A DNA stretch of 64,000 bases from Roseimicrobium sp. ORNL1 (GTDB lineage: Bacteria > Verrucomicrobiota > Verrucomicrobiia > Verrucomicrobiales > Verrucomicrobiaceae), in NCBI RefSeq assembly GCF_011044495.1, contig NZ_CP049143.1, forward strand, positions 7,502,001-7,566,000. Reading direction: 5' to 3'. Shown piece by piece: positions 1 to 64,000 of the stretch (positions are counted from its first letter, which is position 1; every line of letters begins with the position of its first letter). Both the position numbers and the translations under genes were made by a program. The notes below the pieces were generated by a model. The model searched no databases and was not told the DNA's origin. It saw only the letters and a program-made list of their open reading frames with translations.

Positions 1-274
1 TACGACGGTAGTCGCCTGATTCCGGTGGTCTATCTCTCACGACTGCAACATCAACAGGCAGGCGTCCGCTGTGCGTCTCTGCCTCCTCTGCATCGAGACG
101 TACCAAGCTCTCGCAGCCAGTACGTTCTTTTTCCTCTGCGTCCTTTGCCTCTCTGCCCCTTTGCGGTTAACCCGAAACAGCCCACGACGCGGCAACCTCG
201 ACAGCCATTCGCTGAAAGCACTGCCAACCGACAGCGCACCCACTGACAGACACGCCACCTAGCGTCCCACTGTC
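1..274. other. Window-edge intergenic DNA with a repeat relic
   Basis: I see no convincing gene here; the short open frames on both strands overlap each other and look like chance. Positions 125-170 hold a pyrimidine-rich run of CTCTGCGT / CTTTGCCT / CTCTGCC units ending in GCGGTTAA. This resembles a short degenerate repeat seen between genes in many Verrucomicrobiota and Planctomycetota genomes (family recalled from memory). A related purine-rich relic lies at 46285-46327. Confidence 0.5.
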
Positions 275-883
275 CTATCGCACCACCTTCACGGGCATGC
301 CCACGTAGGAGTTCTCATAGAACTTGGGCACCACATTGCGGTCCATGCGAATGCAGCCGTGGCTGGCGGGATAGCCGGGCAGGAACCCTTCGTGCATGCC
401 TACGCCATCCCAGGTGATGCGCATGAAATAGTGCATGGGCGCAGGAACATAGCGGGTGCCGGGAGGGCGGGGCGTCTTGGGCGTAGCGTCGGCATTCACC
501 GTCTTGCCGTTGCTGTCCTCAATGATGCCGTACGAGGAAGATGCATGGTCGATGTCCTTCTCCAGGATCTTGTAATCGCCGGCGGGTGTGGCGCGGTTTT
601 CCACACCCGAAGAAATGGCCCCCACACCAATGACATGGCCGCCACGGTAGAATTCCGCCACCTGGCGGCGCAGGTCCACCACGATGTACCCGGGGCCGCT
701 GGTGCCGTCATCATCCCAGTAGGAGGTGTGTTCCGCCACGCCAAGGGACTGCGGCGAGTGCGGCACGGCGCTGCCGAGACCAGCCAGGTAGTCCGCACCC
801 GCATTTTCCTGGGGCCTGGAAGCACACGAAGCCAGAAGAAATGCGCCGAGCGCACCGAGGAGAAGGGAGGATTTGCGGATCAT
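275..883 (-). CDS. L,D-transpeptidase (YkuD domain) lipoprotein
   Basis: 202 aa. The N-terminus is a lipoprotein signal with lipobox L-A-S-C, so Cys20 would be lipidated and the enzyme anchored in the envelope. The C-terminal half is a YkuD domain: GMHEG with His164, then SHGCIRM with His175 and the catalytic Cys177. Such enzymes make 3-3 cross-links in peptidoglycan or attach proteins to it. The open frame extends upstream to 1294, but the start at 883 is the one followed directly by the signal peptide, and the extension overlaps the kinase gene. It lies 188 bp downstream of the CreC-like kinase on the same strand, so shared transcription is possible. No canonical ribosome-binding site precedes the start. 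Confidence 0.9.
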   Translation of the reverse strand: MIRKSSLLLGALGAFLLASCASRPQENAGADYLAGLGSAVPHSPQSLGVAEHTSYWDDDGTSGPGYIVVDLRRQVAEFYRGGHVIGVGAISSGVENRATPAGDYKILEKDIDHASSSYGIIEDSNGKTVNADATPKTPRPPGTRYVPAPMHYFMRITWDGVGMHEGFLPGYPASHGCIRMDRNVVPKFYENSYVGMPVKVVR

Positions 884-1071
884 GACGAGCGGAAAAATCA
901 GTGGCGTGCGCAGAGGGGGACTGCAAGCACGGATTTGTGGCGTGAATGGTACGACTTCGGATTGAGAGCAGAAACATATCCACAGTCGATCGCAGATCCC
1001 TTCTTGCGCCCCGACTTGAGTCGCCTGCCCTTCCATCTCCTCTGTGTTGAAATTCACGACCCCAACAACCC

Positions 1072-2505
1072 TCACGCAGGAATGCTGAACACTGCCCGCG
1101 CGCCCTTGCCACCATCGCGATTCTCCAGCTCCACGGTTCCCTGATGCAAGGCCGCCGCTTCCTTCACGAAACACAATCCAAGACCGCTGCTCTTCTTTCC
1201 ATTGTGAGGCCGCGGCAGGGAGTAGAAGCGCTCGAACACGCGGCCCTTCGCATAGTCCGGCAAGCCCGGCCCCTCGTCCTCCACGACGAAACATGCGCGA
1301 TCATCCACCGTCTTAAGCCCGATGGAAACGACCCCGCCCTCAGGTGAAAAATCGACAGCGTTCTGCGCAAGATTCGTGAAGGCGAGCTGCAGCAGGAAGG
1401 CATCCCCACGCACCTGCACGCCATCCTGCACCCAGCAGTCGAGCTTGAGTCCACGCTGGGCCAGTGGCGCGGTGAAGTGGTCACACACTTCGCGGGCGAT
1501 GGCGCTGAGATCCACTTTCGCCGGCTCATCGAGGGCTTTTTTGTTCTCCAATGAGGCAAGTGAAAGGAGTCGCTCCAGCAGATCCTGCAAGCGAAGAGAT
1601 TCCACCTGGATGTTGCGGAGGAAGCGCACCCGCTGCGCGCCCGGCATGGTTTCCTCCTGCATGAGTTCCGCGGCGCCGCGAATCGCGGCCACCGGGCTCT
1701 TCAGCTCATGCGTGAGCGTTTGCACATAGTGCTCCACACTTTCGCGATTTTCGAGGGAGTCGCGCATCTTTTCGAAGGCGGTGCCCAGGGTCTTCATCTC
1801 CACACCGTGCAACTTCGGCACGGGTGGACGCTCCCCACGCGTGATGGACTCCGCATAGTCCGTGAGTCGGCGGATGGGACGTGTGGTCCAACGCGCCAGC
1901 AGGAAGGACCCCAGCACCATGCACAGCACCAGGGAGCCGATGGTGCGGATGAGCCATGCCTTTGTCTCATCCCTGAACTTGAAGCTACTCCTCTGGGGCT
2001 TTGCCACGGCCACCACTCCCACGATAAGCCCCTTCGAATAGATCGGCGCGGCCACATACATGATGGAGGAGTTGGGATCGCGCTCATCATCGCGCGTGGA
2101 GCGTGCGCCATACCTGCCGGTGAGGGTGAGATTCACATCGCGTTTCGAAATGATGGTACCGATGTGTTCCGGATGCAGGGAGTCGTACAGCACCTTGCCC
2201 TGCGCATCCGTGACATACACGTCCATGTTCACCTGGGTCTTGGTGTGCGAATAGATCTTCGCCTCGAAGATGCGTATGTGCACTGCCTCCATCGCCTTCC
2301 GCAGTGGCTCCGTGTCGATCTTGCGGTCCCAGTTGATGTCGCGTGCCAGCACCTCCGCCATCACGTTCGCCATGTCGACCATGGGTTCCTCCGCAGCCTC
2401 CAAGTACTGGCGCTCCACACGATCCAGCACCTGATCCATCATCAGCCAGAAGCCGATGCCTGCGATCATGGCAAAGCCGAAGAGGAGACGGGAGGTGAGG
2501 GACAT
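1072..2505 (-). CDS. creC: CreC-like sensor histidine kinase
   Basis: 477 aa, inner membrane. TM1 is near residues 5-23, a periplasmic sensor covers about 25-185 and TM2 is near 187-205. Then come HAMP, HisKA with the phospho-accepting His266 in LTHELKSP, and an HATPase domain (N-box LAQNAVDFS, G-boxes DEGPGLP and SSGLGLCFVK). Overall architecture and sensor length fit CreC, the kinase of the CreBC carbon-source/envelope-stress system. The stop of the upstream aminopeptidase gene lies only 13 bp away, so the two are probably co-transcribed. No creB regulator or creD membrane protein is adjacent, which is unusual for this family. Family assignment good, signal unknown. Confidence 0.85.
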   Translation of the reverse strand: MSLTSRLLFGFAMIAGIGFWLMMDQVLDRVERQYLEAAEEPMVDMANVMAEVLARDINWDRKIDTEPLRKAMEAVHIRIFEAKIYSHTKTQVNMDVYVTDAQGKVLYDSLHPEHIGTIISKRDVNLTLTGRYGARSTRDDERDPNSSIMYVAAPIYSKGLIVGVVAVAKPQRSSFKFRDETKAWLIRTIGSLVLCMVLGSFLLARWTTRPIRRLTDYAESITRGERPPVPKLHGVEMKTLGTAFEKMRDSLENRESVEHYVQTLTHELKSPVAAIRGAAELMQEETMPGAQRVRFLRNIQVESLRLQDLLERLLSLASLENKKALDEPAKVDLSAIAREVCDHFTAPLAQRGLKLDCWVQDGVQVRGDAFLLQLAFTNLAQNAVDFSPEGGVVSIGLKTVDDRACFVVEDEGPGLPDYAKGRVFERFYSLPRPHNGKKSSGLGLCFVKEAAALHQGTVELENRDGGKGARAVFSIPA

Positions 2506-2518
2506 GACAGCGCTCCTC

Positions 2519-5137
2519 CTACTTCGCCGGCATCCTCTCGAGCTGGCGCTGCAGGTCCTCGGACTTCTTCTGCAGTTCCTGGAGTTTACTCCACACGTCC
2601 TTCAACTCCTGCGGACCGGCCTGCGCGGCTTCAAGCGCGGTGATGGACTTCTCCGCGGCTTCGCGCACGGGATCCTTGAAGGGCTTGCTCGTGGCGGCCA
2701 ATGGCGCGAGCCAGGCAAGGCCACGCGGATCACGCAGCAGTCCGAGTGACTTCGCCGCCGCTACACGCAAAGATTCACGTGGGTCGTTGAGGTGCTCCGT
2801 GAGGTAGTTCAGCACGGCGGTGCGCTGGGGATTTTTCTCATCGCGCGCCAGGAAACCGAGGGACTCCATGGCAGCAGCGCGATCCCAGGTGCCAAAATCG
2901 AGTGGCGTCTTCTGCAAACGTGCGAGGATGGCCGGCACCGCGCTGGCGTCATCCTGCGCACGGAAGGTGCCGATGGCTGCCATGGCCACCTGATTCCAGT
3001 AGGTCTCGGATTCCAGATGCTTCATCAGTGCCGCGGTGATCGCGGCATCGCCGGGGCGCTGGCTCCAGGTCTTGATGATCTCCGCGAGGATTTCGGGATT
3101 CTTCTCAATCGCGGCCTGCTTCATCAGCGCTTCCCACGCTTCCGGGTGCGGGAATGCAGTGAGAGCCTCCACCACTTCCACACGCACGCGGGCATCTGGC
3201 TGCGCGAGGCTCTTGGCGAGGTACGCACGCGCTTCAGGCGTGTTCATCTTCCTGAGCGCCTTCGCCGCCTCACTGCGTACGCCATGGAAGGCGTCCTTGT
3301 TCAGCACCTCCGCGAGTTGTGCGGCGCTCTCCGCGTTCTTCTTCCCACCGAGGGCCTGCACCGCGAGCATGCGGCCGATGACATCCCCCTGCAGTTGCCG
3401 CTTCAGCATGTCCGGTGGCGGATTGAAGCTCATCTTTGCCAGCACGGTGTAGTCTGGATCCACGCGCACCAGTTCCGGGGCGGAAGGCAGCGGGAAGGAG
3501 AAGCTCTCCTCGGCCTTGCTCACGGTCACGCTGAAGTCGCGCGGCTTGGCCTCACCCTTCACCCAGAAGCGCACCGGCAGATCGAAATGGAAGAGCAGCA
3601 CCTCGGGGGTCACCTTCTGCGTCTGCTTCACATTCAGCTTCGCCTGCTTCGTCCCGGCATCCCATGAATAGTCGACATCCAGATCCGGCACGCCACCGTG
3701 GTAGAGCCACTGGTCGGCGAACTGATCAAAGGACAAGCCGGACACCTCTTCGAGCACATCCATGAGGTCATCCGTGGTCGCCACGGTGCCCCGTTGCTTT
3801 TCCAGGTACCTGCGGATGGCCTTGCGATAGAGATCCGGGCCGAGGCGCGCGCGGATCATATGCAGGATCCACGCACCCTTCGGATACACGCGCTGGTCGA
3901 ACTGCTCCATGGGGTCCTTGTAGTCACGCCACACGGTAGGACGATTGTCCTCCTTCTCCATCACGCGGCGGGCTTCGCGCCAGAGGGAGTAGAGCATGGC
4001 ATCACGGCCTGATTTCGCCTCTTCATAGAGCACGGTGTAATAACTGGCGAAGCCCTCATTCAGCCAGAGGTGCGACCAGTCGCGGCAGGTCACCAGATCG
4101 CCGAACCACTGGTGCGCCGTCTCATGCGCATCCAGCCGGTGCAGGGTATTGAGCTGCTCCGTCTCATCGCGGAAGAGCATATTGGCCGTGTTGAAGGTGC
4201 AGCTCGTGTTCTCCATGCCGCCGGCCACGAAGTCGAGGCAATACACCTGGGCATACTTGTCCCAAGGGAAGGGCACGCCGGTCTCGTCCTGGTAGAACTC
4301 GATGATCTTCTTGGTGTCGCGGAAGGCACCGGCAGCTTGATCCTTCTCCGAGGGCGGCACATAGAGCGTGAGCGGCAGCTCGCCGACCTTGTCTTCGAGC
4401 TTGTGGAAGTAACCCGCGGCGAGTGCCACGAGGTAGTTCACATGCGGCTTGTCCTGCCGCCAGTGCCAGGACTGCAGGCCACCCGCGTCCTTCGTTTGGG
4501 ACACCAGCACGCCATTCGAAATCACACTCATGCCCTCCGGCACGTGGCAGATCACTTCGCTGGTGAAGCGCTCGTTCGGATAATCATAGCAGGGAAACCA
4601 GAAACGGTGCAGCTCGGCCTCGCCCTGGGTCCACACTTGCGTGTCGCCGGGCTTGTAACCCATCTCCGGCGTGCGGAAGTACAGACCGCGCTCCGGCTGC
4701 GCGCGATACGTGATATTCACCGAGGCCTGCACATCCGGCGCAATGGCATCCTTGAAGTGGATGACCAGCTTGTCATCCGTAACCTCGTGACTGGCGAGCG
4801 TCGCGCCCTGCACGGCCACCTTCTCCACGACCAGGCCGACGGCATCCAGCTCCAGCTCCGACAGCGGCTTGGCGATGGGATGGAAAATCAGCGTGGCCGT
4901 GCCGCGCACAGTGCGCTTCGCGAAATCTGGCGTCACGTCGAGCTGGAGATGTTGCACATCCACATGGCGGTCGCGGGCATACTTGCGGCCCGGTTTCTCA
5001 CCTACAGGAGCCGGCAGAAGACGCGTGTGCGCCTGAGTGTGGTCCTGCCCACATCGGCAGATCATCTCCTCCTTTCCCAAGGCGATATGCGACAGAGTGC
5101 AGCACGTCAGGACGGCCAGAGCGAGGAAACGCGACAT
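2519..5137 (-). CDS. M1-family zinc aminopeptidase with C-terminal HEAT repeats
   Basis: 872 aa, with a signal peptide at residues 1-20. The substrate-recognition motif GGMEN is at 306-310. The zinc site HETAH is at 338-342 with the third ligand Glu361 in LNEGFASY, the exact M1 spacing. From about residue 590 the protein consists of repeated helical HEAT/PBS-lyase-like units, and it ends in a short coiled coil. Predicted role: removal of N-terminal residues from peptides outside the cytoplasm. A Cys-rich MICRCG stretch follows the signal peptide. I placed the start at 5137 because the signal peptide follows directly; in-frame upstream codons at 5146 and 5161 (ATG) and 5173 (TTG) lack better ribosome-binding sites. 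Probably the first gene of an operon with creC. Confidence 0.92.
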   Translation of the reverse strand: MSRFLALAVLTCCTLSHIALGKEEMICRCGQDHTQAHTRLLPAPVGEKPGRKYARDRHVDVQHLQLDVTPDFAKRTVRGTATLIFHPIAKPLSELELDAVGLVVEKVAVQGATLASHEVTDDKLVIHFKDAIAPDVQASVNITYRAQPERGLYFRTPEMGYKPGDTQVWTQGEAELHRFWFPCYDYPNERFTSEVICHVPEGMSVISNGVLVSQTKDAGGLQSWHWRQDKPHVNYLVALAAGYFHKLEDKVGELPLTLYVPPSEKDQAAGAFRDTKKIIEFYQDETGVPFPWDKYAQVYCLDFVAGGMENTSCTFNTANMLFRDETEQLNTLHRLDAHETAHQWFGDLVTCRDWSHLWLNEGFASYYTVLYEEAKSGRDAMLYSLWREARRVMEKEDNRPTVWRDYKDPMEQFDQRVYPKGAWILHMIRARLGPDLYRKAIRRYLEKQRGTVATTDDLMDVLEEVSGLSFDQFADQWLYHGGVPDLDVDYSWDAGTKQAKLNVKQTQKVTPEVLLFHFDLPVRFWVKGEAKPRDFSVTVSKAEESFSFPLPSAPELVRVDPDYTVLAKMSFNPPPDMLKRQLQGDVIGRMLAVQALGGKKNAESAAQLAEVLNKDAFHGVRSEAAKALRKMNTPEARAYLAKSLAQPDARVRVEVVEALTAFPHPEAWEALMKQAAIEKNPEILAEIIKTWSQRPGDAAITAALMKHLESETYWNQVAMAAIGTFRAQDDASAVPAILARLQKTPLDFGTWDRAAAMESLGFLARDEKNPQRTAVLNYLTEHLNDPRESLRVAAAKSLGLLRDPRGLAWLAPLAATSKPFKDPVREAAEKSITALEAAQAGPQELKDVWSKLQELQKKSEDLQRQLERMPAK

Positions 5138-5446
5138 GGGCCGCATGCTAGCGGGAGGCATCGACGGGGGCAAGGAACAGTCTGTGGCGCCATGCCAGCT
5201 CCCGGGAAAACCGTGCCGACAGTCATAAGAGGATGAAAAACATCAAATTCCCGACAACGGATCGGCCCGTAAAGATACCAAGATCAGGCTCGTCTCGCCG
5301 GATTCGGGAATGCCAGCCCAGATTGAGATTGCCCAACCGAACGGAAGGACGTCTCATGGTCACTATTCATGCCCGAGCCGGGAAAATCTTGCGTCTTCCT
5401 TGAGCAAGACGACCGTTTTGCGCGTTCTTCTTTCCTCCAAATGCCT
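5138..5446. other. Divergent intergenic region
   Basis: About 300 bp separate the aminopeptidase gene (minus) from the HtrA-like protease gene (plus), so promoters for both directions should lie here. I do not recognise a clear promoter or operator. A weak hairpin (TCTTGC/GCAAGA arms) sits near 5388-5411, in the leader of the protease gene. The plus-strand open frame reaches back to 5369, but that extension has no signal-peptide character. Confidence 0.4.
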
Positions 5447-6985
5447 ATGTCCAAGTCCCTGCTCCTGCCGGCGTTGCTGTTGACGGCGCTCCACCTGCCC
5501 CTGATGGGCGAAGGTACCAAACAAGAACAAGCCCCTCCAGCTGCCACGACCGAAGAGACTCAGGCGGTTGCGAAGAATGCCCCGGCCGGGACCGACCCTT
5601 TCGAGGGCATCGTGCGCATCGAGGCAGAATTCCTGCTCCCTGACTACCGCACGCCCTGGCAGGCCGGCCGCCCCACCAGCGGAAACGGCACAGGCTGGCT
5701 CGTGGGGAAGAACAAGTTCATCACCAACGCCCACGTGGTGAGCAACAGCACCAAGATCTTCATCCGCACCACGGATGACCCGAAACCCTACGAGGCGAAG
5801 ATCGTCCACATCGCCCATGACTGCGACCTGGCCATGCTCGAACCGCTCGATACGAAGCGCTTCGCCGACCTGAAGCCGCTCAAGCTGGATGATGTGCCGA
5901 AACTCGATACCGAGGTCATCGCGGTGGGTTATCCCATCGGAGGCGACCGGGTGAGCGTGACACGCGGTGTGGTCTCCCGCATCGACTTCCAGAGCTACTC
6001 ACACAGCGGCATCGACCAGCATCTGGCCATCCAGGTGGATGCGGCGATCAACCCCGGCAACAGCGGTGGCCCGGTCCTGCAAGGCGGCAAGGTCGTGGGC
6101 GTGGCCTTCCAGGGCTACAGCGGCGCCGTGGCCCAGAATGTGGGCTACATGATCCCTGTGCCGGTCATCAACCGCTTCCTCAAGGACATTGAAGACGGAA
6201 GCTACGACCACTACATGGATCTGGCGATCACGGATTTCCCGATTGAGAACCCTGCCCAAATCAAGGCGCTCGGCCTGGAAGACAACGGCGTGGGCGTGAT
6301 GGTGGCGAATGTCGACAGCGCCAGCTGCGCAGGTGACCTTCTCAAAGTGGGCGATGTGCTCATGGCCATCGACGGCAGCCCCGTTTACAACAACGGCCTC
6401 ATCCGCCTGGACGGCGAGATGGTGGACATGAATGAAGTCGTGGAGCGCAAGTTCGCCGGCGACAAGATCAAGATCGACATCCTCCGTGGAGGCAAGCCCC
6501 AGACGGTGGAGCTGGAACTGAAGCGCTACCTCCCCTACCTCATGCTGGGTGAGCAGTATGTCCAGCGCCCCACCTACGTGCTCTACGCGGGCATGCTCTT
6601 CCAGCCGATGACGCGCAACCTGATGGAAGCGCATAACATCCGTGACCCGCTCGTAAACTACTGGTTCGACAACTACGTGACCAAGGAACTCTTCAAGGAG
6701 CGCCCCGAAGTCGTCGTCCTCACCGCCATCCTGCCCGATGAGGTCAACAGCTACCTGCAAGGGTACCAGCACAGCATCGTGGACGAGATCAACGGCGTGA
6801 AGATCAAGAACCTCAAGGACGTGGCCGAAGCGCTGAAGCACAAGGAAGGCGACGGCAAGTTCGTGGTGGTGAAGCTGCTTGAGAAGAACCGCCCTCTCGT
6901 GCTCCGCCGCGACCTCGCGGACGCTGCCCAGCCGATCATCCTGCAGAAGTACGGCGTGGATAAGGACAGCTACCTCGGGGACTGA
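5447..6985 (+). CDS. HtrA/DegP-like trypsin-fold serine protease with PDZ domain
   Basis: 512 aa with a hydrophobic signal peptide at residues 1-20. The catalytic triad is complete: His96 in TNAHVV, Asp127 in DLAML and Ser206 in GNSGGP, followed by a PDZ domain from about 265 to 370 and a longer C-terminal region that may hold a second degenerate PDZ. Known members degrade or chaperone misfolded proteins in the periplasm. I chose the ATG at 5447; the one at 5441 is equally possible and the upstream extension to 5369 is not signal-like. The next gene, about 85 bp downstream on the same strand, is a paralogue with altered active-site residues, so the two probably act together. Confidence 0.92.
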   Translation: MSKSLLLPALLLTALHLPLMGEGTKQEQAPPAATTEETQAVAKNAPAGTDPFEGIVRIEAEFLLPDYRTPWQAGRPTSGNGTGWLVGKNKFITNAHVVSNSTKIFIRTTDDPKPYEAKIVHIAHDCDLAMLEPLDTKRFADLKPLKLDDVPKLDTEVIAVGYPIGGDRVSVTRGVVSRIDFQSYSHSGIDQHLAIQVDAAINPGNSGGPVLQGGKVVGVAFQGYSGAVAQNVGYMIPVPVINRFLKDIEDGSYDHYMDLAITDFPIENPAQIKALGLEDNGVGVMVANVDSASCAGDLLKVGDVLMAIDGSPVYNNGLIRLDGEMVDMNEVVERKFAGDKIKIDILRGGKPQTVELELKRYLPYLMLGEQYVQRPTYVLYAGMLFQPMTRNLMEAHNIRDPLVNYWFDNYVTKELFKERPEVVVLTAILPDEVNSYLQGYQHSIVDEINGVKIKNLKDVAEALKHKEGDGKFVVVKLLEKNRPLVLRRDLADAAQPIILQKYGVDKDSYLGD

Positions 6986-7070
6986 TCTGTCAGACCCATT
7001 CATCCCAAGCTGCTCCACTCACCGAGTACGAGTTTTTGTTCCCAAGATTTCCCTTTTGCTTCCCATGGTT

Positions 7071-8648
7071 ATGAATCCCTTTCGTGTAACTCTTGCCGCG
7101 CTGCTGGTGCTGGCCGCACCGGTGCTCGCGCAAGCGCAAAGCCGCCCGCAACAACAAGGACAAGGTCGCGGCGGTGAAAAGAGCGCCCTCAGCGAGGAGC
7201 CCGTGGCCGTGGTGGCCATGCCCATCGTCGAAGCGGCGGGCAAGAATACCTCCCTGCTGCGTGTGAACGTGACGTACCAGGCCTGGAACTTCCGGGTGCC
7301 GTGGCAGAAGACCTCCCCCGGCACGCGCCGCGGCCTCGGCGTGCTGATGGAGAAGAATCAGATCCTCGTCACCGCGCAGATCGTGGCGGACGCGACCTAC
7401 ATCGAGCTTGAGCAGGCCGACACCGGCCAGAAGCTCACTGCCAAGGTGAAGGCCGTGGACTACGATGCGAACCTCGCCGTGCTTGAGCCTGCCTCGGATC
7501 CGAAGGAATTCTTCTCGGCCCTCAAACCGCTGGCCATTGAGACCAGCGGTCGCATTGGTGACAAGCTCCAGGTCTGGCAGCTTGGTCGCGTGGGTGACCT
7601 CATCATCACCCCGCTGGAGATCAACAAGGTGCTCACCTCCCGCTACGTGCTCGATACGAGCCATTTCCTCGTGTACGAGACGATCGGCATCATCCGCAGC
7701 GAGTCGAACAGCTTCACCCTTCCGGTCATCAAGAACGGCAAACTCGCCGGCCTGCTGCTGCGCTACAACTCGCGCGACCAGACCGCGACGGTGCTCCCCG
7801 GACCCATCATCGCACACTTCCTGAAGGACATCGCTTCCGGCGATTACAAGGGCTTCCCGAGCCTCGGCGTCGAGTACCAGCAGACGCTGGATGAGCAGTT
7901 CCGCGAATACCTTGGCATGACCAAGGACCAGCAGGGCGTGTACATCGGCGAGGTCGCCAAGGGCGGCAGCGCGGAGAGCCTGGGCATGAAGAAGGGCGAC
8001 ATCCTCATGGAGATGAATGGATACAAGGTCGACGCCCGCGGTGACTACAAGGATCCCGTCTTCGGTCCCGTGAACCTGAGCCATCTCGTGCGTGGCAACA
8101 GCTACGTGGGTGACAAGGTCTCCGTGAAGGTGCTGCGTGATGGCAAGGAACAGACCCTCTCCGGCAAGCTCACCCGCAAGAATCCGAAGGACTATGTGGT
8201 GTGGCCCTACCTCTTCGACCGCGGCGCAAACTTCCTCGTGATGGGCGGCCTTGTGTTCCAGGAACTCTCCATCCCGTACCTCCAATCCTTCGGTGAAAAC
8301 TGGGAAACCAGCGGCCCCCTTCGCCTCGTGCACATCGCGAGCCATGCGGATGAGTATGAGAAGATGGGCAAGAAGAAGATCATCTTCCTCTCCGGCGCCC
8401 TTCCCACCCGCAGCACCCAGGGCTACGGCCGCATCGGTGGCAGCATCGTGAGCAAGGTGAATGGCAAGGAAATCAATGACCTCAGCGATCTCGACAAGGC
8501 CTTCAAGGAGCCGCAGAACCTGCTGCACACCATCGAGCTCGAAGACTTCCCCAAGATCATCTATCTCGACGCCATTGCCGCGGAATCGGACAACCTGAAG
8601 CTCATGGACGTGCCCTACCGTGTGGGGACGCTGAAGCGGATTGAGTAG
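7071..8648 (+). CDS. HtrA-like pseudoprotease with PDZ domain
   Basis: 525 aa with a signal peptide (cleavage near AQAQS, residues 20-24). It aligns along its length with the upstream protease, but the catalytic positions differ: TAQIV has Gln103 where the active enzyme has His, and DANLAVLEP has Asn134 for the catalytic Asp. The Ser loop reads SNSFTLPV instead of GNSGGPV, so the oxyanion glycines are lost. The PDZ domain (about 265-370) and C-terminal region are kept. I infer a non-catalytic adaptor, regulator or substrate-binding partner in the same compartment. ATGs at 7065 and 7071 are both possible. The open frame, length and codon use are intact, so this is not a decaying gene. A strong terminator follows. 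Confidence 0.9.
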   Translation: MNPFRVTLAALLVLAAPVLAQAQSRPQQQGQGRGGEKSALSEEPVAVVAMPIVEAAGKNTSLLRVNVTYQAWNFRVPWQKTSPGTRRGLGVLMEKNQILVTAQIVADATYIELEQADTGQKLTAKVKAVDYDANLAVLEPASDPKEFFSALKPLAIETSGRIGDKLQVWQLGRVGDLIITPLEINKVLTSRYVLDTSHFLVYETIGIIRSESNSFTLPVIKNGKLAGLLLRYNSRDQTATVLPGPIIAHFLKDIASGDYKGFPSLGVEYQQTLDEQFREYLGMTKDQQGVYIGEVAKGGSAESLGMKKGDILMEMNGYKVDARGDYKDPVFGPVNLSHLVRGNSYVGDKVSVKVLRDGKEQTLSGKLTRKNPKDYVVWPYLFDRGANFLVMGGLVFQELSIPYLQSFGENWETSGPLRLVHIASHADEYEKMGKKKIIFLSGALPTRSTQGYGRIGGSIVSKVNGKEINDLSDLDKAFKEPQNLLHTIELEDFPKIIYLDAIAAESDNLKLMDVPYRVGTLKRIE

Positions 8649-8695
8649 TTAGGTTCGATTGCGAACGACACAGACAGATACAGATGCCATTCATG

Positions 8696-8725
8696 AAAAC
8701 GGGAGCAGCGATGCTCCCGTTTTTT
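8696..8725 (+). terminator. Rho-independent terminator after the protease pair
   Basis: A 12-bp stem (AAAACGGGAGCA with TGCTCCCGTTTT) closes a GCGA loop and runs into a T tract. It ends the two-gene protease transcript 48 bp after the second stop codon. Confidence 0.9.
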
Positions 8726-8760
8726 GTTGGGAAATGCCGTCCTTCCGATAACCTAGTCCC

Positions 8761-9279
8761 ATGCCTCGGCCTATTAAGATCGTCCTGCTGATAGCAATTC
8801 TGGTCCTGATATCAGCTGTGGGTTGGTATGTCGTGCCAAGATGGACGCAGCGCGACCCGCTCACGATACGGGTACTGGAGTTCAAGCGGGTCAGCGCAGA
8901 TAGGGTCGCGGTGAAATACGAAGTGGAGAACACATCGCCATATGACGTGCTAGGCATGGTTTTTCTGGAGTTCCACGGTGCCCACCTCGCAGGTCGTTTC
9001 GACGAGCTCAGTTATCTGGTAGAAGACCACTTCTGGGAAGGAAAGGTCCTCCAGCCGGGCTTTCGCAAGACGATTGATACTGAATTCTCCCTGGCTGATT
9101 CTGATGCGAGCAGCCCACAGTACTTTCTATATGCCTGGGATCCCATGCCAGCTCATCTGCTGCGCAAGATGATACCAGCCTATCGGAAGAACATGGACAA
9201 AGGGTCCCTGCGCGTACGGATTGGGTCGGATGGACCATTTGTCCTCACGGACAAGGATGTGTCGCGGGCGCAACCGTGA
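8761..9279 (+). CDS. Membrane-anchored hypothetical protein
   Basis: 172 aa. One N-terminal membrane segment (about residues 5-25, IVLLIAILVLISAVGWYVV) is followed by an exported or cytoplasmic domain of about 140 aa rich in beta-strand-like stretches. I recognise no family. The terminator just upstream suggests its own promoter, and its lower GC and less biased codons than the neighbours hint at a fast-evolving or acquired gene. It ends 31 bp before the convergent sufE gene. Confidence 0.65.
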   Translation: MPRPIKIVLLIAILVLISAVGWYVVPRWTQRDPLTIRVLEFKRVSADRVAVKYEVENTSPYDVLGMVFLEFHGAHLAGRFDELSYLVEDHFWEGKVLQPGFRKTIDTEFSLADSDASSPQYFLYAWDPMPAHLLRKMIPAYRKNMDKGSLRVRIGSDGPFVLTDKDVSRAQP

Positions 9280-9310
9280 GCCTCAATGGGTGCAGCCCTC
9301 GTCCCGTTTC

Positions 9311-9772
9311 CTATGCCGCCTCAGCCGCCGCCGCACGCCGGCGATCCATGAACATCTTCACCGCCGTCTTCATGCGGCTCAGTACATAATAGACGGTCTG
9401 GCTGCGCAGGCGCACCAGCTCGGCGCCGATGATGCGCGGCACGAAATCCGCCGGCACTTCGAGCACATCCTGCAGCTTCGCGCCATTCAAGCCACGACAC
9501 AGGATGCTGGTCATGGCTTTCGTCAGTGTCTGCACCTTGGGCCCGAGGCTCACGGCGAAGTGCGCGCGGTCACCTTCATCCACGCGCAGGAAGATGCCGA
9601 CGGTATCCGTGCACTCTTCGTCCTTGCGCACGTCTTCGAGATCAAAACTCTCCCCCTCCTTGGGCCCGCACTTCGCGGCGCCATCGGACATCACGATCAG
9701 GTTCTCCCGCCGCTCCTGTTCAGGAAGGTGTTCGAAGAGATCGATAAGGTCGTGGAGCGGCTCGGGATACAT
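9311..9772 (-). CDS. sufE: SufE-family sulfur acceptor protein
   Basis: 153 aa, slightly longer than the usual 140. SufE accepts persulfide sulfur from the cysteine desulfurase SufS and passes it to the SufBCD scaffold for Fe-S cluster assembly. The conserved acceptor cysteine is Cys54 in EECTDTVGIFL, and the C-terminal helix LVRLRSQTVYYVLSRMK is typical of the family. The region before Cys54 is more acidic than usual. It lies about 120 bp downstream of a rhodanese-type sulfurtransferase on the same strand, which fits sulfur trafficking; no sufS or sufBCD genes are in the window. Confidence 0.88.
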   Translation of the reverse strand: MYPEPLHDLIDLFEHLPEQERRENLIVMSDGAAKCGPKEGESFDLEDVRKDEECTDTVGIFLRVDEGDRAHFAVSLGPKVQTLTKAMTSILCRGLNGAKLQDVLEVPADFVPRIIGAELVRLRSQTVYYVLSRMKTAVKMFMDRRRAAAAEAA

Positions 9773-9782
9773 GAGACTAAGT

Positions 9783-9893
9783 TAAGAATTAGAAGTGAGG
9801 GGTTATGAGTGAATACGTCTGGAATCAAGGGGGAAAGCACCGGTCAAAGTGCTGCCCCATAACTCCCAACCAATAACCCCTGACCCATCACTC
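9783..9893. repeat. Intergenic degenerate repeat with inverted halves
   Basis: Between sufE and the sulfurtransferase gene lies purine-rich DNA with units such as GGGGTTATGAGT. They face pyrimidine-rich units such as CATAACTCCCAACC and ATAACCCCTGACCC about 60 bp later, giving an imperfect inverted arrangement. Similar 'agttgagagttgagg' tails occur at 49374-49412. I see no gene. Such fillers appear repeatedly in intergenic DNA of this phylum (from memory). Confidence 0.45.
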
Positions 9894-9894
9894 T

Positions 9895-10761
<867 letters not shown>

Positions 10762-10996
10762 GGCGTGTTCAGTTGGGTTGGGAGAGCCAAGGTTGGGTGG
10801 TCAACATGCGTTATGCACTCGCGAAAGCAAGGCGCGTGAGCAGTACAGATATTCATGAAGCTCATGCACACACGTGAGCCGGGCGACTCCATCCTTTCAC
10901 GGAGATACGCGCCGCGATTCCACATGAGCCGCCGGGCTTTGTCCCCCTCTTGATTCCACCGATTCGCGCTTGCAGTCGCAGATGGTCTCTCGTTAC

Positions 10997-11010
10997 TGTT
11001 CTGGAGAACA
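10997..11010 (+). promoter_or_regulatory. Probable LexA operator (SOS box) of dinB
   Basis: TGTTCTGGAGAACA is a perfect 5-4-5 palindrome, TGTTC-N4-GAACA, centred 27 bp before the dinB start. It has the form I recall being reported for verrucomicrobial LexA, and dinB is a classic SOS gene. No lexA gene is in the window. Confidence 0.75.
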
Positions 11011-11030
11011 CCCGCAACTCCCCCACTCCC

Positions 11031-12107
11031 ATGCCGCGTGTCATTTTCCATGTCGATATGGACGCCTTCTTCGCGTCGATCGAGCAGCGGGATCATCCGG
11101 AGTACCTGGGCAAGCCGGTGATCGTGGGCTCGCCGCCGGATCGACGTGGCGTGGTGTGCGCAGCAAGCTATGAGGCACGCCAGTTCAAGGTGCGCTCCGC
11201 CATGCCTTCGCGGACCGCCGGCCGGCTCTGCCCGCACGGCATCTTCGTACGGCCACGCATGGAGGTTTATCGGGCCGAGTCCCAGGAGATCATGAAAATC
11301 CTCCGCGCGGTGACACCCAAGGTGGAACGCGTCTCCGTGGACGAGGCCTACCTGGAAGTAGCCGAGCTCCCCGAAGGTACAGACACCGACACCGCACTGG
11401 AAGCCGCAGTGCCGGTGGCACGCGAGATCAAGCGCCGCATCCAGGAGGAGCGCCATCTCAGCGCCAGTGTCGGCATCGCCTCGAACAAATTTCTTGCGAA
11501 GCTCGGCAGCGATTTCCAGAAACCAAACGGTCTCACGCTGATCCGGGAGAAGGACAAGGTGGCCTTCCTGCGGCCACTCTCCGTGCGTTCCATCCATGGC
11601 GTAGGCCCCGTCACAGCACAAAGCCTGACGGATCGCGGTCTGCACACCATTGGCGATATCCAGGACACGGAGATGGATCTCTCCCCGATGGTAGGATCAT
11701 GGGCGGAGACCTTGAAACACCGTGCCATGGGCATCGATGATCGCCCCGTGGATCTCAGCGAGGATCGCAAGAGCATCAGCGCAGAGAACACCTTCCTCGA
11801 TGATACGGACGATCGTCCCACCTTGCGTGCTGCACTGAAGGAACTTGCTGCAGACGTGGCTGAGACACTGGAAAAGCACGCGCTCGCCGCACTGACCGTG
11901 CAGGTGAAGGTGCGCTACAGCGACTTCTCCACGCTCACGCGGCAGGTGCGTCTGACCGATCCCATTGCAAATACCGCGGACATCTATCGGCTCGCATGCC
12001 ATCTGCTGGCGCGACATCAGTTGGTGACCAAGCCACTGCGGCTTATCGGCATCGGGGTTTCTACTTTGGTACCACCGATGCGTGAGCAGCTTCTGCTTTC
12101 GATCTGA
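11031..12107 (+). CDS. dinB: DNA polymerase IV (Y-family translesion polymerase)
   Basis: 358 aa. Catalytic acidic residues are visible: Asp9 and Asp11 in HVDMDAFFAS, and Asp104-Glu105 in SVDEAYLEV. Palm, finger and little-finger domains are complete, with the HhH region near 170-200 (SIHGVGPVTAQSL). The last residues EQLLLSI resemble a weak beta-clamp binding peptide. The enzyme copies past damaged bases at low fidelity. I chose the ATG at 11031 because family homology begins there; the frame is open back to 10950, but that stretch contains the SOS box. Expression is likely DNA-damage-inducible. Confidence 0.95.
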   Translation: MPRVIFHVDMDAFFASIEQRDHPEYLGKPVIVGSPPDRRGVVCAASYEARQFKVRSAMPSRTAGRLCPHGIFVRPRMEVYRAESQEIMKILRAVTPKVERVSVDEAYLEVAELPEGTDTDTALEAAVPVAREIKRRIQEERHLSASVGIASNKFLAKLGSDFQKPNGLTLIREKDKVAFLRPLSVRSIHGVGPVTAQSLTDRGLHTIGDIQDTEMDLSPMVGSWAETLKHRAMGIDDRPVDLSEDRKSISAENTFLDDTDDRPTLRAALKELAADVAETLEKHALAALTVQVKVRYSDFSTLTRQVRLTDPIANTADIYRLACHLLARHQLVTKPLRLIGIGVSTLVPPMREQLLLSI

Positions 12108-12189
12108 ACAAATCAGGGCAGTCTGCAAGCACAACCATGGCGGTGTGGGAGCCCGATCCCTTTGGGTTAACCACAAACCCCAAACCACC

Positions 12190-12600
12190 ATGAAAAATCC
12201 ATTCTCCAAACTGAACCGATGGTGCATCGCTGCTGGATTGAGTGCCACCTGTCTCGCAGCGCCGTTTACTGCGTCCGCGGAACCGAACATCGGTGACATT
12301 CTGAAGGAGCAGGCGCGCCGCGAGTTGAACAAGGAGTACGATCGCAAGAATGATCGCGATCGTGATCGTGATTTTGACCGCGATCATTCTCGTGACCGTC
12401 GGAACTCCGATGATCGCTATCGAGATTCCACAGACGCCGCGGTGCAGCGTGCGCTTTCCCGTCGTGGCTACTATGACGGCCCCGCCGATGGCAGCCTGGG
12501 CTCCAGCAGCCGCCGCGCCATCTCACGCTACCAGCGGGACAATGGCCTGCAGGTGACCGGAACGGTGACCCCGGGCCTCCTGCGCGCGCTACGAATCTAG
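12190..12600 (+). CDS. Secreted peptidoglycan-binding domain protein (short paralogue)
   Basis: 136 aa. A signal peptide (about 1-29, ending in ASA) is followed by a highly charged linker of Asp-Arg repeats (about 50-75) and a C-terminal PG_binding_1 domain (about 78-136, with AVQRALSRRGYYDG and the helix RRAISRYQRDNGL). The domain is a three-helix fold that binds peptidoglycan peptides or glycans; no catalytic domain is attached. It is a paralogue of the gene at 12810 and has its own terminator, so the pair look like separate transcripts. Confidence 0.85.
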   Translation: MKNPFSKLNRWCIAAGLSATCLAAPFTASAEPNIGDILKEQARRELNKEYDRKNDRDRDRDFDRDHSRDRRNSDDRYRDSTDAAVQRALSRRGYYDGPADGSLGSSSRRAISRYQRDNGLQVTGTVTPGLLRALRI

Positions 12601-12661
12601 GCTGATGCACCAGCAAGCATCCACATTTGCACCATGATATGGTGTGATGCAGTAAAATATG

Positions 12662-12701
12662 CAGCCCTCCTTCCCACCGGGAAGGAGGGCTGTGTGTTTT
12701 T
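12662..12701 (+). terminator. Strong rho-independent terminator
   Basis: A 14-bp GC-rich stem (CAGCCCTCCTTCCC and its complement) closes a three-base loop and is followed by a GTGTGTTTTT tail. It terminates the upstream peptidoglycan-binding gene. Confidence 0.9.
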
Positions 12702-12809
12702 GAGCGCCGCCACACTCATTGCAAAAAGTCGCATGGGGTTTGAAGACGCAACCGGGTCGCCCCGTCAAAGCGATTCGTTAGGCAACCCGAATCAAATCAA
12801 CCCCCCGTT

Positions 12810-13388
12810 ATGAAAATCACCTCATCAAACCTCAGCCGCTTTTTGACTACTGCCACCATGGTAGGCGTCGCCTGCCTGGCACTGCCGGCGACATCGAAGG
12901 CTGACCCGTTCGACTTTCTGAAGAAGAAGCAGAAGAAGATCGAGGATAAGTTCGACCGCGATCGCCACGATCATGATCATGATCACGATGACCACCATCA
13001 TCATGGCGACCGTGATCGGGATGACCGCTACCGTCGCTACACCGCTGCTCCCCGCTCGAGCTTTGTGATCACCTTTGGCAGCGGCTATGCTGGCCAGGGC
13101 TACTACTACGGTCCTGCCAATGCGCCGTACTACTACCAGACTCCCGGTGTCGTGTACTACCGCAGCCGTGAGGCCGTGCCACGCCAGTACTACCCACGTG
13201 ATTGGCAGGTGGACTCCACCGACATGAAGGTGCAGCGCGCCCTGGCCCGCCGTGGTTATTACAATGGCCCCATCGACGGCAGCCTCGGCCCCGGCAGCCG
13301 CAATGCCATCGCGCGCTATCAGCGCGAGCGCGGCCTGCCCGTCACCGGTTCGGTGACTTCCAGCCTGCTGCGTTCGCTGGGCATCTGA
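12810..13388 (+). CDS. Secreted His/Asp-rich peptidoglycan-binding protein
   Basis: 192 aa. A signal peptide (about 1-31) is followed by a Lys-rich helix and a stretch at about 49-76 made almost entirely of His, Asp and Arg. A Tyr/Gly-rich segment (about 85-135) comes next, and the C-terminal PG_binding_1 domain (about 138-192) is closely similar to that of the preceding gene. The HDHDHDHDDHHHH run could bind zinc, copper or nickel. I infer an envelope protein held on peptidoglycan that buffers or senses metal; the metal role is a guess from composition. It is followed by its own terminator. Confidence 0.85.
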   Translation: MKITSSNLSRFLTTATMVGVACLALPATSKADPFDFLKKKQKKIEDKFDRDRHDHDHDHDDHHHHGDRDRDDRYRRYTAAPRSSFVITFGSGYAGQGYYYGPANAPYYYQTPGVVYYRSREAVPRQYYPRDWQVDSTDMKVQRALARRGYYNGPIDGSLGPGSRNAIARYQRERGLPVTGSVTSSLLRSLGI

Positions 13389-13432
13389 ATCTGAATTTCT
13401 CCTGCTTGGTAGAGCAGATCTGAAAACCCAAA

Positions 13433-13463
13433 GGGCCTCCCTCACCACGAGGGAGGCCCGTTT
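13433..13463 (+). terminator. Rho-independent terminator
   Basis: An 11-bp stem (GGGCCTCCCTC with GAGGGAGGCCC) closes an ACCAC loop and is followed by GTTTC. It ends the His/Asp-rich protein gene, 57 bp before the hybrid kinase gene. Confidence 0.85.
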
Positions 13464-13519
13464 CATTTATTTGAATAGGGCGAAATATTCAAAGAGGCGA
13501 AACAGCACTCGATTTCAAC

Positions 13520-16500
13520 ATGGCACGCGATTATGGTAATTATCAGATCATGGCCGAGGCCGACCGACTATTCCCGACTGCGGATCAGCATCACCGGGCA
13601 CGCCTGCTCGTCGTTGCTTGCGGGGGCATGGTGGCGCTGCTCGGCCTGATCGTGATGACGGGCTGGTTCTTCCAGCAACAGGTCATCATCCAGATTCGTG
13701 GGAATTTCGCCGTAATGCAGTTTCTCACTGCCGTGTGCTTTGTCCTGGTGGGCGTGGCCCTGCTGGCGCGGGGTCTTGAACGGCAAAGAGTCTCGGCCGT
13801 GCTTGGCCTGCTTACCGGGATCATCGGCTGGCTCCTGTGCCTGGAGTATTTCCTGGGCCACGATTTCGGTTTTGAACTGCTTGCCAACCGGCTGCCTCAC
13901 ACCGCGGATCATGTGAGCAACCTCCGGCCTTCCCCGCCTTCCGCGCTGTGTTTTGCCCTGTGTGGCACCGCGCTGGCGGTGCTGGCCTCGCCCCGGCTTC
14001 GTCTCCTCCACTGCCCGGTGGGGTGGGTGGCGGGCGCCTGCACCCTGTCACTGAGTCTCGTGGCTCTGGTGGGATATGCCATCGGACTCACGGGGACGTA
14101 TGCCTGGGGTCAGTTCACCGGCATGGCACTTCACAGCGCGGTGGGTGTCGTGATCCTCTCCGTCGGCCTGCTGGCCGCGACACTGCGTGATTTCAGAGGG
14201 AAGACGCCGCAGGATCATCCGTGGTTCCCCGTGCCCTTCGCGGTGGCAGGTACCGTCGCCACCATCCTGCTCTGGCAGGCTCTGCTGGCGGATCAGCGCA
14301 ACTCCCAGGTAGCGGAGGCCGACATGATGGCCAGGAACCTCGTAAGCTCAGTGCGTGAGCAGTTGGGCTCCCGGCTACGGGCCATCGACCGCATGGCCCA
14401 GCGTTGGGAAGTCCGTGAGGGAACGCCCCAAAATGAATGGGAGCAGGATGCCATGGCGTACCTCCGCGATGAAAAGGTCTTCGACTCCATTGAGCGTGTG
14501 GACGCGGATGGACAGAGTCGCTGGATCACGCCAGACAGGCAGCATTCCATCACCGTTGGGGTGCCGGAAGGCACCCGGCAGGCCATCCAGGAAATGACCA
14601 CGCTGGCCCGTGAGTCCTCCTCACGAGCGCTGTCACCCGTCGTGCCCATCTCGGACGGACGCCCCTGCATGCTGGTCTGCCGGCCATTGTTTCCAGGAGG
14701 CAAGTTCGACGGCTACATCCTCGTCGCGATCGACGTGAAACGGCTTCTCACAGAGATGCTCGTGCAATCGCATGCTGAGGGCTACCTCGTGTCTGTGGCG
14801 GAAGATGGAAACCCCATCTTCAGCAGCGTGCCCGGCATGCCCGAAGTAGAGAATCCAGAGGCACGGGCCACGTTTGAAACACTGACCCGGCGCTGGGATG
14901 TCTCCCTGGAGCCGCGCAACGACATTGTCAGCAAGCAGAGCCGCCTGCCCAATCTCATCCTGGTCACCGGGCTTGGCTTCACCGCGCTGCTGGCTCTTTC
15001 GGCAGTAGCCCTGAGGATGATGCGCAGCCACGCCAGGGCCACCTACCAGGCGAACACAAGCCTGCGTACGGAAATGCAGGAACGACTGGAGGTGCAGAAG
15101 CGGCTCCGCGAAAGTGAGGCAAAACTGCAGGCAGTGCTGGACTCCGCCACCGGGGTTGCAGTGATAGGCGTGGACGCCACCGGCACCATCACCTTTTTCA
15201 ACAGGGGCGCTGAAGAGCTGCTTGGCTATCAGGCGGAGGAGATGGTAGGACAACATACACCCGCCATTTTTCACTCTGCAGATGAGGTGAAGGCACGCGG
15301 AGAGGAGCTCACCCGGACCCTCGCGCGCGAGGTGCAGGGTTTCGAGGTGTTCGTCGCGCTGCCCAGAAGGGATGGTGTCGAGCGCCGGGAGTGGACCTAT
15401 GTATGCAAGGACGGCACACACAAGACGGTGGAACTCACCGTGACCCTGATACGGGACGCTGTGGGCCATGCCATCGGATCCCTGGGCACGGCAGTCGACA
15501 TCACGGAACGCAAGCGCATGGAGGAACGCCTGCGCAAGACCGTCCGGGCTGAGCAAACGGCACGCGCGCTTCTGGATGCCGCGGGACGCATCGCGAAGCT
15601 GGGACATTGGGAATTCCTCCTGGATGGTGGTGGCTTGAAGTGGTCGGACACCGCTTATGCCATTTATGAATTTGAGCCGGGCACACCGATCAAAGCAGAA
15701 GAGGCCCTCACACTCTTTGCCCCAGCTGAAAGGCCCATTGTCGAACGCGCCATCCAACAAGCGATGGTAGAGGGAGAAGTCTTCGATTTCGAAGCACGCA
15801 TCACGACCGGAAGGGGCCGCCAGCGCTGGATCCACATTCGCGGTGAGCCGGTCCGTGATCCCCTGGGCAACATCGTCTCCCTGCGCGGAGTCGTGCAGGA
15901 TGTGGATGAGCGTCACCAGGCGGCGGAACTGCTGACCCGCCGCAACTGGGAGCTGGAAGTGGCCACCGCGCAGGCCCAGGCCCACGCCAGGACGAAGGCC
16001 GAATTCCTGGCGAACATGAGCCACGAGATCCGCACGCCTCTGAACGCCATCATCGGGATGTCAGAGCTGTTGCATGACCTCAGCATGGATGAGCGGCAGC
16101 GCGAGTATGTGAATACCATCCGCGTGAGTGGCGATGCGCTGCTGGGAATCATCAATGACATTCTCGACTTCTCCAAGATCGAGGCCGGGCAGTTGCAGAT
16201 GGAGGTCATCCCGTTTGATCTTCGCGAATGCGTGGAGTCGTCCTTCGATCTGGTGTCCGGCCAGGCATCGCGGAAGAAGCTGGATCTCCTCTACTGGATC
16301 GAGCCCACCGTGCCTGCCTTCCTGCTGGGCGATCCTACCCGGCTTCGCCAGATCCTGGTAAACTTCATCTCCAACGCTGTGAAGTTCACCGAGCGGGGGG
16401 AAGTCTTCGTGCGCATCTGCCGCAAGAGCGCGCCAGATGTCCCGGACAAGCTGCACCTCTCCGTGCGCGACACCGGCATCGGCATTTCTCCGGAGCACCA

Positions 16501-17563
16501 GCACCGCCTCTTCCAGTCCTTCAGCCAGGTGGACTCCTCCACCAGTCGCAAGTACGGCGGCACGGGGCTGGGCCTGGCCATCTGCCACCGTCTCATCTCC
16601 ATGATGGAAGGAAGGGTGTGGGTGGAATCCGAACCCGGAAAAGGAGCCGACTTCCAATTTGAGATTCCGCTGCAGCCCACGGACTTCGCGCCGGCTCAAG
16701 TGTATCAGCGTGGTCATGATCGCGAACTCCAGGGCATGCGCGTGCTGGTGGTGGATGACAATGAAACCAACCGCTGGATCCTGGAAGCCCAGAGCAAGGC
16801 CTGGGGCATGGTGCCGCGCAGCACGGCTGCTCCCGCAGAGGCCCTGTCATGGATCGAACGAGGCGATCCCTTCGACATTGCGATCCTGGACGGCCACATG
16901 CCGGGCATGAACGGCTTTGAACTCGCGGAAAAGATCAACGCGCATGTGCCGCTGCAGCAAATGCCCGTGCTGGTACTCACCTCTCTGGGGGACTCCAGTG
17001 CCTCCGACAGCAGGCCCGGTGTCAGCACGGTCATCTCCAAGCCACTGAAGACCCAGGCCCTGTACGAGAGCCTCCTGCGCCTGCTGGGGAGTGACAAGAA
17101 CACGCCACGACGCAAGGCTGCTCCCGCCTCCAATCCGCAATGGGCGCTCGACTATCCGCTCAAGATTCTCGTGGCTGAAGACAACCCGGTAAATCAACGG
17201 GTCATCTCCCTGGTCCTCGAGAGGCTCGGCTACCGGCCGGAGATTGTGGCCAATGGTCTCGAAGTGCTCACGGCGCTGCAGCGCAAAAAGTATGATCTCA
17301 TCCTCATGGATGTGCAGATGCCGGAGATGGATGGACTCCAGGCCTCGCGTGAAATCTGCCGGCTTTACGATCGCGCCAGCCGGCCCCGCATCATCGCGCT
17401 GACAGCCAATGCGGTGGCAGGCGACAAGGATGATTGCCTGGCCGCCGGCATGGACAGCTATCTCAGCAAGCCCGTGCGAAGCCAGGAAATCGCCGAGGCG
17501 CTTCGCAAGACTTTCGAAGAAAGGCCCAAGGTGGCGACCCAGCCCGAAGCATCCACTCCTTAA
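13520..17563 (+). CDS. Hybrid sensor histidine kinase with two receiver domains
   Basis: 1347 aa. Order: about seven membrane helices (30-257), an extracytoplasmic sensor region (about 258-475, CHASE-like), another membrane helix (about 477-502), PAS (about 530-655), a second PAS-like domain (about 670-795), then HisKA with His835 in MSHEIRTPLNAIIGM. HATPase follows (about 945-1060), then REC1 with Asp1124 (AILDGHMPG) and REC2 with Asp1264 (LILMDVQMP). This is a BarA/TorS-like phosphorelay layout lacking its own HPt domain; the next gene supplies one. The alternative ATG at 13550 is possible. Likely the sensor for the polysaccharide locus around it, an inference from position. Confidence 0.93.
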   Translation: MARDYGNYQIMAEADRLFPTADQHHRARLLVVACGGMVALLGLIVMTGWFFQQQVIIQIRGNFAVMQFLTAVCFVLVGVALLARGLERQRVSAVLGLLTGIIGWLLCLEYFLGHDFGFELLANRLPHTADHVSNLRPSPPSALCFALCGTALAVLASPRLRLLHCPVGWVAGACTLSLSLVALVGYAIGLTGTYAWGQFTGMALHSAVGVVILSVGLLAATLRDFRGKTPQDHPWFPVPFAVAGTVATILLWQALLADQRNSQVAEADMMARNLVSSVREQLGSRLRAIDRMAQRWEVREGTPQNEWEQDAMAYLRDEKVFDSIERVDADGQSRWITPDRQHSITVGVPEGTRQAIQEMTTLARESSSRALSPVVPISDGRPCMLVCRPLFPGGKFDGYILVAIDVKRLLTEMLVQSHAEGYLVSVAEDGNPIFSSVPGMPEVENPEARATFETLTRRWDVSLEPRNDIVSKQSRLPNLILVTGLGFTALLALSAVALRMMRSHARATYQANTSLRTEMQERLEVQKRLRESEAKLQAVLDSATGVAVIGVDATGTITFFNRGAEELLGYQAEEMVGQHTPAIFHSADEVKARGEELTRTLAREVQGFEVFVALPRRDGVERREWTYVCKDGTHKTVELTVTLIRDAVGHAIGSLGTAVDITERKRMEERLRKTVRAEQTARALLDAAGRIAKLGHWEFLLDGGGLKWSDTAYAIYEFEPGTPIKAEEALTLFAPAERPIVERAIQQAMVEGEVFDFEARITTGRGRQRWIHIRGEPVRDPLGNIVSLRGVVQDVDERHQAAELLTRRNWELEVATAQAQAHARTKAEFLANMSHEIRTPLNAIIGMSELLHDLSMDERQREYVNTIRVSGDALLGIINDILDFSKIEAGQLQMEVIPFDLRECVESSFDLVSGQASRKKLDLLYWIEPTVPAFLLGDPTRLRQILVNFISNAVKFTERGEVFVRICRKSAPDVPDKLHLSVRDTGIGISPEHQHRLFQSFSQVDSSTSRKYGGTGLGLAICHRLISMMEGRVWVESEPGKGADFQFEIPLQPTDFAPAQVYQRGHDRELQGMRVLVVDDNETNRWILEAQSKAWGMVPRSTAAPAEALSWIERGDPFDIAILDGHMPGMNGFELAEKINAHVPLQQMPVLVLTSLGDSSASDSRPGVSTVISKPLKTQALYESLLRLLGSDKNTPRRKAAPASNPQWALDYPLKILVAEDNPVNQRVISLVLERLGYRPEIVANGLEVLTALQRKKYDLILMDVQMPEMDGLQASREICRLYDRASRPRIIALTANAVAGDKDDCLAAGMDSYLSKPVRSQEIAEALRKTFEERPKVATQPEASTP

Positions 17564-17610
17564 GGCGGTTGGCCTCGTCCCTTCCCCCAAAACTCAACCC
17601 TTCAGATCCG

Positions 17611-17985
17611 ATGTCTGCAACTCAACCTGCCGTGGTCGACGAAGATCAGTTTCTGCAATGCCTGACCGGCGAGACCGAAATCGATCAGGACCTTCTCCTT
17701 CTCTCCATGACCCAGTGTGAAGAAGCGCTCGCGGCCATGTCGCAGGCTCTTCACTCCGGCAATGACGCCGCCTGGCTGCAGGCCACCCACCGCGCCCGGG
17801 GCTTCTGTGGCACCATGGGATTCGCCCGCGCCGCCCATCTCTGGAACATCGCCGAATTTGAGGCGAAGACACCGGAGGCCCGCTCGGAATCGATGGCCGT
17901 CATACGCAATACCGTGGAAGAACTGCGCGCGGAACTGCGCGCGCGCGGCTACGAGATTCCCGACACATGCATTTCCCCCAGTTGA
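17611..17985 (+). CDS. HPt phosphotransfer protein
   Basis: 124 aa. A single HPt four-helix domain with the phospho-accepting His60 in ATHRARGFCGTMGFARA, close to the consensus H-x-[LA]-[KR]-G. It would shuttle phosphate from the receiver domains of the adjacent hybrid kinase to a final response regulator. The best local candidate for that end point is the single-domain receiver encoded at 24195-24578. The gap to the kinase gene is 47 bp, so co-transcription is likely. I chose the start at 17611; the frame is open to 17434 inside the kinase gene. Confidence 0.88.
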   Translation: MSATQPAVVDEDQFLQCLTGETEIDQDLLLLSMTQCEEALAAMSQALHSGNDAAWLQATHRARGFCGTMGFARAAHLWNIAEFEAKTPEARSESMAVIRNTVEELRAELRARGYEIPDTCISPS

Positions 17986-17991
17986 TCCCGC

Positions 17992-19821
17992 ATGCAAGCG
18001 TGTCCGGCCCAAATCACTTCCCGTCGACCTATCCTCCCTGCGATGGCAGGCGTTGTTGGCATGTTCATGTGCGGGTGTCTGTGTCCCGCTTCTGGTGAGA
18101 GTCCCCCCATGCTCGCGCTTGAGAAGCTTCCAGCAGGACAGTCGCCCGCAGCGGGAACGCCTCGCTGGCAGCAGATGCTCAATCCGGACGGGACCTGGAG
18201 CGTGCTGAAACTGCAGGGCGCGGAACAAACACCGGGGGCAAAGCCTGGGCCGTCCCTCACCCTTCCGGCAGGAACGGTGCGCTGGGCCGCCATCCTGCCG
18301 CCGGAACTCGCCAAGCAGACGGACGGCGGTGTGCAACTCATCGGCAATCTCCAGACGAATCCTCCGACGGTCGAGGAGTGCTCTCCGCTGCGACAGCAGG
18401 CTCCCCTGCTCCCGGCGCCGCCCGGGGTGAATCTGGTGCGCAATCTGGAGTGGACCACCTTTGGTGTGGAGGAGCGGGTGCAGGAGAAAAACACCGCTCC
18501 TGATACACCCTCATGGACCATGAAGCCGGGTGCGAAACCCGCAGGCCTGTACGCCGCGCGCTCCTGGCGGCTGCCTCTGCTGGGAGGCAAGGAACCGTGG
18601 GTACTCCAAGTCGTGGCGCGCGGGTCCGGAAAAATCCGGACGGGCCTCGCCTTCGACAACGGCCGGGGGTTTGGTGACGCGACCATCCTCGAAACACTGG
18701 ATCTCAAAGACTCGGCGACCACCTATTCCCTGAAGCTGCCCAAGCCACTCGCGGAAGCAAAGCAGTTGCGTGTGGTGCTGCTGGCACCAGATGATCATGC
18801 GGCGGAGCTGGAGGTATCTTCCATCTCCTTCCAGCAGGGAGCGGAAGTCGGAGGCGCGCAGGTCGCAAAGGAATCCGAACTCGGCGTGTGGAACTGGTCC
18901 ACCAAACCGGATGAATGGCGCAGGCTTGAACCTTTGTGGAAGCAGGCTGGTGTCCGGGTGCTGCAACTCGCGTTGCCGAGGGAGTTAAAGGACGGAGCAG
19001 ATGGTCCCCTGCCTGCCCTGGCCGATCTGCGCAAAGCGGGTTTCCGTGTTGTGGCCGTGGAGGGTGATCCCCACATGATCCTGCCGCAGGAGAAGCCGAA
19101 CGTTGTAACACGGCACCAGCAACTCTCCGCGCTGCATGGCAAGTACCTCGATGGCATCCAGTACGACGTGGAGCCTTACCTGCTCCCCGGCTTCCGCCTG
19201 GAGCCGGAGCTGTGGCACCAGCACTGGCTGCAGATGTATGAAGCGATCACGCCGGGCAAGGCGCCCCTCAAGGTGGAGCCCGTGGTTCCCTTCTGGTTGA
19301 TTGCCCAGCCCGCCGCGCAAAAACTTCTCAAGGGACTGGCGCCACGCGCCGCACGCATCGTGGTGATGAACTACCGCAGCGACGCCGGCGATGCCGCCGC
19401 GTGGGCCACCTCCTGGTTGGAGTGGAGCCTGCAACACCAATGCCCCGTGGCCCTCGCAGTCGAGTGCGGCCCGGTGCCGGATTTGCAGAGCGCCACCTAC
19501 CGCAAAGCGGAGCGGGGCACGCTCTGGATGAAGTCATGGCCCGGTCATGGCACCGTGGCCGTGCTCTTCGACGGCGAAGTGGAGCCCGGAGCCGGCACCG
19601 GCGCCACCACCTTTGCCCTGGCGAGACAAGGCACGGTGTCTGGTGCGGCCACCAGTCTGCAGGGTCAGGATCCTTCCCATGTCGCAGCGTGGCTTCAAGC
19701 CATGCGCGAGATCTCCCAACGTCTCGACCTGCCACCCAAGCTCGTGCCGCGTTTGCTGTTGCATGAGCCGAAGGAGGAGCTGCTGCGGTATCTCGGGGAG
19801 AGGAAGAAGGAGAATCCGTGA
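17992..19821 (+). CDS. Secreted glycosidase-like protein of unknown family
   Basis: 609 aa. A Cys-containing hydrophobic N-terminus (MFMCGCLCPASG) suggests a signal peptide or lipoprotein. About 30-290 looks beta-rich, like a carbohydrate-binding or jelly-roll region. About 295-560 reads like a TIM barrel: successive strands ending in VLQLALP, FRVVAVEGD, DGIQYDVEPYLLPG, LKVEPVVPFW, IVVMNYRSD and VALAVECG. The DGIQYDVEP strand end with acidic residues is typical of glycoside-hydrolase active sites. I cannot assign a CAZy family; DUF3142-like and GH114-like folds are what I would test first. It starts 6 bp after the HPt gene, so it is probably in the same operon, and may trim or release the local polysaccharide. 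Confidence 0.6.
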   Translation: MQACPAQITSRRPILPAMAGVVGMFMCGCLCPASGESPPMLALEKLPAGQSPAAGTPRWQQMLNPDGTWSVLKLQGAEQTPGAKPGPSLTLPAGTVRWAAILPPELAKQTDGGVQLIGNLQTNPPTVEECSPLRQQAPLLPAPPGVNLVRNLEWTTFGVEERVQEKNTAPDTPSWTMKPGAKPAGLYAARSWRLPLLGGKEPWVLQVVARGSGKIRTGLAFDNGRGFGDATILETLDLKDSATTYSLKLPKPLAEAKQLRVVLLAPDDHAAELEVSSISFQQGAEVGGAQVAKESELGVWNWSTKPDEWRRLEPLWKQAGVRVLQLALPRELKDGADGPLPALADLRKAGFRVVAVEGDPHMILPQEKPNVVTRHQQLSALHGKYLDGIQYDVEPYLLPGFRLEPELWHQHWLQMYEAITPGKAPLKVEPVVPFWLIAQPAAQKLLKGLAPRAARIVVMNYRSDAGDAAAWATSWLEWSLQHQCPVALAVECGPVPDLQSATYRKAERGTLWMKSWPGHGTVAVLFDGEVEPGAGTGATTFALARQGTVSGAATSLQGQDPSHVAAWLQAMREISQRLDLPPKLVPRLLLHEPKEELLRYLGERKKENP

Positions 19822-19930
19822 GAGTATTTGCGTGCATTACAAAACATCCCACACCAGCGTTGTGCCTATATGGCGTCTCTGCGATCTGCGCATACCCGCT
19901 CGCGGAGGCCACTCACCGATTGATGCATTG

Positions 19931-20181
19931 GCGCCCTGAAAGGGCGCAGGAGCCCAGCCCAGGGTTAGGGAGCCTTGGCGACCGACACCCTGGGTGGTGT
20001 ATCAGGATGTATTCGACTCTGAAAGAGTCGCGGAGTCGTCAAATAGGCCCTATGGTCTTGCAGACCATTCGTCGCGCTCCTCGACCCCTTCAGGGTCGGA
20101 TATTTTTTTGGTGGCAACCCAGGGTGTCGGTCGCTGAGGCTCCCTAACCCTGGGCTGGGCTCCTGTGGTCTTTCAGACCAC
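19931..20181. repeat. Large inverted-repeat element with internal hairpins
   Basis: Two arms of 45 bp, 19950-19994 and 20118-20162, are inverted copies with two mismatches; each includes CCCAGGGTGTCGGTCGC. Around and between them are five perfect small palindromes: 19931-19947 (GCGCCCTGAAAGGGCGC), 20014-20030, 20052-20068, 20082-20098 and 20165-20181. No open frame is present. It fills the gap between two convergent gene blocks, so it may also stop transcription from both sides. The sequence style matches dispersed palindromic elements I recall from Verrucomicrobiota and Planctomycetota. Confidence 0.85.
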
Positions 20182-20304
20182 CCGATGTCTAAAGCAGTCC
20201 GTGAATGGATAACGCAAATACTTGTCCCACGACAAGACGCTCAGTTTTCTCTTCTCGCGTATCGTACGATTGTCCGGGAAGCGACCTGATGCGAATACAT
20301 TATT

Positions 20305-21744
20305 CTACGACGACGGCGCCTTCGTGAACCCCTTGCGGGTCATCGCGCCCCAGCCTTGTTTCCCGCGAAGGTACTGCCAGATGCCCATCACTCGCCACCA
20401 GCTGTTGAGCTGGCGATAACCAAAGTTCTCCACCACGGCACCGATACCCATCCAGAGAAGATCCCTGACGCGGCGATGATGCTGCAGTGAGAACTCCGAG
20501 AGGATCATCGCGCCCAAACTGAGGCACAGACCAAAACCAAACACCACGGCGCAGTAGGCCACGAAGAACTGCCAACTGAGAATCCCTGCCAGCGCGCAGA
20601 GCGGCACCATCACCAACCCGAGCAGCTCCAGCAGCGGACTGATGACATCAAAGATAAGAAACGAAGGAAGCGCATACATGCCCGCGGATCCATAGCGTGG
20701 CCTCCCGAGCATGCCGCGGTGTCTCCAGAGTGTCTCGCACAGGCCGCGCTGCCAGCGAGTGCGCTGACGTGAAAGCACCCTGATCGAGTCAGGTACTTCT
20801 GTCCAACATACGGGATCCGGCACATGCCACACCTCGGAAGGCACTCCGTTATCTCCAGCCCAGCGATGCAGGCGCACCACGAGCTCCATGTCTTCACCCA
20901 CCGTGCCGTGCGCATAGCCGCCGAGTTCCAGCAGCACATCACGACGGAAAATGCCGAACGCACCGGAGATGATGGTCACCGATTGATTCCGCGTCCACGC
21001 CATGCGCGCGAGCAGGAAGGCGCGGAGATATTCCACGGCCTGGAAGAGCTCAAGCCAGTGCTTGGGCGGCCGCACTTCCAATACCTGGCCAGCACGCACC
21101 TGGCAGCCATTCACCACGCGAATGGTACCGCCGACCGCGAGAGTCGTGTCGGGTGCATCCACAAACGGCCGCACCGCACGCAGAAGCGCATCTGAGTCCA
21201 GCAGGGAATCCGCATCCACCGCACACACATAAGGATGTGACGCGAGATCAATCGCCGCATTGAGCGCATCCGCCTTGCCGCCATTTTGTTTGTCGACCAC
21301 GAGCAGGTTCGGAAGAGCGGCACAGGCATAGATGCCGCGGACGGGCTGATAGGCAGTGCGGCCCGGGAGCGCGCGATGCACCGGGTGCAAGGCGAATGCC
21401 TCAATGAGTCTCTCGAGGGTCTTGTCCTTCGAGCCATCATTCACCACGATGATTTCGTATTCTGGATAGCGCAGCGTCAGCGTGGAGCGCAAGCTTTCCA
21501 CAATGGTGGCTTCTTCATTGTACGCCGGCACCAGTAACGTCATGGGAGGTGTGGCCTCTGACGTGAGCAGCCACCACTCCCGCAGGCGCGAGGCACGGCT
21601 GCGCGCGCGAAGAAACTCCGGCAGGGCCTTCATCAGCTGCACGAGGTAGATGCTGTTCTGCGCGACCTGCAGCACCAGGATCACTCCTGCCGTGATCCAG
21701 ACGGCCCGGTGAAACCACACGTCATCCAGCCACTCGACATTCAT
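20305..21744 (-). CDS. Processive family 2 glycosyltransferase (polysaccharide synthase-like)
   Basis: 479 aa, membrane protein. One N-terminal membrane helix (about 13-35) precedes a GT-A domain with VNDGSKDKT, the metal-binding AVDADSLLD and the processivity motif RQRTRWQRG (QxxRW type). Three to four C-terminal membrane helices follow. This is the layout of PgaC, hyaluronan and cellulose synthases, which polymerise and extrude a glycan. The sugar cannot be told from sequence. Its start overlaps the stop of the HEAT-repeat gene (TGATG), so translation is probably coupled. Last gene of a four-gene minus-strand operon. Confidence 0.9.
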   Translation of the reverse strand: MNVEWLDDVWFHRAVWITAGVILVLQVAQNSIYLVQLMKALPEFLRARSRASRLREWWLLTSEATPPMTLLVPAYNEEATIVESLRSTLTLRYPEYEIIVVNDGSKDKTLERLIEAFALHPVHRALPGRTAYQPVRGIYACAALPNLLVVDKQNGGKADALNAAIDLASHPYVCAVDADSLLDSDALLRAVRPFVDAPDTTLAVGGTIRVVNGCQVRAGQVLEVRPPKHWLELFQAVEYLRAFLLARMAWTRNQSVTIISGAFGIFRRDVLLELGGYAHGTVGEDMELVVRLHRWAGDNGVPSEVWHVPDPVCWTEVPDSIRVLSRQRTRWQRGLCETLWRHRGMLGRPRYGSAGMYALPSFLIFDVISPLLELLGLVMVPLCALAGILSWQFFVAYCAVVFGFGLCLSLGAMILSEFSLQHHRRVRDLLWMGIGAVVENFGYRQLNSWWRVMGIWQYLRGKQGWGAMTRKGFTKAPSS

Positions 21745-22841
21745 CAGGCGTGGAGGAGTGTGGTTGTCGCAGTTTCCGGCGGGTTGGACTGGGTGGCTTC
21801 ACGAATGATGGACTCCAGCAGCGGATCCTGTGGCGCCATGGACACCAGATGATCCCAAGAGCGGCCGCCCCATGTCGCCAGCGCGTGTACTGCCGTGCGG
21901 CGCACTTCGAAATGGCGGTCCATGGCCAGGTACTCCAGCACGGTGGTGGCGGTATTGTCTCCACGCATGGAGCGGGCATAGCGCGCCACGGCGAGCCGCA
22001 CATTCGCATCCGGATCCCGGGCGAGGACAGCGACGGCTTCTATGTGCTGGGGATCGGCCAGCCGCTCCAGGGCATCCACCGCAGTTGCACGCACCTTGGC
22101 AGAAGGATCCGCGAGATAGGTCGCCACCTGCGTGGCATACATGAAGTCACCCGCCACGGCGAGGCCGTCCAGCAGCAGGGTTTTTTCACGCGCATCCGTG
22201 GCGCTCTGCAGGAGCCAGCTCAGCGTAGGACTCTGGCCCGGAGCCATGAGGCGAATGATGTCCCGGGTGCGTTCCGACCGCATGGCTTCCGTACCACGCA
22301 GCGAGGTCATGATGGTCTGCAGCGAAATGCCGGGCGTGCTGCGAGCCGTCAGCGCATGCGCGGCCTCGAGCCGGACGCTGGGGCGCGGGTCACGCAGGAG
22401 CACGGCCAGCTTCTCATCCACCTGCGCGCTGGGTGCCATCCATGCCAGCAGGGCACAGCCTCTCATGCGTGAAGTTTCAGAGGTGCGCTTCAGCAATCGG
22501 AAGCCATACGTCTCCGCACCGATGTGCTTGAGCACCTCATGCAAGTTATCCCGGTACTGGCCGCGGAATCGCTCCGCGAGATCACGCAGCAAGCCCAGCA
22601 CGGCCTCCGTCTCCAGGCGTCCGCGCAGTCGCGGCAGCGAGGCCAGACTCTCTCCCCCCTCCAGCGCAGGCAGCAGCAGGGTCAGCCAGCGATCTGCGAT
22701 CTGATCGCGCCGCTTGCTCCGGCGATTTTCCCTCATGCGATAGAGCAGCAGGCTGCACCACAGCAACACTGCCACGCTTGCAAAGGTCAGGGCAATGATG
22801 GTGAGGATGACCAGTGCTGGCTCTATCAGAGTTTGCGTCAT
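21744..22841 (-). CDS. Membrane-anchored HEAT-repeat protein
   Basis: 365 aa. An N-terminal membrane helix (about 8-33) is followed by a basic stretch and about seven HEAT/PBS-lyase-type helical repeats, recognisable by units such as DPRPSVRLEAAHAL, DPSAKVRATAVDAL and DPDANVRLAVARYA. Such solenoids bind partner proteins. Sandwiched between an outer-membrane TPR/barrel gene and a polysaccharide synthase, it is a plausible scaffold for the synthase in the inner membrane; that role is inferred from context. The start is 28 bp from the upstream gene and the stop overlaps the downstream start. Confidence 0.82.
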   Translation of the reverse strand: MTQTLIEPALVILTIIALTFASVAVLLWCSLLLYRMRENRRSKRRDQIADRWLTLLLPALEGGESLASLPRLRGRLETEAVLGLLRDLAERFRGQYRDNLHEVLKHIGAETYGFRLLKRTSETSRMRGCALLAWMAPSAQVDEKLAVLLRDPRPSVRLEAAHALTARSTPGISLQTIMTSLRGTEAMRSERTRDIIRLMAPGQSPTLSWLLQSATDAREKTLLLDGLAVAGDFMYATQVATYLADPSAKVRATAVDALERLADPQHIEAVAVLARDPDANVRLAVARYARSMRGDNTATTVLEYLAMDRHFEVRRTAVHALATWGGRSWDHLVSMAPQDPLLESIIREATQSNPPETATTTLLHA

Positions 22842-22869
22842 TTCACTTCACTTCAGGTCAGGTTGTGTT

Positions 22870-24198
22870 TCAAAAGAGACAGCCCATGCTGACCGCCATG
22901 CCGTAGCGCACCACAGAGTCCTTCACATCTTCGCGCTCGGCGTCGACACGGACGTGCCAGGTCTCCGAGATTGGCACCACGATGCCAAAAAAGATCGTAT
23001 ACGACTCCAGACTCTGGGCCTGCTGGATGGTTTGATTCGTGAGAGACTCCACGGACTGACCTGCACCCATGCGCACCATCCACCGTTCCTTGGGCTCCCA
23101 CATGAGGTAGGCCAGCCAACCGTCGGTATTCTCACCGGTGTCATAATGCAGCCGGATCCAGGAGGCACTCACGGTCCATCCACCCTTGATCGCCTGTTCC
23201 CAGCCGAGGCGGTACGTGTCCACCTGTGCGGCTTCATAGTCGGCCCACCGTGTCTCCGTCAAAAGCGTGCCGCTGCCAATCCCGCCGAGCTGTTTGTAGA
23301 GACGCCAGCGCAGCGCGCCTTCCACATAGCCATTGGCGCTGAAGTCCGCATCGGGAGCGAAGCCGCCGAAGACCGATGCCTGCACACCGGTGGCCACTGG
23401 ACCTGCCGCGCCGAACTCGAACTGGTGATCATACAACTTGAAGCGCTCGCCGTATTCCCAACGAGCCCAAACGCCCCAGGACTCGATCTTGGTGGAGACT
23501 GCGAGGAAGGTGCTCCACCAGTTGTCGCGCTCACCTCTTTCGAAGGTGCTGCCGGTGACTCCGAAGTCCGCACGCCAGTTCTTCTGGTTGTCGATGCGAT
23601 CAAGCCGCTTCTGGTTGTCCGGTGACGGATCCACTTCCAGCGCACGCACATAGAGCTCGCGCGCCTGTTTGAATTTTGATCGATCAAACTCCAGATCTCC
23701 CAGGCCGATGAGTGCGTCCACCTGCTTTGGGTTGACCGCGAGGACTTCCTCGTAGTAGCGCCTGGCTTCCCCCGGATCGCCACGCCAACCTGCGATGCGA
23801 CCGCGCATGACCAGGACCTCCTCATTCTTCGGGAATTCGGCGTCGAGCGAGGCGAGGCGTTCGTCAGCGGCAGCATAGTCGGACTTCCACGCCATGACAC
23901 GCGCCTCCGCGACACGGAGGTCATAGTCCTTGGGCGCAATCGCCAGGCCCTTTCTCAAGGCCACGAGTGACTCGTCATTCTTTCCCTGCCAGCCCAGCAC
24001 GGTGCCGTAGTGGAACCACGCTTCGACATTCCCCGGCTTCTCCGCGAGTGCCTTCTTCAGCAGGGTCGTGGCTTCCTCCAGGCGTCCGGCCTGCTTTGCT
24101 GCGATGGCGTCTTCATAGACTCCGGCCAGGATCCGGCCGCAGCACATGAAGGCGAGCAACGGCGTGAGCCACGGGATGGAGAATCCCCGGCCCCTCAC
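22870..24198 (-). CDS. TPR protein with C-terminal YaiO-type outer-membrane barrel
   Basis: 442 aa. A signal peptide (about 1-26) precedes TPR units from about 28 to 195 (AWFHYGTVLGWQGKNDESLVALRKG, in overlapping copies). The C-terminal half, about 205-442, has alternating-residue beta strands and ends in VRYGMAVSMGCLF with a terminal aromatic, typical of outer-membrane barrels; it resembles the YaiO family. TPR plus barrel is the plan used by exopolysaccharide exporters such as PgaA and AlgK/AlgE. I infer export of the polymer made by the adjacent synthase. The start overlaps the response-regulator stop (ATGA). Confidence 0.82.
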   Translation of the reverse strand: MRGRGFSIPWLTPLLAFMCCGRILAGVYEDAIAAKQAGRLEEATTLLKKALAEKPGNVEAWFHYGTVLGWQGKNDESLVALRKGLAIAPKDYDLRVAEARVMAWKSDYAAADERLASLDAEFPKNEEVLVMRGRIAGWRGDPGEARRYYEEVLAVNPKQVDALIGLGDLEFDRSKFKQARELYVRALEVDPSPDNQKRLDRIDNQKNWRADFGVTGSTFERGERDNWWSTFLAVSTKIESWGVWARWEYGERFKLYDHQFEFGAAGPVATGVQASVFGGFAPDADFSANGYVEGALRWRLYKQLGGIGSGTLLTETRWADYEAAQVDTYRLGWEQAIKGGWTVSASWIRLHYDTGENTDGWLAYLMWEPKERWMVRMGAGQSVESLTNQTIQQAQSLESYTIFFGIVVPISETWHVRVDAEREDVKDSVVRYGMAVSMGCLF

Positions 24199-24578
24199 GC
24201 AGCGACTCCTCCCGCAAGGATACGGCTCACCCTCGCCAGCAACTCTGCCGGGCTGAAGGGCTTGGTGAGGTAGTCATTGGCCCCTTCATCCAGGGCCCCC
24301 ACCACATCCGTCTCGCGATTGCGGGCGGAGAGCATCAATACGGGAATGGAAGCAGTCTCAGGGAGGCGGCGCAATTCGCGCAGCGTCGCAAAGCCATCGA
24401 GCACGGGCATCATCCCATCCAGGATGATCAAAGACGGTCGCTCGGTGAGAGCGAGGCGCAGGCATTCGTTGCCGTCATACGCAGACATCATCCTCCAGTT
24501 CTGCTGCGCCGCTTTGAAAGCTAGCACGCGATGCAGGAGGACGTCGTCATCAGCGAGTAGAACGAGGGGCTGTTTCAC
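24195..24578 (-). CDS. Single-domain response regulator
   Basis: 127 aa consisting of a receiver domain only. Acidic pocket Asp10-Asp11-Asp12, phospho-acceptor Asp54 in LIILDGMMP, and the Lys of LTKPFS near 107 are all present. It has no DNA-binding output, so it would act by protein contact, as CheY-like regulators do. As first gene of the polysaccharide operon it may switch the synthase or export complex directly, receiving phosphate from the HPt protein encoded at 17611. Terminal residues AGGVAA are an unstructured tail. Confidence 0.88.
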   Translation of the reverse strand: MKQPLVLLADDDVLLHRVLAFKAAQQNWRMMSAYDGNECLRLALTERPSLIILDGMMPVLDGFATLRELRRLPETASIPVLMLSARNRETDVVGALDEGANDYLTKPFSPAELLARVSRILAGGVAA

Positions 24579-24697
24579 TGCGGAATTTTACCATAATTTT
24601 CATAACTCCGAACCAAAAATCGGAGTGAAATAGCATTCAAAATCACTAGGTAATCCCTTTAGCCTGATGCGCAGATCAGGTTTCTTCCGGAAAAAAG

Positions 24698-25471
24698 TTA
24701 CTCCGCGATGAATTTTTCCAGGTCGGGGGTGAGAGGGGCCGTCCAGCGATGCTCCAGCTCCGGCGTTCTCACCTCCAGCACGTGGGAATGCAGCGCCTGC
24801 CGGGGGAGCAGCAGCCGCTCCTCAAGCGACGGAGTCCAGTTCGTCTCCATGAACTCAAGGTAGCATTCCTCGTCCACGCCATAGAGCTTGTCTCCCACGA
24901 TGGGGTATCCGGTGAATTGCAGGTGCACGCGAATCTGGTGCATGCGCCCCGTGTGCGGCGCAGCCTCCACCAGCGCGAAGGGCTCCACGCGGCCATCCGC
25001 CAGCGTTTTTTCAAACCGCTTCAGCACGTGGAAATCCGTGAGGCACGGCGCGCCATGGGGATGCACGCACTGCTTCACCCAGATGCGGGACTCCATGACA
25101 TCTCCCTGGCGCAGGAGGGGCTCCTCTATTTCCAGATCATCCCACTCCGGCCAGCCGTGAACAATCGCGAGGTAGGTCTTGTGCATCTGGCGACGCATCA
25201 TGGCCTTGCCCAATTCACGCGCGGTGCGGCTTGTCTTGGCCACCAGCACCACGCCGCTGGTTTCACGGTCGAGACGGTTGATGATGGAAACCTGACCGCC
25301 ATTCACCAGTTCATAGCGCAACAGCTCGCGCAGGCCATCCCACAAGGTGAGACCGGTGTCTGAGGGTTTGCTGGGGTGGATCTGCAGGGGCGCCGGCTTG
25401 TTCACCACGAGCCATTCGTCCGTTTCCTCCAGGACGGTGAAATGGTAGTTGGAGGCCAGTGGCTGAGGCAT
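24698..25471 (-). CDS. RluA-family pseudouridine synthase
   Basis: 257 aa. The catalytic Asp is in the family signature INRLDRETSG, and PHTGRMHQIRVHLQFTGYPIVGD is the conserved RluA C-terminal block. These enzymes isomerise uridine to pseudouridine in rRNA or tRNA; the target here cannot be assigned. There is no S4 domain. An atypical Cys/His-rich insertion (KQCVHPHGAPC) lies in the middle. Two small hairpins lie in the 120 bp between this gene and the response regulator gene. Confidence 0.88.
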   Translation of the reverse strand: MPQPLASNYHFTVLEETDEWLVVNKPAPLQIHPSKPSDTGLTLWDGLRELLRYELVNGGQVSIINRLDRETSGVVLVAKTSRTARELGKAMMRRQMHKTYLAIVHGWPEWDDLEIEEPLLRQGDVMESRIWVKQCVHPHGAPCLTDFHVLKRFEKTLADGRVEPFALVEAAPHTGRMHQIRVHLQFTGYPIVGDKLYGVDEECYLEFMETNWTPSLEERLLLPRQALHSHVLEVRTPELEHRWTAPLTPDLEKFIAE

Positions 25472-25592
25472 TTGTACTCAATGTAGCTAGGACCGGGCAC
25501 GGTGCATCTGCAAGCAGTGCGTCCGATTTCCCTCGAAATCCGGCCGGGGTGTGTCACGCTTGTTCCGTACCAACCAACCCCTGTTTCCTGCC

Positions 25593-26984
25593 ATGATGCT
25601 GCTTCGGGTCATCCTGTTCCTATCACTGGCATGCGGTCTCTCGCACGCCACGGAAGCGACGTCGACAACTTCCGAGGTGAAGAAGGAGTCCACGCTGGAG
25701 CAATCCAAGGTGACGACAACCGCACCTGCTGCTGCTCCCACCGTGCTGACAAACACGGATGCGGAGGTGGATGCGCACCTCAAAAAGATCGCGGACGATC
25801 CCCGGCTGCCGGGTGTCGCCTTGTCTGAAGGCATCAGCCAGATCACGGGCACAGCCATCAGTCCTCTGCTTGGCGTGAGCGCGCTGGGCGCGTGGAAGTA
25901 CTTCCAGACACCCGCGCATCAGCGTCATCTTCTACCGTGGTACTGCCATCCCTGGGCTTGGGGCCTTGGGCTCGGCCTGATCTCGATTGTGCTGCTGAAG
26001 GATGTGTTCGGCGCCACGGCACCTGCCCTCGTGAAGAAGCCTCTGGACTTCATGGAACTCTTCGAAGACAAGGCCAGCGCACTGGTGGCCAGCACTGCCT
26101 TTGTGCCGCTCGTCGCGCTCGCCATGGCCCAGATGAATGCCATCCCGGTGCAGGACGCCGCCCATGCAACGACCAGCATGATCACGCCCGCGGAAGTGGG
26201 CTTCGCCACCGCCTCGCCACAGCTCGCCTTCCTGGACAACTCGTGGGTGCGGTTCGCCATCTACACGCCGGTGATGATGCTCTGCTTCCTCGTGGTGTGG
26301 CTGTCTTCACACGCCATCAATGTGCTCATCGCGCTCTCGCCGTTCGGCCTGGTGGATATCGCGCTGAAGTTTTCCAAGCTCTTCCTGCTGCTCCTGGTGA
26401 CGGGCGCCTCGCTGGTCCACCCATTGCTGGGTCTGGTGGTGTGCCTGCCCATTATCGCGCTGGCGGTGTACATGTCCGGCTGGGCGTTTCGGTTCACCGT
26501 CTTTGGCACCGTCTTTGGCTGGGACCTTCTGTTTGGCCGGAAGGCGGACAAGGAGGACCTCAAGAACGGCATCCGCTGCTTCACCGCACGCAAGACCCAG
26601 GGAGTGCCGATACGCACCTATGGCAAGCTCAAGGTGAATGGCCTGGGCATGCATTCCTTTCATCACCGCGCCTGGTTGATCTTCCCCGCACGCGAAGTGC
26701 CGCTGGATGAACCCATGGATGGCATCACGCGCGGCATGGCGCACCCAACCATCACCCGCAGCGATCTGCAGGGGCGCCCGCGTCCTGCCTTCCTGCTTTC
26801 GCCGCGCCATCGTCACTGTGTGGAGGACATCGGCAATCAACTCGGCATCCAGAACTTCGCAGACAGTCCGCTGCGCCGTGGCGCACAAGCCGTGAAGGGA
26901 TGGTTCGCAGAGGTGACCGTCGCCAGCCGCACCTTGGTGGAGGGCAATCCTGCTGCCAGCCCACCTCTGCCGAAACTGCAGTAG
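25593..26984 (+). CDS. Polytopic membrane protein of unknown function
   Basis: 463 aa. A signal peptide (about 1-20) leads into a Thr/Ser/Ala-rich linker, then about six membrane helices: near 115-140, 165-185, 215-240, 255-285 and 290-320. The C-terminal 130 aa are soluble (GIRCFTARKTQGVPIRTYGKLKVNG and onwards) and may form a small beta domain. I recognise no family. The frame is open to 25551; the start at 25593 or 25596 fits the signal sequence. The neighbours give no functional hint. Confidence 0.7.
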   Translation: MMLLRVILFLSLACGLSHATEATSTTSEVKKESTLEQSKVTTTAPAAAPTVLTNTDAEVDAHLKKIADDPRLPGVALSEGISQITGTAISPLLGVSALGAWKYFQTPAHQRHLLPWYCHPWAWGLGLGLISIVLLKDVFGATAPALVKKPLDFMELFEDKASALVASTAFVPLVALAMAQMNAIPVQDAAHATTSMITPAEVGFATASPQLAFLDNSWVRFAIYTPVMMLCFLVVWLSSHAINVLIALSPFGLVDIALKFSKLFLLLLVTGASLVHPLLGLVVCLPIIALAVYMSGWAFRFTVFGTVFGWDLLFGRKADKEDLKNGIRCFTARKTQGVPIRTYGKLKVNGLGMHSFHHRAWLIFPAREVPLDEPMDGITRGMAHPTITRSDLQGRPRPAFLLSPRHRHCVEDIGNQLGIQNFADSPLRRGAQAVKGWFAEVTVASRTLVEGNPAASPPLPKLQ

Positions 26985-27206
26985 CACCCGTGTGTCAGCG
27001 AGACGGCGGAGCCAGCGGGCGACGCCGAGGGAAGCCGGTAGTCTTGTCTCGTTTGGCGCATCGACGAGGCATTCTGCACGCTTGATCCACCGACAATGGC
27101 TGCGGAGCACTGCGAACTTGAATAAGTATTTAGAGCCATTTTCCTCCCGGCTGTATGAAATTTATTGCTCCTCACTCTAATCACACAACACCGAGGAATC
27201 TCTCCC

Positions 27207-27833
27207 ATGTTCTGGCTCTCCGCGCTCGTCACCGGCCTCACCACTTCGGCGTTTATCTGGTGGCTCCTTGAAAACTACGGACCTTGGCAAAAAACGACCG
27301 AGGCCCTCGAAGCTCAACGGCAGGAAATCGAAAAGCTTCAGGCGACCGTCGAGGCACTGAAGAACGAACAGGCCCAAGCCGCGAAGGAAACGGAAAAGCC
27401 CAAACTCACCGCTTCTGCGGACAAGGGATCTTCCGTTTCCCGTGTGCAGTTCGAGGCGGAGTTCCGCATCTACCAAGAGGTACACGGACTCGCTCATGAA
27501 GTCGTGGCAGCGCACGCGAAAGTGTACCCTGACGAAGCGTTCCTGATGGCTCCGGCGGATGAAACACAGAAGCGCTTCATCGGTGCGCAGCTCAAACTCA
27601 CCGAATGCCTCGCTAAAGGCGAGCCCTTCTTCGAACCGCGCGTATTTGAGAGCTACAAGCTGCTCGAGGAATTGATCCTCAATCAAAAGGTGGCGCTCCT
27701 GCAAGCCGCCGGCCGAGGGGGTGGCGATCCCAAGAACCGCAAGACCGATCGCAAAGCCATCACGCTTGCGCTGCAAAAATGCTCGGATGTGATCCGCAAC
27801 CGCATCTCCAACGTGGCGGTGGTGGCGTCCTGA
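27207..27833 (+). CDS. Membrane-anchored coiled-coil protein of unknown function
   Basis: 208 aa. One N-terminal membrane helix (about 2-22) is followed by a coiled coil (about 30-62, EALEAQRQEIEKLQATVEAL), a short Ala/Lys linker and a helical C-terminal domain of about 125 aa with no family I recognise. Codon use matches housekeeping genes. The repeat element immediately downstream supplies a terminator hairpin 31 bp after the stop. Upstream, 26985-27206 contains no gene that I can support. Confidence 0.7.
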   Translation: MFWLSALVTGLTTSAFIWWLLENYGPWQKTTEALEAQRQEIEKLQATVEALKNEQAQAAKETEKPKLTASADKGSSVSRVQFEAEFRIYQEVHGLAHEVVAAHAKVYPDEAFLMAPADETQKRFIGAQLKLTECLAKGEPFFEPRVFESYKLLEELILNQKVALLQAAGRGGGDPKNRKTDRKAITLALQKCSDVIRNRISNVAVVAS

Positions 27834-27844
27834 GTTGTAGAGAC

Positions 27845-28186
27845 GTCGCGTAAGCTCAAGGAGTGGGGGCATTCGTGCCCCCATTTTTTTTTGGCAACTA
27901 CGTTTGCGGGTGTTCGACAACGCTATCGCGTCAGCGGAGCGATTGTCCCGCAGGGAGCGGCACTAGCCTTAGTGCCGGCGGTGAACAAAATGGGGTGCGG
28001 AGCCTTTCCTTCCGAAGTTCTACGGACGTTTCCAAGCTCCCAGCGTGGCTACGCTGCAAATGACGGCACTAAGCTAGTGCCGCTCCCCGCGAGCCGCTGT
28101 CTCCTGTCTTGGGGCGTATTGCCCGGAAGCGTTCATTCACGCTGCAATGGGGACAGGAATGTCCCCACTCCTTGACCTATCGCGAC
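27845..28186. repeat. Nested palindromic repeat element, copy 1
   Basis: About 340 bp with no gene. Terminal inverted repeats are 27857-27884 and 28146-28174 (TCAAGGAGTGGGG core); each arm is itself a hairpin. GTCGC sits 6 bp outside both arms. An inner inverted pair (AGGGAGCGGCACTAG and its complement) lies near 27953-27970 and 28063-28088. A second copy sits at 32692-33033 with matching order and high identity. It resembles a non-autonomous (MITE/REP-like) element. Confidence 0.85.
27864..27891 (+). terminator. Terminator formed by the left arm of the repeat element
   Basis: TGGGGGCA pairs with TGCCCCCA across a TTCG tetraloop and is followed by eight T residues: an ideal intrinsic terminator for the coiled-coil gene ending at 27833. 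It is part of the repeat's terminal arm, so the element appears to have been adopted as the gene's terminator. Confidence 0.88.
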
Positions 28187-28208
28187 GCGACGGGAGATGC
28201 TTCTTACG

Positions 28209-28736
28209 CTAAAACCACTTCTTCTTCCCCTCGATGTAGGTGCGGTCGAAGTCCTGATCAGACATCGTGAGGTAGATGATGCCTTCAATGAGTCCGATGA
28301 CGCCCATCACAATGCTGGAGGCACCGCAGGTGAACATCCCGGCACCCAAGGTGACTGCAAGCATGATGATGCCCTCCGTCTGGAAGCCCAGCAGGAACTT
28401 GTGAATGCCAATGGAACCGAGCAGGATGGCACAGATGCCCACGGTAGTCTTGTCCGGCTTGCTCGTGCCGGCGACCGGAGGCGCATAGCCGCCCGCAGAT
28501 TGCTGTGGCTGCGCCTGTGCTTGTGAGGGAGATGGCGCGGCAGGAACAGAAGCGGCCAGCTCAGGCGTCACCGCAATAGCCGCATCACCAAGCAGCTCAA
28601 AATCCACGCGATTGCCCGACATGGGAAGTCCAGTGCCCTTCCACTCCGGCCCTTGGAAGGAGTAGCGGTTGCCATCATCCGCCGCGATCCAGCCACGATT
28701 CTCTGCCACGGAAAAGTCCTGCAGGGTGCCTTTCAT
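28209..28736 (-). CDS. Cold-shock-like domain fused to TM2 membrane domain
   Basis: 175 aa. Residues 1-60 (GTLQDFSVAENRGWIAADDG) look like the start of a cold-shock/OB fold, where FSxxxxxGxI is the RNA-binding strand. A Pro/Ala/Gln linker (about 64-90) follows, then a TM2 domain (about 94-160): two membrane helices with the short cytoplasmic turn GSIGIHKFLLGF characteristic of TM2. Related proteins are common in Verrucomicrobiota but unstudied to my knowledge. I chose the start at 28736 because the OB-like strand begins there. Confidence 0.8.
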   Translation of the reverse strand: MKGTLQDFSVAENRGWIAADDGNRYSFQGPEWKGTGLPMSGNRVDFELLGDAAIAVTPELAASVPAAPSPSQAQAQPQQSAGGYAPPVAGTSKPDKTTVGICAILLGSIGIHKFLLGFQTEGIIMLAVTLGAGMFTCGASSIVMGVIGLIEGIIYLTMSDQDFDRTYIEGKKKWF

Positions 28737-28843
28737 GGATCGTCTTTTACCGCATGCGCCTGCCGATGGCAATCGCAAGTCGATTCAAGTACTGCCGCTT
28801 GAAGAGAAGCAATCCTCGATACCCTGGCGCCACGCTATGCGAT

Positions 28844-30130
28844 CTATTCCTCTTCCTTGGTCTTCCGGAGGTCCGCACACTTCTTGGATCCAATCGTAAC
28901 GCCAAAGCCGACCCACCCACTCTCACGGCACGCTTTGCGCAGCGCATTCAGCTTCTCCTGAGGTGTCTTGCCCTTGCTGGTCTTGAGCGCTCCCGCCATG
29001 CCCAGGGTCAGACCCAGTTGGATCCATTTGCTGGAGAGCAACGTCTGCCTGAGCCTCGCCAAAGCGGTAAGAGCTTCGCGATCTGCTTTTTCGCGGGTGA
29101 CCGATTGCTTGAGCTCCGTCACGCGCTGGGCCAGTGCGCCGGCGCCGCTGCTGCTACCGCCGGAAGCAGCGCCAAGATTTCCAAAAACGGTGGTGAGCTC
29201 CTTGTTGGGGAACACTTCCATCTCCGGCCCCGCGAGGGCAGCCACGATGGCTCCCAGATCGGCGTCATCTGCTTTCGCCACCACTTGCGCCAAAGCCACC
29301 TGCACCAGTCCTGCGTGCAGGCTGCTGATGCTGTCCCATGAGCCGCGCACGTAGTGGTAGAAGCGCTCACGGAAACGCGGATTGCTCTGTAGCTTCGCCG
29401 CGTGGTGCTTGTAGAAATCCAGCTGCAGCCGGATCATCTCCTTGATGAGCGGCTCGGGCTTCGTCGCGATGGTATTGCTGCCATGCACGCGGTATTCCAA
29501 CAGCACTTCCGGCACGATCTCGATCTGATGCTCCAGCGCCGCGGTGGAGAGGAAGAAATAGTCGTGGATGAAACGATAATCCCGCATGGGATTCGCCACG
29601 AGATAAGGCGCGCGCGCGAAGACATTCGTCGTTGTCGCGATGAAGTTCGCCTGGCCAAGCCATTCGGAAATATCCACGCCATCCTGCGCGCCGAGCGTCC
29701 AGGCCCCGTGGAACCAACGTGAGCGTGGCGCATCCTCCGGCATGATTGCGCCATCACCATCGATCACACGCAGCTTCGTGGAGAACACTGACTTGCCCGG
29801 ATGCTCGCGCGCACTCTGCAGGCATTGTGCGATACGATCGGGCAGATAACGATCGTCGGAATTGAGGATGCCGATGAAATCGCAATCCGTCGCCGCCTTC
29901 GTGATCAGTTCGTTGATGGTGTTGTGCGCCCCACGATTTTCACGGGCGCCAACTTCCACCCCATGTTTCTGAAAAGAACGTAGCACTTCAACCGAGTTGT
30001 CCTTGGAACCATCATCGATCACGAGAATACGATCCGGCTTGCGTGTCTGTGCCAGCACAGACTCCAGCGCCTCACCCACGTAACGGGCGTGGTTGTAGCA
30101 GGGGATGACGATGGCGACGCGTTCAGACAT
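28844..30130 (-). CDS. Family 2 glycosyltransferase
   Basis: 428 aa, cytoplasmic. A GT-A domain fills about 1-230: start motif VAIVIPCYNHARYVGEAL, VIDDGSKDNS, and the metal site NSDDRY. The C-terminal part is helical with a short coiled coil near 330-355 (ALAQRVTELKQSVTREKADREAL) and no membrane helices, so it is not a processive synthase. It probably adds one sugar to a lipid-linked or surface glycan. The gap to the upstream glycosyltransferase gene is 11 bp, so they form an operon. Substrate unknown. Confidence 0.88.
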   Translation of the reverse strand: MSERVAIVIPCYNHARYVGEALESVLAQTRKPDRILVIDDGSKDNSVEVLRSFQKHGVEVGARENRGAHNTINELITKAATDCDFIGILNSDDRYLPDRIAQCLQSAREHPGKSVFSTKLRVIDGDGAIMPEDAPRSRWFHGAWTLGAQDGVDISEWLGQANFIATTTNVFARAPYLVANPMRDYRFIHDYFFLSTAALEHQIEIVPEVLLEYRVHGSNTIATKPEPLIKEMIRLQLDFYKHHAAKLQSNPRFRERFYHYVRGSWDSISSLHAGLVQVALAQVVAKADDADLGAIVAALAGPEMEVFPNKELTTVFGNLGAASGGSSSGAGALAQRVTELKQSVTREKADREALTALARLRQTLLSSKWIQLGLTLGMAGALKTSKGKTPQEKLNALRKACRESGWVGFGVTIGSKKCADLRKTKEEE

Positions 30131-30141
30131 GCGGTGGTGGG

Positions 30142-32040
30142 CTATGGCGATTGCGTTTGCGACAGGGAGATCAACTTCTCCAACCAGACACGCTCCAGCG
30201 CGCTGCGATCTTCCGCGGGCGCGGTGTTACGCAGCTTCAACTTCACGGGACCCAGGTTGAGTTTGCGATGGGTGGGTGGCTTCTGCAGCTTGAGCACGTC
30301 CTCGATGTTCTTGGACAGAGTGCCGCGCAGCTTCTCATCAGAAACGCTGATGAGATCAAAATCGGGGAGCAGCTTCGCGAGTGTGGCGCGGCTCAAGGTG
30401 GGCGTGTCTTCAATGGCGGCAGTCACGCGCAGGTTGGTGAGTTTCTTCACCAGCCACACGCACAGCACGGCGTCGGAACGGTAGGCATGCACGATCTTGG
30501 CGCCACGCTTGGGCAGCGACTCCGCATACCACATGGCCCGGCGCGCCTGACGGTAGAATTCTTCACCCTCCAATGCATCGCCAATCGCGCCGCGCAGCTT
30601 TTCGATCTGCTGACGCCAACCCGTGCGGCGCAGCCAGAGGCTCTCCAGCACCACGGCATCAGGGATCCACTCGAGTTTGTTGAGCAGCGTGGGGGAAACT
30701 TCGGACAACTCATCAGCCGTCCCACCGGTGAGGACACGCAGCCGCTCTTCGTTCGCGATGGCTTGCAGCGCGGACACCTCGGCATCCACTTGATTTATCA
30801 CGTACACGATCGGCGCTTCCACGCGCTTCGGTGCTGACTGCACTGCCTTGCGAAAATGTTCTCCAAGAGCACCGGCCGTTACCGAAAGGGCGAAGAGCGT
30901 GTCCGCATGCTTGCGGCCCGCTTGACCCATGCGCACGCGGAGTTCCGGCTGCGCGGCGAGTTGTGCCAGCGCCTCGGCCATGCCCGCTTCATCCTTCGGC
31001 TCCACGAGCAGGCCGGTTTCACCATGGCGCACCATCTCCGGAATGCCGGCCACCGTGGTGCTCACCACCGGGAGACGGCATGCCATGGCTTCGGTGATGA
31101 CGGTGGGGAGAATGTCGGACGCGCCTTTGGAATCAACGATGCTGGGCAGCACAAACGCATGCGCTTCCGCGAGCTCAGCCTTGATCTGTTCCTGGCTCCG
31201 CATGCCCAGCAGCTTCACTTCCTTCTGCAGGCCGGCGTTTGCGATCTGCGCCTCCAGCTCATCTCGTGCAGGGCCAGTGCCGATGATGCGCAGCTCTGCC
31301 TGCACGCCCTTCTGCTTCAAGAGCGCGATGGAGGGAATGAGATGCTGGAAGCCCTTGAACTCGATCAACCTGCCCACGCTCACGAGGCGCAGGGGAACAT
31401 CGCTGGCACCGGGCCGCGCCACGGGGAAATCATCCAACTCGATGCCGTTGTAGATGCGCAGGATTTTGGCGTCGTTTCCCGGACAGGTCTGGCAAAGCAG
31501 GCCTCGCGAGAAGTCACTCACGGCCACGACGAACTCCGACTCGCGCACCATTTCGCGCAGCAGGTCATCGCTGCCGAGGTCCACCATGAAATCCTGCGCG
31601 TGCGCGGTGAAGCTGAAGGTGAAGCCGAGCTTCTTCAGGAAGAGCGCTGAGTGGGTGGCGCGATTCGCGAAATGCACATGCACGTGCTTCACCCCCAGCG
31701 CGCGGAGCCGCGAGGCGAAGTGCCAGGCATTGCGAGCCCGCGTGCGAGCCTTGAAGGATTTTCCATAACGCTGGTCGTGGTCCTTGATAAGAGCGCCGAG
31801 TTTGGCCTCGAACTCCGGCTGCTTCGCCTGTGCATCGCGCACCTCCTCCGGGGCCGGGTAGTGGATTTCCGCGCGAAGCCGATCAAGCCGCTCATGCCGG
31901 AAGGAGTCCGGCGGAGGATTCAGGGAGAACACCTCCAGGTCGAAACCCATGCCTTCGAGCGCGAGCATTTCCGAGTCGCAGAAGGTCTGCGAGACCACGG
32001 GATAGCGGCTGTAGAGGTAGGCCAGGCGAGGGCGGGGCAT
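30142..32040 (-). CDS. GT4-type glycosyltransferase with a long C-terminal extension
   Basis: 632 aa. The first 400 aa form a GT-B glycosyltransferase of family 4: N-terminal YSRYPVVSQTFCDSEMLALE, middle LVSVGRLIEFKGFQHLIPS, and the donor-site region EAMACRLPVVSTTVAGIPEMV. Residues about 410-632 are an extra domain (GAKIVHAYRSDAVLCVWLVK, then TLSKNIEDVLKLQKPP) that may be a second, degenerate GT-B half. The start at 32040 is where homology begins; the frame is open to 32127. It is the first gene of a two-gene glycosyltransferase operon and divergent from the thioesterase gene. Confidence 0.87.
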   Translation of the reverse strand: MPRPRLAYLYSRYPVVSQTFCDSEMLALEGMGFDLEVFSLNPPPDSFRHERLDRLRAEIHYPAPEEVRDAQAKQPEFEAKLGALIKDHDQRYGKSFKARTRARNAWHFASRLRALGVKHVHVHFANRATHSALFLKKLGFTFSFTAHAQDFMVDLGSDDLLREMVRESEFVVAVSDFSRGLLCQTCPGNDAKILRIYNGIELDDFPVARPGASDVPLRLVSVGRLIEFKGFQHLIPSIALLKQKGVQAELRIIGTGPARDELEAQIANAGLQKEVKLLGMRSQEQIKAELAEAHAFVLPSIVDSKGASDILPTVITEAMACRLPVVSTTVAGIPEMVRHGETGLLVEPKDEAGMAEALAQLAAQPELRVRMGQAGRKHADTLFALSVTAGALGEHFRKAVQSAPKRVEAPIVYVINQVDAEVSALQAIANEERLRVLTGGTADELSEVSPTLLNKLEWIPDAVVLESLWLRRTGWRQQIEKLRGAIGDALEGEEFYRQARRAMWYAESLPKRGAKIVHAYRSDAVLCVWLVKKLTNLRVTAAIEDTPTLSRATLAKLLPDFDLISVSDEKLRGTLSKNIEDVLKLQKPPTHRKLNLGPVKLKLRNTAPAEDRSALERVWLEKLISLSQTQSP

Positions 32041-32125
32041 GGACAGGAAGCATAGAGCACAGGGCAGGGGAAGCGGCGAATGAATTTGCACAGCGGCCCC
32101 CTCCCATGCTCTTTGCGGTCCACCC

Positions 32126-32560
32126 ATGCCCGAGACCCCCTACCTGGAAACCCGCGAAGAGGTCATGTTCTTCGACACCGACTGCGGTGGTGTCGTCCAC
32201 AACCTGGCCTACTTGCGCATGATCGAGACCAACCGTACCCGCCTGGCCGCCCTGCTGGGTATGAAACTGCGGGACATGGCCCTGACACAGCTCTTCCCCG
32301 TCGTGATCCGCACCGAGATTGACTACCGGAAGCCCGCCGTGCTGGGGGATGAACTGGTCATCGAAGGCAAGCTGGAAAGCGTCGAGCGCGTGCGCTTCTG
32401 GTGCAGCTTCGTGATGAAACGGGTCGTGGACAACACCGTGCTCATCACCTGCCGCCAGGCCCTCGCGCTGGTGCAAATGCCCCAAGGCAAGCCCCAGCGC
32501 CTGCCTGAGGATTGGGCGGAGCGCTTCGCCCATCTCGCCGCGGTGAAGACTAAGCCGTGA
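32126..32560 (+). CDS. YbgC-type acyl-CoA thioesterase (hot-dog fold)
   Basis: 144 aa, a single 4HBT domain. The catalytic signature FFDTDCGGVVHNLAYL has the Asp of the 4-hydroxybenzoyl-CoA thioesterase/YbgC family. These enzymes hydrolyse short-chain or aromatic acyl-CoA. YbgC usually sits beside tol-pal genes, but no such genes are near here, so the physiological role stays open. It overlaps the divergent glycosyltransferase's upstream extension but not its likely coding part. Confidence 0.85.
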   Translation: MPETPYLETREEVMFFDTDCGGVVHNLAYLRMIETNRTRLAALLGMKLRDMALTQLFPVVIRTEIDYRKPAVLGDELVIEGKLESVERVRFWCSFVMKRVVDNTVLITCRQALALVQMPQGKPQRLPEDWAERFAHLAAVKTKP

Positions 32561-32574
32561 GGGTGGCGCATCGG

Positions 32575-32669
32575 ATAGTAGCCGACTTTCTCCGAAAGTC
32601 GCTGCGCATGAAACTCACCCACTGGGGTTGCTTCACCCGCATCGATTCTCGGAGAGAATCGGCCACTAT
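32575..32669. repeat. Small palindromic element with hairpin arms
   Basis: Two 27-bp inverted arms, 32575-32601 and 32643-32669, share ATAGT-GCCGA and CTCCGA blocks; each arm contains its own hairpin (CGACTTT/AAAGTCG and CGATTCT/AGAATCG). About 40 bp of unrelated DNA lies between them. It follows the thioesterase stop by 14 bp. The size and build suggest a REP-doublet-like element. Confidence 0.75.
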
Positions 32670-32691
32670 TGCGCTCGCTACTTCACATGAC

Positions 32692-33033
32692 GTCGCCTCT
32701 GGTCAAGGAGTGGGGGCTTTCTTGTCCCCATTGAGCGCAATTACGTTTGTGAGTATTCGATAGCCCTTTCGCGTAAAGCGAAGCGATTGTCCCGCAGGGA
32801 GCGGCACTAGCCCTAGTGCCGGGGGTGAGCAAAAGGGGGTGCGGAGCCTTTCTTTCCGATGTTCAACGGACGCTTCCAAGCTCCTAGCGTGGCTACGCTG
32901 CATATGACGGCACTAGGCTAGTGCCGCTCCCTGCGAGACGCCGTCTCCTGTACTGAGAAGTAGTGCCCAAAGGAGTTCATTCACGCCCAATGGGGGCAGG
33001 AATGCCCCCACTCCTTGGCAGCAGCAGCAGCGA
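32692..33033. repeat. Nested palindromic repeat element, copy 2
   Basis: Second copy of the element at 27845-28186. Terminal arms begin at 32704 (TCAAGGAGTGGGGGC) and end at 33017 (the complement of that core); the inner AGGGAGCGGCACTAG pair and the 'gcgtggctacgctgca' centre are conserved. On the right, a short GCA run widens the gap to the outer GTCGC mark from 6 to 12 bp. Its left arm has lost the T tract present in copy 1. It ends against the panC stop codon. Confidence 0.85.
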
Positions 33034-33882
33034 CTACTTCAGTTCAATATTATCAATCAACCGCGTCGCGCCGAAGAACACGGCCGTGGCCATCAAGCCA
33101 TTGCCGCTCACTTGCTCTGCGGGCTCCAGCGTATCCGCATCCGTGCATTCAATGTAATCCACGCGCGACAGCGGAGCGCGTTCCTTCAGCACGTCGAGAT
33201 AGAGCTGCTTCAGCTTCTCACCATTCTTATCCCCAACCTGCCAGGCTTCCTTCGCTTTCAGCAGGCCCGCGCGAAGCGCGGTCGCTTGGGATCGCTCCTC
33301 GGCATTGAGGTAGCGATTTCGCGAACTCATCGCCAGTCCATCCGCTTCACGCACGGTTTCGCTGCCGACAATCTCCACCGGCACATTCAAATCCCGCACC
33401 ATGCGCTTGATGATGGCGAGCTGCTGGTAGTCCTTCTTCCCAAACACAGAAACATCCGGCTGCATGATGTTGAAGAGCTTCAACACCACGGTGCACACAC
33501 CATCAAAGTGTCCCGGCCGGCTCGCACCGCACAGCACCTTGCTCAGTTTCGTCTCCAGCACGATGACGGAGCGATCCGGCGCATACACTTCCTCTGCGCT
33601 CGGGGCGAAGATGGCATCCACGCCCACGCTGGCGCATTTGGCCGAGTCCGCCTCCAGTTCACGCGGGTACTTGGAAAAATCCTCCTTGGGACCGAACTGC
33701 AGGGGATTCACAAAGATGCTCACCGCCACGCTGCCGCCTTCTCCCGCGAGTACACGCGCCTCCCGCATGAGATTGAGATGGCCGTCATGAAGCGCGCCCA
33801 TGGTGGGCACGATGACGAGGGGCTTTCCCGCAGATCGGGTGTGCCATTGGCGGAAGTCAGAAACCGTATGGAAGACGTGCAT
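33034..33882 (-). CDS. panC: Pantothenate synthetase
   Basis: 282 aa, normal length. It joins pantoate and beta-alanine with ATP to give pantothenate, the precursor of coenzyme A. The signature VPTMGALHDGHLNLMREAR near the N-terminus and the second nucleotide motif MSSRNRYL are present, as are the conserved FVNPLQFGPKEDFSKYPR and GKKDYQQL blocks. It lies 26 bp after a 108-aa gene on the same strand. No panB or panD is in the window. Confidence 0.97.
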   Translation of the reverse strand: MHVFHTVSDFRQWHTRSAGKPLVIVPTMGALHDGHLNLMREARVLAGEGGSVAVSIFVNPLQFGPKEDFSKYPRELEADSAKCASVGVDAIFAPSAEEVYAPDRSVIVLETKLSKVLCGASRPGHFDGVCTVVLKLFNIMQPDVSVFGKKDYQQLAIIKRMVRDLNVPVEIVGSETVREADGLAMSSRNRYLNAEERSQATALRAGLLKAKEAWQVGDKNGEKLKQLYLDVLKERAPLSRVDYIECTDADTLEPAEQVSGNGLMATAVFFGATRLIDNIELK

Positions 33883-33908
33883 GGATTGGATTGCCTGCTT
33901 CCATTGCC

Positions 33909-34235
33909 CTACTTGAGAAAAGTATCGATGTCGACTCCCTCAAGGCCGATCTGCACATCTGTAAGCTCAAAGGCCACGGCCTGTTGCTTCATCAGGCTCA
34001 AAACCTCGTAAAGGGCATAGCGCCTTCCCATCTCAAACAGGCCCTCTGTCGATTCCAGCACGACCTCGTCACGGTTCGCCATGACAATCAATGCCTTGCC
34101 CAAGTCCCTCAGGTAGTTCGCTTCAGTGCTCATCGCGGAATTCAGGTGGATGGTGATCCTTCGAATGTCTCTCTGCCTCAAATGGATAGAGGTGGGGTTA
34201 TTTTCCATTCGAACCCATCCCCGCGCACTAGGCAT
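33909..34235 (-). CDS. Small conserved-looking hypothetical protein
   Basis: 108 aa, no signal peptide or membrane helix. The first 50 aa contain a strand-rich segment (SIHLRQRDIRRITIHLN), and the rest is helical with an acidic C-terminus. I recognise no family. The start could be 34235 or the internal ATG at 34208. It stands 26 bp upstream of panC, probably in the same transcript, and diverges from the trehalose gene. Confidence 0.6.
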   Translation of the reverse strand: MPSARGWVRMENNPTSIHLRQRDIRRITIHLNSAMSTEANYLRDLGKALIVMANRDEVVLESTEGLFEMGRRYALYEVLSLMKQQAVAFELTDVQIGLEGVDIDTFLK

Positions 34236-34294
34236 TCCACTTAAGAAATCAAAAATTGGTCGCTAAAGACGGCCCGGCTTTCGATCCATTATAG

Positions 34295-36550
34295 ATGGGA
34301 GATGTTACAAGCCGCTACCTGATCGTGTCCAACCGCCTGCCAATCACGGCGTTGGTGGAGGACGGAAAACTGGAGCTCAAGGCTTCCACGGGAGGCCTTG
34401 CGACCGCACTGAAGCAGGTGTTCGGCGACGAGAATGCCAAGTGGATCGGTTGGCCGGGAGAGACAGGCGGACTTTTACGCAAGGCCCGTGAGCAGCTCGA
34501 GGACAGCTTGGATGCAGCAGGCATGGTACCGGTCTATCTCGCGGCCAAGCAGGTGGAGCGTTTTTACGAAGGTTTCTCGAACGGCGTGCTCTGGCCACTC
34601 TTCCACTACCTGCTGGACACCGTGCGCTCCGATGCGGGTCGGGACTGGGAGGCCTATCGCGAAGTGAATGAGAAATTCGCGGAGGCAGTGGTGGCAGAAT
34701 ACAAACCCGGGGATCGAATCTGGGTGCAGGACTATCAACTCTGCCTGGTGCCGGGCATGCTGCGCAAGCGGTTGCCGCACGCCTCCATCGGCTTCTTCCT
34801 CCACATTCCCTTTCCTGCCTCCGGCGTGTTTCGCATTCTTCCCTGGAGGCGCGAGATCCTCCAGGGATTGCTTGGCGCGGACCTCATTGGCTTTCACACC
34901 TTCTCCTACGCACGGCAGTTTTCTTCCTGCCTGCTGCGCATCCTCGGGCTGGAGAGCAATGTGGATACGGTCACTCATGAAGGGCGGCTGGTGCGCATTG
35001 GCGCCTTTCCCATCAGCATCGATACCGAGCATTTTGAAAGTGCCTCGGCGCATCCCGAGGTGACCGCGAAGGCTGAGGAAATCCGCCACCATCATCCGGG
35101 CTGCAAGATCCTCGTGGGCGTGGATCGGCTGGACTACACGAAGGGTCTCAAACGCCGCGTGCTCGCCATTGAGCATCTTCTGGAAAAGCATCCTGAACTC
35201 GCCGGCAAGTTCAAGTTCATCCAGGCAGCGGTGCCCTCCCGTGCTGGCGTGGAGGCGTACAAGCAACTGCGCAAGCAGATCGATGAAACCGTGGGGCGCA
35301 TCAATGGACGCTTCTCCACCATCAGCTGGTCACCGGTGCAGTACCTCTACCGCGGACTGGACGGCCATGAACTGCTGGGTCTCTACCGAGCAGCTGATGT
35401 GATGCTGGTGACGCCTCTGCGCGACGGCATGAATCTGGTGGCCAAGGAATTCGTGGCCTGCCGTCATGACGATGATGGCGTGCTAGTGCTCAGCGAATTC
35501 GCCGGTGCCGCCTGGGAAATGGGAGAAGCCATCATTGTGAATCCCTACAATGAAGATGAGCTGGCCGATGCCATGCATCGAGCGCTCACCATGGAGGAGC
35601 CGGAGCGCCGCTTCCGCATGCAGCGCCTGCGCAAGCGGGTGCGCGATTGGACAGTGCATGAATGGGTGCGCCAGTTTGATCAAGCCCTCACGCTGGTGAC
35701 GACGGAGAATGCCGCATGGCATCGCACCACATCCATCACGGAAGAAGTGCGCAAGCGCATCCATACCTCGAAGCGACTGGTACTGGTGCTCGACTATGAC
35801 GGCACGCTGGTGCCCTTCGCATCCACGCCTGAACTGGCCATTCCTGATCCTGCCTTGCTGGAGCTCCTGCAGAAACTCACCCGTCGTCCCGGCACGGAGG
35901 TGCATGTGGCCAGTGGGCGTGATCGCCACACATTGGAAAAATGGCTGGGCCACTTGAAGCTCGCGATTCACGCAGAGCATGGCTTCTGGAGCCGGGCCCG
36001 TGGTTCCACGGAATGGGCCGCCGCCGCCAAGGTCACCGAGGGCTGGCGCGAGAAGGCCCGTGCCATCATGGAAGAGTTTGCCGCTCGCACTCCGGGCGCA
36101 TTGGTGGAGGAGAAGACAGCCTCGCTCTGCTGGCATTTCCGCCGTTGTGAGCCGGTCTTCGCCAGCATGCAGGAGCGCGAACTACGACTGCACCTCGCGG
36201 AGCTCTTCCGCAATCACGCGGTCGAAGTCCTTCGTGGAAGCAAGATTGTGGAGTTGCGCCAGATCGGCGTGCACAAGGGTCTCATCCTCTCACGTCTGGA
36301 GTCCAGCCTGGAGGCGGACACCTGCCTCGTCGCCATCGGCGACGACACCACGGATGAGGACATGTTTGCCAATCTATCGGGGCAGGGCATCGGCATCCAC
36401 GTGGGCGCCAGACTCAGCCGCGCTCCCTTCCGGCTCGCGGATCCTACAGCGGTGCGGGGGTTCCTTGCGTCGCTGGTTTCTACCCCTCCGCTGGTCACTG
36501 GTTCCGCTTCCAGTAGGCGTGATCCGGCCATCGTCGCTGGCATTCCATGA
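34295..36550 (+). CDS. Bifunctional trehalose-6-phosphate synthase/phosphatase
   Basis: 751 aa. The N-terminal 475 aa are an OtsA-type GT20 synthase (YLIVSNRLP start, GWPGE donor loop, VGVDRLDYTKGL, then TPLRDGMNLVAKEFVAC), joining UDP- or ADP-glucose to glucose-6-phosphate. The C-terminal 250 aa are an OtsB HAD phosphatase with nucleophile Asp500 and Asp502 in LDYDGTLVPF and GDDTTDEDMF near the end. The fusion makes free trehalose, an osmolyte and stress protectant, in one polypeptide. Its 3' end overlaps the convergent TPR gene by 56 bp. Confidence 0.96.
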   Translation: MGDVTSRYLIVSNRLPITALVEDGKLELKASTGGLATALKQVFGDENAKWIGWPGETGGLLRKAREQLEDSLDAAGMVPVYLAAKQVERFYEGFSNGVLWPLFHYLLDTVRSDAGRDWEAYREVNEKFAEAVVAEYKPGDRIWVQDYQLCLVPGMLRKRLPHASIGFFLHIPFPASGVFRILPWRREILQGLLGADLIGFHTFSYARQFSSCLLRILGLESNVDTVTHEGRLVRIGAFPISIDTEHFESASAHPEVTAKAEEIRHHHPGCKILVGVDRLDYTKGLKRRVLAIEHLLEKHPELAGKFKFIQAAVPSRAGVEAYKQLRKQIDETVGRINGRFSTISWSPVQYLYRGLDGHELLGLYRAADVMLVTPLRDGMNLVAKEFVACRHDDDGVLVLSEFAGAAWEMGEAIIVNPYNEDELADAMHRALTMEEPERRFRMQRLRKRVRDWTVHEWVRQFDQALTLVTTENAAWHRTTSITEEVRKRIHTSKRLVLVLDYDGTLVPFASTPELAIPDPALLELLQKLTRRPGTEVHVASGRDRHTLEKWLGHLKLAIHAEHGFWSRARGSTEWAAAAKVTEGWREKARAIMEEFAARTPGALVEEKTASLCWHFRRCEPVFASMQERELRLHLAELFRNHAVEVLRGSKIVELRQIGVHKGLILSRLESSLEADTCLVAIGDDTTDEDMFANLSGQGIGIHVGARLSRAPFRLADPTAVRGFLASLVSTPPLVTGSASSRRDPAIVAGIP

Positions 36551-37178
36551 ATTTCTCACGGGCCGCCGGCTGATCTTCCAGATCAAAGAGGCACTCCATC
36601 AACTTGAAGTGTGGCAGAGGATTTTCATCCGTATCCGAGGCGGCAATGGATTGGAGAAAGTCCTCCTTGGCCTCTTCGACCAGACCCAAGTGAGCGTGGA
36701 TCAATCCCCGGTTGTCGAGCGCTTCGAAGAACTGGGGCACATACTCAACGGCTTCTCCGTACGCGGAGATCGCTTCCTGCAAGCGTCCTTGATCCGAATA
36801 CTCGATACCTCGACGATACGCGCCAAGCGCCGCCTGTACATGCTCTCCGCGAGCCATGGCAAGGTAAGTATGATACCCTTGCAGATCCTCCGCAGTCACA
36901 GGCTTGTTGCCGAGATGGACGGGACGCTCCGATTCAGGCTCATTTGGATCATCAGGAGACCCCGGGGCATGCCAGATGCCCACCTGCAAAGACCCCACCT
37001 CACTCAGCGTAGGCATCGTCGGGCTGGGTGTATAGAAGAGCATGTGATGAATGACCGTGGGCGGTTGCCCGTCCTCCGCTTCAATACGCTCGATCTTCAA
37101 CAGCTTGGTGACGGTGTAGCCACCCTCCGATTGGAAACAGTCAAGATCACCTTCTCTAGGTTCGCGTACTCCGGGCAT
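36495..37178 (-). CDS. TPR protein of unknown function
   Basis: 227 aa. The first 110 aa have no recognisable domain. About 125-215 hold two to three TPR units (AYRRGIEYSDQGRLQEAISAYGEAVEYVP and EALDNRGLIHAHLGLVEEAKEDF). There is no signal peptide. The frame is open to 37232; I prefer the ATG at 37178. Its last 56 bp overlap the 3' end of the trehalose gene on the other strand. It follows the ABC permease gene by 60 bp and may be part of that run. Confidence 0.75.
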   Translation of the reverse strand: MPGVREPREGDLDCFQSEGGYTVTKLLKIERIEAEDGQPPTVIHHMLFYTPSPTMPTLSEVGSLQVGIWHAPGSPDDPNEPESERPVHLGNKPVTAEDLQGYHTYLAMARGEHVQAALGAYRRGIEYSDQGRLQEAISAYGEAVEYVPQFFEALDNRGLIHAHLGLVEEAKEDFLQSIAASDTDENPLPHFKLMECLFDLEDQPAAREKFMECQRRWPDHAYWKRNQ

Positions 37179-37238
37179 AAAAATGTAGCAGTGACGTTCC
37201 AGCAACCTTGCAGAAAAACTCCGGCGCCACAAGTGCCG

Positions 37239-38084
37239 TTATGATTTCAAATCCCGGCTCTCAAAGATCGCCGAGCCCAGCACGAAGAGCGTCAGGCTCG
37301 CGCCACCCAGCACGGCGTAGTTCCGCAGGATGGTGACCCATGGAATATTCTCCATGAGTACCATGCGCCAGGTAGCCATGTAGTGGGTGAGCAGGTACTC
37401 CTTGTAATTATCCATGATGCGCGACTCATGGAGAATGGTATCCACCAGCAGATAGGCCATCGCGGTGATGGTGGCGGTGGCCGGCTTGATGCGGAAGCAC
37501 GACATGAAGAACGCGACGCTGCCCACGCCCATCATGCTCATGGAAAGGAACACGCTCGACAACGCATAGCGACGCAAGCCCGCCTCCCAGTCGAACAACA
37601 CGAACGTCGCCTGTTCCGGTGAGAACACAAACATGCCTCCACCCCAGCCGCGCAGCGCCATGCCGAGAAGGAAAATCGTCCAGACCAGGAACTGGATGAG
37701 CACAAAGCAGAACACCACACAGCTCATGTATTTCAGCACCAGCAGTCGCAACCGGGTGATGGGTCGGGCAAGCACGAGACGCAGGTTCCCATCTTCACTT
37801 TCCTTCGCAATCACATCACCCGCCACCAGGGTGACAAACACGGATGCCAGCAGGAGACTGAGAGCCAGCACGATGAAGCCCAGCGTCAGCGCGGAGTAGT
37901 AGGTCTCAAACGATTCCCCGCGTCCCTGGATCAGCTTGCGCAGCCATTTCTCAGGACCATTGCGCTGGAGGAACCAGAAGATCACGATCTCCAGCACGAG
38001 GAAGGCGCCAAAGCCGAGGTACGTGCGCTTGCGCGCGAGCATCTTGTGCACCTCAGCGCGCCATTGGGTGAAGAAGAGCGTCAT
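37239..38084 (-). CDS. ABC-2 type transporter permease
   Basis: 281 aa with about six membrane helices (near 20-40, 65-95, 115-145, 170-195, 200-220 and 245-270) and the ABC2_membrane pattern of an integral exporter subunit. Its start overlaps the stop of the ATPase gene (ATGA), so the two subunits are translated together. Two copies of each would form the exporter. The substrate cannot be inferred; such systems carry drugs, lipids, copper or glycan precursors. Confidence 0.88.
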   Translation of the reverse strand: MTLFFTQWRAEVHKMLARKRTYLGFGAFLVLEIVIFWFLQRNGPEKWLRKLIQGRGESFETYYSALTLGFIVLALSLLLASVFVTLVAGDVIAKESEDGNLRLVLARPITRLRLLVLKYMSCVVFCFVLIQFLVWTIFLLGMALRGWGGGMFVFSPEQATFVLFDWEAGLRRYALSSVFLSMSMMGVGSVAFFMSCFRIKPATATITAMAYLLVDTILHESRIMDNYKEYLLTHYMATWRMVLMENIPWVTILRNYAVLGGASLTLFVLGSAIFESRDLKS

Positions 38085-39007
38085 GGGTGGTGAGCAGGAA
38101 CAGGGCGGGAGTTGGTGAGTTCGAGATACACATCCTCCAGGGTCTTGTAGTGCGGCGCCCAGGAGTCCACCCGCACGCCGGCATGCACCAGCTTGGCCAC
38201 AAGATCGGCGCCGCTGAGCTTTCCATTCAACAACACCTTTCCGTCAGAAGTGAGGTGCAAGTGCTCAGCATCGAGCGTGCGCTGCGCGAGTTCCATGTCC
38301 GGTGTCTGAAGTTGGTAGGTGGGCAGGTCATCCGCGGACCGTTTCACGGCGCCTTCATATACCTTGGTGCCTTCCTTGAGAATCACACACCGATCACACA
38401 TCTGCTCGACCTCGCCGAGGAGGTGTGAGTTCAGCAGGATGGTGAGCCCGTGATCCTCACGCAGCTTCAGAACGGAGGAACGAAATTCATGGATGCCCTC
38501 GGGATCCAATCCATCCGTGGGCTCATCCAGCAGCAGCACCTTTGGCATCGGGAGGAGGGCCTGCGCGAGGGCCAGGCGCTGCCGCATGCCGTGGCTGTAG
38601 GTCTGGACTTTCGAATGCACGCGCTGGCTGAGCCTCACCACTTCCAGCACGCGCTTCACTTCCTTATCGTCCCACCAGCCGCTGAAGGCACACAGGGTGC
38701 GCAGATTTTGCCAGCCGGTCATATACTCATAAAACGACGGCGCTTCGAAGATGGCGCCCACGTTGCGAAGGGCTCTTGCGCGATCCTTCTGCACACTGTG
38801 GCCGGCCACGATCACTTCGCCGGCATCGGGGCGCACCATCCCGAGCATGATGCCGAGCACGGTGCTCTTGCCCGCGCCGTTGTGGCCGAGAAGGCCACAG
38901 ATCTCACCTTCGTTCACAGCGAAGTTCACGTCCGACAGCGCCGGCCGGCCGCGGGTGAAGTATTTGGTGAGGGAATTGGCGGATATCATCGGGAGACCGT
39001 TCGTCAC
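38081..39007 (-). CDS. ABC transporter ATP-binding subunit
   Basis: 308 aa. Walker A GHNGAGKST, the signature SHGMRQRLALAQALL and Walker B KVLLLDEPTDGLDPEG are all present, followed by a C-terminal extension of about 80 aa common in CcmA/DrrA-type exporters. A clear ribosome-binding site, AAAGGAG at 39015-39021, stands 7 bp before a GTG at 39007, which I take as the start; the first ATG is at 38989. The upstream pseudopilin gene ends within this ribosome-binding site, so the genes are coupled. Confidence 0.92.
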   Translation of the reverse strand: MTNGLPMISANSLTKYFTRGRPALSDVNFAVNEGEICGLLGHNGAGKSTVLGIMLGMVRPDAGEVIVAGHSVQKDRARALRNVGAIFEAPSFYEYMTGWQNLRTLCAFSGWWDDKEVKRVLEVVRLSQRVHSKVQTYSHGMRQRLALAQALLPMPKVLLLDEPTDGLDPEGIHEFRSSVLKLREDHGLTILLNSHLLGEVEQMCDRCVILKEGTKVYEGAVKRSADDLPTYQLQTPDMELAQRTLDAEHLHLTSDGKVLLNGKLSGADLVAKLVHAGVRVDSWAPHYKTLEDVYLELTNSRPVPAHHP

Positions 39008-39019
39008 TCGCACACTCCT

Positions 39020-39571
39020 TTATTCGTCCACGACGAACTGAATCTCTCGCGCCACGTGCCCATCCGCATAGAGGATGTTCACTTCCACCTCGCGATACTT
39101 GTGGAAGTTCTCCTTGTCGCTGATCACCGGGATGCGTGAGCCGTCCTTGATGATGCCCATCATGCTCAGGCTGGCGGTGTGCTGGCCATTGAGAAGGTTG
39201 TTCCACACATAACTGGTGCCGGTCTTCTCGTAGAAGTGTTTGTTGTCCGCAGGACAGCGGAAGGCATCCCGATCCTGGACATACTCGGAGAGGGTGTTGT
39301 CGATCGCCGCTTCTTCCTCATCCTTGTTCTCGCGGGCAACGACCAGGGTGGGCATCACGTTGTTGTTATCTGTGAGATACATCTGGAGCGCATTGCCGAT
39401 GCCGCGCAGGTGGCCCATGCACTGCGAGGCGCGGGCACTGTGCACCACGCGGTTGGTAGCCGGGATGGCAATGGATACCAGCACGGCGATGATGCAGATC
39501 GTCACCAGGAGCTCGATGAGCGTGAATGCTCCGGGGCATTTGCGCTGGCAGGCTGGAGCGGTGGAGTTCAT
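39020..39571 (-). CDS. Type II secretion/pilus-like pseudopilin
   Basis: 183 aa. A short positively charged leader with the prepilin site GA|FTLIELLVT (cleavage after Ala15) is followed by a hydrophobic helix (16-38) and a globular domain. This is the verrucomicrobial pseudopilin type with the N-methylation helix and a C-terminal ILYADGHV motif typical of the DUF1559/H-X9-DG family. No pilus or secretion machinery genes are near, so it must use a shared apparatus encoded elsewhere. It begins 23 bp after the 203-aa gene. Confidence 0.88.
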   Translation of the reverse strand: MNSTAPACQRKCPGAFTLIELLVTICIIAVLVSIAIPATNRVVHSARASQCMGHLRGIGNALQMYLTDNNNVMPTLVVARENKDEEEAAIDNTLSEYVQDRDAFRCPADNKHFYEKTGTSYVWNNLLNGQHTASLSMMGIIKDGSRIPVISDKENFHKYREVEVNILYADGHVAREIQFVVDE

Positions 39572-39594
39572 GCCGTGGTGGTTGCTGGGTCCGT

Positions 39595-40206
39595 CTAACG
39601 ATGGCGTGGCATGCCATTGATGCGCTGCTGCATTTCCTCCATCAGCGGGGCGAGGTCCATCTTCGTCTCGGCACTGGCTTCCTCGTAGTAGGCACCGAGG
39701 CCCTTATCCACCACCTGCTGGAACACCTTTTCATCACGCTCCTGCAGGCGCTCCATGTTCTGGCCTTCCACCTGGTTGCGCTGCATGTCCTTGCGCGCCT
39801 GTTCCACGATCTTCTGGCGTTCTTCGCGCGACATCTGGTTGAAGGCCTTCATCACGCTCTTGAAGTGCTGCTCCACTGTCGACTTCATGAAGTAGCCCTT
39901 CTCCTCATCCGTGAGGGATTCCATGAAGCGGCGGCGCTTCTCCTGATCGCCATCCACCTCTCGCATGTCGCGGCGCTGGTCGAAGTCGAGCAGGTTCACC
40001 TGGGTGATGACCTTGTCGAGATGCTCCTTCCGCTGGGCCTCGCTGAGTTCGGCATTCTCATCCAGCAGCCACGGCGCATTGGACATGGCATCCAGCACCT
40101 TCTCGGGGGTGGTGGTGTGCTTGTCGGTCAGGCTCATGATCCCGGCGACGGCTCCCCAGATGGCCGCCAGGGCGCCGAACGCGATGAGGAGGATTCTGCT
40201 GTTCAT
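39595..40206 (-). CDS. Membrane-anchored charged helical protein of unknown function
   Basis: 203 aa. One N-terminal membrane helix (about 5-25) is followed by a long soluble region rich in Glu, Arg, Lys and Gln that should be mostly helical (KIVEQARKDMQRNQVEGQNMERLQERDEKVFQ). No family recognised. The composition resembles periplasmic chaperones and Spy-like proteins, but no motif proves that. It is followed closely by the pseudopilin gene and lies 100 bp after murJ, in the same run. Confidence 0.72.
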   Translation of the reverse strand: MNSRILLIAFGALAAIWGAVAGIMSLTDKHTTTPEKVLDAMSNAPWLLDENAELSEAQRKEHLDKVITQVNLLDFDQRRDMREVDGDQEKRRRFMESLTDEEKGYFMKSTVEQHFKSVMKAFNQMSREERQKIVEQARKDMQRNQVEGQNMERLQERDEKVFQQVVDKGLGAYYEEASAETKMDLAPLMEEMQQRINGMPRHR

Positions 40207-40306
40207 GGCGGAATGAAAAAGTCATGCACGCAAGCCGGCACCCATCGTCACAGACCCGGCTCCGGCGAGCAATCACAATCACCGTGTCCCACTCAGGGCT
40301 TCAGGT

Positions 40307-41971
40307 TCACTTCCGCCCGAGTTTACGCCTGAGAATCGCACCAAATTCCGCCACTTCCTCATTTTTCAGCAATGCGTTCATGCCGAAGTAGACGACCGCA
40401 GCCCCCCCGATGGTTACACCGAGATAGAGAACTCGCAGAACGAGGGCCTTTTCCGTGAAATGGTCGAGCAGGGTCTTGTTGCCAAGCCAGCACACCGCGC
40501 CCATGCAAATGACCGCGATGAGCAGCTTGCCCAAGTTCACCGCCAGTCCCCGGGTATCCAGTCCACCGGCGATCTGACGCATGGCGTAGAAGAGGAGGCT
40601 GAAATTCACAAAGGCGGACACGCTCGTGGAAAGCGCCAGATACTCATGGCCGAGCTTCAGCCAGAAGACGGTGATGGTGTTCATGGTCGCGCTGACGACC
40701 ACGGCGATGAGGCTCATGACGAGCGGCACAAAGCGCCTGTCAATCGCATAGAAGGCGGGCTGGATGACCTTGATGCTGGAGAAGAACACCAGGCCCCACG
40801 AATAGCTCTGCAGGGCGATGGCCGCCATGTGGGTGTCTTCCGCGGTGTAGCGGCCACGCTGGAAAATGAGCGCAATGATGGGCTCCCCGAGGATGGCCAG
40901 GCCCACGGCTGCCGGGAGCGTCATCAGAAACACGAGCTTCAGGGCGCGCCCCAGCATGTGCTTGAAGGCAGGGGTGATCCCCTCCGTGGCCAGTCGGGAC
41001 ATGGCGGGCACCGTGACCGTCGCCACCGCGACGCCAAAGAGACCCAGCGGAAGCTGCACCAGACGGAATGCCTGACCGAGCCAGGTCACCGGACCGTCCT
41101 TCACCACCAGGCAGGAGGCGAAGATGCTGCTGAGCATCACATTGATCTGCACCGCACTGCCGGAGAGCACCGCCGGCCACATCAGGCTCAGCACCTTGCT
41201 CACGCCGCTGTCCCTCCAGCCGAAGTCGGGGCGGAATTTGAAGCCCACCTTCCGCAGCGAGGGGAGCTGCACGAGGAGCTGCAACAGACCCCCCGCCAGG
41301 GTGCCGACCGCGAAGCCAATCAGCGCATCCCGGCCGAACGTGGGGTCAATCCACCAGCCCACCACGCCGCCCACCACCATGGAGCCAATGTTGAAGAACG
41401 TGGACGACAGCGCGGGGATGCCGAAGACGCGCTTCGCATTCAGCATCGCCATCACCAGCGCTGCCAGGGACACCAGCAGGATGAAGGGATACATGATCTG
41501 CGCCAGATGGACCGTGTACTCGATCTTCTCCGGCGTCTCGGTGACCCAGCCCGGGCTCAGCAGGCGGATGATGAAAGGCGCCAGCAGAATGCCGAACACT
41601 GAAACGATCGACATGAAGACCGCGGCGAGCGTGAGCATCTTCCGCGCGAGCTGCCAGGCGGACTCGTCACCCTCCGACTTCATCTTCTTCGAGAAGGTGG
41701 TGACGAAGGCCGTGGACAGCGCGCCTTCCGCAAAGAGATCGCGCAGCAGGTTCGGCGTGCGGAAGGCCTGGTTGAAGCAGTCGAGCCACTTGCGGTGTTC
41801 CCCGGCGAAGAGGGCCGCGAGCACCATCTCACGCACGAGGCCGAGGATGCGGCTGCTGAAGATGGCGATGGTGACGACGCCGAAGGCCTTCGTATTGACG
41901 CGTCCCTCAGATCCGGCGCTGGCCTGTGCGACTTCCTGTTTCGGGGGCTCTTCCTTCGTGACGTCGCTCAT
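40307..41971 (-). CDS. murJ: Lipid II flippase MurJ
   Basis: 554 aa with 13-14 membrane helices across the whole length, the MviN/MurJ layout in the MOP superfamily. Conserved segments include KAFGVVTIAIFSSRILGLVRE near the N-terminus and FNQAFRTPNLLRDLFAEGALSTAFV, which matches the MurJ signature around the essential arginines. It moves lipid-linked peptidoglycan precursors across the inner membrane. A hydrophilic cytoplasmic N-terminal tail of 25 aa is longer than usual. It starts 30 bp after the sua5 stop. Confidence 0.94.
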   Translation of the reverse strand: MSDVTKEEPPKQEVAQASAGSEGRVNTKAFGVVTIAIFSSRILGLVREMVLAALFAGEHRKWLDCFNQAFRTPNLLRDLFAEGALSTAFVTTFSKKMKSEGDESAWQLARKMLTLAAVFMSIVSVFGILLAPFIIRLLSPGWVTETPEKIEYTVHLAQIMYPFILLVSLAALVMAMLNAKRVFGIPALSSTFFNIGSMVVGGVVGWWIDPTFGRDALIGFAVGTLAGGLLQLLVQLPSLRKVGFKFRPDFGWRDSGVSKVLSLMWPAVLSGSAVQINVMLSSIFASCLVVKDGPVTWLGQAFRLVQLPLGLFGVAVATVTVPAMSRLATEGITPAFKHMLGRALKLVFLMTLPAAVGLAILGEPIIALIFQRGRYTAEDTHMAAIALQSYSWGLVFFSSIKVIQPAFYAIDRRFVPLVMSLIAVVVSATMNTITVFWLKLGHEYLALSTSVSAFVNFSLLFYAMRQIAGGLDTRGLAVNLGKLLIAVICMGAVCWLGNKTLLDHFTEKALVLRVLYLGVTIGGAAVVYFGMNALLKNEEVAEFGAILRRKLGRK

Positions 41972-42001
41972 GCTGGGGCTTTGGCAATTGACTCTAGGCG
42001 A

Positions 42002-43033
42002 TCACCGTTTCGCGGACGCGCGCCGCAGGCGGTCCATCACGGCAAGGCCCACTCCCTGGGTGGGCACAGGTTCGGCAATGATTTCGTCGGCGCCCACTTT
42101 GTCCAGCTCGCGCAGCGCATAGAAAAGGCGCACGGCGGCCTCTACCAGCTTGCCCTTGCCGGGGCTCAGGACGTGCACACCCTTCCACTCGGTGAGGTCG
42201 GCGTAGCCGTCGTCGGCATCGCCGCGGTAACTCAGCAGGGCATACGTCTTGCCTTCTTCGGGGATGAAATCCTCCGGTGACTCCAGCAGGCGCAGCGGGG
42301 TACGCGGAGCGTAGTGGCTCTCCAGCAGTCCGGGAGCTTCAGGCTTGTTCTCCTGCTTCAGGTTCTTCAGCAGCACCACCACGCCGTACGGCTTCAGGTC
42401 GTCCTGGGTGATGGGACCCGGGCGCATGATGATGATGCGCGGCTTCGGCGAAGCCGCCTCGATCTTCACGATGGTGCTCTCCACCCCGTGGAGCGAAGCG
42501 CCGTCATCGAGGATGAGGGGGATGCGACCGTCCAGCTCCGCCTTCACCGCCGCGGCGGAGGTGGGGGAAATGGAGCCAAATTTGTTCGCGCTCGGCGCCG
42601 CGAGGGGGCGGTCAAAGGTGCGCGCGACCTTGTTGAACACGCGGTTCATGCTGGCCCGCACCGCCACCGTGGGCATGCCGGCGGTCACGATGTCCGGCAC
42701 ACAGGCCTTCTTGGGCAGGATCATCGTCAGCGGTCCCGGCCAGAATTTTTCCGCCAGCTTCTTCACCACCGGCAGGATGTCCTCCGGCACGTCCGCCACG
42801 TCTTCCAGGTCCTTTTTATGCGGCAGGTGGACGATGAGCGGGTCGAACGACGGCCGCTCTTTTACTTCGAAAATCTTCGCTACTGCGTTGGCGTTCAACG
42901 CATCAGCGGCCAATCCGTACACGGTTTCCGTGGGCAGGGCCACGACTTCGCCCGCTTGCAGCAGGTTCACCGCCTCCGCCACCGCCTGGACATAGGCTTG
43001 GGGATCGTCGGTGTTAAGGATGCGGGTGGTCAT
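42002..43033 (-). CDS. L-threonylcarbamoyladenylate synthase (Sua5 type)
   Basis: 343 aa. The YrdC domain fills about 1-205 (GEVVALPTETVYGLAADALN, RPSFDPLIVHL, then LAAPSANKFGSISPTS). A linker leads to the extra C-terminal Sua5 domain (about 240-343), so this is the long Sua5 form, not the short TsaC. It makes threonylcarbamoyl-AMP from threonine, bicarbonate and ATP for the t6A37 modification of tRNAs reading ANN codons. I placed the start at 43033; the frame is open to 43087 without homology. Confidence 0.94.
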   Translation of the reverse strand: MTTRILNTDDPQAYVQAVAEAVNLLQAGEVVALPTETVYGLAADALNANAVAKIFEVKERPSFDPLIVHLPHKKDLEDVADVPEDILPVVKKLAEKFWPGPLTMILPKKACVPDIVTAGMPTVAVRASMNRVFNKVARTFDRPLAAPSANKFGSISPTSAAAVKAELDGRIPLILDDGASLHGVESTIVKIEAASPKPRIIIMRPGPITQDDLKPYGVVVLLKNLKQENKPEAPGLLESHYAPRTPLRLLESPEDFIPEEGKTYALLSYRGDADDGYADLTEWKGVHVLSPGKGKLVEAAVRLFYALRELDKVGADEIIAEPVPTQGVGLAVMDRLRRASAKR

Positions 43034-43171
43034 GGTGCCTGAGCGTGGGCGGGTGGATGGCAGGGGAAGGGGGAAAAACCACCACACGCGGGCGCGGACA
43101 GTGCGCTACAGGGGCGAGGGAGTCAAATGGGGGATGGAATTGCGGATCAGTCCCTGCATGTCGGGTTTGGG

Positions 43172-43365
43172 TGTCGGAGGCTCGGCAAAGGAGCGTGGAC
43201 ACTCTTGTCCGCCGTGCTGCAGTGGGGCGATTTCTATCGTGCGGATGCTGCGGATGACGCTTCTGAAGCAGCTGGTGGAATGCGGCCTTGCCTGCCAGAC
43301 AAAAGAAAGTGGTGCATCCGGGGAAGCGGACAAGAGTGTCCGCGCTCCTTTGAATGCCCGACACT
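43172..43365. repeat. Palindromic element with hairpin arms, AAAGGAG family
   Basis: This 396-bp gap (43034-43429) holds no gene. Arms 43187-43212 and 43326-43351 are inverted copies (AAAGGAGCG, then GGACACTCTTGTCC), and each arm folds into its own hairpin. Outer GTGTCGG marks lie about 15 bp outside the left arm and 12 bp outside the right. The plan parallels the TCAAGGAG elements at 27845 and 32692, but the sequence differs. Confidence 0.78.
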
Positions 43366-43429
43366 TCACCACAGGAATGAATGGTCCGGCGTTGCAAGGT
43401 TCCCTCATCCCATTCGGTTTAGTGGAGTG

Positions 43430-44578
43430 ATGCACGCCCGCTGCCTGTCACTTCTCCTGTCTCTGCTGATGCCAGCAGCCTTGTTTGCGGAACCCGCCAC
43501 CGTGGAAGTGCTCTCCACCCCCGAACAGGGCATCCAGCCGCGCGCCTTGGTGGATGGCAAAGGCGTGCTACACCTTCTGTGGTACGCGGGCAGCGCGAAG
43601 GGTGGGAATCTCTTCCATGCCACCCGGCAGGCGGACAAGACCTGGAGCACACCCGTAAAGGTAAACAGCATTCCGGACAGCGCCGTTGCCGCAGGCACGA
43701 TTCGCGGCGCGCAGTACGCGCTGGGCCGGGATGGTTGCCTGCACGTGATCTGGAATGGCTACCACGAGACGGGTGGCAAAGCGGATCCGATGCCGCTGTA
43801 CTACACGCGGTCAGTTGATGGCGGGCTGACCTTCGAGCCGCAGCGCATCATCTCCGGCGACTGGCCCATGGATGGTGGTGGCGCCGTGGCGGCGGATGCA
43901 GAGGGAAAGGTGTACGCCTTCTGGCATGCCGGCAGACATGGAGAAGGGGAAGGCACTCGACGCATCTTTGTCCGCATGTCTGAAGACGACGGAAAGACCT
44001 TTGGCGACGAGCGCGCCATCTCTCCGGAAGGACTGGGCGTGTGCGGCTGCTGTGCCATGCAAGCGCTCGCTGTGCGTTCGGGTCCGGTGCATGTGCTGTA
44101 CCGCTGCGCTGCCAACGGTGGCAAGAACCGCGATATCTGCACCTTGGTCTCAGGCGACGGCGGCAGGACTTTCAATCACGCCGTGGTCGACCCGTGGAAG
44201 ATCAACGGATGCCCCATGAGCAGCATGAGCCTGGTCGATCTAGGCAATGGCAAAGTGGCCGGCGCGTGGGAACGCCAGGGGCAGATCATCATCGGTCGCT
44301 TTGGCATTGCCAGCACCACTCCCGAAAAGTTCACCACCGCGATGAGCAGTTCTACCCAACGCAAGCATCCCGTCCTCGCCGCCGGGCGCAATGGTGCCCT
44401 CTTGATCGCCTGGGCAGAAGACACCGGCTGGAACAAAGGTGGTACCCTCGCCTGGCAAGTGCTGAACAGGGAGTGGGAAAGCTTCCCGTCCTCCGTGTTG
44501 GGATCAGGAGGTGAGGTGCCAGTATGGAGCTTTGGATCTGCAGCGTCCGCCGCTGACGGTTTCGTGATCGTGCGGTGA
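43430..44578 (+). CDS. Secreted BNR-repeat (sialidase-like) protein
   Basis: 382 aa with a signal peptide (about 1-19, LLMPAALFA). At least three Asp-box motifs appear: SVDGGLTFEP, SEDDGKTFGD and SGDGGRTFNH, so a six-bladed beta-propeller of the sialidase/neuraminidase superfold is likely. The catalytic Arg triad and Tyr of true exo-sialidases are not evident, so the activity is unknown; it could be a glycan-binding or other glycosidase protein. The ATG at 43430 has GGAG four bases upstream; the frame is open to 43127 through the repeat element. Confidence 0.8.
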   Translation: MHARCLSLLLSLLMPAALFAEPATVEVLSTPEQGIQPRALVDGKGVLHLLWYAGSAKGGNLFHATRQADKTWSTPVKVNSIPDSAVAAGTIRGAQYALGRDGCLHVIWNGYHETGGKADPMPLYYTRSVDGGLTFEPQRIISGDWPMDGGGAVAADAEGKVYAFWHAGRHGEGEGTRRIFVRMSEDDGKTFGDERAISPEGLGVCGCCAMQALAVRSGPVHVLYRCAANGGKNRDICTLVSGDGGRTFNHAVVDPWKINGCPMSSMSLVDLGNGKVAGAWERQGQIIIGRFGIASTTPEKFTTAMSSSTQRKHPVLAAGRNGALLIAWAEDTGWNKGGTLAWQVLNREWESFPSSVLGSGGEVPVWSFGSAASAADGFVIVR

Positions 44579-44626
44579 TGATCGGTCGACCGGCTCTCGC
44601 GAAGAGACTCGCGATGTACGTTCAAG

Positions 44627-45430
44627 CTACTGCGTCGCGAACTTCGTGAGCAGGCCGCGCTTCTTCGTTTGCACGAGCATGCTGCCGAAGATGAAGCCGG
44701 CGATGGCCATGAAGATGATGTTGAGCAGCACGGCCCAGCCGATGTGAGCCCAAGGGAAGGCGTTTGTAGCGGGGTTCAGCACGGCGCGCATGCCTTCGAA
44801 GATGTGCGTCGCGGGAAATGCCCAGGCGACGGGTTGCAGCCACACGGGGAGTTTGGTCACGGGATAGAAGACCGCGACAATTGGCTGGATGAAGAAGGGC
44901 ACGGCCCAGGCGAGAGATTCGACGGCCTGGCCCCAGCGGAGGATGAGAGCGGTGGAGATCATGCCGAGGGCCCAGCCGAAGACGAGGAGGTTGGCGAAGA
45001 AGGGAATCAAGGCCCACTCCAACTGGAAGATGTTAAAGTTGTATCCGATCGCAGCCAGGGTGCAGAGCACGACCATGGTGACGCAGATGCGCAGGAAGCC
45101 GATGATGAAGGTGGCGGCCACGTATTCCACCACGCGCACGGGGGCGACGAAGATGTTCAACAGGTTGCGCGTCCACACGTCTTCCAGAAAGGAGATGGCC
45201 ACACCTTGCTGCGCACGGAACAACACGTCCCACAAGATCATGCCGCCGATGAGGAAGAGGAGGAAGTCCGCAAAAGCCTGATCGGTGTTCTCTCGAAGGA
45301 AAAGGGTGAGGTTCCCCCACACCATGAGATCGACCACCGGCCAGAAGACCAGCTCAATGAGCCGCATAGGCGTGCGCGCATAGAGGAAGATGTAGCGCAG
45401 GACGAGGGCGTAGATGACGCGGAAATTCAT
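44627..45430 (-). CDS. ABC-2 type transporter permease (second system)
   Basis: 267 aa with about six membrane helices and the ABC-2 motif near the C-terminus (PVAWAFPATHIFEGMRAVL), typical of DrrB/NodJ-like exporters. The start at 45430 follows a purine-rich tract (45433-45485) that an alternative upstream start would have to translate. It lies 61 bp after its ATPase partner. Substrate unknown. Confidence 0.88.
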   Translation of the reverse strand: MNFRVIYALVLRYIFLYARTPMRLIELVFWPVVDLMVWGNLTLFLRENTDQAFADFLLFLIGGMILWDVLFRAQQGVAISFLEDVWTRNLLNIFVAPVRVVEYVAATFIIGFLRICVTMVVLCTLAAIGYNFNIFQLEWALIPFFANLLVFGWALGMISTALILRWGQAVESLAWAVPFFIQPIVAVFYPVTKLPVWLQPVAWAFPATHIFEGMRAVLNPATNAFPWAHIGWAVLLNIIFMAIAGFIFGSMLVQTKKRGLLTKFATQ

Positions 45431-45432
45431 CG

Positions 45433-45485
45433 CTGGGGAGAGTGAAAAGGAATAAGGGAGAAGAGAAAAGGGGAGGGAGAAAGCC
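45433..45485. repeat. Purine-rich low-complexity spacer
   Basis: GGGGAGAGTGAAAAGGAA, AGGGAGAAGAG and GGGAGGGAGAAAG units fill the gap between the ABC ATPase and permease genes. It may expose purine-rich sites before the permease start, but I see no defined motif. Confidence 0.4.
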
Positions 45486-45491
45486 GAGAGC

Positions 45492-46250
45492 TTAGTCTTC
45501 GATTTCACCACTGCGGGCGATCTTGATGAAGACGTCCTCAAGCGAGCTGGTCTGGGAACGCTTCACGATTTCAGCGGGTGTTCCTTCGGCGACGACCTTG
45601 CCTTTGTGCAGGAAGATGACGCGGTCGCAGACTTCCTCGATGTCCTTCATGTTATGCGAGGTATAGAGGATACCGATGCGGCGCTCTGCCTGGACCTTGC
45701 GGACGGTCTTGCGCACCTTGTCGGCGATGTCCGGATCGAGACTGGCGGTGGGTTCATCCAGGAGGAGCAGCTCGGGATCGTTCAGCAGGGCTTTGCAGAG
45801 ATTCACGCGCGTGCTCTCCCCGGCGCTGAGCTGGCCGGTGACGCGGGTGCGCAGATCCGTGATTTCAAAGAGCTCGAGAAGTTCGTCGATTTTCTTGTTC
45901 GCGTTCTTCACGCCGTACAATTTTGAAAAGACGAGCAGGTTCTGCCACACGCGCAGGTTTCCGGGGAGAGCGGTGTAGGCACTGGAAAAATTTGCGCGCT
46001 TCAAGACCTCGATACGATGCTTCTGGAAATCCATGCCGAAGGCCTCAATGGTGCCTGAGGTAGGCGTGGTGAGTCCCAGCAGCATGTTCATGGTGGTCGT
46101 CTTGCCGGCACCATTCGCGCCCAGCAGGCCCAGCACTTCGCCGCGACGGAGCTGGAAGTTGAAGGCATCGAGCGCTTTTACGCCGTCGAATTCACGAGTG
46201 AGGTCGCGGACCTCGAGAAGGATCTCAGGCGAAGAAGCGGGCGCGGACAT
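45492..46250 (-). CDS. ABC transporter ATP-binding subunit (second system)
   Basis: 252 aa. Walker A LLGANGAGKTTT, signature QLSAGESTRVNLCKALL and Walker B ELLLLDEPTASLDPD are present. The D-loop and the switch His (GILYTSHNMKDIEE) are intact. It is of the CcmA/NodI exporter type and has no long C-terminal extension, unlike the other ATPase in the window. It pairs with the permease 61 bp downstream. Confidence 0.92.
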   Translation of the reverse strand: MSAPASSPEILLEVRDLTREFDGVKALDAFNFQLRRGEVLGLLGANGAGKTTTMNMLLGLTTPTSGTIEAFGMDFQKHRIEVLKRANFSSAYTALPGNLRVWQNLLVFSKLYGVKNANKKIDELLELFEITDLRTRVTGQLSAGESTRVNLCKALLNDPELLLLDEPTASLDPDIADKVRKTVRKVQAERRIGILYTSHNMKDIEEVCDRVIFLHKGKVVAEGTPAEIVKRSQTSSLEDVFIKIARSGEIED

Positions 46251-46284
46251 GAGAGCGGACGAAGGGTGGTGGTGACGTCCTGGA

Positions 46285-46327
46285 TTTCAACACAGAGGTA
46301 CTGAGACACGAAGACTCAGAGAACTAT
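46285..46327. repeat. Relic of a dispersed purine-rich repeat
   Basis: ACACAGAGGTACTGAGACACG followed by AAGACTCAGAGAA resembles the 'cacagagacacagag' repeat; the window-start relic at 125-170 is its pyrimidine-strand counterpart. It lies between the ABC ATPase and aroC. Confidence 0.4.
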
Positions 46328-46434
46328 GAGGTAGGATATCGGGAGTGAAGAGGGGCGATGTAGGCAACGAGCGGCAAGGCGGCGCGGATGCCGTGTGACA
46401 CTTCCTCCACGAGAATGCCGTGGAGTGGATACGG

Positions 46435-47520
46435 TCACGCGTTCTGCGCACGCTGGCGGAGCCAGTGGTCGGCGACCACGAGGTGGACCATGGCCTCGAC
46501 CATGGGCACGGCCCGGGGGAGCACGCAGGGATCATGGCGGCCGCGGGCCTTCAGCGTGGTGGCTGTGCCATCGCGCGTCACGGTATTCTGCTCGCGCAGG
46601 ACGGTGGCGGTGGGCTTGAAGGCGACGCGGAAGACTATCTCCTCGCCATTGCTGATGCCGCCCTGGATGCCACCGCTGCGATTGGTGCGCGTGCGGATCT
46701 TCCCGGCGTCATCGGTGTAGAATTCGTCGTTGTGCTGCAGGCCGGTCATGCGAGCGCCGCCGAACCCGCTGCCGATTTCGAAACCTTTTGTGGCGGGCAG
46801 GCTGAGCATCGCCTTGGCGAGTTCCGCCTCCAGCTTGTCGAACACCGGCTCACCGAGTCCCGCTGGCACGCCGCGCACCACACATTCGATGACACCGCCC
46901 ACGGAGTTGCCTTCCTTGCGCATCTCCTCGATGAGGGCGATCATCTTCTCCGCAGCGACGGGATCAGCGGTGCGGACAATGTTGGACTCGACCAGCTCAC
47001 GGCTGAGCTTTTCGGGGTCCACCGTGGCCACGATGTCCTTCACCGAATGCACATACGCCAGGCACTGGTAGCCGGGTAGATTCGTCGCCAGGACCTTCTG
47101 CGCAATGGCGCCGGCCGCCACACGGCCGATGGTCTCACGGGCGCTGGATCGGCCACCACCGGCCACAGCGCGCACGCCGTACTTGGCATCGTAGGTGTAG
47201 TCCGCGTGGGAGGGGCGGTAGGCCGTCTCCATCTCCTTGTAGGCATCCGAGCGCTGGTCCTCGTTGCGGACCATGATGGCGATGGGCGTGCCGACGGTCT
47301 GGCCGTCTACCACGCCGGAAAGGATCTCTGCACGGTCGCCTTCCTTGCGCTGGGTGACGATCCTGCTCTGGCCCGGGCGGCGGCGATCCAACTCGATCTG
47401 GATGTCGTCCGCGTTCAGCGGGATTTGGGGTGGGCAACCATCCACGATGCAGCCCACGGCAGGGCCATGGGACTCACCGAAGGTGCTGACGCGGAAGAGA
47501 GTGCCGAAGCTGCTGGCCAT
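46435..47520 (-). CDS. aroC: Chorismate synthase
   Basis: 361 aa. It converts 5-enolpyruvylshikimate-3-phosphate to chorismate using reduced FMN, the last common step to aromatic amino acids and folate. Signatures [17 protein letters not shown] near the N-terminus, [19 protein letters not shown] and the [15 protein letters not shown] block are typical. Length is normal. Downstream (lower coordinates) is the second ABC pair, 184 bp away; upstream is the duplicated rnc tail. Confidence 0.97.
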
Positions 47521-47667
47521 GCCGGTGGAAGGTCTGAGAAGCAGCCAGCCGGGAATTCACGCACCGTTTGGGAAAGCTTCGAGGGGATGAACACTCTGGC
47601 GAGAAGTACGCCAGATGCAACACCGACGTTCCCGAGATGCCTAGGTCATCCCTAACGACGAGGGCGA

Positions 47668-48130
47668 CTTCAGGGTGAGTCTGTTATGGGGTCCGAGCGA
47701 TGGGCGCCGGAGTTACCCACATGGCGTATTCTGATAGATCCAAGATCCGAACCTTTAGCATCAGTAGGATGTGTGGATATGTGAATAAGATCGTTCCTTG
47801 CCCTGTTCAGTAGCGTTCCACGGGCAGATCCGATGCGGATTACTTTGTGAAATGTCAGCGATTTTCAGAGGCTTAATTCGCAGGTGCGAAAAGGTCTCGG
47901 ATTGTTAGAAGGATCTTCGCAGGGTTGTTCGCACTGTTTTGAGGCGAGATTTCGGCGATCTACTCGTTGCGCGGCCTTCTGTAGCGCCTTCCAGGCAGCT
48001 ACGACCTTGGCCTCCTGATTGTCGGAACGGGAGGCATGAGCGAGTTCACGACTGGCCAGATCACGACCATCTCAAAGGAACGGGCATCGCTGAGCCTCCT
48101 CAAAGAGGATTGGATAGGCTGGATACTTAG
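47668..48130 (-). pseudogene. Decayed duplicate of the rnc 3' end and its downstream flank
   Basis: 47668-48130 repeats 48149-48612 in the same orientation. Shared blocks include GGAGTTACCCACATGGCGTA, AAGATCGTTCCTTG, CAGTAGCGTTCCAC, GCGGATTACTTTGTGAAA and TTCGGCGATC-ACTCGTT. The duplicate covers about 90 codons of the RNase III dsRNA-binding domain plus 190 bp of downstream DNA. Indels and stops have broken it, so it cannot encode protein. It has no start or catalytic domain. Confidence 0.88.
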
Positions 48131-48148
48131 GCAATCTTTATGGTCAGG

Positions 48149-48612
48149 TTGACCTCAGGATGAGCCTTTTATGGGGTTCGGGGCGGAGTTACCCACATGG
48201 CGTATTATGAAGGGATCCAAGATCCGATCCTTTAACATCAGTAGGATCGGTGAATATGTGAACAAGATCGTTCCTTGGCCTATTCAGTAGCGTTCCACAG
48301 GCAGATCCGGTGCGGATTACTTTGTGAAACGACGGCGATTTTCAGATGTTGAACTCGCCAGTGCGAAGAGTTGTCGCCTTGTTGGAAGGATCTTCCCAAG
48401 GTTGTTCGCCGGGGTGGGAGGCCGCATTTTCGGCGATCCACTCGTTCAGGGAGGGGTTGGCGAGAGCCTTTTTGGCGGCTTCGACCTCAGCCTCCTGCTT
48501 GCTGCGGCCGGAGCCGTGGGCGAGTTCGCGACCTGCCCAGGTCACGGCAACTTCAAAGGTACGGGCATGGCTGGGCCCATCGGTGCTGACGATGCGGTAG
48601 GCCGGGGTGTCG
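48149..48612. repeat. Parent copy of the tandem rnc-tail duplication
   Basis: This unit holds the 3' 270 bp of rnc (48342 onwards) and its downstream flank. The partner copy starts about 480 bp to the left. In the gene-coding part the divergence is roughly one change every five bases by eye, so the event is not recent. Confidence 0.85.
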
Positions 48613-49181
48613 CCACCGTGGTTCTGCAGGAGCTCTTGGAGCTGGCCCTTGGGATTCTGCTCCACGGGAGCTGCACGCAGCGCGGCGATCTCCTCGGCCC
48701 AGAGGCGCAGCACGAGTGGGCGTGATTGGTCGAAGCCGGAATCCTGGTGCACGGCGCCGATGATGGCCTCCAAGGCATCAGCCAGGATCTTGTCCCGGTC
48801 ACGGCCGCCGCTGGAGTCTTCGCCACGGCCAAGGATGAGGTGCTGGCCGAGCTCAAGCTGCCGTGCCAGGCGTGCCATGGTGCCGGTCTGCACGGCGCGG
48901 GTGCGCAGCTTGGTGAGGAGGCCCTCGGACTCCTTGGGGAATTGCTCAAAGAGCACTTCAGACACGGCGAGCTGCACCACGGCGTCGCCTAGATGCTCCA
49001 GCCGCTGGAAATGGAACCCGGTCTGCGCGTCCTTGTCACCGTCGACCGGTGGCGGGGCATTCTTTTTCACGCGCTGCTTGTTGTGCGCGATGCTGGGGTG
49101 GGTCAGGGCCTCGCGGAGCAGGGAGCGCCGCTGGAATTTGTAACCCAGCCTGGCCTCCAATGCTGCCGTGTTGTCTCCCAT
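48342..49181 (-). CDS. rnc: Ribonuclease III
   Basis: 279 aa, longer than the usual 220-250. The catalytic domain carries the signature RLEHLGDAVVQLAVSEVLF with the metal-binding Glu and Asp, preceded by an acidic, Lys-rich insertion (residues 30-50). The dsRNA-binding domain is at about 190-260. It cuts double-stranded RNA in rRNA processing and mRNA turnover. A tRNA-His gene stands 43 bp upstream on the same strand. The tail of the gene is repeated in a decayed copy downstream. Confidence 0.95.
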   Translation of the reverse strand: MGDNTAALEARLGYKFQRRSLLREALTHPSIAHNKQRVKKNAPPPVDGDKDAQTGFHFQRLEHLGDAVVQLAVSEVLFEQFPKESEGLLTKLRTRAVQTGTMARLARQLELGQHLILGRGEDSSGGRDRDKILADALEAIIGAVHQDSGFDQSRPLVLRLWAEEIAALRAAPVEQNPKGQLQELLQNHGGDTPAYRIVSTDGPSHARTFEVAVTWAGRELAHGSGRSKQEAEVEAAKKALANPSLNEWIAENAASHPGEQPWEDPSNKATTLRTGEFNI

Positions 49182-49224
49182 GATTTCTGAGACTGAACCA
49201 AAATGCCCACTCGCTTAAGGAAAG

Positions 49225-49300
49225 TGGGGTGACCGACGGGACTCGAACCCGCAACAACCAGAATCACAATCTGGGACTCCACCGTTGAGCTACGGCCACC
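49225..49300 (-). tRNA. tRNA-His (GUG)
   Basis: Full cloverleaf on the minus strand. Acceptor arm GTGGCCG/CGGTCAC; anticodon arm CCAGA-TTGTGAT-TCTGG with anticodon GTG; TPsiC arm with GGTTCGAGTCC. The extra 5' G at 49300 (G-1) faces C73, the tRNA-His identity pair. A CCA end is encoded at 49225-49227. Confidence 0.97.
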
Positions 49301-49373
49301 ATTTTCCGCAATGCGGATGGGCAGAGTAGTCTGAAAATGTGGGAGGTCAAGTGTCAGTTGCCGCAGAGCGGTC

Positions 49374-49412
49374 GACTTGAGAGTTTGGAGTTGAGAGTTG
49401 AGGGTCTGAGGG
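49374..49412. repeat. Degenerate GAGTTGAGAG tail
   Basis: Short units GACTTGAGAGTTTGGAGTTG and AGAGTTGAGGG lie between tRNA-His and rsmE. Similar material is at 9783-9893. No function visible. Confidence 0.35.
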
Positions 49413-49479
49413 GCAATGAAATGTTGGGCCGCTGCATGACTCTCTGCAGGCACGGGCCGGCATCCTTCACTACCTGGCC

Positions 49480-50244
49480 ATGGGTCTCCCTCGTTTCTAC
49501 ATTTCCCCGAATCAGTGGAATCTCTCCCAGCTGGCGCTCACGGGAGATGAAGCCAGGCACTGTGCCCAGGTGATGCGCAAGGAGGCTGGGCAGGAGATTG
49601 TCGTCTTCAACGGCGCAGGCGCGTGGGCACGCGCGGAGATCACCAGCAGTGGGAAGGAACGCGTGGAGCTGCGCACGGTGGAGACTGGGGAATCGCCCGC
49701 GCCTGCGGTGAGCATCACGCTCTTCCAGTCCATTCCGAAGGGATCCAACATGGATCTCATCATCGAAAAATCCGTGGAGCTCGGGGTGAATGCCATCGTG
49801 CCGGTATTCTCGGATCGCACCGTGGTGCGTCTCGATGGGAAGGATGCAGCGAAGAAGCAGGAGAAATGGCAGCGCCTGGCGCTGGAGGCCTGCAAGCAAT
49901 GCGGTCAGAACTGGCTCCCACAGGTGAGTGTGCCGGTGTCATTCGATGCTGCATGGAGGCAACTTCCGCAACAGGATCTCCGGCTCATCGCGGCCATCCA
50001 GGAGGATTCACGCAGCTTCAAGGACACGCTAGCCTCTGTGGGTGGGCGTGGTCAGCAGGCGGGAGAAAAAATCCGGTCCGTGCTCATGGCCATCGGACCG
50101 GAGGGGGACTTCACTCCGGAGGAGTATGCAGCCGCGCGGGGTGCGCACGACTGCCTTCCAGTGAGTCTGGGCTCCATCATCCTGCGGGTGGAGACCGCGG
50201 CGATGTATTGCCTGAGCGTGCTCAGGCATGAGCTGGGAGCTTAG
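49480..50244 (+). CDS. rsmE: 16S rRNA (uracil-1498-N3)-methyltransferase
   Basis: 254 aa. The PUA-like N-terminal domain (GDEARHCAQVMRKEAG) and SPOUT methyltransferase domain are both complete. SAM-knot motifs MAIGPEGDFTPEEY and SLGSIILRVETAAM are in the last 60 residues. It methylates U1498 of 16S rRNA near the decoding centre. Its stop lies 45 bp from that of the convergent autotransporter gene. A fragment of its 3' end recurs at 52078-52181. Confidence 0.95.
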   Translation: MGLPRFYISPNQWNLSQLALTGDEARHCAQVMRKEAGQEIVVFNGAGAWARAEITSSGKERVELRTVETGESPAPAVSITLFQSIPKGSNMDLIIEKSVELGVNAIVPVFSDRTVVRLDGKDAAKKQEKWQRLALEACKQCGQNWLPQVSVPVSFDAAWRQLPQQDLRLIAAIQEDSRSFKDTLASVGGRGQQAGEKIRSVLMAIGPEGDFTPEEYAAARGAHDCLPVSLGSIILRVETAAMYCLSVLRHELGA

Positions 50245-50288
50245 ATTGCGTGGTGCCGCCATCGATGATGACGGTGCCCGAATCGTTC

Positions 50289-51857
50289 CTAGCTGCCGCC
50301 AGCACCGCCCGCGCCACCGGCACCACCACTGCCGAAGAGCCCGCCGCTACCACCGGCACCGCCCGTGCCTCCAGTTCCCCCAGTTCCCCCAGTCCCTCCC
50401 GTACCACCGGTGCCCCCGGTCCCTCCTGTGCCGCCCGTACCTCCGGCGCCACCCGAGCCACCAGCACTGCCGCCACTGCCGCCACTGCCACCGCTGCCGA
50501 AGAGCCCGCCGGAACCGCCAGAGCCACCGGAACCGATGAGGATCCCAGCCGCACCGCCTTTCCCGCCGGTGCCACCGCTGCCGAAGAGGAACCCGCCACT
50601 TCCGGCGTTCCCTGCCGCGCCACCGTTGATGATAAGGAATCCGCCGCTACCACCGCTGCCGCCGGATCCGGTGATGACTACAGAGCCTCCGCTGATGATC
50701 ATGGCTCCTGTGGAAGGTGAGGATGGCGGTACGACCAATGTGCCTGCCGTCACCTGGGAAGTCCCGCCTGAATTGGCCGCGCCCGAGCTTTGCAGATTGT
50801 TGAGGAAAGTCTGGGCCTGGGCAGCACTGGTGAGAGTGGTGGTACGTGGGCGGCCGGTGGGCTCAAAGCTCACGCCAGTCTGGATGGCGGCGTTTTGACG
50901 ATACACCGGTTCAAGCAGGCGCTCCTGCAGGTGACGGCGGCGGGGCACGAAGGATTCGGAGCCCGGTTTGCCGAGCGGTATCTCAAGGCGCACGCTGACC
51001 ATCCAGTTGTCCTGCACGAGATTCTCGTCTTCGTACCATGTTCCCGCGAGCACGACGGCAGGGACGGGACGGATTTCTACGCCAGCTTTCCAACCTTCCA
51101 CATCACCGGAGTAAGCAAGAGCATTGCCGGAGGCGTTGGTTTCAAAACTGTAGTAGCCACCGATGAGGCGAACGTCGAAGTACTTGTCGAGGCCAGGGAT
51201 CAGCAGGGCGAGCTCCGCATCCCAACCTTCCATGGGCTCTTCGATGATGTCGATGGTACGCGTGGTGGCGCGAAGTGCGGGACTGCCGCCCACCGTCGTG
51301 GGAGTGAACTCGGTGGCGTCAAAACTGCCTATCGTGTCGCCACTGTGCAGAGGCAGATAGTAGTTGGCCCGCACTTCGAGATAACGCACGCCAGCTTCGA
51401 TGCCGATGCCGAGCTGCCAGAGATCCGCGTTGGCTTGCGTGCGCTTGTAATCGGTGAAGACGTTGGCACCCACGAAGAGACCTTCTGCGAGAAGACCGGC
51501 GACACGATTGCCGCCACCTACAGGCTCATCGCTGAAGAGATGACGGAAGCCGAGGCCAAGTGAGCCGGAAAGTTCGCCCTCTTCACCCCAGGTAAAATAA
51601 GGCTCGGCAAAAAAGAGGGATCCCCCCATGGTGCCACGCTGGCCCAGGTTGTCCCAGAGGGGCTGCACCAGGAACGCACTGCCCTCTGTCATGTGATCAT
51701 TGGTGTTGAACCGCAGGCCCAGTACCGTGGAGGTGGCATCAGGTGCGGGAGCTACCGCAGCTTCCACGGCTTTCGGTGCAGCGACAGTGCCTGCGTAGGC
51801 AGAGCCCACGAGCGCGAGCGACGTCAGTGAGGGCAGGAGCGTGCGGGGGAGTTTCAT
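50289..51857 (-). CDS. Inverse autotransporter with Gly-rich passenger (copy 1)
   Basis: 522 aa. Signal peptide 1-22. Residues 45-297 fit the intimin/invasin-type inverse-autotransporter barrel (GLGFRHLFSD, GLFVGANVFTDY, RYLEVRANYYLPL, GWDAELALLIPG, GWKAGVEIRPVPAVVLAG, WMVSVRLEIPLG). RRRHLQERLLEPVYRQNAAI (307-326) matches the pore-spanning linker. The passenger (about 340-522) has no Ig-like domain: it is Gly/Ser/Thr-rich with nine Gly-Gly-Thr triplets. The coding frame stops at 50289, and the conserved end motif seen in copy 2 lies beyond it in another frame (50242-50288). Start at 51857; the frame is open to 51884. Confidence 0.85.
   Translation of the reverse strand: MKLPRTLLPSLTSLALVGSAYAGTVAAPKAVEAAVAPAPDATSTVLGLRFNTNDHMTEGSAFLVQPLWDNLGQRGTMGGSLFFAEPYFTWGEEGELSGSLGLGFRHLFSDEPVGGGNRVAGLLAEGLFVGANVFTDYKRTQANADLWQLGIGIEAGVRYLEVRANYYLPLHSGDTIGSFDATEFTPTTVGGSPALRATTRTIDIIEEPMEGWDAELALLIPGLDKYFDVRLIGGYYSFETNASGNALAYSGDVEGWKAGVEIRPVPAVVLAGTWYEDENLVQDNWMVSVRLEIPLGKPGSESFVPRRRHLQERLLEPVYRQNAAIQTGVSFEPTGRPRTTTLTSAAQAQTFLNNLQSSGAANSGGTSQVTAGTLVVPPSSPSTGAMIISGGSVVITGSGGSGGSGGFLIINGGAAGNAGSGGFLFGSGGTGGKGGAAGILIGSGGSGGSGGLFGSGGSGGSGGSAGGSGGAGGTGGTGGTGGTGGTGGTGGTGGTGGTGGAGGSGGLFGSGGAGGAGGAGGS
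50364..50447 (-). repeat. Gly-Gly-Thr coding repeat in the copy-1 passenger
   Basis: Nine 9-bp units encode Gly-Gly-Thr. The nine Thr codons use ACG, ACT, ACC and ACA, and the Gly codons use all four forms, so the peptide repeat is better kept than the DNA repeat. Confidence 0.85.
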
Positions 51858-52077
51858 GGGTTTTGATAACAACTGCCCGCACAAAGCAGTATCCCAACCT
51901 TATGCAACTAAGACTAGGTGTGATTTTTCATAGGAGAAGATGTTATCATGCGAAGTGCAATAACGCGGATCATTCAGCACGCAATGCAGTGCGCAAAAAG
52001 CCTACGATCAGCTAGGCAACTTGGCGAGCACTGCAAACGCTCGTGGCATATCAACAAAATGGCCGGTGACGCATTTG
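51858..52077. other. Autotransporter leader with a match upstream of copy 2
   Basis: 51858-51945 aligns with 53639-53728, the region 5' of the second autotransporter: shared TTGATAA, GCCCGCACAAAGCAG, CTTATGCAA and GAGAAGAT blocks. It belongs to the duplicated unit and probably carries the promoter. The rest, up to the rsmE remnant, holds nothing I recognise. Confidence 0.65.
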
Positions 52078-52181
52078 CGCCACCGGCCGAGTATGAAGAT
52101 CTGGGCTCCATTATCCTGCGGGTGAAAACCGCAGGGATGGATTGTTGCCTGAGCTTACTCAGGGATGAACTGGCATATTAA
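52078..52181 (+). pseudogene. Remnant of the rsmE 3' end
   Basis: The frame reads PAEYEDLGSIILRVKTAGMD and ends LSLLRDELAY, against PEEY...SLGSIILRVETAAM and LSVLRHELGA at the end of RsmE. About 34 C-terminal residues are recognisable, including part of the SAM-knot, with the same stop position relative to the neighbouring autotransporter. There is no catalytic rest and no start of its own. It marks the second copy of a tandem duplication that carried the rsmE tail with the autotransporter gene. Confidence 0.9.
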
Positions 52182-53638
52182 GGCTGCGTGGTGCCCGCAT
52201 TGCTGTTGTTCAGAATCAGGGTTCCTGAACCGGCCTTGATGAGACCGATGGCTCCTTCTGAAGTAGCAAATGCAGGGGACGTGATGACCCCGATGTACAG
52301 GGGGCCATTCGCAAGCGTCACGTTGGTGTTTCTGAGCGTGACATAAGAGCCACCGGTGGTGCCGGTATCTGACCAGTTGAGAGTAAAGCCTCCTGTTGAA
52401 CCCCCAGTACCCATATTCAGGCTGCCTCCTGATACGGTTTCAAGGGTCGAGCCCGATCCGGAAGAAGACCCTGCAATCACCAGGGTGCCCCCGGTGCTTC
52501 CTGAAGATGACGAAGACGAGGAGGAGGAAGACGAGCTCGATGATCCACTGCCGCCGTAGCTTGCGCCCCAGCCCTTGAGGTCATTCAGGAAACGCTTGGC
52601 CTGCTGTGCGGTGCTGATGGTGGTCGTGCGTGCACGGCCTGTGGGCTCGAAGCTCACGCCAGTCTGGATGGCGGCATTCTGACGATGCACCGGCTCAAGC
52701 AGGCGCTCCTGCAGGTGGCGGCGGCGGGGGATGAAGGATTCCGAGCCGGGCTTGCCAAGTGGGATCTCAAGTCGCACGCTGACCATCCAGTTGTCCTTCA
52801 CGAGGTTCTCGTCCTCGTACCACATGCCGGCGAGAACGACGGCGGGGACGGGGCGGACTTCCACACCGGCCTTCCAGCCTTCCACATCGGCGGAGTACAG
52901 CAGAGCATTGCCAGAGGCGTTGGTCTCGAAGCTGTAGTAGCCACCGATGAGACGCATGTCGAAGTACTTGTCGAGTCCGGGGATGAGCACCGCGAGCTCG
53001 GCATCCCAGCCCTCCATGGGCTCTTCGATGATGTCGATGGTGCGCGTGGTGGCGCGGATGGCACGACCAGACGCGGTCGGAGTGAGGGTCGTGGCATCGA
53101 AGCTACCGACGGAGTCTCCATCGTGCAGGGGGAGGTAGTAGTTCGCCCGTACTTCCAAGTAGCGGGTACCGGCTTCCACACCGATGCCAAGCTGCCAGAG
53201 ATCCGCATCCGCCTGGGTATGCTGGTAGTCGGTGAAGACGTTGGCACCCACGAAGAGGCCCTCGGCCAGCAGACCGCTCAGGCGGTTGCCACCGCCCACG
53301 GGTTCGTTGCTGAAAAGGTGACGGAAGCCAAGACCGATGGAACCCGTAAGCTCGCCTTCCTCACCCCACGTGAAGTAGGGCTCGGCAAAGAAGAGGGAAC
53401 CGCCCATGGTGCCCTGCTTGCCTAGATTGTCCCAAAGGGGCTGCACGAGGAAGGCGCTGCCTTCGGTCATGTTGTCATTGGCGTTGAAGCTTGCACCCAG
53501 GACGGTGGAGGTGGCATCAGGAGCTGGAGCGACGGCTGCTTCCACGCCCTTGGGCGCGGGGAGAGCAGTGCCGGCGTGGGCTGCCGTGATAAGGCAGAGC
53601 GACGCAAGGGATGGGAGGAGCGTACCGGGGAGTTTCAT
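52178..53638 (-). CDS. Inverse autotransporter with Ser-rich passenger (copy 2)
   Basis: 486 aa, paralogue of the gene at 50289. Signal peptide 1-23. The barrel (about 45-297) and linker (HLQERLLEPVHRQNAAIQTG) are nearly identical to copy 1. The passenger differs: a run of 14 Ser residues at 366-379 (52502-52543) is followed by a beta-rich part ending GLIKAGSGTLILNNSNAGT, close to the PATR beta-strand motif of classical autotransporters. The stop overlaps the rsmE remnant's stop. The barrel would sit in the outer membrane with the C-terminal passenger outside. Start at 53638 by analogy with copy 1. Confidence 0.86.
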   Translation of the reverse strand: MKLPGTLLPSLASLCLITAAHAGTALPAPKGVEAAVAPAPDATSTVLGASFNANDNMTEGSAFLVQPLWDNLGKQGTMGGSLFFAEPYFTWGEEGELTGSIGLGFRHLFSNEPVGGGNRLSGLLAEGLFVGANVFTDYQHTQADADLWQLGIGVEAGTRYLEVRANYYLPLHDGDSVGSFDATTLTPTASGRAIRATTRTIDIIEEPMEGWDAELAVLIPGLDKYFDMRLIGGYYSFETNASGNALLYSADVEGWKAGVEVRPVPAVVLAGMWYEDENLVKDNWMVSVRLEIPLGKPGSESFIPRRRHLQERLLEPVHRQNAAIQTGVSFEPTGRARTTTISTAQQAKRFLNDLKGWGASYGGSGSSSSSSSSSSSSSSGSTGGTLVIAGSSSGSGSTLETVSGGSLNMGTGGSTGGFTLNWSDTGTTGGSYVTLRNTNVTLANGPLYIGVITSPAFATSEGAIGLIKAGSGTLILNNSNAGTTQP

Positions 53639-53741
53639 GTGTATTGATAAGAGGCGCCCGCACAAAGCAGGAATTTATTCTTATGCAAGTAAGCACATGC
53701 GTTAATTTGTTGGCGAGAAGATTTTGCAATAGCGGCACTAA

Positions 53742-55028
53742 ATGCATGACGCACCGCCCCTACGCGCTAGACTCGGGGGCATCGTGGGGGAAACTTTGGC
53801 ACAGCACGAACGCGTAGTTCTCGACTGGCTGTTCAGCACCCAGATGTTCGGGGTGAAGCTGGGGTTGGAAAACATGTCCAAGCTTCTGGACATCATGGGG
53901 CTGTCGCAGCCAGCCCAGAAGTTCATTCACGTGGCCGGTACGAACGGCAAGGGCAGTGTCTGCGCCTTCCTGCACAGCCTGATAAAGGCGGCGGGAGTGA
54001 ATGCCGGGCTCTTTACCTCGCCGCATCTCGTGCATTTCCGTGAGCGCATCCGGAGCGGTGAACGGGAGATTTCTTCAGCCGAGCTGGTGCGTGGCATCGA
54101 GTTGCTGAAGAAAACCTGTGAGGGCATGGACCCGCACCCGACCTTCTTCGAGCTGACTTTCGCCTTGGCACTGGACTGGTTCCGCAAGCGGGAGCTGGAG
54201 TGGGCGGTGCTGGAAACCGGATTGGGTGGCCGGCTGGATGCCACGAACGTGGTGACTCCCGCGGTGAGCGTGATCACCAGCATCGGCCTGGATCATCAGG
54301 AGCAGTTGGGAAACACCCTGCGGGAGATCGCTTCGGAGAAGTCCGGCATCATCAAGCCGGGGGTGCCGGTGGTCACGGTGAACCAACCGCCGGAGGCCAT
54401 GCGTGTGATTTCAGAAACGGCGCGCGCCCGGGGTTCTCGGCTCACCATTGTGACGACGCCCCTGCGCGGCTATCGCATTGGATTGTACGGCCAGCACCAG
54501 CTCTGGAATGCCTCGCTGGCGGTGGCAGCCTTCAAGGCGGCTGGCTTCCAAGCCTCCGAACCGGTGCTGCGGCATGGCGTGCAGGATGTGGAGTGGCCGG
54601 GAAGGTTTCAGCAGTTCGAGCAGGAACGCATCATCGTGGATGGTGCGCACAATCCCGCGGGAGCGGAAACGCTCGTGCGCACGTGGCAGCAGGCTTTCCC
54701 CGGAGAGAAGGCGGCGGTGGTCTTCGGCGCAGCCAGCGGCAAGGACGCGCGTGGACTCATCCGTGCGCTGCAACCGATCGCAGAGCACTGGCACTTCACT
54801 CATTTCAACAGCCCTCGGGCCGTGCCGGTGGAGAGTCTGCGCACGGAACTGGATGAGCTGTACCGCAGCGGCGTGGCGTGCAACACACACCCCACGGTGG
54901 AGTCCGCTCTGGCGGCGGCGCGGGGTCATGGAGGCCGGGTCCTGGTGACCGGATCGCTCTATCTCGTGGGCGAGGTGCTCGCGTTGCTGCGCGGAGAAAA
55001 GGATCTCTTCCAGCGCAGCGCGCAGTAG
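53742..55028 (+). CDS. folC: Folylpolyglutamate synthase/dihydrofolate synthase
   Basis: 428 aa. The P-loop VAGTNGKGSVCAFLHSL near residue 67, the conserved TSPHLVHFRERIR, and the Mur-ligase-like ATPase domain with the LETGLGGRLDATN and GLDHQEQLG blocks are present. The C-terminal domain holds DGAHNPAG. It adds glutamate to dihydropteroate and folates. Length is normal. It follows the second autotransporter divergently, with about 100 bp between the starts. Confidence 0.95.
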   Translation: MHDAPPLRARLGGIVGETLAQHERVVLDWLFSTQMFGVKLGLENMSKLLDIMGLSQPAQKFIHVAGTNGKGSVCAFLHSLIKAAGVNAGLFTSPHLVHFRERIRSGEREISSAELVRGIELLKKTCEGMDPHPTFFELTFALALDWFRKRELEWAVLETGLGGRLDATNVVTPAVSVITSIGLDHQEQLGNTLREIASEKSGIIKPGVPVVTVNQPPEAMRVISETARARGSRLTIVTTPLRGYRIGLYGQHQLWNASLAVAAFKAAGFQASEPVLRHGVQDVEWPGRFQQFEQERIIVDGAHNPAGAETLVRTWQQAFPGEKAAVVFGAASGKDARGLIRALQPIAEHWHFTHFNSPRAVPVESLRTELDELYRSGVACNTHPTVESALAAARGHGGRVLVTGSLYLVGEVLALLRGEKDLFQRSAQ

Positions 55029-55060
55029 GCAGTGCGCTGTGCCTCCCCGGCGAGTCTGGC

Positions 55061-57868
55061 CTAGCCTCTCCAGCCGTAGTTGACGATGCGCACAATCTCC
55101 ACCCAGTGGAGCTTGCCATTGGTGCGCCAGGCCAGTTCCACGATGACGGGCATGTTCTGGTTCCAACCGAGCTGCGCGGCGAGTTTCTTGCTCAGGGCAG
55201 TGCTCTTCGGAAGGAACACGTGACCATCGAAGGCATCGTTGGGCTGCTGGACCTGGAAGGAATCCTTGGAGGCGAGATCCGGCACATCCTTTGCGAAGTA
55301 GTGCTTGCGGCTCAGCATCACGCGGAAGCTCTGGTTGGGCTCTCCTTGGGTCTCGAGGAACTTGAGGAGTAGATCATCTTTGAACTCCACGAACGTGGCC
55401 CAATCCACGAGAGCCTCTCCCTCCTTCGGCTGCTCGACCAGTACCAGCACGTTGTGCTTCAGGTCGCCGCCAGCGAGTTCAAACATGCAATACGGCGGGC
55501 CTCCATCTTTCCCGGGATGACGGTCGACAAATTTGATGGTGTTGGGATTGACCGGACCGTCTCCGTATCGCTTGGCATGCTTCTCCATGGCGGGCTTGGT
55601 CTCGCCCGGCTTCTGGACATAGGCGGCACGTGCTTCCCACGTAGGGGCTGCGAGGAAATTGCGAAGGGTGGTCAGCGCACCCTGGGCTTCATCCGGCACC
55701 TTGCCGAGCAACTCGGAGGTGTTCGCGGGTGGTGGCGCCGCATCAGGAGGGGTCGTCGTGGCCGGTGGAGTGGCACCCGGTGCCGGTGGACTCGTGGTTG
55801 GAGTCACGGGGGCATCCGTTGTGGGAGCTGCCGGGGTCGGAGCCGGTGTGGTGGTTGCAGCCGTCATGGCTGGAGCGGGCTCCGGTGGGGCGGGAGGCGG
55901 AGTAGCAGGAGAAGGAGCGGGAGGGGCCGCGGTTTCAGCGGTCGCAGGTGCTGGCGCTGGAGTCGGAGCCGGAGTCACTCCCGGTGGTGGAGGAAGCGGC
56001 GGTGGAGGGCTCATCGGCTGTGGCTCCGCCTTTGCCTGCGCCTGCTGCTGAGGTTGTTGAGGCTGAGGTTGCGCTTGCTCTTGAGGGGCGGACGGCAACA
56101 GAGGTGTGCCGTCGATCGCGGGGAAGGTGGGTTGGATGCGCTTGAGCCAGGGTGGGTCGCCGCTCACCCCGGTAGGCGCGGTGACTGGCGGTGGCTGGGG
56201 ACCCATGAGTGCCGCCATGGAGGGGTTTATTTCGGTCGCGGCTGCGCCGGCTGAAGGAGCAGGTGGTGGCGGAATGGAAGTAGCGGAGTCCTTGGGGGCT
56301 GTGGCACCGCCCACGGTGGGATCCGGCTTCTTGCCTTCTTTTTCTTTGTCCTTCTCGGGTGCAGGCGATGTCGCTGCGGTGGCGGGAGCTGGCTCGGATG
56401 CGGGAGTGTGAGCGGGCGTGGCCGTGGGCACATCCGTGCTGCTGTGCCCGGGCAGCGGAATCGCCCTCGGTGGCGTGGAGGGTGTCTTGGGCTCAGTCGC
56501 TCCAGACGATTGCGGCGTGGTGGAGGCAAAGTCCTGAGGCGAGGCAATGGAGGGTGAGCCCGCCGGACGCGACAGCTGGCTGTTGGCAGCCGGGTTTTCC
56601 TTGGTCGGAGCGGAGCCAGTTGGGTGGTGTTCGACGCCCTCGTTGGCGGCTTCCGGCTTGGCCCGGAAAAAGTAGATGATTCCTGCAGCGTCGACTGCAA
56701 AGAAGAGAATGACGCCCAAGATGTACATCTTGCGCTTCAGTTGCCGACGCTCCTTTTTCGGAGACTCAGCTACAGGAAGAAACGGAACGTTGAGGAGTGG
56801 ACGATGATCGCGGGTGTCAGGCGGGGCGGGCTGGTCTTGCGCAACCTGGTCGCCTGCAAGCACTTCTCCCATTCCGGGCATGGCCGCCTCCTCCGCCGCG
56901 CGTGCGTCAGGAAGGGATTCCGGAACCAGCGCGATGGGCGAGGATTGAACGACCGGTGCAGGGGAAAAAGGCGACAGCGCCTGGGGTTCGCTGGATTCGG
57001 TCGAAGCAGTGTCTTTGGCCCCGGTGGCTCTGGGGGCATCGGCCTGCACCGGAGCTTCCAGAGCTGCATCCGCCTGTTCTGCAGGAGCTGGAACGGTGGC
57101 GGGTGACAGTGAAGGGGCCTCTGCCACGATGGGCGGAGGTGCTGGCGCCGCCGGAGTTTCGGTTTCGAGTTCTCCCCAAGCCAGCTCGGGTGTCGGCGCG
57201 ACAGGGGGAGCTGGGGGCGAGGGCGCCGCTTCGAGCTGTGGTGGCAGTGGCGGCTCCAGCGGACCGGGAGGCAGCGGAGGAGCCGGGGCAAGTGCTTCCG
57301 GAATCGGAGCAGCGTTGGGAGCCTGCGTGGTGGCGCGTCCACGGGGAACCGTCGGAGCGTCCAGAATGCTGCCAAGTATCGAATGCTCGCTTTTGGCAAC
57401 CGGCGGAGGGGGCGCGACAGCCACGGTGCCCGCAATTTCACCCTCGGTGCGTGCCTTGCGTTTAGGCGAGAAGACGGGGCCGGGATCCGGGATGGCGGGA
57501 GGATCCGGAAGCAGGCCTGTCACTGCGGGAGACGGCTGCGGCACATAGGAAACGGGAGTGGCCGGTGCCGGCGGACGAAGGGCATCTGCCAGCTCGGAGG
57601 CGCTCCAACCGGGGACCGCAGGCACTTCCGGCTGATGCGGTTGTGGTTGTTCCTGGTGCGCGTGCTGCGGATGCGGCTGCGGTTGGGACTCCTGGGGAAT
57701 GGGCCCGAGTTTGCTCTTCTTGCGAACGGGTTCCAGGGTGGACTCCTGGGGCGCGGTGATCATGGTCCCGCACTTGGGACACAGGTCAGAGACGCCAGCC
57801 ATCTCGGGCGGCACAGCGAGTTTGGTGCCGCATTGATGGCAGGCGAACTTGATGAGGCGAGACTTCAA
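55061..57868 (-). CDS. Zinc-ribbon, proline-rich membrane protein of unknown function
   Basis: 935 aa. Residues 8-42 hold two CxxC pairs (FACHQCGTKL and SDLCPKCGTMI), a zinc ribbon. About 45-370 is Pro/Ala-rich and disordered. One membrane helix lies near 382-402 (MYILGVILFFAVDAAGIIYFF). Another Pro/Ala/Thr-rich linker follows to about 715, and the last 220 aa form a folded domain (TLRNFLAAPTWEARAAYVQKPG to NGKLHWVEIVRIVNYG). The plan, cytoplasmic ribbon plus external domain on long spacers, would span the envelope. No family recognised for the C-terminal domain. Confidence 0.75.
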   Translation of the reverse strand: MKSRLIKFACHQCGTKLAVPPEMAGVSDLCPKCGTMITAPQESTLEPVRKKSKLGPIPQESQPQPHPQHAHQEQPQPHQPEVPAVPGWSASELADALRPPAPATPVSYVPQPSPAVTGLLPDPPAIPDPGPVFSPKRKARTEGEIAGTVAVAPPPPVAKSEHSILGSILDAPTVPRGRATTQAPNAAPIPEALAPAPPLPPGPLEPPLPPQLEAAPSPPAPPVAPTPELAWGELETETPAAPAPPPIVAEAPSLSPATVPAPAEQADAALEAPVQADAPRATGAKDTASTESSEPQALSPFSPAPVVQSSPIALVPESLPDARAAEEAAMPGMGEVLAGDQVAQDQPAPPDTRDHRPLLNVPFLPVAESPKKERRQLKRKMYILGVILFFAVDAAGIIYFFRAKPEAANEGVEHHPTGSAPTKENPAANSQLSRPAGSPSIASPQDFASTTPQSSGATEPKTPSTPPRAIPLPGHSSTDVPTATPAHTPASEPAPATAATSPAPEKDKEKEGKKPDPTVGGATAPKDSATSIPPPPAPSAGAAATEINPSMAALMGPQPPPVTAPTGVSGDPPWLKRIQPTFPAIDGTPLLPSAPQEQAQPQPQQPQQQAQAKAEPQPMSPPPPLPPPPGVTPAPTPAPAPATAETAAPPAPSPATPPPAPPEPAPAMTAATTTPAPTPAAPTTDAPVTPTTSPPAPGATPPATTTPPDAAPPPANTSELLGKVPDEAQGALTTLRNFLAAPTWEARAAYVQKPGETKPAMEKHAKRYGDGPVNPNTIKFVDRHPGKDGGPPYCMFELAGGDLKHNVLVLVEQPKEGEALVDWATFVEFKDDLLLKFLETQGEPNQSFRVMLSRKHYFAKDVPDLASKDSFQVQQPNDAFDGHVFLPKSTALSKKLAAQLGWNQNMPVIVELAWRTNGKLHWVEIVRIVNYGWRG

Positions 57869-58029
57869 AACAGGTAGGCAAAGAGAAATCCAGCTATTTC
57901 AACTATCAGAAAAACTGAAAGAATCAAGCATGGACAAGGGAACCGGCGGGTGAAAATATCGTTTTTGAGAGAATAACCCCAAGAAGAAAGCGTGCAACTC
58001 AAGCGAGGGCAGCAGAGGGGAAGAGGGCG

Positions 58030-58890
58030 TTATTGGCTCGTGAGTTTTTTCAAGAGTGCGGCATCTGGCTGGAGATACCGGTGCTGGCGGGACCTGAGGT
58101 TCACCTCTAGAACAAACTGCGTCATGCCCACGTAGAGGGTGCTTTCATCAGGAGAAAGCAGGGCCGAATTCGCGGCGCCACCAAGCCAGAGGTCGCCGTG
58201 TATCAAGGGTGTCATGTCGCCCTTTGGAGTCACGGTGAGGATGCCATCAGACAGCACGACATAGAGTGTTCCATCCTTGGTGGATGCAGCCGCTCGAGGC
58301 GCCGATGAGAGCTCGGCGAATGTCTCGGCGCGCCAGCTAGAAGCCTTGTGCGCCCGGGAAATGCGGATGATGGAACCACGGTTGGTAACTAAATGGGCAA
58401 GTCCTTCCACCGCGAAGATGCCTTTTGTGTTGCTCACAAACGCCTCGACCTGATGATCGGAAACCTTGTAGCTGGTCTTTCCTTCTTTACCATACCAGTA
58501 CAGGGCGGCTCCGAACTCCCCCTGATTGAAGGCAACGAGCCAGCCATCATCAGTTGGCAGATAAGCCTGGCCTCCGACAAATTTGTAGCTTCGCTGGGCT
58601 CCCGGAATCCATTGCGATGCTTTTGGAACAAAGCTGGGTTTTGGTTTGGATGGTGGGGACCCCCAGGCCGTGGGTTCTACGCTCGGCTTGCCGTCATCTG
58701 ACTGAAGCACCCGCCATTGTTGCGCCGCCCATGGGGCCTTCGAGAAGCGTTCATCTTCACGCACGGGAGCTGGCGTCACTTCTGACCAGAGGGACAAGTC
58801 GCTGGGCTCAATGGAGGGGGCATCTTCGGCACGTGCCATTGCTGATAGCAGCAACATTGATGCGATCAGAATTGGTGCGGTGTATTTCAT
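58030..58890 (-). CDS. Secreted protein of unknown function
   Basis: 286 aa with a signal peptide (about 1-19, LLLSAMARA). The rest is beta-rich with a repeated strand-turn pattern (DGTLYVVLSDGILTVTPKGD, ESTLYVGMTQFVLEVNLRS) that suggests a small beta-propeller. No family can be assigned. It lies 49 bp downstream of the double DUF1080 gene, so it is likely in the same transcript. Start at 58890; the frame is open to 59001 without signal character. Confidence 0.72.
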   Translation of the reverse strand: MKYTAPILIASMLLLSAMARAEDAPSIEPSDLSLWSEVTPAPVREDERFSKAPWAAQQWRVLQSDDGKPSVEPTAWGSPPSKPKPSFVPKASQWIPGAQRSYKFVGGQAYLPTDDGWLVAFNQGEFGAALYWYGKEGKTSYKVSDHQVEAFVSNTKGIFAVEGLAHLVTNRGSIIRISRAHKASSWRAETFAELSSAPRAAASTKDGTLYVVLSDGILTVTPKGDMTPLIHGDLWLGGAANSALLSPDESTLYVGMTQFVLEVNLRSRQHRYLQPDAALLKKLTSQ

Positions 58891-58939
58891 TTCGCTTGGG
58901 GGACGACGGGTCGGAGGAGATGAAATCCAACTGTTGCAG

Positions 58940-60283
58940 CTACAGCTCCTTGATAAAGATGTTCCCGAACTGCATTTCATCCCCGTGATGCTGCAGGCCA
59001 ATGGGTCCTTTCTCGGGAAGACCGGGGACGGGGGCTTGATCGATCACCAGCTTTTCGTTGAGCTCCACGCTGAGTTTTCCCTTCTGCAAGGTGATCACAA
59101 ATCGGTTCCAGATGCCGGGTTTGTTATCGGCTTTCTCCTTGGGCACGTAGAGTTTGCGGGTGTCATCTGGTGTGTCCTTTGCCATGCGGAATCCATTCAC
59201 TTCCCCGGAACCACAGGGGCGGCAGAAGATATTGACCTGCGCCTTCTTTGTCCCACGCAGGAAGATGCCGCTGTCTCCCGCATCCATCACTTCCACCGTT
59301 TGTTTGGTGCCATCTGGATTCACTGCTTCCTTGCCGTCGGGAGCGATGACGATGAGTTTCTTCGGCTCGGGCTTGGTGGGCATCCTCCAGTCCACGATGA
59401 GCTGGAAATCCTTGTAGGACTTTTCAGTCCAGAGGTCTTTGCCTTTCCCGAGCTTGCCTTCCTTGACGTGGAAGAAGGCACCCTGTGCGCTCCACCATTT
59501 GTCGAGGTCATCGGGGGTGGCCCAGCCCTTGAGTGTTTTTCCATCGAACAGTTGCTTGAAACCGCTGAAGTCCCGGATGGTCTGCTCCGCTGTCGCGCCG
59601 GTGGAGGGAAGTTCCTTGATCCGAATGTTACGGAAGTGAGCCTCGCTGCCTTCGCTCTCGAGGCAGATGTAGCCTTTGCGCGGCAGGCAGTCCCTGCCGA
59701 CGGTGACTTCCTTGCCATTCACCGAGAGACGAATCTCACCGTTGTTGCAGACGGCGCGGTAGTGGTTCCACTCGGGTGAAGGTTTCACGCGATCCTCCTT
59801 CGGGAAGCTGCGTTTGCCGCCCTTCGCCACGGGATCCACCGCAGTCATGGTGGCGCCCCAGATGGGGAAGATATCGCCGTGCGAGGTGAACCACTCCTTC
59901 GCGCCCTTGTTCTTCTCATAACCGAGGTCGAGGATCTGCACTTCGATGCCACGCGAGAAGGGCACCCCGGGAGCGGGAATGCTCTCACCCCAGATGAAGA
60001 GACCGGCATTGCCAGCCTCCTTCAAGTGACGCCACTCGAGCTCGATGATGAAGTTCTCATACATGCGCTCGGTGCGCATGACTCCGGTGGGGATGCCGGT
60101 GGTCATGATATAGCCGTCCTTCGCTTGGAAGGTATCGGCGGCCACGTTGCAAGGCACCCAGCCGGAGAGGTCCTTGCCGTTGTAGAGCGAGACGAAGCCC
60201 TCGGTGTCTGTATCTTGGGCAGACAGGGACGACGTGGTGAAGGCAGCAGCCAGCAGGGTGGCGAAGAACAGGCGCGAGATCAT
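58940..60283 (-). CDS. Secreted protein with two DUF1080 domains
   Basis: 447 aa with a signal peptide (about 1-22). Two DUF1080 (3-keto-disaccharide hydrolase-like) domains follow: about 30-210, starting FVSLYNGKDLSGWVP, and about 225-447, starting FKQLFDGKTLKGWATP. Each is a concanavalin-like jelly roll. The family is greatly expanded in Planctomycetota and Verrucomicrobiota and has been linked to glycan breakdown; the substrate here is unknown. The start at 60283 places the signal peptide correctly. Confidence 0.9.
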   Translation of the reverse strand: MISRLFFATLLAAAFTTSSLSAQDTDTEGFVSLYNGKDLSGWVPCNVAADTFQAKDGYIMTTGIPTGVMRTERMYENFIIELEWRHLKEAGNAGLFIWGESIPAPGVPFSRGIEVQILDLGYEKNKGAKEWFTSHGDIFPIWGATMTAVDPVAKGGKRSFPKEDRVKPSPEWNHYRAVCNNGEIRLSVNGKEVTVGRDCLPRKGYICLESEGSEAHFRNIRIKELPSTGATAEQTIRDFSGFKQLFDGKTLKGWATPDDLDKWWSAQGAFFHVKEGKLGKGKDLWTEKSYKDFQLIVDWRMPTKPEPKKLIVIAPDGKEAVNPDGTKQTVEVMDAGDSGIFLRGTKKAQVNIFCRPCGSGEVNGFRMAKDTPDDTRKLYVPKEKADNKPGIWNRFVITLQKGKLSVELNEKLVIDQAPVPGLPEKGPIGLQHHGDEMQFGNIFIKEL

Positions 60284-60348
60284 GATATGACGCGATGAGA
60301 TGGTGTAGTACACACCACTACCGGTCACTCTGTCATCCGGGAATGTAG

Positions 60349-60368
60349 AAGGCTTCTCCAGAAGCCTT
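60349..60368. terminator. Possible bidirectional hairpin terminator
   Basis: AAGGCTTC pairs with GAAGCCTT around a four-base loop, in the 102 bp between rfbB and the DUF1080 gene. T-runs are weak on both sides, so termination efficiency is uncertain. Confidence 0.4.
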
Positions 60369-60385
60369 TCATTGCAGGTGTGGCG

Positions 60386-61471
60386 TTAGCCCTGGCCGAG
60401 CCGCTGGAGCTGATACTTGCGCTCGATCTCGTTAATCCACTCAGAGTTGTCGAGATACCAGCGGACCGTTTTGCGCATGCCGCTGTCGAACGTCTCCCGC
60501 GGCTCCCAGCCGAGTTCACGGCCGATCTTGCTGCAATCAATGGCGTAGCGGCGATCGTGACCGGGACGATCCTTCACAAACGTGATGAGTTCCTTCGGGT
60601 CGCGCTTGAGGTCGGGGCGCTCGGCGTTCACTGCGGCGATGATGGCGTGCACGACGTCGATGTTCTTCATCTCACACTTGCCGCCGATGTTGTAGGTCTC
60701 ACCGATTTCGCCCTTGAGCAGGGCTAGCGTGAGGCCACGGCAATGGTCTTCCACATAGAGCCAGTCGCGCACGTTGGTGCCGTCGCCGTACACGGGGAGT
60801 TTTTCTCCACGAAGTACTTTCTGGATCATGAGCGGCATGAGCTTCTCAGGGAACTGGAAGGGGCCGTAGTTGTTCGAGCAGTTCGTGGTGACCAGCGGCA
60901 TCTTGTACGTGTGTACATAGGCGCGCGCGAGGTGGTCGCTGCCGGCCTTGCTGGCGGAGTAGGGACTGTTCGGCGCGTAGGGCGTGGTCTCGCTGAAGGC
61001 GGGATCCGTCGGGCTCAGGGAGCCGAACACTTCGTCGGTGCTGACATGGAGGAAGCGGAAGTCATCCTTGCCCTCCTTCTGACGCTCGCGGTGATGCTGC
61101 AGAGCGGTATGAAGCAGGCGGAAGGTGCCCACGAAATTGGTGAAGATGAACTCTTCCGGGGAATCGATGGAGCGGTCCACATGCGACTCGGCGGCGAGGT
61201 GCATGACGGCATTGATGTCATGTTCCTTGAGCAGCTTCGCGAAGAGTTCGGCGTCCTGGATGTCTCCCTCCACGAACACATGGCGTGCATCACCCTCGAG
61301 CTTGGCGAGGCTGCTGCGGTTGCCCGCGTAGGTGAGTTTGTCCAGATTCACCACCTTGCTGACGGTGACACCATGATCCGCGCCGGCTTCGCCGAGGAGG
61401 TAATGAACGAGGTTCGAGCCGATGAAGCCCGCGCCGCCGGTGACGAGAATGCGCCTGTCTGCTGCTGCCAT
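60386..61471 (-). CDS. rfbB: dTDP-glucose 4,6-dehydratase
   Basis: 361 aa, an extended short-chain dehydrogenase. The Rossmann motif TGGAGFIGSNLVHYLLG, the catalytic Tyr/Lys in YSASKAGSD and the SxDEVFG motif (STDEVFGSL) are present. It converts dTDP-glucose to dTDP-4-keto-6-deoxyglucose for rhamnose and other deoxysugars. The rfbA, rfbC and rfbD partners are not in the window, so the pathway is split in this genome. Confidence 0.94.
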   Translation of the reverse strand: MAAADRRILVTGGAGFIGSNLVHYLLGEAGADHGVTVSKVVNLDKLTYAGNRSSLAKLEGDARHVFVEGDIQDAELFAKLLKEHDINAVMHLAAESHVDRSIDSPEEFIFTNFVGTFRLLHTALQHHRERQKEGKDDFRFLHVSTDEVFGSLSPTDPAFSETTPYAPNSPYSASKAGSDHLARAYVHTYKMPLVTTNCSNNYGPFQFPEKLMPLMIQKVLRGEKLPVYGDGTNVRDWLYVEDHCRGLTLALLKGEIGETYNIGGKCEMKNIDVVHAIIAAVNAERPDLKRDPKELITFVKDRPGHDRRYAIDCSKIGRELGWEPRETFDSGMRKTVRWYLDNSEWINEIERKYQLQRLGQG

Positions 61472-61640
61472 AAGAGGTGAGTGAGGGGGCGGAGCCTAGC
61501 AAGACCGGGGTCAGGGGCAAGTGGGGATTGGCCGGAGCCGGTTTCATGTCCCTGGAGGCTCCCATCGGGAGGGTACCTGCCTGCTTGCTGGGCGGAGACT
61601 CCCCTCTAATATAGGAGGCCCCTCCCCCACCCCACGGCTC

Positions 61641-62513
61641 GTGCCCTCCCCTGTCCTGAAAAAACTGCAGCCGTACTTCCCTGCGCTCTTCGTGCTGCTG
61701 TGGAGCTCGGGGTTCATTGGGAGCAAGCTGGGCCTGGGCTATGCAGAGCCCTTCACCTTCCTGTTCATCCGGCTGCTGGCGCTCGGTGTTCTGCTGACGC
61801 TGGTTGCGTGGCTCACCCGGGCCCCCTGGCCGCGGTCCGGTCGTGAAGTGATGCACCTGGTGGTTTCCGGCCTGCTGGTCCATGGGGTGTATCTCGGCGG
61901 GGTGCTGGGGGCCGTGGCCCACGGGCTCGGGGCGGGCCTGGTAGCCCTCATCGTGGGTCTGCAACCGCTGGTCACCGCAGTCATTACCACCCTGTGGATG
62001 AGGGAGTCGCTGATTCCCCGGCAATGGATTGGGCTGGTGCTGGGGCTGGCTGGCGTGGCACTCGTCGTGTCCCAAAAGCTGACGGGTCATCCGGACATCC
62101 CTGCGTTGGGTATGGTGACGACTGCCCTCTTCGGCATCACCTTGGGTGCGCTGTACCAGAAGCGCTTCTGCAGCCGCATGGACCTCCGGACCGGCACCGC
62201 CGTGCAAGGATTTGCCTCCGCAGCACTGATGCTGGTGCTCGCTCTTTCCTTTGAGACCATGGTGGTCCGGTGGACAGCCCCACTCATCTTCGCCCTGCTC
62301 TGGCTGATTCTGGTGCTCTCCATGGGGGCCTTTTTCCTGCTCTCCATTCTGCTGCGGCAGGGGCAATCGCTTCAGGTGACACGTCTCTTTTATCTGACGC
62401 CACCCGTCACGGCGGTGATGGCTTGGGCGGCATTTGGAGAAGGGCTGCCTCCCACGGTGGTGGCGGGCTTCCTGGTGGCGGCACTTGGGGTATGGATGGC
62501 GCGCCAGGCCTGA
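61641..62513 (+). CDS. EamA-family (DMT) transporter
   Basis: 290 aa with ten membrane helices in two EamA halves (about 8-140 and 150-285). The first helix starts LFVLLWSSGFIGSKLG, typical of RhaT/YedA-like drug and metabolite exporters. Substrate unknown. I prefer the GTG at 61641 because the first helix begins 13 residues later; the frame is open to 61521 without membrane character. It diverges from rfbB. Confidence 0.88.
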   Translation: MPSPVLKKLQPYFPALFVLLWSSGFIGSKLGLGYAEPFTFLFIRLLALGVLLTLVAWLTRAPWPRSGREVMHLVVSGLLVHGVYLGGVLGAVAHGLGAGLVALIVGLQPLVTAVITTLWMRESLIPRQWIGLVLGLAGVALVVSQKLTGHPDIPALGMVTTALFGITLGALYQKRFCSRMDLRTGTAVQGFASAALMLVLALSFETMVVRWTAPLIFALLWLILVLSMGAFFLLSILLRQGQSLQVTRLFYLTPPVTAVMAWAAFGEGLPPTVVAGFLVAALGVWMARQA

Positions 62514-62571
62514 TCGATCAGGCACTTTTTCTTTGCTGGGACCGGAGTGATCTCTGCTATCTGGTAGTCCC

Positions 62572-63255
62572 ATGGCCATGACACGCATCTTCCTCATTCG
62601 CCACGGCGCCACGACCCTGACCGCGGAGGATCGCTTCGCCGGTTCCACGGATGTGCCGCTTTCTGATGAAGGGCGTGAGCAGGCACGCCGGCTGGCACAG
62701 CGCCTGGCCGATCTCCCGGTGAAAGCAGTCTATGCCTCACCGCTGGGTCGCACTATGGAGACCGCGCGTATTCTCGCAGCACCACACACCTGCGAAGTCC
62801 GGCCCCGGGAGGGGTTGAAGGAAATCGCCCATGGCCACTGGGAACAGCTCACCCGCCACGAGGTGGAGGCGCAGTACCCAGAAGAAGCAGCCGCGTGGGA
62901 GGAGGACCCTTATACCTATGCACCGCCGGGAGGCGAGAGTGGTCTGGCCGTGACGGCACGGGCCCTGCCGGCGCTGATTGAAATCGTGCGCCAACACGAG
63001 GGAGAGCCGGTGATCGTGGTTTCCCACAAGGCAACCATCCGTCTGCTGCTCAGCTCGCTCTTGGGCTTCGACCCACGACGGTACCGGGACAATCTCGATC
63101 AGAATCCCGCAGCGCTGAACATCGTGGATTTCAGAGATCCGGTGCGTGCGCGGCTCATGCTCTTCAACGACACCTCTCACTATTCGGAGGAAGGTCTCGC
63201 TGTACCCAAGGAGCCGGAGAAGAATCTTTCCCGCTGGTGGTCGGGAAATAAATAA
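62572..63255 (+). CDS. Histidine phosphatase (phosphoglycerate-mutase-like)
   Basis: 227 aa. The catalytic LIRHGATTLT near residue 8, SPLGRTMETA and the second catalytic His in VVSHKATIRLL identify the PGM-like superfamily. Related members remove phosphate from sugars, alpha-ribazole-phosphate or proteins. The substrate is not given by the neighbours, unless it serves the RpiB gene 47 bp downstream in sugar-phosphate metabolism. Start at 62572 or the ATG at 62578. Confidence 0.9.
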   Translation: MAMTRIFLIRHGATTLTAEDRFAGSTDVPLSDEGREQARRLAQRLADLPVKAVYASPLGRTMETARILAAPHTCEVRPREGLKEIAHGHWEQLTRHEVEAQYPEEAAAWEEDPYTYAPPGGESGLAVTARALPALIEIVRQHEGEPVIVVSHKATIRLLLSSLLGFDPRRYRDNLDQNPAALNIVDFRDPVRARLMLFNDTSHYSEEGLAVPKEPEKNLSRWWSGNK

Positions 63256-63302
63256 GTGTCTCCTTCAGTGGATGGTTTGGCCAATGGTGTATCATGCGCT
63301 CC

Positions 63303-63731
63303 ATGAAGATTGCCATTGGTTCTGATCACGCCGGCTTTCACTACAAGCAGGCCATCATTGAGCATCTGAAGAAGGCCGGGCATGAGGTCGCGGATTTCGG
63401 CACAGACTCGGACGCGGCGGTGGACTATCCCAAGTACATCCGTCCTGTGGCAGAAGCGGTGGCCGCAGGGCAAGCGGAGCGCGGCATCGTGCTCGGGGGC
63501 TCGGGCAACGGTGAGGCCATCACGGCAAACCGGGTGCGAGGCATCCGCTGCGGCTTGTGCTGGAATCTGGAGTCCGCTCGTCTCACGCGTCAGCATAATG
63601 ATGCGAATGTGCTGTCCCTCGGCGAGCGCATGATGGATGAGGCGACCGCGCTGGCGATCGTGGATATCTTCCTGAGCACGCCATTCGAAGGCGGCAGGCA
63701 TCTGGCGCGCATCCAGCAGATTGACGCTTAA
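63303..63731 (+). CDS. rpiB: Ribose-5-phosphate isomerase B
   Basis: 142 aa, normal for the family. KIAIGSDHAGFHYKQAIIEH is the conserved N-terminus. The loop reads GGSGNGEAITANRVRG, so the residue equivalent to the E. coli catalytic Cys is not Cys; Glu in this loop matches the mycobacterial RpiB type, which uses Glu as base. It interconverts ribose- and ribulose-5-phosphate. I chose the start at 63303 by homology; 63294 is also possible. Confidence 0.9.
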   Translation: MKIAIGSDHAGFHYKQAIIEHLKKAGHEVADFGTDSDAAVDYPKYIRPVAEAVAAGQAERGIVLGGSGNGEAITANRVRGIRCGLCWNLESARLTRQHNDANVLSLGERMMDEATALAIVDIFLSTPFEGGRHLARIQQIDA

Positions 63732-63749
63732 CAACACCCCTGTTCGTCC

Positions 63750-64000
63750 ATGGGCTTCAGCTTGAGCAAACGTAAACTGATTGTCACCGTGCGGCGGCAG
63801 CCCTCGAGTCTGCTGCTGGCGGCGCAATTGCTGGCTGTTTTAATCTATCCTGTCCTGGCGGAGTCAGACACCGGCAAGGTGGCCTATGTGCTGTTCTGTA
63901 ACATGGTGCTGGCCCTGGCTCTCTGGGTGGTGAATCGCAATCCGTTCGTCAATTGGATCGGCTGGGTGCTCGCGGTTCCTGCGGTGATTTGTTCCGTGGT
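63750..64000 (+). CDS. Partial membrane protein, cut by the window end
   Basis: At least 83 codons open to the window edge without a stop, starting 18 bp after rpiB. Basic N-terminus (SKRKLIVTVRRQP), then membrane helices near 22-37, 46-61 and 68-83. A small ion-channel-like protein of the kind found in this phylum is possible, but the visible part is too short to say. Confidence 0.65.
   Translation, partial: MGFSLSKRKLIVTVRRQPSSLLLAAQLLAVLIYPVLAESDTGKVAYVLFCNMVLALALWVVNRNPFVNWIGWVLAVPAVICSV

Follow-up and report, generated by a model that had tools for sequence, protein, structure and literature searches.

Locus structure and domain composition

The window, i.e. the whole analyzed stretch of 64,000 nucleotides from Roseimicrobium sp. 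ORNL1, carries two neighboring genes of the HtrA/Deg family, referred to as A and D, together with the following features:

5447..6985, + strand: gene A, predicted active-type HtrA protease of 512 amino acids (intact frame, Pfam, AlphaFold2 model, PDB matches)
within 5447..6985, + strand: trypsin-like domain, PDZ1 and PDZ_3 of A, with secretion-signal-like N-terminus (Pfam, model, hydrophobic stretch)
5732..5734, + strand: catalytic His96 of A (codon read; conserved in all 184 scorable A copies)
5825..5827, + strand: catalytic Asp127 of A (alignment of A copies; codon read)
6062..6064, + strand: catalytic Ser206 of A inside GNSGG, the oxyanion loop (alignment; codon read)
6434..6448, + strand: ExxER motif in PDZ1 of A (E330, E333, R334), typical for A of D-carrying lineages
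6551..6967, + strand: PDZ_3 of A, residues 369-507 (PF17815, E = 5e-26)
6986..7070, + strand: A-D gap of 85 bases without stable hairpin (fold of 6980-7075, z = -0.28)
7071..8648, + strand: gene D, predicted pseudoprotease paralogue of 525 amino acids with secretion-signal-like N-terminus (frame, Pfam, model, triad scoring)
7377..7379, + strand: Gln103 of D where the catalytic His stood (CAG codon, aligned to His96 of A)
7470..7472, + strand: Asn134 of D where the catalytic Asp stood (AAC codon, aligned to Asp127 of A)
7704..7724, + strand: SNSFTLP loop of D in place of the GNSGG serine/oxyanion loop (alignment, codons)
7911..8162, + strand: PDZ1 of D, residues 281-364 (PF13180, E = 7.5e-11)
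8082-8096, + strand: HLVRG helix in PDZ1 of D, preceded by the D-specific conserved columns D321, Y326 and G332
8208..8606, + strand: PDZ_3 of D, residues 380-512 (PF17815, E = 3.2e-21)
8695..8725, + strand: hairpin resembling an intrinsic terminator, with a T run, directly downstream of D (by eye; fold)

For A, Pfam reports a trypsin-like domain, PDZ_2 and PDZ_3, and this order of a trypsin-like fold followed by PDZ domains, which is also seen in the AlphaFold2 model (pLDDT 92.9), places the protein in the HtrA/Deg family. The closest solved structures are those of plant Deg2/Deg9, with 5ilb, 5il9 and 4fln giving Z of 40.5-41.0 and rmsd of 2.1-2.5 over 448-453 residues. As the frame is intact and His, Asp, Ser and GNSGG are all present, the designation of the first gene as an active HtrA in a preliminary description of this DNA is borne out as far as sequence goes.

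The trypsin profile hardly registers in D (Trypsin_2, E = 0.093, under the Pfam cut-off), both PDZ-type domains are clear, and membership in the HtrA/Deg family is based on Pfam for the PDZ domains and on model and PDB matches alone for the protease fold. The model, with a pLDDT of 94.7 and the SNSFTLP loop as its least confident block (pLDDT 76), shows the fold of Deg2/Deg9 (six best chains at query TM 0.83-0.89) and matches 5ilb, 5il9 and 4fln with Z of 37.3-39.0 and rmsd of 2.3-2.5 over 447-452 residues. Both exchanges proposed previously, His to Gln and Asp to Asn, are found exactly at the codons where they had been placed, and the suggested loss of the oxyanion glycines is confirmed by alignment of GNSGG around Ser206 of A with SNSFTLP of D. 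Hence, D appears to keep the fold without the chemistry: the triad and GNSGG motif by which an HtrA protease is recognized are present in A and absent from D, which by its residues is an HtrA pseudoprotease and no protease. The same description had credited the second gene with the fold and a PDZ domain; retention of the fold is supported by the model, but instead of a single PDZ domain A and D each carry two (PDZ_2 and PDZ_3). The C-terminal PDZ_3 (PF17815) that defines the Deg2/Deg9 type occurs in both proteins, A and D being the only matches to this family in the genome (one contig, 7.96 Mb). A hydrophobic stretch opens both proteins and is read as a secretion signal, which would direct both to the periplasm.

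Folding of 8685-8730, which includes the hairpin after D, gave -23.1 kcal/mol (z = -6.1). A terminator pattern scan returned 6 sites against 3.2 expected, the 8695..8725 hairpin not being among them, and a promoter scan returned 0 sites. Since a hairpin follows D and none separates the two genes, A and D likely share one transcript.

Triad loss, phylogeny and pairing of A and D

With D as query, a match at 0.001 was obtained in 95 of 96 relatives, and in 94 of them it reached 1.1e-43 or better, so that the dead paralogue is no chance observation. Of the remaining two, G057 (a draft genome, 87% complete) contains neither A nor D, and G058, which at first seemed to have lost D within the family of Roseimicrobium, has A plus a D truncated by the contig end. 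In the phylum, 225 of 387 genomes gave a match, and ordinary HtrA proteases account for many of the weakest hits. Altogether 193 loci (100 + 93) were fetched, whereby the search of the 96 relatives was sampled by selection and phylum matches were taken down to about 1e-18. Copies were called with A and D profiles at a cut-off of 180 bits, resulting in 185 A and 125 D copies including those of the window, with one fragment of each unscorable.

The His-Asp-Ser triad is complete in all 184 scorable A copies from these phylum homologues and in none of the 124 scorable D copies. Among these 124, no orthologue of the second gene has the full triad that would have contradicted the preliminary description. 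Only remnants persist in D (His in 2, Asp in 6 and Ser in 2 copies), with two of the three residues retained together in one single copy. The catalytic Asp has become Asn in 103 of the 124, and at the His position Glu (30), Gln (23) and Asp (19) were counted in the first 94 D copies. D could in principle still be enzymatic with a rearranged catalytic site, as SNSFTLP has a serine close to the former site and the corresponding alignment column holds Ser in 55 of 94 D copies; with no triad position kept and the oxyanion glycines gone, however, such an enzyme is scarcely credible.

A full-length tree of 124 D and 128 + 54 A copies was rooted on plant Deg2. All full-length D copies fall into one clade (support 79), the sister of which comprises the 128 A copies from D-carrying lineages. 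The other 54 A copies lie outside, including two (L338 and L339) from genomes which also carry a pair, and the deeper branches are weak (support 41 and 86). The same three groups are recovered from the PDZ domains alone (support 98 for D, 91 for A and 98 for D plus A), in which D outpaces A only slightly; long-branch attraction was therefore rejected as the origin of the single D clade. One D clade, a sister group of A and 54 unpaired A copies outside would most simply be explained if a periplasmic Deg2/Deg9-type HtrA duplicated once and D was inactivated once and early.

D accompanies 118 of the 128 paired-clade A copies at one locus and lies elsewhere in the genome for 4; the remaining 6 are situated at contig ends: four of these (L291, L297, L305, L307) have a truncated D fragment beside A, another (L325) has D on a different contig, and at L283 the contig ends. 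A demonstrable loss of D alone was not found among these 128. Of the 182 genomes with loci, 125 contain both genes, 55 A only (including that of L283) and 2 D only. G445 was counted as A only, its L318 fragment at a contig end scoring 120 bits for D and 103 bits for A; at least four of the unpaired A copies (L141, L282, L287, L299) are too near a contig end to show an adjoining D, and the D-only genomes G379 and G293 are undecisive with D at a contig end in both. The 125 genomes with both genes span 35 family-level groups of one phylum.

In all 117 single-locus pairs other than that of the window, both genes share a strand and A precedes D, the order of L118 having been judged by gene ends. 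Their gap to the first start codon, with starts chosen mechanically, has a median of 5 bases, is at most 100 in 114 of 117 and reaches a maximum of 367. General conservation of gene order was considered as a cause of this adjacency and rejected, because each of the seven neighbor genes of the window is found again in 0 to 2 loci out of 193, and five of these genes solely in the same-genus locus L059, given flanks of about 4 kb or less, beyond which the farthest neighbors partly lie. Both genes are retained even where they are unlinked, namely in G295, G321 and G332, which belong to one genus, and in G335, probably reflecting two independent splits.

Constraint on D and changes in the first PDZ domain

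Selection was estimated with our own Nei-Gojobori script on conserved parts of 14 locus pairs chosen as close. The resulting dN/dS values range from 0.045 to 0.190 for D and from 0.017 to 0.199 for A, D exceeding A in 11 of the 14 pairs, although several dS values above 1 make these ratios unsure. Against its nearest relative, the window gives 0.079 for D and 0.095 for A. D is under purifying selection, as had been proposed from its intact frame; it is dN/dS that carries this conclusion, an open frame by itself being no proof.

The constraint is distributed unevenly over D. Based on 66 representatives out of the 118 matched loci (jackknife s.e.), the D/A distance ratio is 2.7 (s.e. 0.07) for the protease domain, 1.15 (s.e. 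0.03) for PDZ1 and 1.00 (s.e. 0.04) for PDZ_3. Hence, the catalytic domain of D has been released from constraint and the PDZ domains hardly so, and with the latter evolving at an A-like rate, the function of D probably rests on PDZ binding. The faster protease domain might also be expected of a decaying gene whose frame is so far unbroken. The low dN/dS, a single clade extending over 35 pair-carrying family-level groups and the lack of any demonstrable loss of D alone leave practically no room for decay; triad counts, trees and dN/dS together refute it and likewise exclude an annotation artefact or a recent duplication as the source of D. Another reading is that the dead catalytic domain took on some unrelated binding task, comparable to metal binding by MamO (PMC4794232). 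An N-S-[FY]-[TS]-L-P-like loop recurring in many D copies from the same taxonomic order as the window would fit such a task, but the protease domain is precisely the part with lost constraint (2.7 times the A distance) and the ex-catalytic loop varies between lineages, so the chances of this reading are slim.

The first PDZ domain of A seems to have changed as well. In the paired clade, E330, E333 and R334 of the ExxER motif are present in 117, 117 and 118 of 128 A copies, respectively, whereas E330 and E333 each occur in 1 of 54 unpaired A copies, which plant Deg2 resembles at this helix. Given that the motif is near-absent from unpaired A and plant Deg2, PDZ1 of A would most simply have changed after the duplication. 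The helix bearing ExxER would, as in HtrA structures, line the ligand groove.

PDZ1 of D has conserved columns of its own, and its corresponding helix carries His in 73 and Arg in 68 (Lys in 10) of 124 copies. Considering the 109 matched loci in which A has ExxE/D, D shows His and Arg/Lys in 49, one of them in 44 and neither in 16. In 9 loci without the A motif D has neither, but these loci form one clade, the deepest paired one, and are thus not independent. A fully reciprocal charge swap between A and D was consequently only partly borne out (49 of 109 full), and ExxER could instead mark a new ligand of A.

HtrA proteins can act as chaperones, and D might accordingly work alone as a periplasmic PDZ-bearing chaperone or binding scaffold, merely co-transcribed with A in the same stress response. 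PDZ constraint about equal to that of A and a confident fold would suit a homo-oligomeric holdase of this kind. However, D without A occurs only twice among the fetched loci, both times at contig ends, both genes persist where they are unlinked, and PDZ1 of A differs where D is present, which renders independent action of D rather unlikely.

D as a putative non-catalytic partner of A

Taken together, we favor, with a probability of about 0.68, an origin of A and D by one duplication, after which D lost catalysis and was retained as a non-catalytic partner dedicated to A. This reading draws on the single D clade, the broken catalytic sites, purifying selection, adjacency, retention of both genes when split, PDZ constraint and the PDZ1 shift of A. 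In such a scenario, a periplasmic Deg2/Deg9-type HtrA would have duplicated into A and D, with D losing catalysis, most simply once and early, and staying on as partner of A. D may then work via its PDZ domains, capturing substrates or C-terminal ligands and passing them to A; alternatively, D may set the activity of A. The earlier suggestion that D captures substrates or controls its active partner is favored by the persistent pairing and by the fact that the PDZ domains of D stayed constrained whereas its protease domain did not. Going one step further, D would most likely be a subunit of a mixed A/D oligomer with its inert protease domain as scaffold.

Several observations weigh against a partnership: D has the higher dN/dS in most pairs compared, its clade has a support of 79 in the full-length tree, whose deeper branches are weak, G057 is devoid of both genes, and the charges in PDZ1 of A and D match each other only in part. 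Moreover, tight operons also link proteins that never touch, which speaks against deducing contact between A and D. A bolder version, put forward tentatively and with the odds somewhat against it, is that this HtrA protease came to exist by default as an obligate mixed A/D oligomer across many families of one phylum. Inert D subunits would contribute PDZ grooves that bind substrates or signals, and reciprocally charged PDZ1 faces (ExxER in A, HxxR in D), rare or absent in unpaired relatives, would hold or switch the complex.

DegP, DegQ and DegS represent the HtrA fold as PDZ-controlled periplasmic proteases; they match the structure of D less well than Deg2/Deg9, PF17815 had no match in any of 14 control genomes, and we know of no dead partner for these three enzymes. 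The plant Deg2/Deg9 structures (4fln, 5il9, 5ilb) are the nearest solved ones to both A and D and share their protease-PDZ-PDZ_3 layout, but differ from D in being catalytically complete, and the solved entries hold one chain type. HtrA proteases are usually described as homo-oligomers on a homotrimer base (PMC4877387).

The pairing of a live with a dead HtrA is in itself already known. In MamE/MamO, a live HtrA is likewise accompanied by a relative with degenerate triad and a non-glycine oxyanion position, both of which are found in D. According to PMC4794232, MamO is required for MamE-dependent proteolysis although it has no triad of its own, activation requires its transporter domain, a physical interaction with MamE was not detected, and pseudoproteases arose independently in three taxa. 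Unlike D, MamO is described there as magnetosome-specific and metal-binding with a TauE-like transporter domain, which is absent from the Pfam matches of D; conversely, D is of Deg2/Deg9 type and forms one clade in 35 family-level groups of one phylum. In plant Deg7, a single chain of about 1,000 residues contains both an active and an inactive protease domain, where A and D are two separate frames, and PMC3473262 reports the inactive domain as involved in trimerization. The MamO and Deg7 precedents make both activation and mixed oligomerization feasible for D, yet contact between MamE and MamO went undetected. Inactive Deg proteins of plants and cyanobacteria are HtrA relatives with mutated active sites that are thought to hold other roles, and an HhoB/HtrA heteromer has been suggested as a possibility (PMC3473262, PMC4877387). 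In the consulted portions of these two sources they appear as scattered cases, with no conserved operon with an active partner described. No description of the A/D pair was found in the open-licence literature on HtrA pseudoproteases, Deg2/Deg9 and Verrucomicrobia. As far as these literature searches show, the separate-gene Deg2/Deg9-type form, the single clade, the spread over many families and the domain-wise shift of constraint are new.

The long retention of D beside A under strong selection suggests that the dead enzyme has a long-standing role as helper. A separate-gene pair of active and dead protease, forming one clade across 35 family-level groups, suggests that hetero-HtrA may be an old and stable design and more than a magnetosome curiosity. 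With well over a hundred natural pairs at hand, and the PDZ1 helix offering candidate residues, it can be mapped how a pseudoprotease serves its partner.

HtrA-like proteins of the same genome

Besides the active HtrA protease gene (A) and its pseudoprotease paralogue (D), seven further HtrA-like matches (L241-L247) are present in the genome from which the window derives. As the GNSGG serine loop is kept in all seven of these, D is the only one of the nine HtrA-like matches of this genome in which the loop has been lost.

Genes surrounding the pair

Predicted features flanking A and D in the window:
2519-5173, minus strand: M1 aminopeptidase with HEAT repeats (domain matches)
8761-9279, plus strand: small protein, weak DUF4307 match (domain match below cut-off)
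12082-12600, plus strand: small protein, C-terminal peptidoglycan-binding domain (domain match)
12810-13388, plus strand: small protein, C-terminal peptidoglycan-binding domain (domain match)

The M1 aminopeptidase gene, whose HEAT-repeat stretch forms the C-terminal part of the protein, is oriented divergently to A. The small-protein gene at 8761-9279 is located 3' of the terminator-like hairpin downstream of D. Each of these two neighbours was found again in just one of the 193 loci compared, namely L059 from the same genus. Further downstream, the adjoining peptidoglycan-binding proteins each contain an Asp/Arg- or Asp/His-rich stretch and possibly represent another tandem pair.

Genomes with missing, split or additional copies

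Among 96 relatives, G057 (a draft genome of the window's family, 87% complete) is the only one in which neither A nor D was found at the sensitivity of the search used, reflecting either loss of both genes or an assembly gap. In G335 (L117, L337, L338), D and its A partner are located on separate contigs, and an additional second A copy is placed within the unpaired outgroup clade. In the draft genome G009, two complete A-D pairs are present, each on a contig of its own (L066 and L067). Since the nearest relative of the second pair, for both A and D, is the pair of another genome (L069), it may originate from transfer or a mixed assembly; under both explanations alike, its A and D go together.
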